Shown here: piece after piece, positions 1 through 64,000 of the stretch
Numbering within the stretch: position 1 is the first letter of the stretch
How the letters are laid out: every line of letters begins with the position of its first letter
Source: Protonemura montana
Lineage: Eukaryota; Arthropoda; Insecta; Plecoptera; Nemouridae
Direction: 5' to 3'
Assembly: GCA_947568835.1 (NCBI GenBank)
Contig: OX387606.1
Location: 11,966,001-12,030,000 of the forward strand
DNA: 64,000 nt
Notes under the pieces: model-generated
What the model was told of the DNA's origin: nothing
Databases searched by the model: none
The model's input: only the letters and a program-made list of their open reading frames with translations
Translations under genes and position numbers: made by a program

Positions 1-107
1 TCGAGTTCGAGTCCGCGTTTGGGCATCAATTTTTGAGACGGTTATAGTGTTGTTAATAATAAAATACCCCGCGCATTGCAAGCGTTTGCAATTTGAATAA
101 GATTTCA
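1..107 (+). repeat. tRNA-derived SINE, 3' part, cut by the window edge
   Basis: The sequence starts inside a Pol III B box (GAGTTCGAGTCC). It continues with the body found in reverse at 55261-55407: GCATCAATTTTTGAGA, then AATAAAATACCCCGCGCATT, then a short hairpin around CAAGCGTTTGCAA. It lies in an intron of the kinesin gene. The tRNA-like 5' half is outside the window. Confidence 0.8.
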
Positions 108-868
108 TCCTAATATGGTTTAGGTCGAATTGAAGTTATCAGTTTGTTTGTTGATGCTCACATTACAGTTTCTCACATCCTAATTTATTCTATAGTAGGT
201 ACTACATGCTGTCGAAGGTTCCACACAGAATTATTATTTTAGTTCCTTTCCTTTAGGACCACAATCCAATCAATTATCCATCAATTATCCACCGCTCAGC
301 ACCCTGTGTGCATTGAACTTATCTTAATTATACCAAATACCTAAAACTGTGTGATATTTTTTTTTCCTAAAAAATATTTACCTATCTCAAAATATTTAAT
401 CAGAATTTCCAATGATTATCTATAATTTATAAAACTAAAAGTAGGTATAATTATTTCAAACAATAAAAATTTGGTAGTGTACATTTGTCATACCTACCCT
501 CTAGTTTTTTAAATTGTTTTTATTACCTTGTAATACGACTTTAATTGGTAGGTATCTTAGTGTGCATAATGCAATCTTTTTAACAAAGGCTCTTGGATCT
601 TTTTAATTTTTTTTAACAAAGGATCATTTTAATAAAGATCTTTATGTTAATAAATTATATGTCCCAGATCAGGCAAGCACCAATGCCAATACCTAGACAT
701 AGTGAGTGAGACCATGGATGTCTATGGTGAGACTAAAGGAATGTCTCACATTATTTTATTGAAATGCCAACAAAAAAGAGACATTTCTAAATTTAGCAAA
801 AAATAAATAAACAAAGTCTTAAATAAGTGAAAACAGGCATTACTTTAACATAAGCTTTAGAAGCACTC
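108..868. other. Kinesin intron, no further exon seen
   Basis: This stretch is AT-rich and lies downstream of kinesin exon 3. I see no splice-bounded reading frame with motor motifs on either strand. Confidence 0.5.
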
Positions 869-870
869 AC

Positions 871-1136
871 CTTGGCTTCCAGACCAGCCACCTTCACGCC
901 CGAACGGCCATCATCCCTTAGAGCCAACGCTGTAGATGACTTGGGCTGTAGAAGGTCTCGCACATTTTCGTTGTAAACTTCCATATACGAGACCCAAACG
1001 TCGAAAGTTCTTTCCGTAGCCACTGCCGCTATCCGTTGATAGAGCTCAACCATTGTCAGGTATGTGATGCCAGGCATACCTTCGCAGCCCAGCATGGTGA
1101 AGGTCTTGCCAGCACCGGTGGCTCCGTACACAAACA
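871..1136 (-). CDS. Kinesin-8 coding exon 3 (P-loop exon)
   Basis: The acceptor is GTTACAG and the donor GTGAGT at 870-865, in phase 0. It encodes VFVYGATGAGKTFTML, GITYLTMVELYQRI, the beta-strand SYMEVYNENVRDLL and VAGLEAK. No further kinesin exon is visible between 1 and 868. Confidence 0.94.
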
Positions 1137-1963
1137 CTGTAACCAGATGCACAATATAGATTCGGCTGTTGGTTAGAAAAAATACTAAGCAAATGTTGGT
1201 GGTAAATAATTAGTGGGTCACATTGGCAACTCAAGATGTTCCATGTCACGAACCATTCTATTTGTCTGTTCATAATTAGGGATTGAAATACTGAAACAAA
1301 TGAGGGAAACTGGTGTCAGCAAACAATCAACTAGCCCAGTGACAGCAGCTTAATATTTCTTTCTATCGACGATACCACAGATGATACCGACTGCCACTTA
1401 GGTAGTAAATGATCATTTGATTATTTTACCTGAACAGTTAAATCCTTCAAGCAAAGATGAAAGAATCCCTTTAGTGGTGTCTTCAAAAACATCATCGTTG
1501 GTAGAGCTTGCATCAAAGACTCTGTCAAATGTAAAATCCAAAGCCCGATTTTGTTTTTTAAGCATATCTCTTCGACCTTGCACCTTTCCTTGAAAGTAGA
1601 ATGGTGTATCATCCTCTTTTGGATCGAATGTCAGCTTAGTACTGTTGATAGTCTTGATAAGGCTCCTGCTGACATGGAAATGTACATTTTAAGTAAATTA
1701 ATTTTTACTTATTTTACTATTAAAGCCAGAGAAATGTTATAGGTAGTGTGTAATCGGAAATTTCTCGTTCTGCATAATGAATTATATTTATATTTTTTAT
1801 GTAACAGTAGCTACCTCTGTTGCAACTCTTTTTCTGTGTGTGGCCGAACTCTCACAACCACTTTCATTTTGGAGGTGACTGATGCATCTTCGACCACCGT
1901 TTTGGCTGGATTCATACGACGCTTCTTAGGTGAAAACGATGTCCGTCGCTTTGGACGGTCCAT
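871..1963 (-). CDS. Kinesin-8 motor protein, KIF18-like (5' part, three coding exons; gene continues past base 1)
   Basis: The coding exons are 1963-1815, 1665-1430 and 1136-871, joined in matching phases (2, 1, 0), giving about 215 residues. The start is the ATG at 1963. After a basic N-terminal segment the protein reads KMKVVVRVRPHTEKE, the first strand of a kinesin motor. Next comes DFTFDRVFD, and then FNCSVFVYGATGAGKTFTML, the ATP-binding P-loop (GATGAGKT). GITYLTM and SYMEVYNENVRDLL follow. The NCS-V-x-YGATGAGKT and YLTM wording is closest to KIF18A/B, which are plus-end-directed, microtubule-depolymerising kinesins of mitosis; KIF19 is second choice. The family role is knowledge, not seen here. 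Switch I, switch II and the tail lie outside the window. The gene is divergent from the phosphatidylserine synthase gene, with 826 bp between start codons. Confidence 0.93.
1430..1665 (-). CDS. Kinesin-8 coding exon 2
   Basis: The acceptor is TCAGCAG. The exon begins by completing an arginine codon (R-SLIKTINSTKLTFDPKE) and ends with EGFNCS plus one base before GTAAAA. It carries the FTFDRVFD strand and the helix before the P-loop. The 236-nt length keeps the frame on both sides. Confidence 0.92.
1815..1963 (-). CDS. Kinesin-8 coding exon 1
   Basis: This exon opens with ATG at 1963 (MDRPKRRTSF), has a lysine/arginine-rich leader and enters the motor domain at KMKVVVRVRP. It ends in phase 2 at a GTAGCT donor (1814-1809). 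The basic leader resembles a nuclear localisation signal, which is inference. Confidence 0.9.
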
Positions 1964-2789
1964 CCTTAAAGGTCAGAAATCATTGACTTAAAAAATTGAA
2001 ATTAAATAAGAATAAATTAGTAATTTTACATCCAAAAATGAGAGAACTGAAGGTGCCATAACGAGATCCTCGATATATATCATGGAAAAATACAACTGCC
2101 TAGTGCATACAATTTAATGGCTGCTTGAAGCCTGGCATCGCATATTACGAAAAACTTCAGCTATGCAAAATTAAACTCGTGAATATTAACTTAAAATACA
2201 CGCCAGATAAGCTAACCGTACTTACTTGAAAGTACTGTTTCCACTAAAAAGACGCAAAACACTTGCTATAATCGTATATCGGTCGATCTTTCAAAAGTTT
2301 GTAACGGTTTTATAAAACAGCTTCTTTCAATTTTTTTAAAATGATTTGGTTACTATCATGACCACCGTGGCAGCACTATCCACTTGATCCACTCATTGTG
2401 CTGTGAAGAGCTTGAGCTCGCCGCCGCTAGGCCAAAGATTGCACTTTGGATTGCGATTGCACGTTGGATTGCACGGTCTTTGGATTGCACCGACCGGACT
2501 GTGACGTACGATGTGACAGAAGCAAATCAACAGGTTCAAGCAGCACGCTGTTCAACGTTGCTATTGGTTGTCATGACGACAAACAACATGGGGAGCGGTT
2601 GAGTGATAAGTCGTCGAGGTTAAGTTATTTAAATCATGCTTGATAAGTGACGAGCTCCCAGTGAAGCATGCCATTGTAGTGCTTTATTTTAATTTTAACT
2701 AGTAACATTGGGCTTTCTGAAGAGACTACAACGACGTTCGTTTAAAGGTGCCTTGGTTCTCATTAGTTCTCATAGACCAAAGTATCTTT
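1964..2789. promoter_or_regulatory. Shared intergenic promoter of kinesin-8 (-) and phosphatidylserine synthase (+)
   Basis: The two start codons are 826 bp apart in divergent orientation, so both promoters must lie here unless 5' UTR exons extend further. The most distinctive part is 2436-2510: several near-copies of TTGGATTGCAC followed by GTGACGTACGATGTGACAG, which resembles a CRE. Transcription starts were not determined. Confidence 0.6.
2436..2490. repeat. Degenerate short tandem repeat GGATTGCAC in the shared promoter
   Basis: The core GATTGCAC or GATTGCG occurs four or five times in 55 bases (at about 2437, 2448, 2454, 2466 and 2482), three times preceded by TTG. The spacing is irregular, 6 to 16 bases. 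This could be a transcription-factor binding cluster. Confidence 0.65.
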
Positions 2790-2950
2790 ATGATGTCAGT
2801 AGAAAATGAGGGTGGAGATTTTATGACCGGTCTTTTTAATGAAAAAGTGTCGTTGCCGGAAAACAATACGTTTGAAGCTAAAGGCCCAAATACTAAAGCA
2901 ACACGCAAAGAAAATAGGTTTTCAGATGATGGAACTCTCACCTATCTTTG
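2790..2950 (+). CDS. Phosphatidylserine synthase exon 1
   Basis: It begins at ATG ATG and encodes a soluble N-terminal segment ending [11 protein letters not shown]. The tryptophan codon is split by a GTGAGT donor. Vertebrate PTDSS2 has the same DGT...WRAHT context here. Confidence 0.9.
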
Positions 2951-5900
2951 GTGAGTAAAACGGACTTAGATGTTTCGGATTTTGTAGGTCGATGGATACT
3001 GCCGAGTGACAGCTTTGGCCTTTATAAAATTTGTTTATGATTTTAAAACAACATTAAGCCTGATAAAACCTGCATGCTGAACACACTAAGTCTGTTACCA
3101 ATTACTTTTCAGGCGCGCCCACACATTTACCGTACTTCTTATTCTACTGTGTGTACTTATTTACGTAGCTGTTTTTGAGCCTATTCATGATGATACTGAG
3201 TATAATACAAAAAGGTAAGGGGAATGCCTTCCAAGCAAATAATCTATCTTGGCTTGTTATCATCTTGAATGATACTTAAGTAGGTAGTTTTTCAGTTTTG
3301 TAACCACAATATTTCTAGAATTTTAAAGTAGTGCAAATTTACGTATCAGATTGAAACTTTCACTTGGTTTCTATTGCAGAGGTATTGTGGCATGCGTATT
3401 TGGTTTTATTCTCGTCGGGGTGACTGTCACTCCTGATGGTGTGTTTAAAAGACCGCATCCTGTTGTTTGGCGCTTAACATTCTGCTGCAGCATAGTGTAC
3501 GAGTTGGGGCTGATATTTTTACTTTTCCAGGTAAACTTAGTACTTACTTTGTTGTTATTTTGACCTTTCAGTGCATTACCATGGAACTCTGAATAAAGTC
3601 ACTCTGTAGCAAAAAGAGAAAATCATTATAGAATTGTGAATCACCCTTTTTTTTGTAAAAGCATGATGAACATTTGATACGATTTAACGGTGTTGAAGCC
3701 AAACGCTATGTATAAGGAGACACAAAACTATCATAATTTTTTACTTTCCCCTCTGTGTACCAGTATAACTCAAGTGCATAGGTTGCGGTTTGTTTTGGTT
3801 TGAAGTATGCTCGTTGAGCTAGATTAGTAAGATTCCCAAAGATCAAATCGCTGACCAAAAATAAAATGTTGTCGTTTTTGGAATATCAATATTTTTTATG
3901 AAGCCAAGCGATTGGTCTCGTCTCACGGTTAATCCTCGTTCATTTCAAGCTGAGAAATGAAAATTGAAGGTGGACATATGATAAAGGTTGTCAAAAAACC
4001 ACCTCAGCCTAACAAGCATATATTGTTATCACCACAGACACACATCCATAATATAACATGTCTCGACTTGAAGACCGAGATTTTTAGACTGGTCGATTTG
4101 CAGCCAGTATTGGTTTTGTGGGATAAATATAATTACTTACGACGGTTCCAAACCACTGTCACTAGATGTTTTTATGTATTAAATTATTTTCTATCTCAAT
4201 CCTAGACCATGTATTAAGCGGTTTCCGTGAAAAAAAACAAAAAAAAAACAATGCAGAGGGTGACGGAAATCCTGAGAACAGCCCTTGGCTCAGAACGGCT
4301 TAATTTTGGCATAAGAACCTAGAGAAAGATGTTGAGTATATTGTGTACAAATTTGGTTTTCCTATCTCTAGTAATAACTGTTATCAAAATGTAAAAGTCT
4401 GAACTTCGAAAATCTTAAAAAACCTTTGATAAATTGCGTTTATCTCAGTGAGCTTTAGCTTAAATTAGCTTTGGAGAATTTCTATTCTGCATATGTTAAC
4501 TTTCAGATTTGACTAAAAAAACAGAAATTTTTGTGTCCATGTGTTGTGTGCATAGTGATTGTCTTCAACACCCTTAATAAAAACAAATGGCTAATAGTTA
4601 CTTCGTCAATTCAATGCACTACATTTCAGGTTTTTTGTTTTGTTGGTAAGCTTCCTTACCATTGAGAAAGTTGAATAACTGATCCACATATGATAATATG
4701 AAAATATGATTGCTGCATAATAATTCACCTGTTATCTTTTTAGCTCATAGAAAATGCAGGACACAATAAAACTTGATAAACATTTAATTGATGCATATTA
4801 ATTGAACTTTTATCTTTTCTAACGCATAGACAAAGCAGGATGCCATAAAACTTTTGAAACATGTCGACTCAAACTTGGGAGTTCCTCTTGAAGAGAAGAG
4901 TTACGGTAGCAAATGTGTGATCTATGACTCCAACAATACAGCAAATCCATTCCATAATGTCTGGGTAACTTATTTCATAAAATCTGTTACTATTGTCTAG
5001 TCAATGTCCCCAACCAAAGTGCATAACATCACCTGCATGTACATTTCTTTCCTCAGGATAAGATGGATTTGTTTGTGGCAACACACTTTCTTGGGTGGTG
5101 GTGCAAGACACTTGTGTTGCGTGATTGGTGGCTGTGCACTGTTCTTTCTGTGATGTTCGAGATTTTGGAATACACATTGGAGCATCAACTGCCCAACTTT
5201 AGTGAATGCTGGTGGGATCATGTAGGTTTCAAAGCGTTTTTTTTTTCCACTAGAAATGGTACAGTATAGATAAGTTACAAAATTGTAACTAATGTTTTTT
5301 ATTTATTTCAGTGGATTATGGATGCTTTAATTTGTAATGGATTGGGTATTTATATCGGTATCTTGACATTAAAGTATTTCTCAATGAAGACATATCACTG
5401 GCGAGGACTATGGAAAATCCCAACTTACAAGTACGTGGTTTTCAAATTACTTTCCAAATGTTAGTATCTTATCTATTCACATGTTGCCTACAACTTGCTC
5501 TTGTCATAGGGGAAAACTGAAACGGGTTGTGGCGCAATTCGGTCCTTATTCGTGGGTGGATTACGATTGGAAGTCGACATCTAGCCTGGGTCGATGGCTG
5601 GCTACGCTGGGTATCATTTTTATGGTGAGCCTTGTAATACTAGCAATTGGATCACCCCTACAAACACTATCAAGGAAAAAAGTTACAATATGTTGAAATG
5701 GATGTTATTTGAACTATTTCTTTTACAGTTCCTACTCACCGAGCTTAACACGTTTTACTTGAAATTTGTAATGTGGGTACCGCCTGAACATTACCTGAAT
5801 GCTTTGCGGCTATTCTTCGTTTTGCTGTGGGGAGCAGTGGCTCTACGAGAAGGTTTTCAATACCTCGATGATCCGTGAGAGAATATGTCACTCTTTTGCA

Positions 5901-6398
5901 TGTGTGTGCTACATTTCCTAACTGACAAAACCTTGTACTTACCTTTTGATTCTTACAGTGACTGTAACAAGATGGGCCGGCAAGCGTGGCTGTTGCAGGT
6001 GATTGTCGGTACGGAGTTTCTGATTGTGGCGAAATTTGACTGGGATACGATTACCATACCAATACCAAACCACATACTGCTCTTCTGGGTCATTGGGTTG
6101 TCAATTTTAGCCCTTTGGACCATCTGGAGGTTCTTCCTTTCGTCATACTCGACTCAAATTAGGTATAGATCAAAATGTTTGTTGATATTTAATTGCTACC
6201 CAAATCTTTGACATTACAAGGCATTTTAAAATATTGATATATTAATTACGTTTTGTGTTCTTTTTTTTACTTAGAGGATTACTCGAGGATGTGAATCTGC
6301 GCAGAACACGTTGGGATTTGGTTAGGTCTTGCGAGTTGGGCAATTCCATAGCATCGGTTCCTAATGATTGTGAAGAGAAAATCCTGAAACTCGAGTAG
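2790..6398 (+). CDS. Phosphatidylserine synthase (PTDSS2-like), complete, ten exons
   Basis: Exons are 2790-2950, 3113-3214, 3380-3530, 4839-4964, 5057-5221, 5312-5430, 5510-5624, 5729-5874, 5959-6162 and 6275-6398. All junctions are GT-AG and in phase, giving 470 residues (human PTDSS1 473, PTDSS2 487). The enzyme is a multi-pass ER membrane protein that makes phosphatidylserine by exchanging the head group of an existing phospholipid for serine (family knowledge). Diagnostic stretches are [83 protein letters not shown] and [20 protein letters not shown]. About nine hydrophobic segments are visible. The N-terminal WRAHT block and the NTKRGIVA join favour PTDSS2 over PTDSS1. Start: ATG ATG at 2790/2793. 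Confidence 0.96.
3113..3214 (+). CDS. Phosphatidylserine synthase exon 2
   Basis: Acceptor TTTTCAG, donor GTAAGG. It encodes the first membrane helix ([18 protein letters not shown]) and the start of the EYNTKR motif. Confidence 0.93.
3380..3530 (+). CDS. Phosphatidylserine synthase exon 3
   Basis: It encodes [20 protein letters not shown], the [10 protein letters not shown] loop and helix [16 protein letters not shown]. It ends in phase 0 at GTAAAC. Confidence 0.94.
4712..4865 (+). repeat. Diverged tandem duplication of the exon 4 acceptor and exon start
   Basis: Bases about 4712-4787 and 4789-4865 align without large gaps: TGCATAATAATT against TGCATATTAATT, a pyrimidine-rich TATCTTTT tract, CATAG, GCAG, then ATAAAACTT...AAACAT. 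The downstream copy holds the true acceptor and codons DAIKLLKH. The upstream copy would read DTIKLDKH, so it is a pseudo-exon start. Confidence 0.75.
4839..4964 (+). CDS. Phosphatidylserine synthase exon 4
   Basis: It encodes [19 protein letters not shown], the CVIYD strand and NPFHNVW. Its acceptor region and first eight codons are partly duplicated just upstream (4712-4787). Confidence 0.94.
5057..5221 (+). CDS. Phosphatidylserine synthase exon 5 (catalytic core)
   Basis: It encodes the most conserved part: [38 protein letters not shown], then [13 protein letters not shown]. The acidic and histidine residues in these blocks are conserved in both PSS1 and PSS2. Length is 165 nt, phase 0. 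Confidence 0.96.
5312..5430 (+). CDS. Phosphatidylserine synthase exon 6
   Basis: It encodes [20 protein letters not shown] and [14 protein letters not shown]. The conserved CNGLG turn follows a membrane segment. Phase 2 at GTACGT. Confidence 0.95.
5510..5624 (+). CDS. Phosphatidylserine synthase exon 7
   Basis: It encodes [20 protein letters not shown] and [13 protein letters not shown]. The PYSW motif is conserved in the family. Confidence 0.95.
5729..5874 (+). CDS. Phosphatidylserine synthase exon 8
   Basis: It encodes [20 protein letters not shown], then a membrane segment and [10 protein letters not shown]. Donor GTGAGA, phase 2. Confidence 0.95.
5959..6162 (+). CDS. Phosphatidylserine synthase exon 9
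   Basis: It encodes the last two hydrophobic helices, around [18 protein letters not shown] and [20 protein letters not shown]. Phase 2 at GTATAG. Confidence 0.94.
6275..6398 (+). CDS. Phosphatidylserine synthase exon 10 and stop
   Basis: It encodes a short cytosolic tail, [17 protein letters not shown] to KILKLE, with stop TAG at 6396-6398. The tail is shorter and less acidic than that of mammalian PTDSS2. Confidence 0.92.
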
Positions 6399-7201
6399 AT
6401 CTCTGAAGTAAAAGTGTAAGACTTACTCCTTTTACGTCTCTCTGTACTAGTTAGTAGTGCAAGTGGCGTCGACTGATAGTTGTTACAATTTCTTCCTTGC
6501 GAGTTGCTCATTGATTGAGCTGTAGTTAGGTGTATTTGAACTGATTGCTAGTCAGTAAAACTACCACCAGTTGTCTGGGTTTTATTAGGATGAATTAGAT
6601 TAGCCTGACACATTGGTTCCTTGTTAAGTGTGTAAGCGTTTTTTATTTCAACAGGATATTGAAAGATGTTATGAATGTTGTTCATTGATTGTTCATTGCT
6701 AGCAAGACTTGACCAAACCCATGATGGATGGATATTTTCATGGTGGTTTTAACGTTTTACATGCTTGCCAAAATTGACATTTAGGCCATTGAATGTATTT
6801 GACAATATTAAGAATAAGTATAGTATATAACTAGTTTTAACAATGTACATTTTACATTGGTTACAACGATATATGATTAAGTAATAGTAATGAAAGCTAT
6901 ATAAAAAAATTATTATAAAATGAAAGTTGTATTTACAGTAAATGAATCATATGAAAGTGAGACAGATGGGTGAACCTGAGAAAAGAACCTACCAAAAACA
7001 TGACTTGCTTTTTGCTTTAACACCCCATTTACAGGTACTAATATAGATCACAATGCAATCAGCCAAGTTACACATAGAAAAAACAAAATTACAAGCGTAA
7101 CCAGCCAATCTAACTTTTAAACGAATATAAAAAAAAAAAGCTAAAAACCTCTAGCAACTGCGCTTTTCACGGCTAAAGAATATGCAACCGTATGAAACCA
7201 T
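6399..7201. other. Convergent 3' ends of phosphatidylserine synthase (+) and ANKRD gene (-)
   Basis: The two stop codons are 803 bp apart, so the 3' UTRs share or abut this space. It is AT-rich. No canonical plus-strand AATAAA was seen. Minus-strand AATAAA hexamers lie near 6580 and 6640, inside the probable 3' UTR of the synthase gene, so the transcripts may overlap. Confidence 0.55.
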
Positions 7202-30983
<23,782 letters not shown>

Positions 30984-33347
30984 TGCACACACATTACTCA
31001 CTTCTCATTCAATTCCTTAACTCTTATATTATTATTATTAGGTAAATATGCACTTCACTGTGAATAAAACAAACGAAAAATTGGAAATAACCCGAATAAC
31101 CAACACTGAGGAAGTGACGGACCCTAACCTCTAAATTTCAACCGAAATTTAACACTGTTTATTAAGAAATTGCGAGCATATATGTACATGTTATGACAAC
31201 AGTAAGTTTCTTTAGTATTTGAAGTAATATACCAAATCCGAAAAAACAAGTTTCGCCGGACAAATATCTTATATTTGAGATTTTAAACACCCGTTTTGAT
31301 TTCTCGCGCTAATAATCTTATTTCCAGAAAATACGACGAACAGCCGACGTTCGGAAACCAAGGTCAATTCGTGACATTTGTATTTATCGACTCTGATTTT
31401 CATAAAGGCGTCAACTTTGAATTCGAAATGCTGAAATTTTAGTTTGCCTCAATGTGGAACCGGAATTAACTAATTATTAATTGGAAATCAAATTCAAGAA
31501 AGAGTCGAGCATTTGATAAAAAAAGTTTATTTGGTAACAGTCAACCTTCAATTTCATTTTAAAGCCAATAAATAATGTTTCAATTACGTTATGTTCCCTT
31601 CGACCACCAAACTCCCACTCGGTGTGTAAGACCCTAAAGTCAATACATTGAAAGCAATTACTTCATAAACAATACAAAACTTAGCAAAATAAGCACTTGT
31701 TAGTATATTTTAAGGCTTATTTACTAGATAATGTAAGGGGGCACATTTACACATACATTGAGAATCCTCCCTGATTCCATAAAAACATGGGGAAGCTTTT
31801 CAACAACACATTTGGTTTTCTCTGCAGCTTGCAGAAGCTTAAACATATGTTTGGAAGTGTAAACGAAATTTGACACGAAATATAATCGGCAAATGAGATG
31901 GAAGAAAGAACCAGAATCAGTTTCAATTGAGCTTTGATGGATTTGGTCTCCTAAGATTGAACTACCATGTTTTGATATGACGGTACATAATATTTTGTTT
32001 GCTAATATTGTTGAAACATGCAATTCTATAAACATTTTTGGAATGTTTGGAACATTTAACAGTAACGGAGTTTATTACATTGACTTTGTTCAATCGTGAG
32101 AACAGAATATTTGGTTCAATTGTTATTTTACTATGTGTTTAGGTATTGATTTTCTTTCGATAGTTTTACATCATGAAGAAGAATAAGCGTATACAATCGG
32201 ATGAACCACTGACGGAAATCCTAGATTTCACTTCATAATCCATCACAACAGTGATTAGTCTTTGGGTCGTTATTTATTAATAATATAATTTGATTTTTTT
32301 CAATCGTTTATGTCCTGTCTTTTAATGTAACAGATTTTCAAGATGTTGCCAATATATATAATTTACACAGAGGCAATGACAAATAAGACCAACATCGTAA
32401 ATTCGTTAGCATACCATCGGTGTACAACAGAAACAAGATAAACCTACAAAATAAAAACGCTCTGGCACAAAAAGAAAATACAGTTAATCAACCTCTGTTC
32501 CGCTCCACTGTGTCGTGTCAGTGTTACGAGCAAACACTTGTCAAGATTTCACAATTTCCCTACTATCACTCTGAACCAGTTGGTTACCTAATCAACCTAA
32601 ACAAACTTAAGGACATACAAAATATAACTTTTCTTAAGATTACCATCTAGAAAACAAGCGTCATCATCGCAATGAAAATACTCTGGAGGGCTGGATGGGC
32701 GGTAGTCGAGCCGAGACCGTCCGCTTCATGGCAGACCATGATCTACCAGTTCCGCGAACTGAACCACCTCGACTGGACTGTTACCCCCTGTCAAACAGAG
32801 GGATCAAATAAGCTGCCAGCAAAGCAACAAAAAGCAGGCAATATACCAGGTTTTGTAAATGTGCAAGGTGGGCATTGCTGCTATAGTTAATACCTTTATT
32901 TAGGTGTAAAAGAACAAGATCATAAATGGGAGAAAAGCAAAGAAGGAATATAATGTTCCAAAGTTGAAAAAGCTGGTTGCAATAGTAGCAGAAACTTGAA
33001 CAACGTTTAGAATATTTTTATTTAATTTTAATTTAGTATTTCAAATCCTTCTACAACCAACTTGTGAGCATGTCTCTGTACCAGAATGCAGAAGCTGTGT
33101 GTCATGTTTGAAGAGCATGTTTGAAAATCAAGGACCAACACTATTTAAGGTCAGCCTCAACTGTCTATTGCTTACATTTAAAAATTGCCTCTTTAAAAAT
33201 TTATTTTTAACCAAATGGTTTTTAGCTTTGTCTCTTTTGAGCTCTGTGAGAATGTTAATTCTGAATCTAAAGACATCACTTTCAGTTGGCTATAAATGGA
33301 CCTCTAATTATTTTCCCAACGAGAATTTATACCTTTCCGTTGCCCAG
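30984..33347 (-). other. Intergenic region between PDE7-like and ANKRD genes; ANKRD 5' region
   Basis: The PDE7 stop and the ANKRD start are 2.4 kb apart on the same strand. The ANKRD promoter and any 5' UTR exon should lie here. It is AT-rich, not CpG-rich, with no obvious TATA or initiator assigned. Confidence 0.5.
33200..33205 (-). terminator. Candidate polyadenylation signal of the PDE7-like gene
   Basis: AATAAA on the minus strand, 143 bases after the PDE7 stop codon, the nearest canonical hexamer downstream. Confidence 0.5.
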
Positions 33348-33724
33348 CTAATTATCAAACAGTCTTTGTGATGCACCTGACAGAGTAGTCGGCAGCGATC
33401 CCCGTCTTCGTGCGAGTACTGGATCTTTCTGCCGACGAGCCCACCGTTGCCACGCTGACGCCTCGGCACCGACGTCGGCAAACATTTCAGGGCCACCTGA
33501 CTTCCTGCGCCGAAGCTCTCGCTTCTTGCGTGACCGCGACTTGGCGCCGTTGTCTGATGGCCAACGAACGTCCAGGCGCGAAGGGTCCACGCCAAAGTCA
33601 AGGGGAACTGATAGGCGACGAGGGTATTGCTGGTTTAGGGACAGTGGGACGTTAGCATCTTCTGGGAAATTGTTGCCCGTGGAGTCAAGACGTTGGCGGA
33701 AAGATTCGCCGATTTCGCAGATGC
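33348..33724 (-). CDS. PDE7-like last coding exon: RRLSVP, RRKS and RRGSLP
   Basis: It encodes [32 protein letters not shown] (Ser 852), a basic run [13 protein letters not shown] (Ser 889), [15 protein letters not shown] (Ser 923) and the end QRLFDN before TAG at 33350-33348. Acceptor TTTCCAG. Confidence 0.85.
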
Positions 33725-36700
33725 CTGGAAAGAAATGAAAGAATGTTAGATTTTGTGTTGGTAGACATTCTTTGATAGTTTAGGTTTACCTAAAGAATGG
33801 TCATTTAGGCTACAGCATCACAGAAGTAATAACAAGAATCATGCGCCCAGTCTATAACTATTTCAGATATAACTATCAGCAGGCTGTTAAAATGTGAAAA
33901 GGGCTGTTTAATTTGAGATTGTAATATTTGCATGAATAAATGGATAGTTATGAAAAACATAAAATACTTTATTTAATTCTTCTAGCTACATTTCAAGTAT
34001 TATTTCCTCATATCATTCTCATTTCAGCATCAAATCCCAAAGAACACAGTTTCATTTTTACTACTTCAAAAAAATACAGAGCACTTTGAAAGAAACCTTT
34101 ATAAGATCAATTATTTGAAGTGGTTGAGTTGCCTAGAGATCACACAAATGTTTCACAAGAAAGATGATGGTTTTCACAATATCCACCTCGTCAAATCTCC
34201 ATTTCATAATGGCAACATCATTACCCAGTAGAGGTGGAGGGGGAAAAGAGAGTTGCAATAAATTAAGAACAATTTACCGTCCACCCTTTCATGCAAACGG
34301 CAGTACGCTCTTAGCTCAAAACTGAAAGCAGTCTTTCGAACGATATCTGGCTTGGCACCTATCTAGCATCAGTACATTCTTTTATTATATGATAATAGAT
34401 AGTAGATAGCAAAAAAAAGATATATTTCATTTGTAGCATCGATAGTTTTAGTACATCAATCATTTTTATGAATGAAGTAGGTACATAGCTTGAATACAGT
34501 CCAAAATATTGACATTCATGTACATATATTGAGTTAACACTGTTTACATAAGTCACATTGATGAATTAATTGTTGACACTTGATAGTGGCTTGGCATATA
34601 TGATATGATTACGTATGAACAACCAGAGAAAATTGTACACTACTAAACTACTTCTTAATTGCCTGGCAAGAAGAATTAGTTATGCCTGGAAGCTAAGAGA
34701 TGAGAAAGGATGTGAGCGCATTCGTCAAAATGAGAGTGACATCTAGCCGAGTAGTTTTAAAACAAACTTTGCGAGATGTGAAAAGGTAGCAAAGGTGGGT
34801 TTATTGTAATTGTGATGCAGAAGTTGGCAATGAGGTACCATTTGTTCTTTATATTGAACAGTAGCTTTATTTTCAGCTATTGTAATAATGAAGTGCAAAA
34901 CCCCGACTTAATCACAATTTCAACAAATTAAAACTAACGCTCCAAACAATTCCTAGTATCTGGAGCTTGCATGATTTTTTAAGAAAACGTAAGCAGAGTA
35001 TAAACGGACAAGGAGAAATAGAAGACATGTAATAAAAGCATATTATTTTTAAAATATGTTGCCTTTTACTTCAACCTGCCAATCAGCCCACCTCTGTGAA
35101 TCTGTTTCTTCCAAGCTCAGCAACCCCTTTGTGACCAAAGAGAATAGAACAAAGCAAGCATTTAGGAAGAAGATAAGTGATTACCTGTGGGGAGAGTGGA
35201 GGAAGGGTCAAGCAAAGTGATGGACGGCTGAGAAGTTCTTGGTAACGAAGCCATGCACTCACTATCTTGCAACAACTGGCTTTGTAAACCCCTCAGAACA
35301 CCTGCAGTTAGCAAAGAGCAAGCAATTAGTCACGCAAAAAGAACGAATGCCAAGCAATAAGCAGACAAACACAGCAGTAGGTTGTATGTAGGCATGAGGA
35401 TGTGATTAATAAAGTAAGTAGCTCGAAGATTATTCTCACTAGAGTGGATCCTTAGTTGGATGACTAGTAGCATGTCTTATTAAAACATGTTGAACACAGA
35501 AATCCAATGTCTGAAAGGACTGAATGGTTAATGGGAAGAAAAATTTAATGAGAGTGTAGGTATCTATGACGCACACAAAGCGCAAACAGCATTTTAAATT
35601 TAATTAGATGTGTAGGTAGGTAGGTATGGTATGAGGAAAATTTATGACAAGACGTGTATGTAAGCTGGTAAATGTACGTGCAGACTGAAGTGTGAATGAT
35701 TGCCTAGTGGTGAGATGAAATCTAATAAAACGGTACAATGCACGCTGATATTATGAGTGGTAGTATAAAATGTACAGCAGTTTGAGTTTTACAGTTCTTT
35801 CGTTGATAGCTGCCTTGGTTCGGCTGTGATAACCTTGGAAAAACACCAAAATGTTTACTATAAAAGGAAATTACTTATTAATTAATGTCATGATTTACGA
35901 GAAATGTGTGTTTTTGCAGAAGTTGTGTGACTCAGTATCAGTTTATATGTAACATTTAACAAGGAAAAAAGTGAAAGAAGGCATATGAGAAATTTAATTG
36001 AAGTAGGTAAATAGTACAGTATGAATAGAGGCATCGTACAAACTAGTTACACTGTTTCCACTTAGAACCATTATCACAAGAGTGTCTTATTTGCATCGGC
36101 AAAGATGCTGGCAATCAGGCCCTGAACTTGACCCACTCGGGGTGTGTATTGGCCGCTAACGTTTTAGAGTTAGAATGTGAGCATCTCCTACTTTGTCGAG
36201 TGACATCGGTGGGCACACTTCCCCGTCGAAGGAGTCGGTCACCGCCGCCACGCAGCGCAAGCAACCCTGTTCCGTCGTCCGCGAGACGGTGGGAAATTCC
36301 CACAGGTGCCGAACCGCGACGACGCGCCAAGCCCTGCAATACAAGTCACCATGTGCCACTGTTATGATTAAATGCTTAGAGATTTACAAGAATTGGGACC
36401 CAGCTAAAAGCATTTACCCACACCGTATGGATGCTACCAGCTCAGGTGCATATGTATTAATTTGTATAATTTTGTGGGATATTCACATCAAAAAGCATAG
36501 CTAGATTGGTAACTTATTTGAATGACACCTACCCAGATATCAACGATGGGTTTAGAGCCTTTATCAGTGCGGTGCATTTAAAACAAGAGGCCACGATCGC
36601 CCAAGCCGCATCACTATTTCCATCGTGAATAGAAGACCCAGGGACATAAATGAGTACCGCATTTGCGTAAATTAAAAGAACCAACTCCTAGATGCCAATA

Positions 36701-39700
36701 AAATTCACATAGCTAATTATTGTCAAGACTAAAACGGTTCCTTTTAAAAGGTTCTTACTTATTAAAACAATTTCTCCTACAATATAGCAAATCTTTTTTA
36801 AATAAGCTGCATTCAGTAGGTCATCCTCCTCGCCTTCCTTGCCTTGCACCTAACAGGAAAGCAGTGAGTGTACGGCACGGATGTGAAGAAGGCATTATTT
36901 CTTTGCTTCCTAACGTAGAATATAGAGTGACAGGGGATTCTTCTCTTGGACCTCACGAAAGCTGAATGTCTCTCATTTATAATGAGTCTATAATTCACAA
37001 TCTTTGTACATTTAGGATCAATTTTGAACTTGTCTTTATTTTGCCTCACTCAAGAATCAATCAGTCAATGCCTTTTTATTTTGTCTCAAAGGATCTGCTA
37101 TTCGAATCAGTGCAATGCTTACTATGATTAAACACCCTTTTTAGGAGCCGATTAAATCGTTAAATCTGGGCACTCAAACGGTATCAAGCTAAGTTAAACC
37201 ATTTCACCATTTCAAGTTGTAGGTTGGCATTCTGTGATTCTTGTGATTTCCGACGCAGGCAAACACCACATATGTTTATATAACCAATTTTGTATGCTGT
37301 TTTCAGCCACACGTCATGTTTCTAGGGAACCTAGTGCACTTGATTATAAAGAGGCAGGTTGGAGAAAGGGAAGGAAAGGGTTGAAATCCCATTCCTTCAG
37401 CAGCATGATTGCATAAATTATGCAAAGTTTACGTACTAGCAGCTTGTTTTTGGGAAAAAATTGCAGCTTTGAAAGCCAAGATTACTGTCAGGTACTTTCC
37501 ATATAACTTGGTGTTGATATTCATTATTCTTCCTCTGCTCACAGGCAAATGTTTTAGAAAACCCCACATAAAATTGGCTTTTTAACGTGTTAGGAACAAC
37601 AATTCTCCTAAGGATCCGTTATAAATTGATTATTAAATCACGTCTCCTAAACCACTACCATCACAGACTAGCAGCATTCTTTGAGATTAGGCACTGAAAT
37701 AGGATATTTCTCTATTTTTTCTATCTGTCTAGTTTATAAACAATTGTTGACAAAACAATGAGGGTAGCAAGCAAAATAAAGGTAGGGTATTGCTGCAAAC
37801 CCCAGAAACACGCCAAACCATTACCTTGGTAGAGGAAAAAAGATAAATAAAACAAGCAAACTTTGCAACCAGGTAGCTGGTGTGATGACGCTGTTCTAAG
37901 TTCCGTTTTGATATCATTATCATAAGAGGAGACAAGGCAGGGAAACATGTGCAAACAAACCTGGAGGTTGACTGTGTAAAATTATCAAAGAAGTTATAGT
38001 GCACACTCAACAGCATTATAACTGCCTTTTAACAGCCCTTTTATAATCCAATGACAACCACAGGGATAACCACAGTAGCTAGTTGTCGCACAACAACTTT
38101 TTGACAATTTTTACACAATTGCCCTCCAGGATGCGTACTTAAGAGAAGGAGCCTCTATTTATGGTTGGTTGCCTTACCAACTTAGCTTTCTAGGTAATAG
38201 GTCCCTAACTTTGGCAGGTGTAACTCCTAAGCAGAAGGGGCCGAGTGTTCTTGCATCTAGCAACATATTCTTTGACAATCCACCCAAAGTAACCCTAAAA
38301 TCTAGACTCACCTGTGGAGTAATCCGGCGAATGGACTTGTTTCCGGCGGCGTCCACCTCAACCTCGAATCGCGGATCCACATTCTCTTTCTCCCATCGCT
38401 GCTGCCCGCCTGAAGAGCTCTCAGAAATTTTGGCTACCTTGCTCCCCTTTTCACGCACGTTCTGCTCGCACTGTTCCCGCTTGCCGGGCACGCACTCGTC
38501 CGCTGTCAAAGTCCTGTTCGTGCTGTCGCGTATCGCAAACAGTCCATCTCTCACTCGATTCACGGCGTCCACGTCCACGCCTCTCCTGTGCTCCGGAGTT
38601 TGTTCCGACGCCTGCCGCGAGAGGCTGAACGAACACGACGACGACGAACGTGAGTCCAGCGCTTCCGAAATATCCGCGCCGGCGCTGGACATATACCGGT
38701 GGCGCATATACGATGGTGCCAGTGGGGGAAAAGTCTGCTGGCGCGTGAGCAGTCCTTTTGGCGTCGGCCCTGGGGAACCACCTTGGAGGACGGTGCTGAG
38801 GCGGCTGGCTTCCAGGCTGGTCGTGATCGAAGCAATGCTTGGCTCAGGGAGGAGGTTCTCTGCAGAGACAGGTCTCTCGCGCTGGCTGTTGGCCGACGAG
38901 TGGTGCGGTCCATTGCTGCTTGTCGAAGAGGGGATTGACGACGTGCTGATGCAGAGATGGTTGTCTTCTTCTTCCGAGATTGGGCCCGAGGGAAAGCGGC
39001 GGTGTCCCCGGTTCTCGCCGATTGCAAGGCTCTCGCGCCGGATTATCGTTCTGTGCGGGGAAACGAAAATACCCGTTTTATTTAGTGATCGGTAATTGTT
39101 GTATCTTCTACTTTTAGTTACATATGATGTGGGAGGTTATTTAAATTATGTATCTGGCTTTCCATCAGAAAATCTTTATCGTTTGCAACGTCTGTAACGA
39201 GACAAAATTGCCATTTACTTGATGTTGCAAATGGAAATGAAACCTACTCTGGTGGTTAAAAATGGCGATGGGATTTTTTTTTTCATTCTACGATTCCAAT
39301 TCTGGTTACAAATTTCAAAAGTAAAATCTGTTTCCAATTCCAACAATTCAAAAATATAAATTATGATTTAAATTTTCAATACCAAAAAAATATATATCGA
39401 TTCTTTGCAATATCTCATTTCAATTCCTAGAATACACTCAATAGTTCAATTAAGTAAGAGCTCGGATATAAAATGATTCCAAATTTTCAAATATCCCCTG
39501 AATTCTCAACTGGATGACCTAGGTTGGCCCAGGTCTTAGGCACATTCAAAATTAAACCAACGAATGCAAGCTAAAACGTAATCAACGGTTGTACCCACCT
39601 GGTGATTGCGGGTAGTTTAGGCAAGCTCAGTGGCACCGAATGTCTGCGGCCAACCCTCACAGTGCAGTCCACCTCGTCTATCTGCAACGACGGCCTGCGC

Positions 39701-42700
39701 ACACTTTCCGGCGATGCCTGCAGCAGCAGTTCCACGCTACGTGACGCATCGTCCACACACGCATCTTCCTCCGCCGAGCTGACATTGCCTTCCTCGATCA
39801 TCTCAGCGTCTGATATCTCAGTCTTGGTCTCTTCAGCGTTTTCTTGCACCACCATCGAGTCCCACTTCTCCTTGTTGCCTGCATGGTGCAAAACAGGTAC
39901 ACATTGGAGCGTAGCCTACAGGGAATCTTTAGCAAACTGGTCATGTCTTCATTGAAAAACATTCGGGGCAGTAACATATGCATTCAATAGGTATTTAGTT
40001 TGTTCAGTATCTGATTGGACAAGCAGAAATCAAAAAGACAATGATTGAAATAAAAGATCAACCTCTAATCAATATCTTGCAAATAAAAAGGAGTTTGTAT
40101 AGGTGCAAGAATACAGGGGCGGCTCGTGAGGGAGGGCTGCGGGGCGGCTGCCCTCCCTAGCATTTTCGACAGAATAAAAGTATAATTGTTATTATTATTA
40201 TAATTAGAAGTGTTATTACTATTTTTATTATTGTTCTACGCTTGTTCTGTGTTTTTAAATGGGTGCTACTTTCGAAATGCGAAAAAACGCGCTATTTGCG
40301 TCGCGCCGACAGCACGAGCTTCGATCCAGTAGGCGGTTGTCCGCTGCCTATAGAGCATGAACGACACCTCTTGCTCTCTTTGGGGCAGCGAGCGCTGCCG
40401 TCCTCCCTGCTCAGCTAGGAGTGCGTGGAAATGGCCTTGAACGTGTGTCGCCTGTCGTCGCTCGCAAGCCCAGCGAGGGCAGCAGAAAACCCGCCCTCGG
40501 CCAGTCTCGGCCAGCCTCGGCCAGCCGCCGGACTGAGCTAGCAGCGAGAGCGAGTGAGACAGAACGATGCATATTGCATACGATCGCACATATTTTCCAC
40601 GGCAATTAATAGTTTCAAAATAATAGTACTACCGTTTAGCCTGAATTTCTGTCCCACCTAGTTTCACATACTGCGTACGTTTTTGACCAATGAAAATTAA
40701 TCTAATGTGTGACTTGACAGCTAGAATTCAATGATAACTTTTTTTTTAAATATCACATGTTGGATTTTAATGTTACAATATTGAAATCATACTACAGTGT
40801 TCATTACTTATGGTGCTGGTGGTGAGGAGGGGGGGGGGGGGAGAAATTTTACTGCCGCCCCTCCAAGAAAAACAGTCACGAGCCGCCACTGCAAGAATAT
40901 GAATAACACATGAACTGTATTTATATGATACATAGATTGCATCTGTATCTGACACTTAGGCATTTCAATTCAATTCAATAATATATTTATTTCATTGTAC
41001 AATATACATAGATATAAGGTACACACTCCTTAGTTCAAGGTATAGTCTAAAATTTTATTATTTATTAGATAAAGTTTAGGCATATCAATATTAAGTACTC
41101 AAATATTTAGAGGACATAATGTTCCTCTTGTATTACTTCGTACCACCACTAGCACTCATAAAAAATTAAGAATTTACATCACTCTTCCAATAACTAGATA
41201 ATGCCTAGATAAGAGCCTACAGTTGTCCTTTTAAAACAAACTTCTGCCATTTAATTATCAGGACTCAAAATTTTGGTGATGTATTGTACTTATTTAAATC
41301 GCTGAGGTTAGCATTAATTTGGATTTATTGAGTGTAAACCAGTCTCTAATGCAAGTTCTAAGTAAGTATCTAAGACTCTTGAGACTGAACTTTCAGCCTA
41401 ATGGTCATACCTTGCAAGTGTCCCATCATGCTAGTGGAGAGCGTCGTGTCTAGGAATCTATGCCATTCCTGGAACAGCGGTGCCACAACGAAACGGAAGA
41501 ACCCGGCCTGGATCTTTGATATCGAGGTCGATTGGCGATCGCACATTGACGTTACGGGCAGGCTTAGCTGCCGCTCGTAGTCACCTTGCCGGAAGAACTC
41601 TTCACAAACCTGCAGAGGTCAACCGAAGACTTAATGAGTTACTGTGATATGTCACTGGAAAAGAAGCTGACATCTAGTAAGAGTTCAAATCTCCGTATGG
41701 GAATCAAGAAATGAGGGCAAAACGCCAATTTAATAACAAAAAGTGATTTTATGGGCTACTAGTTTCTACTCTTCCGGTAAGTTGGCGCTCCATCCTCCAT
41801 TTGTACTTCTTTTCATTTTGCCTTTTACTAAGCTGGCAAATGTGTTCTTCTCTGAGTTGAAATAGGTAAACGCTTTAGAAGTCAGGAAAGAAAGATGTAG
41901 TTTGCTTAAAGTTTAAACTAGCTCAGAGACAAAAAGACTTCAAGCTCGAGTAAAATTACAATATTTTTTTTGTTCCCAAGAACTACTGCCAAGTGTGCAC
42001 TTCAGACCAGAGCATTTACTTTTTGGTCGCAGATAAGAAAGACTAAAGCAAAGAAGCAACACCATCCCTATTTAGCATAACAAATCTCAGGCTAACGACG
42101 AGATAAGTAGATTAGGATATGTAAGGAGAGAATAATTTCTATGCTAGTTTTTACCTTTTGACTCCATTTTCTGCTGATATCCCACGGTCTACACGGGTTG
42201 GAAATATCAGCGCACTTGAGCGCTATTTGTAAAATAAAGTGCCTGTATTCAGCACTCTTCATGTCCAGTAAGTCTTGGTCCATATAACGCTAAAAAAACA
42301 AGAAGAACCAATTTTGCATCATTTATGCAGGATACGATCACAAATTTATTGGCACGAGAGCTGAAAAAGATTTCAGTGCCTACCTTAAACCTGGTTAGGA
42401 ACTCTTGCTGCCGCGTTATGTCCGTGGCAAGAATGAGAGAGCTAATTTGCGTCGAGAGTTCTGCACAGCTCGAGCCTAGCTGCTCGGCCATGTTGCTCTC
42501 GATGAGGCAACCCATTGCTGACCGCCAGTGGTGGTTCTCCAACACCGAAGTATTCTGCAAGTTGCAAAAGATACATCAAGAAACTGTTTAATGAAAAAAA
42601 AACTAGATGCAAAAATCGTATGCTCATTTCAGATTTTTTCTAAGCATGCAAAAATGCAAAGTATTTAAATACGACTGTTACGAGTAAGTTTGTGTTTATG

Positions 42701-45700
42701 TCACAATGGCATACCCATTTTCATGGAACCAACAAAAAGCTGTGGTCGGTTTTATATTCCTTTTAAAGATTCACGACACATTTTTAATTGGTTTGCCCTG
42801 ACAAAATTTTAAAGGTTTTTGCAGAATATGACACTGAAATAATAATACCATAAAAAGCAATCTCATGCTCTCAGCTGCACTTTACTACCTCTAGTAGAAG
42901 GTACAATAGCCAATGTTTATGTTGGCTGAAAGAGACCAAGCAGCATAAATTAGCACCTACCTCATAGAGGGCCGCGAGATGATTGGAGGTGGCGATTAGG
43001 AAGGGCTGATTAACCCCGGGGTGGTCAAGGTCATGAGTGACGGCAGCCACAAGAGAAGACATGATTTCTAACGGGGTCAAGTGCTGGCGAATCTGCAAGC
43101 AATGAGGACACATGTTACCATCAACCGCTCGTCGTTTGTCTTGTCCAGACGATAAATGACCGATTTTTTTGGCTACCTTATCTTCTTGAAGGAAGCAATG
43201 CATAGCTTGAGTTACATCTGTGGCATGGATTGCATTGTGATAAGGATTGGTACTGTGGTATCCTTCTTCTATTAGCGCTGTAACGGTTCAAAACAAATTA
43301 ACATCGATCATCTGGCAAAAGCCATCGCAGTAAATTATATTTTTAACGGCTGATAACAAATAGGCTGATACAGTAATCAGTAAATTCTATGTTTTTCTAC
43401 TGTAATTGCAGCTCAACAATTGGGCAAATAGAGAATTAGCAAGGCATGAAAAAAAAAATTGTTTGTTTTGCAACGCACCAGGGAAACTCGTTGCTAAGAG
43501 CTTCCCGCCAAAATACTAGCTGGTTTATCACAGGTAATGGTGTTATATTATCACTCTTAGCTTATCAGTTCGCAAGTACTACTTGAAATTGACATCTGGC
43601 GCAGTTAGGGATGAAGAGTATGTGGGGTGGGGGTATTGAATACCGGGAAAGCTGACATGGTCAATAAAAAATATTTACTGAAATTAGCCAATCACTGAAT
43701 AGCTAAAGTAAATTTACGACAAAATGTGAGTTGCACAATAGACTTGAATGTATAGTAGGTAGCAGCTATTCAAGGGAAGCGAGAAAATCTCATTTTTCAC
43801 TGGGATTGGCCAATTATGGAACATTTGAGACATTTTCCCAATGGAAGAAGTTACAACAAAGGGCAACGCGTGGGATTAGAATCAAGAAAGACTTCGAGTT
43901 TGCTTGAAATTCGGTCCGGTAATTTGTCGCACATAAAAGAAGCGTCATATTTTCTTACAAGCTCCCTAATAAAAGGCTTGCTAGGTACTTACTAAACAAT
44001 TTCCACACTCGGACTACCTCCAAGTGGAAATGGTCCAAAAGGCCATACCAGTGGAACAAATGAACACAGAGAACTGGCAGTGATCGCCCTGAAAGATAAT
44101 CATATCATATTAATTAATTAACCAATTAATTGGTGTCATGCGCATACTATATCAATAATTAGGTCCCGTACTTGTTATTTTCTGTTTGGGAGTTGCTACA
44201 CTCCAGGTTAATCTTTTGAAGTTTGGATCAATCTTGCTCTAGCGAGGTATGCAACTGTAGCACACATGCATAGTTTTGTAAGTAAGGAAGAGAGGCTACG
44301 CTATGAACTTGCATAATGTCACGGTATGTACTTTCAATACCAATTCAAATTAATTTCAAAGCTTCAAACATTTCACATAAGCTAGGATTCATCTATTTAT
44401 AGGTCACTTCATTCAATTTATCGCTCGTCCCTTTTAAATGAAAATAAAATGTAGGTACGCATGAAATCAGAGAACTGAAGCCGATGAAACCCATATCCAC
44501 AATCAATTGACAATATGAAAATATCCTCTCTAAGGAACAAAAACAAAATAAAAACATAAAAAGTCACTCTGCTCTCTGCTTTTATTCCACCATTGGGGGA
44601 AACCGAATTGACAGCGATTATCTTTCAAACAGGAGACTTTTAGAACCAGGAATTCTTTCGGGGACTCATTTTGCTGCAATCCCTGAATCGACCACCAAAT
44701 TAGCAATGCCGTGCGCCGCAACCGCCAAGCAATCAACTCAACATAAGACTTTCATGAAATTACTTCCTCCTCATTGCACAATCTTACTATAATTTCCAAT
44801 ATCCTTTCCATTATTGAAAGATGAAGCCGCCTGCAGAATTATCTAAATTTCCAGTCTCACAGATTCAATATTCAAATGATATATTTCTCCTGATCTCCAC
44901 CCCTAAAGTATCCTACTCCGAGCAATTGCGTGGGCCTACCACTAATTAGCAAGATTCCAGTAGAACAAAGTAACACAATAAACGAAAGTGTTAACCTCAC
45001 TACTATATCTCGATAGTGCAGCGAAGAATCTTCAGGGTAATACAAACAGTCGTTTAATTAGGGTTTCCTCTCAAGTACCTCTTAAATAATCCGTCTGATG
45101 GTCTCTTAAAACAACGTAATCTTGACCGAGACACGGTGATGCCTTGTATGTACACACGACCTGGGTCATGAAAGGGTTGAAGGTGGTTTGGGGTCAGCTG
45201 CTAGGAAGGGTCAACCTTTGTGCTAGACTTACCCCCTGTCACGTTGTCCAGCGCAAAGGCATTGAACGGCCACTCCGACACCTTGCTCAGTAAACACTGA
45301 AAGCAACCAGATCATAATATGAGCTCATTTGGAAACGCTTATAGCCATGGTTTGCTTATAGATATGGCGCTAGGAGCGTCGCCCACAGTCAAGACCCAAC
45401 AGAGGGTTGAAGTTCTTGAAATCTGATTCGGGGTTAAGTTCAATGATTTCAAATATATATATGTATATCAAAATATGTCGTATTGGTAAATAATTGTGAT
45501 CAAATAATTGTTAGTATGTTTCAAAATAAACAAACTATGTGGCGACCTATGAGAAAGGCATAAAATTAATTTTAATACAAAATTTGAAGATTTAAGTCAA
45601 AATTTCAAAAGTAAATATCATAGATCCTAATTTCGTAAGATACCGCCAGGGCGAAAACACTTACTTGCACTTGTCCGTGATGAATATCGTCCAAGAGGCC

Positions 45701-48700
45701 CGGCTCTTGAGCTAGTGAGCGTGTCGTCAGCCGCTTCCGCCTCCGCTTGTGCATCGTGAGGAACCTTCCGGTGTGCAGAGGCCGTTGATACCGCGTGTCC
45801 AGCGTCTCCAGTAGGAGCCAGTCAGCTTCGGAGAACTGGCGCGACCGCGTGGGGGCGCCCACGGGTCCTGAAACGAATAAAAGAGGGTCGAGAGTTTAGA
45901 CTTGCTGCTTTGATTCATTTGACATCATGGGACTGCAGTCCAAATACGTCGGTGAATCTTAGGCTGAAGATAAGGATGAACCTGATCTACTCTAGAAGCG
46001 AGGAGGGAAACCTCGGTACCGGCATTCAGTTTATAATCCACTTCGAAGCACACCAAGGGGCCACTGGTTCAATGTCTCGTCCGAAGGATGGGATAAGTCG
46101 AAAAGCTGGTTTCCTTCACTAAATTCATGCTGGTAAGGAGAGCAAGGAGCAAGGAGTGAAGCTCTTGTATGAACTTCAAACCCTCCCACATACAACGAGC
46201 TACGACCCAATCTTTGTCGATAAGACTGAACAATTTCCTAATGGTGGTACCTCACGAAATTCACCCGAAGGTTGAGGGAGATGCTGTTACTCTCTAAACA
46301 CTCTAAATACGTTAACTCTAACGTTAATCCAAATTTCTCAAAGATCATGTTTCAGAACAGGCAGTGTGTAGAGTTTGCGGGTACCCGTTCAACACGTAAT
46401 CCAGTCAGTTTTACTTAACGCCACGACGCGCGGACGTCGTGGTCAACCGACGCGCCAAATGCGTCGCCAAATTCGTCACGCGAACCAAATTCCTCGCACG
46501 TCCGAACGGTGTCATTGTGTATTTGGGTTGGCCGCTCCCTGCGCGTCGAGAATGAGATCCTCTCAGCTTGTCAAGATTATGTCGTGGGACGTGGGGAAAA
46601 GTAGACGAAGACATTTTGTGCTGCTTTACTTTAGCTACAGCTTTACGACTATCCGTTCGGAAATTGTCTGGCATTGCGATCCTTTCTCTAAATTCAAAAA
46701 GAATTCGAAAGGGCAATAATGTAACACCAATTCAAAGATGTGTTCTCGAATCGAGTTTATCCTCGAAAGCATATACAATCCTTTTAAGAGTACCTAGATT
46801 CTCAGTTTAAATCAACCAGTCTAATTATCATCCATATCCAAAACTGACGTCAAGTGGTCACAGCCGAAGGGCCTAATACTAAGCGACTAACAGCGTAAAG
46901 TAGTAGGTAGTAGTAATCGTTAATTTCCGATCCGCGAGTGCTACTTTAGTGGGAAAGACGTTAAGATAAAACATCATAAAGATGAGCCATCAAAGACAGC
47001 TTCATCCTTCAGTCTACTTATAAGAAACCTGACTGTACTTTATATAGACAATTCAGGGTGGAGTCAGCAAAGATAGAGGAGAAAGAAAATAATAACGTTT
47101 ATGTAAAAAGGCAATTATGTGTCTCGATCCGTAGAAGGCGATCGAAGGGGTAGGTCAACCATCTTAAAGACGGGCCTATTAAAAGCCGTTCGGCATTCAA
47201 TAAGGTGAGCTGACGAGGTTGGAAGATCGCTCGCGCCCGTAGGCTGGAGAGTATACGACCAGGCATGATACATCGCGAGTGCAGCTTCCTAAAATGGACC
47301 ACAGACCTGGTTATGCCCTCACAAGGATTCTGCCGATACATTGTCTTCCATGCATAATCATACCGTGTGTACATGCTTGTTATTAGAACCATTTTTTACC
47401 ACGAGTGTGATGTAAGATTCCCGCATGGGTGGTACCGTTGAACCCACCTTTTCATATAAATCTAATTGTAAGATATTTTTTATTTATTTTAGATCCGATA
47501 AAGTTCTATTAAGGCTTCGTATGCCCCAACGTTTCGTTTTTGGAGATATACTCTCGGTCGTTTCGGAAATAAGTGGAAGCCATAATATTGAGTAAGGACT
47601 TCTTTAGGGAGCGCCGAAGGTTCGGGCGAGTGACCGATTCAAGGTGTTGGGTTTCCAAGAAAATGCTGTGATATTTTCTGCGAAATTACTCGGCCTAAAA
47701 TCGCTGCTCGAGTTTACCATATTTGCAATTCAAGCGCCTTACGGACAAAAAAAATGTTGGCACTGTGACTCATCAAGACCTTAAAAAGCCAGTAAACATC
47801 AAAAAGACTTTCCAGCAAAGGGTTTGTTGGCTTACGCTGCAAGCATAGACACACAATGATCCCCTAGCCTCCAGACGAAGTTAAAAAAATGGACGATATC
47901 ACAATTCCCAGCTCAGAGAGCTAATGAAGACAGTATTTTCTTGGCTAGATATGGATGTTTCAACCTCTTCGGCTTGATTTGGTTTTCTCAACCAACCCCC
48001 AAGAACTGTAAATGTTGTCGTTACATGCAACATAATTCAGTATGCACACTTTAATTTTGGGCTATTGTGGTTGGGTTATCCCTCTCTCTTTCTCCTACCC
48101 ACCCTTACTCGCACAAGGCAACAATTGCTACCCGTGAATAAGTAAACATGGGCCCTGAGTTCCACGCGAGTGTCGTCCAGACGCCATCGCAGTCAAACCA
48201 TCCTGCCCAGTCGATTGGCGTTTTAGTGACACTGACTGACGAGTTAACAGTCGGATTGGCGGGAGTGTTTGTTGTTTTCAATACGATTTGACATCTGTGC
48301 GTGGTTTCCAGCGGCCGGTGCCGGAGGTGCACTTGTTTTACAGGTGTAAACTGTGCAGTCACACGGGGCGTCGATAAAATTAAAACATTGGAATGTTCTG
48401 AATGCTGTAATACGTGTTAGCGAATATCAAGGGATACATTTTAATGATGTGCGTTGTCTCCTTGATATATTGTTTATTATTTTGTTATTTGTTATGGCCT
48501 TTGAATTGAATTTACTACATATAATGGGATTTTTTGTTCAATAAAACAATTTAGGATTTTTAACTATCGTCTTGATTTTCATGGTAAAGGTTCTCCAATT
48601 ATAGAAACCGGTAGTTGTCACTGTTGACTCCCTTTCTCTCTACCTACACGACTACACGATCTAACTACACGATTTGAGCTAGAATCAAGCCATCGTGTAA

Positions 48701-51700
48701 ATCTCCGTTCTTATTATGACAAGTACCTATGTGTTTTGAATTCCCCACTTGTTAGGCATGCATGAAGATGTGGCTCCGCTAGTACTTTGACGAATGTCGC
48801 CAACAATTTCTAGAATCCCATTTCTCCCAAACACCAAATCCGAACTGCTACTAGAACAACTTGGTCTTTCTCGATGAGACCGAGGCTTACCCTTGTGGGG
48901 ATCCCTTAAACCAACCTGCGAAGCTAAAATGTGTGTGCCCAGATAGCTCAGCTGGTATAGGTTCGTATCCCGTTATCCCGTATCCCGGTATCCCGTATCC
49001 CGGTTTGGCCGCACATTTATCCAGTATAGTTCCCTTTCCACCCTTCGCTTGCTGGTTTCCTGCAATCTCTCAATGGTTCACAATCATGGTGGAATCATCA
49101 TTTTGTAGCTCACACAATATTAGTTTGGTAGTGATTTGGAGGTGGTATTTTATAGGAATACCATGTTATATGTAATGGTACCGAGACTTTGTAGCTATGT
49201 GTGCAACAAAATTCTCAATGCAAACGGTGGAAATTTATTGTGATGATGAAACGCACTCGCAAATGGAATCTATAGTTCTAAATTGTACGCTGGGACGTGT
49301 GCAGATTCCGATTGTTTAGCTTGCGTACAAATTTGCATCGCCGGTGGCCGAGTTCGAACGCATCCAAAAACGCAACAACGAAATCATGTGTCGCTCTGAG
49401 ATTTCACTGAGTTCACTTGCGCAGTTTATTATTGTAAACAATTGGTAATTACTGTCTATTCAGGAACAGAACCTCAAAAAAACAAAATTGTAAACATTTC
49501 CTTCTTACCTGTTAGCAATTATGGACGAATTTTGTTAAAAGGCTGTGGGTTAGCTGTCTTTTTTGGTGATTTTTATCCTGAATAAACAGTATGTTTTAGT
49601 GCGGTGCCATATTGTTTTACACTAATTTACCTGTACAGACATTTTTTTTAAAGGAAAGAAAAAATGTCAAAATTCTTGAAGTCCAGTAATACCTAGATAA
49701 AGGTACTACGAGAAATAAAATTGGATCACAGATGTGTTGGCCTTGGACCGATTGAGGGACATGAGCGAAATGCAGTCTGATCTAGCGCGATTGAGAACTA
49801 CCACACAAGTACCAAAAAAGTGTATTGATTACGTACCTATAGAGAACACTGGAATGTAATTTCAAATTGTTATCCATTATTACTAAAAATCTAAGTTGCA
49901 AAAAATGGAAACACCCGTAAATTAATTTAGAAAAACGGTCACTATATCTTTAAAAATCTACACTTTTTTCAATATTTACAAACACTGTCGCCAATAAGCG
50001 GCAAGAGATCTACGCAAACAATCAAATAAACGTAACTTATAAATGACTAGTCATTTAGTTCGTTCTAATAATCGATTGCTGTTCACACATTGTTGCAAAC
50101 ACACATGATATTTAGCGGCCGAAAGTAAATGCACATGTCGGACATGTCGACAGCCGATAACCCGAGAACACTGATCAATCGAATCGGATGTAAATACACA
50201 TATCGGTGCATGAACACGATTTAATTAAAGCGACAGATCGGTAATAATAAACCGTATAATCAAATTAATGTACATGTTTTGTAAACGCCATGCATCAATT
50301 GACTGGATCAGTTCTCGACTGCAGCGCGTACCAGAATACGGATAAAACAAAAACGAGCTTTTCATGGAATCTACATTTAATTTACAAACGTTAATTTTCT
50401 CTTTCAGAATGCCATTTTAAAATGTGGTAAAACAAATAGTTTATTAACTAGTATACCTGTATATGCCATAGCACTAATTAAATACTTGGGCATCGCATTT
50501 CATGTTCATAATAAGATACGATATGGTATAATTTGAAACGTGATATTACTCAGATAAATGGGAGTTTATTTTAATTACTCAAATCGTTTGAACATGGCTA
50601 ATTATGTTGATGATTCAGTAGTGATTGGCTACTCATGTAATAGGGGTCTATGAAAAGGTAGAGCCCACCATCCTTCCGTTTCAAATAGCACATCCAAATT
50701 TCGGGCTTTGCTGGTGCTGGTTTGTTTACCCGTTGCATTGCTTAAAAAACACCTATGCTACTTGATGCTTCATGCCTTTATGATGAAGCAGGATGTATGT
50801 TAGAGACTAAAACATGTGTTACCGACGTGTTACCGTAACAAGCCGGGTTAAGATTGATTTGTGGTGTTTAACGACGCACTGTTTTCATAACGGGCCCTGT
50901 GGCACTGGTCTAATGGCGTCGGTGAATGAGTGGATGATGATGATGATGAGGATGATGATAAACCTAACCTAGCCTAGAAGAGAGGAGGGGAAACCTGTTG
51001 CCGGCACGTAGCCTACTCCTGTCGAATAGCACAAAGGGGACCACCGGCTTAACGTCCCTTCCGAATGACGGTACAACGCGAACAGCAGGATTCCAACACA
51101 AATCCATACTGTTGAGAGGTTGATTAGCAAGGCGAATGAAGTTGCTGTACTAACTTTCATCTTTCCAACCACTCTCTCGAACAGAGCTGGTCATCTGTTT
51201 GATGATCACCCATCCAATACCCGACTCAGCGCAGTGTTGCTTAACTTCGGTGATCTAACCAGAACTGGTGTTTCCAACACGCCAAACCGTTCGGTATAAG
51301 CCGGGTTACAGTCGTTAACATTTTATAGGTGTTTGGTTTGGTGTATCGTGTGGACATGGCTAGCAGTAACTGTGCTACGATTGTGATTGGCAATCGTCGA
51401 GCGAATGTAACGTAACGAGCAAAATGTGATCGCTCGCGTAAAAACACCACGGTGTACAAAGCTAAGTACTTGTGCTGGTAATTAGTTAGCACATGGCAGT
51501 AGCACACGTCTCTGATTAAATGGTTTACATTCATTTCACGGTTTCTTGGTGGATTGGTTCCAGAAGTTTGAAGCGTGGTAAAAACCTTTGGTCGGAGCAT
51601 CGAGTTTTTAGGTACAGTAAGAGGGTCAGCGTTAATGTTAGGATTTCTGATCAGCAAAGGAGCCGGCAACACGTGGCAATGAGGGTGTCTTCCGATGGTG

Positions 51701-54700
51701 CTTACAGCCGTCTTTTTTTACAAACCTCTATAATTAAAATAATTAGGACTCAAAATATCTACAGATACAACTAGTCTCAAATGAGAGTAATCTGCGAGAA
51801 ATAACGAAATGGAATTTCTTAACACTCGAAAAGACGGTGACTCCACCTAGAAGCACCCTCAATTTTTTTCGGTAAAGTAGTTGGCGGCTATTTTTTGCGA
51901 AGAAAGTTTAACAGTAGCTATTGGTAGTACGGTTGAACAATCCATGGGTGCTATGCGTAGGGATAGGAGTGATTTCACAGTGGAAAATTAGCGAAAGAAA
52001 TGCTAAAAAGTTATACATTTTTACAGCGTATGGAAAAGCAGTGAACGTATTAACTGTTTATGAAAATTGCACATAATCTTTACCGTTCAGAACAGCATCT
52101 TTGACACAGTTCTTGAACCATCTGCATATATAACTAGGCAAACTGAACAAAAACAAATTATTGTATACCTATATCATTCTTGGCACCAGCGCGAACCACA
52201 TTTCCAATTTTGCAACACACGGTTGCTCCTAGCTAAAAACTTGGATAGTGTAAATCAGTGTACATTACAGTGTACACGTACTCGGTACTGATCGATTAGA
52301 GCGATCGCGTTTTAGAGTTGCAGCTTGTGCTACGACTCATTTAGCTCTTGGACGTGGTCCAGATGCGTTCATCAGATGCCGACTGATTTCATACTACGAC
52401 TTTAAGAAATTGACATTTATTAGATCAAACAATTTAACCATTGTCTAAGATTAGTTTATGTCTTTCCAAGCTCAATTATTTAATTTGTCTGTCACGCAAT
52501 GACAACATCTCATACAAGAATAATTTAAATTTTGTCATTAGTCTCTTTTCTTTAACAAACTGTAAATTATGAATAATTAGTGTCATTGTACATGAAAAGT
52601 CCACATTGGTTTAGTTGATTTGACAGTTAAAACGAGCTAATCAAGACAGTCGTACACGCGATAGTGCATGTCAATATAATTAATTACCTGCACGAGATTT
52701 CCACGCATAGACAGACTCACACCCAGAGATGCAGTATACACAGAACCTTTCTCGGTTGCCAATTTGAAAAAATGAGTCGTTGCATTATATTTTCGTTGCT
52801 TTTGGCTACTGTTCAGCAGTAAAGGTAAAAACACCATGCGGAAACGATTTCAAGCTTTTACTGCCATTAGGATTTATTTACATTTCGTGTCAGAAACAAG
52901 ATATAGCGGCGAGTTTGGTTTGCTTGCTCCGATTGCGTCTGGACATTAAAACCAGGCGTAATAACACTAATTTCGGTTTACAAAAAAAAAAACTTCCGAT
53001 TCGAGCACTTTTGTAATGTAAGTTTCAGACAATTTTTGACGCTAAAACATTTTCTAGTGGCCATGGAAGGTACAGTGTAAGAAGAGTTAATATTTGATTT
53101 ACAGCTGCACTGAAACAAAGTATAGAACGTGATAGAAGCAAGAAAATTACGAATTCTCTGTACATGTTGCACTGCAACGTTATGATCAACATCAAAAGCG
53201 AGAAACTTGCAGTTCTAAGCAACTACTATTTATGAGTGACTGACATATTCTCGAGACGTGCCCCAACAATTGAAACAAATGATAAGCGAGCATTACGACA
53301 TGAACTAGAATTGTTTTCTATTCTTTTCTCTTGTTTTCTCTTCTCGCTGGTTGGAAACTTTTCAAAAATGTCCCCTCGAACAAGATGCTAATCAGAAAAT
53401 TGGCATCTAGATAAGAGAATGCCAGAAATTTGCCAGCAGCGCCTACTGACAACGCTATAGAGTTGTCAACCCGCGCCATGCCGTATTTTGGCAGACAAAT
53501 CAAAACAAGGGCTCCGGGTGGGGGTTGGGTGGGGGTTGGGCGGGGTGGTGCCTATTATAACATGAACGCAATTAGAGTGATGAAAAATGGTATGTGTCTA
53601 GTGCCTATATGTTGACAACGAATTGACATTAAAAGATTTGTTCTAACAAGCGCGTTGCCGCAGTGTTATTTTAGCCGATAGTGAAACGCTCTCGCACGGG
53701 CACCTTGCTTCTTTGTAATTTATTTTTGGTTTGTATAATTACATTTGCTGCGACGCGGACGTTTTTAAAGCTGCCAAGTTCGCACGCGTACAGGCCTATC
53801 TCCAACCAAGCGTATACCTAGGTAAATTCATATTGCAGTACTTGAATGAAGGAAGATTTTCTTAATTTTCTAGTTTTGACTAGACATTTTCATTAACTCC
53901 AATATTGCTCCGCATGGATATTTTTCCAATCATCTTTCACACATGGGCAACAACAAACTGGGATAGCCGAGAGTTTTTTAACCTCCGGAAAATACGCACA
54001 GAGCCCGGAAAAGAGTTTTCCAGTGCCCGGAAAAACGCGCGTGCAATGCACACGAGGCTCGGCCATGGCGCTCGTTCGGTGCCGACTCGCTCAAGTTAAA
54101 ATTAATTGGATTTTAGACGTTTAATTTCCTTTTCAACCCCGGAATGATTTTCGCGTGTGCCAGCTCGTCAAAGCGATTTCATATGAAAATGGGGGTAATT
54201 GAAAAAAAAAGTTAATATCTACTACGTTGGGAGGGGGGGGGGGGGGGGGGGGGGGGGCAGTACAAAAAGCGCGATTTAAAAACGTCTGCTGTAAAACGTA
54301 ACGAGCACGTCAGAGATTTCATTATTTTATGCTTCTTGGTTGAAAAAGATACAAGAAGAAATCCCATAGAGACACCCAGATAAAAGCCCGTCAATGCGCA
54401 CTTCCCCGATGCACGGGAGCATCCCACAGGGACAGCGAAAACCTCTTTTCCGCACATATAAAATTCGAATCTCTATCCCTTTCAGACTTTCACCGGAATA
54501 CGCAACTATGGTCTTAACCTTCCCCTACAAATAGGTATACTTATCACAGATAAGAGTAACTGGCCCTTAATCAGGGCGAGTGCACTGTTTAAATGTCATT
54601 TACCATAAAAAACCTGAAATTCAACCATTGACCTAGCTTTGGAAAGCGGATAATAGAGTAAACTACAGCATATACAGCTGGTTAGTGCTAACTGCACACA

Positions 54701-57700
54701 AGCGAGCTTGGATACGTTACATGCCCGCGTGTGCCATTGGATGTGTATCTTGGCTGAGTATCGCATGGATTCAAAGCCTTGCGTACGGCCGTCCAAGGCC
54801 TCTGGAGTCAAAGAAATACTTCATTAGGGCTCTAGGCTATAATAAACATTATTTTTATAATTATATGCTAGTCACGTGGCTCGGGATATACTATTGAACA
54901 CACGATGCCACCTTGAAAATGTATGAAACGAATGTGTTTCAAACGCGTAGGTACCTAAGTCCTGACTTTCATGAGATGACATGCATCGCACATGGCTTTG
55001 TCTGTACGTACCGTGTGTGGCTCGCCGGCACTATTTTGCTTTTATTGGTATTATAGTAAATTTGGATGAAGCTGGGTACAAGAGTCGAGATTATAATATT
55101 CATTGGGTGGTTGTGGATGTTTTTGGAATGGTCGTATGGGGGGAAAAAAAATCTTCGTGTCATTTTGCACGCGATACAAAAATGGGACGATGCTATTGTC
55201 ATCAAAATAGAAAACGGAAGTCGAAAAGTATATTATTGCCAAAGTATTGTCCTAATGTGCGAAATCTGATTTAAATTGCAAACGCTTGCAATGCGCGGGG
55301 TATTTTATTAAGGAACATTAATGACCTCTCAAAAATTGATGCCATAACGGGGAATCGAACCTCTACCTGTCGCGGGTGTTGCTCTAACCAATTGAGCTAC
55401 TTGGACATGTTATTTTTGAGAGAATTTTAGTGCATTTGATGAGAATGACGGATTCTAATGCTACTAATGTTATTGAACTGTCAACGTGGAAATTTAACGC
55501 CAAAATATATATGCTTTACCGAAAACAAAATTGAGGATAGGTGAAGTCACCGTCGTTGGGAGGCTGAAACCAGTGCGTAAAAACCGGTGCATAGGGTTAA
55601 AATAATACCCCTAAATAATAACATCTTTAGCTGAAGCGTATTCAAGTCATATGTTGTTACATTTCACAACAATTAAGTTATTTCATTTGTGAAAGTCAAT
55701 TAAAAGAAACACAAATAAGAAATAAGTAAGTATATCTCGTTAAGAAATTTTAATATTAATTACAAATGGTTGCAATGTGCAGATTTTTTTATTAGGAACG
55801 CTAATAATCCAATAACCTTTAAAAAATAATTGACCGGGGACTCGAATCCCGATCTCCACCAGTCGCGGGTGTTGCTCTTACCAATTAAGCTCCTTTTGAG
55901 AGGATTTCAGTGCATTTGAGAAGAATGGCGGATCTCCACGGAGTGGAACCATGCGGTTGTGAATACTCACAGTCACTCTGATTCCAGTGACGCTTTACCT
56001 ACTACGTCACATCCATTCACTATCAAGAAACTCTAATTCGAAGTTGGCTACGTATTATGTTGTGAATTTTTATTTAAATTGCAAATACACCCATTTTTGA
56101 GAGGTCGTTAGTGTTCCCAATAATAGTCTTTCTCGTTATTGCGGGTTTTTGCGGTCTCTTTGGCGATTACCTGGAGAAAAACGAACATTTTGTACAACTT
56201 ATGTATCGGCTATTTTTAAAAAGTATAAATGCAAAATAAAACGGCTTGAAAATGGCCAAGAAGGTCAAGCCGTATATTTCAATGCGTAATTACGAAAGAT
56301 GAGAATGTATTACCTGTGCTGTGTGATAGAGGGAAGACACGAACACGGGATGTAATTAAACGTGTTATTATACACTTACCTATTCATTATGTTGAGAAAA
56401 AAAAGACGTGTCATATTTACGAGTTTCGGGATATTTCTGGATTACTACGTACTTGCGAAATGTAGCATGCAGTACACGCGCGCTCTTTTTTTTTCCTGAT
56501 TACTAACGTGTCTAAGTTGGTTCTCTGCACGGATTTAAAATCACGAATCCCCGACTAAAGAATCTTTTGCATGGTAAACGTAGTATTTCGCAAATAATTT
56601 CCGTCAAACGCAAATAAACAGCCCTAAATAGAAATGGAATTACAAAATGGGAATCCGACGAGATCAAATCGTTGTTAATCAGAAAATCACTGGTAGGATT
56701 TGAGGCGAATGACATGAGGCAAGTGGCGGAATTCCTGCGATTTCCGAAATGTGTGAGTGGACAAATAGAATAAGTAGGTTGATACAGCCTCGATAACAAA
56801 ATCACAGTGCAACAAACAAATATATAACACACTAATGAAATATGAAAATAAATAAATAGCAAAAGAATCCAGTGATCAGATCCAAGAAGAAGGGATTTAA
56901 AAAATTAACAACAAATAACAGCCAGAGTTTGTACATTTTAGTTAGGTTGGGGGATCGCAATAATGGCGATAGCAAATTTACTCCAGGGTTTATTACTCTA
57001 CTTTGAAGATCTGGGACCTAGGTGTTTCTTTTAATTTAGGTTTCAATCATGTTTGAAACCTGGCCTTAATGCACAGAAATCATCTCTTCGCTGTACCACT
57101 TCCGTTCATGCTCTGCAGAATTTTCACAGTCAGTTCTCTACGACGCTAAATTGGCTCGACTTGAATATAGGTTGAATAATTACACAAATAATCAGCATAA
57201 TTCATAAATGATCAATTCAAAACCACATGAACAATGCAAAACAGAATTCCAAACATAAACAAGATGATATTATATTTTGCAGCAACCCAATTTAAATGAT
57301 GTTCCTTTTCTGGCTAACATTCAGAAATCATAAACACAATTTTATTGTAGGTACTACGTGGCTTCACTTCGAGCAATTTCCATACAAAAACAAAATAGTG
57401 CAAAAGCATCTCAAACTCGCAACTTTCAGTAGCCGAAAAAACGGCTTGAAAACCTTGCGTAGCCGTCAATAGCTCTTAGCTGCGGGATGCTGTGCTCTCG
57501 TGTGGATGTGGGTGGATGGGTGGGTGGTCGGTAGCTATGCCAACAGTGCCCGCTCTGCCCGGAGATTCACCCGGAAAGCAAATTTTGCCACGCCTGGTAT
57601 GACGACTGCACTGAGGCACCATTTTCTACGTCTTTTTTTTTTTGTAAGTTTATTGGAGTTGAACTATGGTTGTTGAAAATTAGCTCATTTTGCCCATGGA

Positions 57701-60700
57701 GCAGGTGCTAGGAAGATATGTACGCTCGAAGGTGTAAAAAGTTTAAATTTGTGCTTCTCTTGAAATGTTGAATTCAATTGGTATGGCATGGAGTCAAGAT
57801 AGAATTCTATTAAATTAAAAAAAAATGAACTGCATGTTAGTAAAAAATCTACCGACATATTTATTTTGTCATGTTTTCCTGTGCGATAAGAAGACTAATT
57901 TTCAATTCTTGGTGTGATGAAAGCTATTTTGCAATATTGTGAAAGGAAAGCTTGAAGTCAAGTAGCCTCAGTAGAGAAAATCATTGACCTTCGCTGATAA
58001 GCAAATTTAAATGTATATTTTAATGTGTGTAATACAATAATAATAATAATAATAATAATAATTGTATTGTCCAAAGAATCACAAAGATATAGAGACAGTC
58101 AGGATAATTCCTATAGTTTGATATAAAATGTATTTACAAATATTTACATTTTTTGGAAGCAATGTGGAAGCAATGAAAGGTAACGAACATCTCTTACAAA
58201 AGATTTAATATTGTTTTTCGCCACAAGAATGAAATCTTCACCCCCGTGAGATTAGATATACCATCACACGGACGCCCCCCAGGCAAAGCTACCAACGCAT
58301 GATTGATATTTCAGTTATGATTTTAGTGGCGGGCTTTAAAAAAACTTCTAAAATTTGCAAAATATTTTATTTTTATTTTGTTATAATTTTTAGCAAAATT
58401 TGTATAGTAGCTCGAAAAACGAAGGATTGAGGCAAGACTAAAGCTGTAGAGCTGTTCCCGTAAGCAAATGACTTTACAGAAGTCAGCACACAAGTTATTA
58501 TTACCGCCAAGTTGTCATTTCACCATCTAGGTATATACATTGTTTAATTGAAGTTTATATTCTTAAGATTAAGATCTCCTATTAATTGCGCGGTAGAATA
58601 AATTTAAGCCCATCATATGTCTTTTATAGTGAACCATAACACTTCATTTTACGATGCCGTCGTCTTTATGCCTCTCCATCTCAGGAACCGCAGAACGTAA
58701 ATAACCCGCAATTTTTTTGTGACGTCAATTAAAATTTAATTGCATATTTATACCGCCATGTTACTTATTCCTAGCGCAAATTGTTACTTAAAAAAATTGA
58801 CATTTCACGAGCGATCGTCCCTAACATACACAGATTTCTCATTCTGAAACCTTTTCGATTACTCCATATATTTCTGACAAATTATATTCTAGGACAGATC
58901 GATCACAGCGATAGGAGGATAATTTAGGTCACCACAACACTATAGATTGCAGCGATTTTATTTGAGACTAACAATTCAAATATATATATATAGGTTTTTT
59001 GATGTCTATACTTGAGCATGGTATATATTATCGATTCATGGATCAAACTGTTTAGTCCCGGACCCCGGTATAGGATAAGGCAAATTTTAGAAGCTCTGTA
59101 AGGCGATCTAAGCGTCTCCATGGCTAACAAAAGTTGAATCTACCATTGAATCTCATTTGCTTTGAAGTTGGCAACGAAAATAATGACCTTCTGAGAAAAA
59201 TTGGAGTATAGTCAGTCAGACAAAATAAACAACGTACGAGATGTGAATAATGTTTTTTGGGCTTAATAGGTGATCGTTGATGCCAAACATGGAGTTGTAC
59301 ATGGCGTGGAGATACCGACGCTATCCGGTGCTAAATGTACTGAGCATAATTCTTTAAATGGGCGTGAGTGCCTTGCGAGTTAATCTGGCAGCCCGACTTC
59401 TCCATTGAAATGTGTAAGTCAATCAAAAAATCGAAAAATAATTACAAAGACATATGCGCTTAATTTTTATGAACACTCCCACCCTTTCGAAAGTGTGATC
59501 CAATTTAGGGAAGAACCGAAGTCTCCTCCGATTGTCCGATTGGGAACACATTTTTGAGAGGGTTCATGACAAGAATGCCGCCAAAATACACACATACAAT
59601 TTAGGTTCTGTGACATTTGTTTTCTTAAATAAACTTGTGAATCCCGAAGAGAATACAATAAGGAATAACTCATTTTGGCGTTTATAGCTCGAACTTTAAA
59701 GTATACCTGTTGAATGCCGGAAAACTTCCTGCTCTGACACAACACATATTTTTCATTTATAATAGGCATTTACCAACTGCTTTCAGTGGCACTAAAACTG
59801 AAATCGACAAACCAGTAATAAACAGCACGATTTTATTCATGCACGATTTTGCATGAGATTCAAATGTTTGTCGACTATAGTTTTGCCTCATTGATTTGGG
59901 GCAAAAATGTCCTCGAATTGTATTAATTAACCATCGTAAGAAGAAAAGCCGTCAGTGAAATCATAAACATTTTCTTTTAATCAGAAAATTCGGCACATTT
60001 TGCTGTTTTGTTTATTACAGCCCTAAAAAGAAGTGTATGGTGAGGGGGATATGGGGGGGGGGGGGGGGGTCTGAATGCAGCCATCGGCCGGATAGCTGAC
60101 CAGGACTGAGTTTTCAGCTCAAAATTCAATTTATACACAAAAATATAGCCAGTGTACACGCGCTAAGCCCCAGCGCACGTGCACGCGAGAAACGATAGAA
60201 ATTCACTCATGATTTCAAATTGATTCCACGGGCCGATATACCGCTGGGCAATTCCACGTCCCTTACGTGTGTGAAACCAGAGAGAACATTTTCGTTTTCA
60301 ACTCGAATCCATCTGCAAACTTTTATGAAAGGCTGTCGTCATTAATTGTTTATGCACTTTGGCAAGAAAAGCTGAATTTCGGCAACCGTTTGGCTTCGAC
60401 CGCGCGCGCACAAGTCAACGGTATCAAATAACGAACTAAATGTCAATCGTAAACAAAGCTAAAAGAGCGCTGCAGAGGTTCAAAAAGAAGAGAGCACGGT
60501 TTGTATAAAGCATATTTAGTGTTGTTTGACCTAAAATTTAATTCAAATACATTTGGACGCTCGAAATAAAACTGGAAAGAAGCAAATGGTCAACTCACGA
60601 TTGTGAATCCTGTCGGCAAAGAAGTTCGACAAGAACACATGGTTCGGGAAGAAAAGTTGGCAACAGGACGGCGTACCAGTTCGATTCCAGGCGCAAGGAA

Positions 60701-61991
60701 GTTTATTCAAATAATGAACGCCGCGGTCTAGACTAGGACGACAAAATGTGTTTATAACACAAGTAAAAATAGTGCTCTATTTATTTATTTCACCGCGGTT
60801 CGGTGCCACGCACGACTTCACTGTTTTACACCTGGCCACGATGGTAATTGTTTTTTGTTCCGCAAAAAAAAGAGAAGTACGTTACATATGGCCCCAAGCG
60901 AAATCGCTACGCATCTTGTCAAGTATGTTTCAATTTAATTGCAACGCGCAGTTTATTGGTTTAAATAATGTTGTAAACATGAAACCAAACAGCAAGCATG
61001 GCAATTGGCTTTTGGCTTTTGAAACGAAATGAAAATTCAATAATGATACGTGTGCAATTGGTCTGAAAAAAATGACACATATGTCTAGTGCGGGCGAACG
61101 TGGGTGACATCGAATTCGCATGAATGGTTCGGCGCATCGAGAAATATAAACGTCAAACGATTGATTCGTGGTGAAGTCAACCAGAAGCGAGATGAGCTAT
61201 CATTACACGTGCAAACGAGCACGTCCAGCTAACAGTTATAATTATTGAATTTTAATCGGAAATGATATAGCAATACCTGCAGCCGTGTGCCTAATCAAAT
61301 TTAGATGACAACGGAATACAACGGTGATGTTAACCGAGGGTTGTCTTTGTAGAATCGAGGAACGCCGTCTGACAAAAGTCGCCCAATTTTTTTTTTTTTT
61401 TTTTTGTAAAGTCAACCCTCTCTGACAAAAAGGTCAACTCTTTTACGTTCATTCTTTTACGTTCAGCAATTTCGCAAAGAGTTTCATAGATCAAAAATGA
61501 AAACTTTTTTTTTAAGCTGGATTAGTTTACCAGGGCTTAGCCGAGCTGTTTCTGTCTATTTATAAGCTTCAGCTGAGGTAATTAAACGAATGGCAAACTC
61601 GTGGAATAAAAACAATGTACAGAAGCGCACTTTCTTTAGAAATCCCCTACCCCCCTTCCCCTACATATATATACAACCAGTCATTACGACGATGGTAATC
61701 TATTGTCCATTTCTCCAGCCATTCATTCAGACCCAAAGCCAACTTCCAATTAACGATATAGAGTATACAAATTCGTCTGCAAAGTTCACCGGTTTTCAAT
61801 AATACCGTTTCGACATAATGGGAAATCAAACAATCGCTTGCCAGAGCACATAAATCGAACATCCAATTTAGCTATGCACTACCTGCCTAATTAATTATAG
61901 GTAATCAATTTATAGCAAAATCGTACTCACCCGCCATCCGAACGTAGACAACATTTGGATCAGATCTGTCGACTGAAATGGCACCCCGTCT
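33348..61991 (-). CDS. cAMP phosphodiesterase of the PDE7 family with a long serine-rich C-terminal tail
   Basis: Coding exons are 61991-61931, 45867-45665, 45296-45233, 44088-43993, 43277-43177, 43092-42961, 42554-42384, 42289-42155, 41609-41411, 39878-39599, 39050-38312, 36333-36192, 35301-35185 and 33724-33348, all phase-consistent: 938 residues plus an uncertain N-terminus. Catalytic HD domain (about 100-386): HNAIH at 155-159, [15 protein letters not shown] around 195, [17 protein letters not shown] (metal Asp 304) and IQAGFF with the invariant purine-binding Gln 355. Wording matches PDE7A/B far better than PDE4 or PDE8. PDE7 hydrolyses cAMP with high affinity and is rolipram-insensitive (knowledge). 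Human PDE7A is 482 residues; the extra length is a tail of about 550 residues with eight RRxS sites. The N-terminus keeps RRGAIS. The first intron is 16 kb. Confidence 0.94.
33725..35184 (-). other. PDE7-like intron, no exon seen
   Basis: AT-rich sequence with no conserved frame. Confidence 0.6.
35185..35301 (-). CDS. PDE7-like tail exon 4
   Basis: It encodes [20 protein letters not shown], then [19 protein letters not shown]. Phase 1 in and 1 out, with acceptor TGCAG and donor GTAATC. Support is splice sites and phase only, with no homology. Confidence 0.75.
36192..36333 (-). CDS. PDE7-like tail exon 3: RRGSAP and RRGSVP
   Basis: It encodes [20 protein letters not shown] and [15 protein letters not shown] (Ser 735 and 766). 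The acceptor TTGCAG is clear. The donor GTAGGA (36191-36186) is weak but gives the correct phase. If it is not used, the frame runs on to a TGA at 36117-36115, ending the protein near residue 799. Confidence 0.78.
36334..38311 (-). other. PDE7-like intron, no exon seen
   Basis: AT-rich sequence. No splice-bounded Ser/Arg-rich frame like the neighbouring tail exons was seen. Confidence 0.55.
38312..39050 (-). CDS. PDE7-like tail exon 2 (739 nt, Ser-rich)
   Basis: It is the longest coding exon of the gene. It starts [15 protein letters not shown] (RRES, Ser 488) and continues through low-complexity Ser/Thr/Pro sequence, [34 protein letters not shown], then [20 protein letters not shown] and RRITPQ. 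Acceptor CGCACAG, donor GTGAGT, phase 0. No folded domain recognised; probably disordered. Confidence 0.9.
39599..39878 (-). CDS. PDE7-like tail exon 1: acidic segment, then RRPS and RRHSVP
   Basis: It joins in frame to HLQG-NKEKWD. An acidic stretch ([16 protein letters not shown] and on) is followed by [12 protein letters not shown] (Ser 451) and [12 protein letters not shown] (Ser 468). The first is a PKA consensus; the second also fits a 14-3-3 motif, RxxSxP. Phase 2 at GTGGGT. Confidence 0.92.
40114..40891. mobile_element. hAT-type non-autonomous DNA transposon (MITE), 778 bp
   Basis: The left end CAGGGGCGGCTCGTGA and the reverse complement of the right end, CAGTGGCGGCTCGTGA, match at 15 of 16 bases. 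The element is flanked by a perfect 8-bp target-site duplication, CAAGAATA (40106-40113 and 40892-40899). CAG-type ends with 8-bp duplication define the hAT superfamily. No transposase frame is present. Inside are a GC-rich core with a threefold CTCGGCCAGC repeat (about 40496-40528) and a 13-base G run (40829-40841). It sits in a PDE7 intron between the catalytic and tail exons. Confidence 0.88.
40829..40841 (+). repeat. Poly(G) run, 13 bases, inside the hAT MITE
   Basis: Uninterrupted G preceded by GGTGAGGA, about 50 bases from the right end of the element. Confidence 0.9.
41411..41609 (-). CDS. PDE7-like exon, end of the catalytic domain
   Basis: It encodes [40 protein letters not shown] and [20 protein letters not shown]. 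Gln in KIQAGFF is the purine-binding glutamine. In human PDE7 the protein ends soon after this point; here four more coding exons follow. Confidence 0.96.
42155..42289 (-). CDS. PDE7-like exon, catalytic domain
   Basis: It encodes [20 protein letters not shown] and [25 protein letters not shown]. The Asp of KCADISNP is the fourth metal ligand. Length 135 nt, phase 0. Confidence 0.96.
42384..42554 (-). CDS. PDE7-like exon, catalytic domain
   Basis: It encodes [20 protein letters not shown] and [25 protein letters not shown] and ILATDI..Q are PDE signatures; the [13 protein letters not shown] wording is PDE7-specific. Confidence 0.96.
42961..43092 (-). CDS. PDE7-like exon with the HD metal motif
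   Basis: It encodes [20 protein letters not shown] and [20 protein letters not shown], ending LYE. HDLDHPG binds the two catalytic metals. Donor GTAGGT, phase 0. Confidence 0.96.
43177..43277 (-). CDS. PDE7-like exon with the HNxxH metal site
   Basis: It encodes [20 protein letters not shown] and [19 protein letters not shown] provides the catalytic proton-donor histidine and a metal-site histidine of class I PDEs. Phase 0 at GTAGCC. Confidence 0.95.
43993..44088 (-). CDS. PDE7-like 96-nt exon
   Basis: It encodes [20 protein letters not shown] and [11 protein letters not shown]. The HLF..GL..HFHL pattern is conserved in PDE7. Phase 1 at GTAAGT. Confidence 0.93.
45233..45296 (-). CDS. PDE7-like 64-nt exon
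   Basis: It encodes [20 protein letters not shown] and GG, matching [20 protein letters not shown] of PDE7A. Acceptor TTTCAG, donor GTAAGT, phase 1. Confidence 0.93.
45665..45867 (-). CDS. PDE7-like exon, N-terminal regulatory region
   Basis: It encodes [40 protein letters not shown], a basic run and [12 protein letters not shown]. The LLDDIHHGQ part aligns with the ILDDDYNGQ part of PDE7A. Phase 1 in, phase 0 out at GTAAGT. Confidence 0.88.
45928..46200 (-). repeat. Diverged headless copy of the 5S-derived SINE
   Basis: It shares with 50,900-51,180, in the same order: GTCGGTGAAT, GATGA, CTAGAAG.GAGGAGGG, AAACCT..T.CCGGCA, CACAA(G)GGG..CCAC.GG and GTC.CGTCCGAA-like blocks. It lacks the 5S rRNA-like head. 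It lies in the 16-kb PDE7 intron. Confidence 0.65.
48937..49004 (+). repeat. Collapsed tRNA-like sequence with a short tandem repeat
   Basis: CCCAGATAGCTCAGCTGGTA has a Pol III A box (TAGCTCAGCTGG) and is followed at once by a B box (GGTTCGTATCCC). The anticodon arm is missing. From 48966 ATCCCGT/ATCCCGGT is repeated about five times. It is probably a SINE relic rather than a working tRNA gene. Confidence 0.65.
50900..51295 (-). repeat. 5S rRNA-derived SINE (SINE3-type)
   Basis: On the minus strand the head (about 51290-51180) reads CACCAGTTCTGGTTAGATCA, CCGAAGTTAAGCAACACTG, then TATTGGATGGGTGAT. These are the 5S rRNA internal promoter boxes (GATCACCGAAGTTAAGCA and TTGGATGGGTGA). The unrelated body follows, and the element ends in a (TCA)n-type simple repeat near 50,935-50,960. 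Missing and altered 5S parts rule out a functional 5S gene. Confidence 0.82.
53516..53550 (+). other. Strong G-quadruplex motif
   Basis: GGGTGGGGGTT occurs twice in tandem, then GGGCGGGG. That provides more than four G-tracts of three or more with 1-2 base loops, a canonical intramolecular G4. It lies in the 16-kb PDE7 intron. Confidence 0.85.
54233..54257 (+). repeat. Poly(G) run, 25 bases
   Basis: Uninterrupted G in the PDE7 first intron, preceded by TTGGGA. Confidence 0.95.
55261..55407 (-). repeat. tRNA-derived SINE, full-length copy
   Basis: On the minus strand it starts GTCCAAGTAGCTCAATTGGT (A box). The B box is AGGTTCGATTCCCCG. The body GGCATCAATTTTTGAGAGGT and the 3' part with AATAAAATACCCCGCGCATT and the CAAGCGTTTGCAA hairpin match bases 1-107. 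It is not a functional tRNA gene, since the anticodon arm is irregular. Confidence 0.85.
55757..55893 (-). repeat. tRNA-derived SINE, second diverged copy
   Basis: Minus-strand A box GGAGCTTAATTGGTAAGAGC and B box GGGATTCGAGTCCCC. The body is more diverged than in the copy at 55261. It is in the same orientation, and about 40 bp on the 5' side (55892-55932) matches 55410-55450. Confidence 0.8.
56092..56126 (+). repeat. SINE body fragment in the opposite orientation
   Basis: TTTTTGAGAGGTCGTTAGTG then TTCCCAATAAT matches the SINE body at about 26 of 31 positions, on the plus strand, with no tRNA head. Confidence 0.6.
58031..58070. repeat. (AAT)n microsatellite within a small palindrome
   Basis: About nine AAT units are flanked by AATACAAT on the left and ATTGTATT on the right, so the tract sits in a hairpin-forming frame. 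Confidence 0.85.
60053..60069 (+). repeat. Poly(G) run, 17 bases
   Basis: Uninterrupted G in the PDE7 first intron, preceded by GAGGGGGATAT. Confidence 0.95.
61931..61991 (-). CDS. PDE7-like exon with RRGAIS motif
   Basis: It encodes [20 protein letters not shown] plus one base of glycine. Human PDE7A has RRGAIS followed by a YIRML-type strand at this point. Acceptor TTCCAG, donor GTGAGT. Without that match this 61-nt exon would be unrecognisable. Confidence 0.9.
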
Positions 61992-63124
61992 CTGGAACGA
62001 AAAGGAATTGAGAGGTGAAACAAGAGAAACAAACTTATGTGCACACATGCGATTAATTCGATGGTTAATAGAGTTCACTCTCCTGATGACAAATGTGGAT
62101 GCAGACTGCAGTTGGTATTTGTTTGAGCACAAGAAGCGCACAATTTGAATCAAACAATCGAGTTTATAAGCTGACATCGTAAAATAGATGTGCTTTCTTG
62201 GATGTTTGCCATACAGTATGCACTCAATTGAGATATGGATTCTAATATTTAATACAATCGGGATTTTGCATGATATCAGAAACGAAATCACATAATTACG
62301 TTCTAAATAATTGGGCACAACTACACTCTAGCCTAAGAAAGAAGTTACCAGCCCAAAGACTGGTCCCTTCGTTCCTAACAATTTGCGAATCAAATTTCAG
62401 ATACGATGTTAGCGGCAGGAATATAAAATAATGATTGTGTATGCAAATAATTCTCACGATTGTTATAATAGGTAAAACAATCTTAAAATAGGTCGAAAAA
62501 CAAAATATCTTGGCAAGACAAAAGCTTCAAAGCAAACAGAAAATGTCGGACATCAGCGGAGGTAAATTTTAATTTTTTATTTTTTTATAAGTGACAGTTG
62601 GCCAGCATGTCACTCCAAAACAAATGGTGGCGAATCTGTCAGAAAAGTATGTTATTCCGCTGAACGAAGCTTACCATGAAAGTTTGATAACTATGGTAAC
62701 ATGGTTGTATCATCTATTGGTATTAGACGCAACGTATATCAATACCCGTTGAAAAATAACCATCTCTCTACCAGTCTGACCAAAATAGAGAAAATCGAGT
62801 TATATGTAATAACCTACTTCTCGAGCGGACATTCGTTATATATTTTTTTCAGAAATAAAAGAGGTAAATATATTAATATCCGAGCTGAACGAGTATTAAG
62901 GATACACAATGGGAAACTCTACAAAATAGTATAATGGTTCTTCGACATATAACAAAGCTTTTCACAATGCTTGTGCATCAATCCCAAAGCCTTTCAGATT
63001 TTGCGATATTATTATTCGCCGAATATTTCTGTAATAGAATTATCAAGCAGCGCACAAAGCTGATGGATATGTGGTGATTTTCATAACTAAATTCTCGTGA
63101 GCGCATCGAGGTGGGTACATTTAC

Positions 63125-63178
63125 CTTCCATCGGTCGTCGAAACTGCATTGACAATCAACGCGTGGCTTTAATCGCAT
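63125..63178 (-). CDS. Candidate first coding exon of the PDE7-like gene
   Basis: ATG at 63178 opens an 18-codon frame, MRLKPRVDCQCSFDDRWK, ending in phase 0 at a GTAAAT donor, which joins in frame to RRGAIS at 61991. There is no homology support for the 18 residues, and another upstream exon outside the window is equally possible. Confidence 0.35.
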
Positions 63179-64000
63179 TACCACGAGGTAACAACAACAC
63201 CACAGAACACTTCTGCAAAGTGGAATTACGTCCAAAAAGAAATGTTAACTGTTCCTGTGGGCCATTTGATTAAGGTTTGTACATGTTTTAAAAGGCGATT
63301 TCTTGGGTTTTATTTATTTGTCTATTTATTAGAGAAAAACAGCTTTGAAAATAACAGCATTTGACTTTGATTAAGAGTAATAATTTGAAGAAAAAAATGT
63401 GAGAAGAATTACATACAATGTCTTTGCATTTTTTTCCATGGCACATTTGCCTGTTTGTAATGCAGCACATCGGCAAAACTAGCGTTACTCAGTTTATGTA
63501 TACCAATCTTTATAAAACTACAAATGTATGTCTTCCTCTTCTCGCCAGGCTGAACTGATTTCAGAATTCAACAATGATGTAAACATCTTGTAAGCGTTCG
63601 GTGATAAATATTTATATATTTTTAACTAAATTTATATTGAAAATAAACATGCAACTTGCGAGAAAAGATGCATAGTGACCATATCAGACGTTTCAGCGAA
63701 TTATTGCACCTTTCCGGCAACACCAGTTAAATGACCGTGCGATTGTGCGTGCTCTGCATAAGTGAATTTGTCACTAAGCAAATACTAATTACACAATTGC
63801 ACTAAAAAAAAACTTACATAATTGAGAGCATCAGCATTCAGCGACATAACTAAGCTAGGAGATCGTGATAATTATTAGTGTTAACAAAGCAGATGAGCAC
63901 AGAGCGTCGTCTGATGTGAGCAAAAATCACACGAGTCAAATCATAACTATGTAACAATGTGGGTGCGAGTGCGATCGGATCTTGCAGCGCCTTATGCGAT
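63179..64000 (-). other. Region upstream of the PDE7-like gene
   Basis: AT-rich sequence with no recognised exon or promoter element. The true transcription start may lie here or beyond the window. Confidence 0.4.

What the first reader, a model, noticed from the sequence alone, without database searches (positions are those of the whole stretch)
33348..39878. PDE7-type phosphodiesterase with a long tail carrying eight RRxS sites, five of them RRxSxP
The four-plus tail exons encode about 550 residues absent from mammalian PDE7. Ser 451, 468, 488, 735, 766, 852, 889 and 923 sit in RRxS (numbered from the exon at 61991). Five read RRHSVP, RRGSAP, RRGSVP, RRLSVP and RRGSLP, which satisfy both the PKA consensus (RRxS) and a 14-3-3 mode (RxxSxP). 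Recurrence in separate exons of an otherwise low-complexity tail suggests selection. A cAMP-degrading enzyme bearing its own multi-site PKA/14-3-3 switch would be a compact feedback module. Function is inference.
Basis: partly seen in the sequence, partly recalled or inferred. Interest (0 to 1): 0.8.

Follow-up and report, generated by a model that had tools for sequence, protein, structure and literature searches.

The report
PDE7 with PKA-site-rich C-terminal tail
An animal gene for an enzyme that destroys the messenger cAMP appears to carry a long tail studded with recognition sites for the very kinase that cAMP switches on, which may make it a built-in feedback device.

Summary
On the minus strand a PDE7-type catalytic domain (best PDB match human PDE7A, E 1.1e-97) runs across a GT-AG junction into an exon that continues PDE7A (GHLQGNKEKW against GHVGLNKASW), so the first tail exon is joined by homology. 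Three more exons follow in phase; the tail is 511 residues (reader: about 550) with eight RRxS, five of them RRxSxP. No shuffle reaches either count (0 of 20,000 residue shuffles, 0 of 5,000 dipeptide shuffles). Codons differ between sites, against a recent DNA duplication. Most likely this PDE7 docks PKA C at its N-terminus and is phosphorylated at many tail sites, some suited to 14-3-3. Transcripts, phosphorylation, 14-3-3 binding and conservation are untested: no animal relatives can be searched here. PDE3A already has PKA/PKC sites that recruit 14-3-3 (PMC12153654), so I call it a new variant of a known kind.

The parts
61931..61991 (-). Upstream PDE7 exon, [27 protein letters not shown] (61991-61974) resembles the PKA RI-type pseudosubstrate and the human PDE7A N-terminal repeat (both recalled)
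   Evidence: tblastn with a recalled human PDE7A, 14 of 23 identical, E 1.9e-4; acceptor CCAG and donor GGTGAGT seen; RRGAIS coordinates
45665..45895 (-). Probable exon ending [11 protein letters not shown]; upstream end not fixed (given as the open frame)
   Evidence: read by eye against human LDDDYNGQAK (recalled); donor CAA|GTAAGT and frame; no match there in tblastn
45233..45296 (-). Probable short exon [21 protein letters not shown]
   Evidence: read by eye against human [22 protein letters not shown] (recalled); splice signals and phase; no match there in tblastn
43993..44088 (-). Exon [32 protein letters not shown]
   Evidence: tblastn E 0.010; splice signals and phase
42961..43277 (-). 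PDE7 catalytic exon(s) with the HNxxH and HDLDHPG motifs; 43176-43093 is a candidate 84-base in-frame intron
42384..42554 (-). PDE7 catalytic exon
   Evidence: tblastn E 8.2e-28
42155..42289 (-). PDE7 catalytic exon
   Evidence: tblastn, same group
41411..41609 (-). last catalytic exon, ends MMGHLQ, donor AAG|GTATGA
   Evidence: tblastn E 3.4e-18
39599..39878 (-). tail exon A: NKEKW continuation of PDE7, RRPS and RRHSVP
   Evidence: alignment to 1zkl_A runs across the junction; GCAG acceptor, CAG|GTGGGT donor
38312..39050 (-). tail exon B: RRES, RRIT; Ser-rich
   Evidence: CACAG acceptor, CAG|GTGAGT donor, phase kept
36192..36333 (-). tail exon C: RRGSAP and RRGSVP
   Evidence: TTGCAG acceptor, AAA|GTAGGA donor (weak), phase kept
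33348..33724 (-). tail exon D: RRLSVP, RRKS, RRGSLP, stop TAG at 33350-33348
   Evidence: TTTCCAG acceptor, phase kept; first AATAAA downstream at 33205

Best explanation
This is a PDE7-type cAMP phosphodiesterase, the only one found in its genome, whose protein carries two links to PKA: an N-terminal RRGAIS pseudosubstrate, and a 511-residue C-terminal tail, probably disordered, with eight RRxS sites. Proposed working: when cAMP rises, free PKA C docks at the N-terminus and phosphorylates the tail; pairs of phosphorylated RRxSxP sites in the last two exons (31, 47 and 71 residues apart) can be bridged by a 14-3-3 dimer, which changes the activity, stability or place of the enzyme and so the speed at which cAMP falls. 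Shown: enzyme identity, splice signals in phase, site excess. Inferred: one transcript, disorder, phosphorylation, 14-3-3 binding and the effect on cAMP.
For: PDE7A is the best PDB relative by a wide margin (1.1e-97 against 5.6e-51 for the next chain that is not PDE7A). Homology crosses the first tail junction. All 11 junctions from 45665 to 33724 are GT-AG and give one open frame of 888 codons to the stop. RRxS and RRxSxP reached by 0 of 20,000 and 0 of 5,000 shuffles. Given 15 RR pairs, Ser stands at +3 in 8 and in at most 4 at any other offset from -8 to +11; given 8 sites, Pro stands at +2 in 5 and in at most 1 at any other offset from -8 to +8. The residue after Ser in the five RRxSxP sites is V, A, V, V or L, as PKA favours (recalled). 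Ser codons are a mix of TCN and AGY. PDE7A1 pseudosubstrates bind PKA C (PMC6143667, passages). PKA and PKC sites of PDE3A recruit 14-3-3 (PMC12153654, passages).
Against: No transcript, proteomic or orthologue evidence. Exons C and D are tied in only by splice consensus and motif. With GC-matched codon scores exon C is not resolved (model -0.132; another sense frame -0.136; one antisense frame better at -0.071), and for exon A two antisense frames score higher (0.274 and 0.131 against 0.103), although homology fixes its strand. RRxS is also met by other basophilic kinases. The motif was chosen after the sequence was read, which shuffles do not correct for. With A+B alone the excess is modest (RRxS 3, reached by 159 of 20,000 shuffles; RRxSxP 1, by 558 of 20,000); most of the signal lies in C+D. 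The RRGAIS exon lies 16 kb upstream, and the exon that should follow it was not found by motif search.
Confidence: 0.5

Rival explanations
1. The tail is a multi-site regulatory tail, but for another basophilic kinase (CaMK, PKD, Akt, PKC), so it couples cAMP breakdown to calcium or lipid signals rather than closing a PKA loop; 14-3-3 may still bind.
For: RxxS is shared by many kinases (recalled). In the PDE3A table, 4 of the 5 sites with 14-3-3 binding are listed under PKC.
Against: Double Arg at -3/-2 with a hydrophobic residue at +1 is the PKA optimum (recalled); the N-terminus carries a PKA-type pseudosubstrate.
Confidence: 0.2
2. The sites serve mainly as PKA C docking or decoy sites: with the RRGAIS arm the tail holds and buffers PKA C near the phosphodiesterase, as an R-subunit-like inhibitor, and 14-3-3 plays no part.
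For: PDE7A1 inhibits PKA C directly through its N-terminus (PMC6143667, passages); RRLSVP and RRHSVP resemble the RII inhibitor site (recalled).
Against: Tail sites have Ser, hence are substrates that would turn over; Pro at +2 in 5 of 8 is not needed for PKA binding (inference).
Confidence: 0.12
3. Exons B to D, or C and D, are not part of the main PDE7 transcript (alternative 3' ends or a separate gene), and the usual enzyme ends soon after the catalytic domain.
For: No RNA evidence; weak codon signal in C; weak donor AAA|GTAGGA; reading on past the donor at 41411 gives a short end, [13 protein letters not shown] and stop.
Against: Homology continues into exon A, which already has RRPS and RRHSVP; consensus donors at A and B; the same rare motif recurs in frame in C and D on the same strand.
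Confidence: 0.13
4. The motifs are a by-product of an Arg/Ser/Pro-rich tail and carry no function.
For: Tail is 13.3% Ser and 11.7% Arg; 15 RR pairs against a mean of 6.9 in residue shuffles.
Against: Shuffles that keep composition, and even dipeptides, never reach the counts; offsets +3 and +2 stand out.
Confidence: 0.05

Closest known systems
Human PDE7A1
   Same: Catalytic domain and the NKxxW continuation, and an RRGAIS-type N-terminal PKA pseudosubstrate (with recalled human letters; that PDE7A1 has two is stated in PMC6143667)
   Different: Human PDE7A ends within about 35 residues of that point (recalled); the tail with eight RRxS has no counterpart there. [quoted passage not shown]
PDE3A with 14-3-3
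   Same: cAMP-hydrolysing phosphodiesterase with several PKA/PKC serines whose phosphorylation binds 14-3-3 (PMC12153654, passages)
   Different: Different PDE family; sites lie before the catalytic domain (recalled), and 4 of the 5 with 14-3-3 binding are listed under PKC
PDE4 long forms
   Same: PKA phosphorylation speeds up cAMP breakdown as feedback (recalled)
   Different: A PKA site in UCR1, no multi-site tail (recalled)

Membership tests
PDE7 (class I cyclic nucleotide phosphodiesterase) | PDEase_I catalytic domain closest to PDE7A | tested here: met
   PF00233 over its cut-off; 1zkl_A E 1.1e-97 over 255 residues against 5.6e-51 for the next chain that is not PDE7A
PDE7 | HNxxH and HDxDHPGxxN metal-site motifs (recalled as defining) | tested here: met
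   [10 protein letters not shown] and [10 protein letters not shown], aligned with PDE7A
PDE7 | cAMP specificity | not testable with these tools
   needs an enzyme assay
PDE7A1-like PKA C binder | N-terminal RRGAI pseudosubstrate, two copies in human | tested here: inconclusive
   one copy in the window, 61991-61974; the window ends at 64000, so a second could lie beyond; joining of this exon to the catalytic exons not shown
PDE7A1-like PKA C binder | binds and inhibits PKA C | not testable with these tools
   bench work
PKA/14-3-3 regulated phosphodiesterase (PDE3A-like in working) | RRxSxP sites in excess | tested here: met
   5, reached by 0 of 20,000 and 0 of 5,000 shuffles
PKA/14-3-3 regulated phosphodiesterase (PDE3A-like in working) | phosphorylation and 14-3-3 binding | not testable with these tools
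   bench work
PKA/14-3-3 regulated phosphodiesterase (PDE3A-like in working) | sites kept among orthologues | not testable with these tools
   no other animal genomes are searchable here; the first 215 tail residues found no relative in genome contigs, the catalytic part none in viral contigs

The most novel reading that the evidence does not exclude
A phosphodiesterase that is itself a complete PKA feedback device: an R-subunit-like pseudosubstrate holds free PKA C at the N-terminus, and a multi-site C-terminal tail records how much kinase is active, turned into a graded or switch-like output by 14-3-3 dimers, with no AKAP or R subunit needed.
Probability: 0.25. Interest if true: 0.75.

Novelty: new variant of a known kind. 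Interest (0 to 1): 0.5.

Why it matters
Two reviews describe PDE7 as having no known regulatory domain (PMC13095499 for the N-terminal region; PMC12346295). If this tail is real and used, at least one animal PDE7 is regulated by multi-site phosphorylation and linked to PKA at both ends, a small system in which cAMP feedback could be measured in one protein.

Tried and rejected
Chance from composition: rejected by residue and dipeptide shuffles. Recent DNA duplication of one site: not supported, codons differ between sites. Another copy of tail exons B to D in the genome: none found, the three matches are the window's own exons (exon A was not in that query). A second PDE7 gene: none found; of 14 matches 5 are this gene's own exons and the other 9 are at most 45% identical over short stretches. 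A known domain in the tail: none in Pfam up to E 1 beyond PDEase_I in the catalytic exon, no PDB sequence match to the whole tail up to E 10; exon C alone gave two weak matches, E 0.51 and 1.2, taken as chance. The long antisense ORF over exon B (38079-39095, plus strand, 338 codons stop to stop): its codon score is slightly below the modelled frame (-0.001 against 0.019). Relatives: the first 215 tail residues in genome contigs (121 stretches matched a pattern, none confirmed) and the catalytic part in viral contigs (no stretch), as expected of prokaryote and virus collections.

Papers: seven searches (17, 278, 162, 337, 0, 0 and 4 papers held the terms, of which 15, 20, 12, 15, 0, 0 and 4 were listed). 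I saw the listings, and passages of PMC13095499, PMC6143667, PMC12346295, PMC12153654 and PMC7430754. Nothing that I saw describes a PDE7 with such a tail; the library is open-licence only and the lists were cut, so this is no proof of absence in print.

Own errors mended: a first codon-bias run chose the strand of two training loci wrongly and was replaced, which dropped 6 of 38 loci whose cores held stops. A first join was one base off at exon D; corrected. A first count of RRxSxP in other loci was replaced. The protein queries hold one extra Q at the junction 42961|42554, seen after the fact.
Full report
What is there. The window lies in an animal genome of 258 Mb in 34 contigs. A COX1 on the small contig C34 reads through under the invertebrate code and looks arthropod to me; that placement is recalled, no tool named the organism. 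On the minus strand, tblastn with a recalled human PDE7A finds exons from 61994 down to 41415 in the order of the protein: five places with E at or below 1.9e-4 and one at 0.010, among other matches of E 0.7 or more that I take as chance. The joined catalytic part matches human PDE7A structures at E 1.1e-97; the next chains are 6ezu at 5.6e-51 and PDE4D at 1.4e-48. No other place in the genome comes near it, and tail exons B to D occur once.

The tail is joined. The last catalytic exon ends at 41411 with AAG|GTATGA, and exon A begins at 39878 after GCAG. The phmmer alignment to 1zkl_A runs straight across this junction ([15 protein letters not shown] with MLGHVGLNKASWKGL), so exon A, with RRPS and RRHSVP, is tied to the enzyme by homology and not only by consensus. 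The further junctions are A|B CAG|GTGGGT, B|C CAG|GTGAGT and C|D AAA|GTAGGA, each in the right phase; the frame stays open to TAG at 33350-33348, with AATAAA at 33205. From 45895 down, twelve exons with 11 GT-AG junctions give one open frame of 888 codons and the stop (the upstream end of the first is not fixed). The tail is 511 residues after HLQG. Joins beyond A are less certain, C|D least so.

The sites are more than chance. Ser lies at tail residues 63, 80, 100, 347, 378, 425, 462 and 496, and Thr at 337. RRxS is 8 against a mean of 0.92 and RRxSxP 5 against 0.059 in 20,000 residue shuffles; with dipeptides kept, 1.59 and 0.11 in 5,000; no shuffle reaches either. Around the 15 RR pairs, Ser peaks at +3 (8) and Pro at +5 (6). 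The excess sits mostly in C+D (172 residues: 5 RRxS and 4 RRxSxP, 0 of 20,000 shuffles reach either), less in A+B (339 residues: 3 and 1, reached by 159 and 558 of 20,000). In six-frame ORFs elsewhere RRxSxP is seen 3 times in 90,739 residues (0 of 32,437, 3 of 58,302). The RRGS sites are coded CGT CGC GGT TCG, CGA CGG GGA AGT and AGA CGG GGA TCG; the mix of TCN and AGY serines argues against recent duplication and for keeping, or repeated gain, at the protein level. This is an argument, not a test of selection.

A second link to PKA, outside the interval given. The exon at 61991-61931 reads [21 protein letters not shown]. As I recall it, human PDE7A has [22 protein letters not shown] there, and RRGAIS is the PKA RI-alpha pseudosubstrate. 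A review states that the PDE7A1 N-terminus holds two PKA pseudosubstrate sequences, binds PKA C and blocks its substrate site (PMC6143667, passages); the primary work it cites (Han 2006) was not read. The gap from this exon to the next one found is about 16 kb, and the exon that should follow it was not found by motif search.

How it may work. Free PKA C docks at RRGAIS, phosphorylates the tail, and 14-3-3 dimers bridge pairs of RRxSxP sites; the spacings of 31, 47 and 71 residues in C and D should allow this (inference). The outcome for the enzyme (activity, stability, place) cannot be told from sequence. Other basophilic kinases remain possible.

What is known. PDE3A is regulated by PKA and PKC at several serines that recruit 14-3-3 (PMC12153654, passages). 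[quoted passage not shown] A schistosome SmPDE7var is called unusual in its phylogeny (PMC7430754, passages). The finding is therefore a new variant of a known kind; whether it is shared by a whole animal group could not be tested here.

Noticed in passing
window 43176-43093, minus strand: The 28-residue insert in the catalytic exon (KRR and CPHC inside) is an exact 84-base GT-AG segment, open in frame; without it this stretch aligns to human PDE7A without a gap. Probably a short intron that can be kept or removed without a frame shift.
   Followed up: partly
window 25822-7202, minus strand: Downstream ORFs with ankyrin repeats and long charged stretches, ANKRD11/12-like by eye.
   Followed up: no
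window 1688-793, minus strand: Kinesin motor exons; the gene continues beyond the window's start.
   Followed up: no
window 51295-51175, minus strand: 5S rRNA-like match of full model length, 45.4 bits, between the RRGAIS exon and the next PDE7 exon; may be a 5S-derived repeat.
   Followed up: no
G000 C4:5760925-5762262 and 5776811-5777755: COX1-like stretches in the large contig C4: one with the same score as the copy on contig C34, and a second, shorter one, so possibly a recent nuclear insertion of mitochondrial DNA or an assembly error.
   Followed up: no
window 36192-36120, minus strand: If exon C reads on past its donor, a further RRCS appears (QSRRCSHS) before a stop, so an intron-retaining form would end in another basophilic site.
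   Followed up: no
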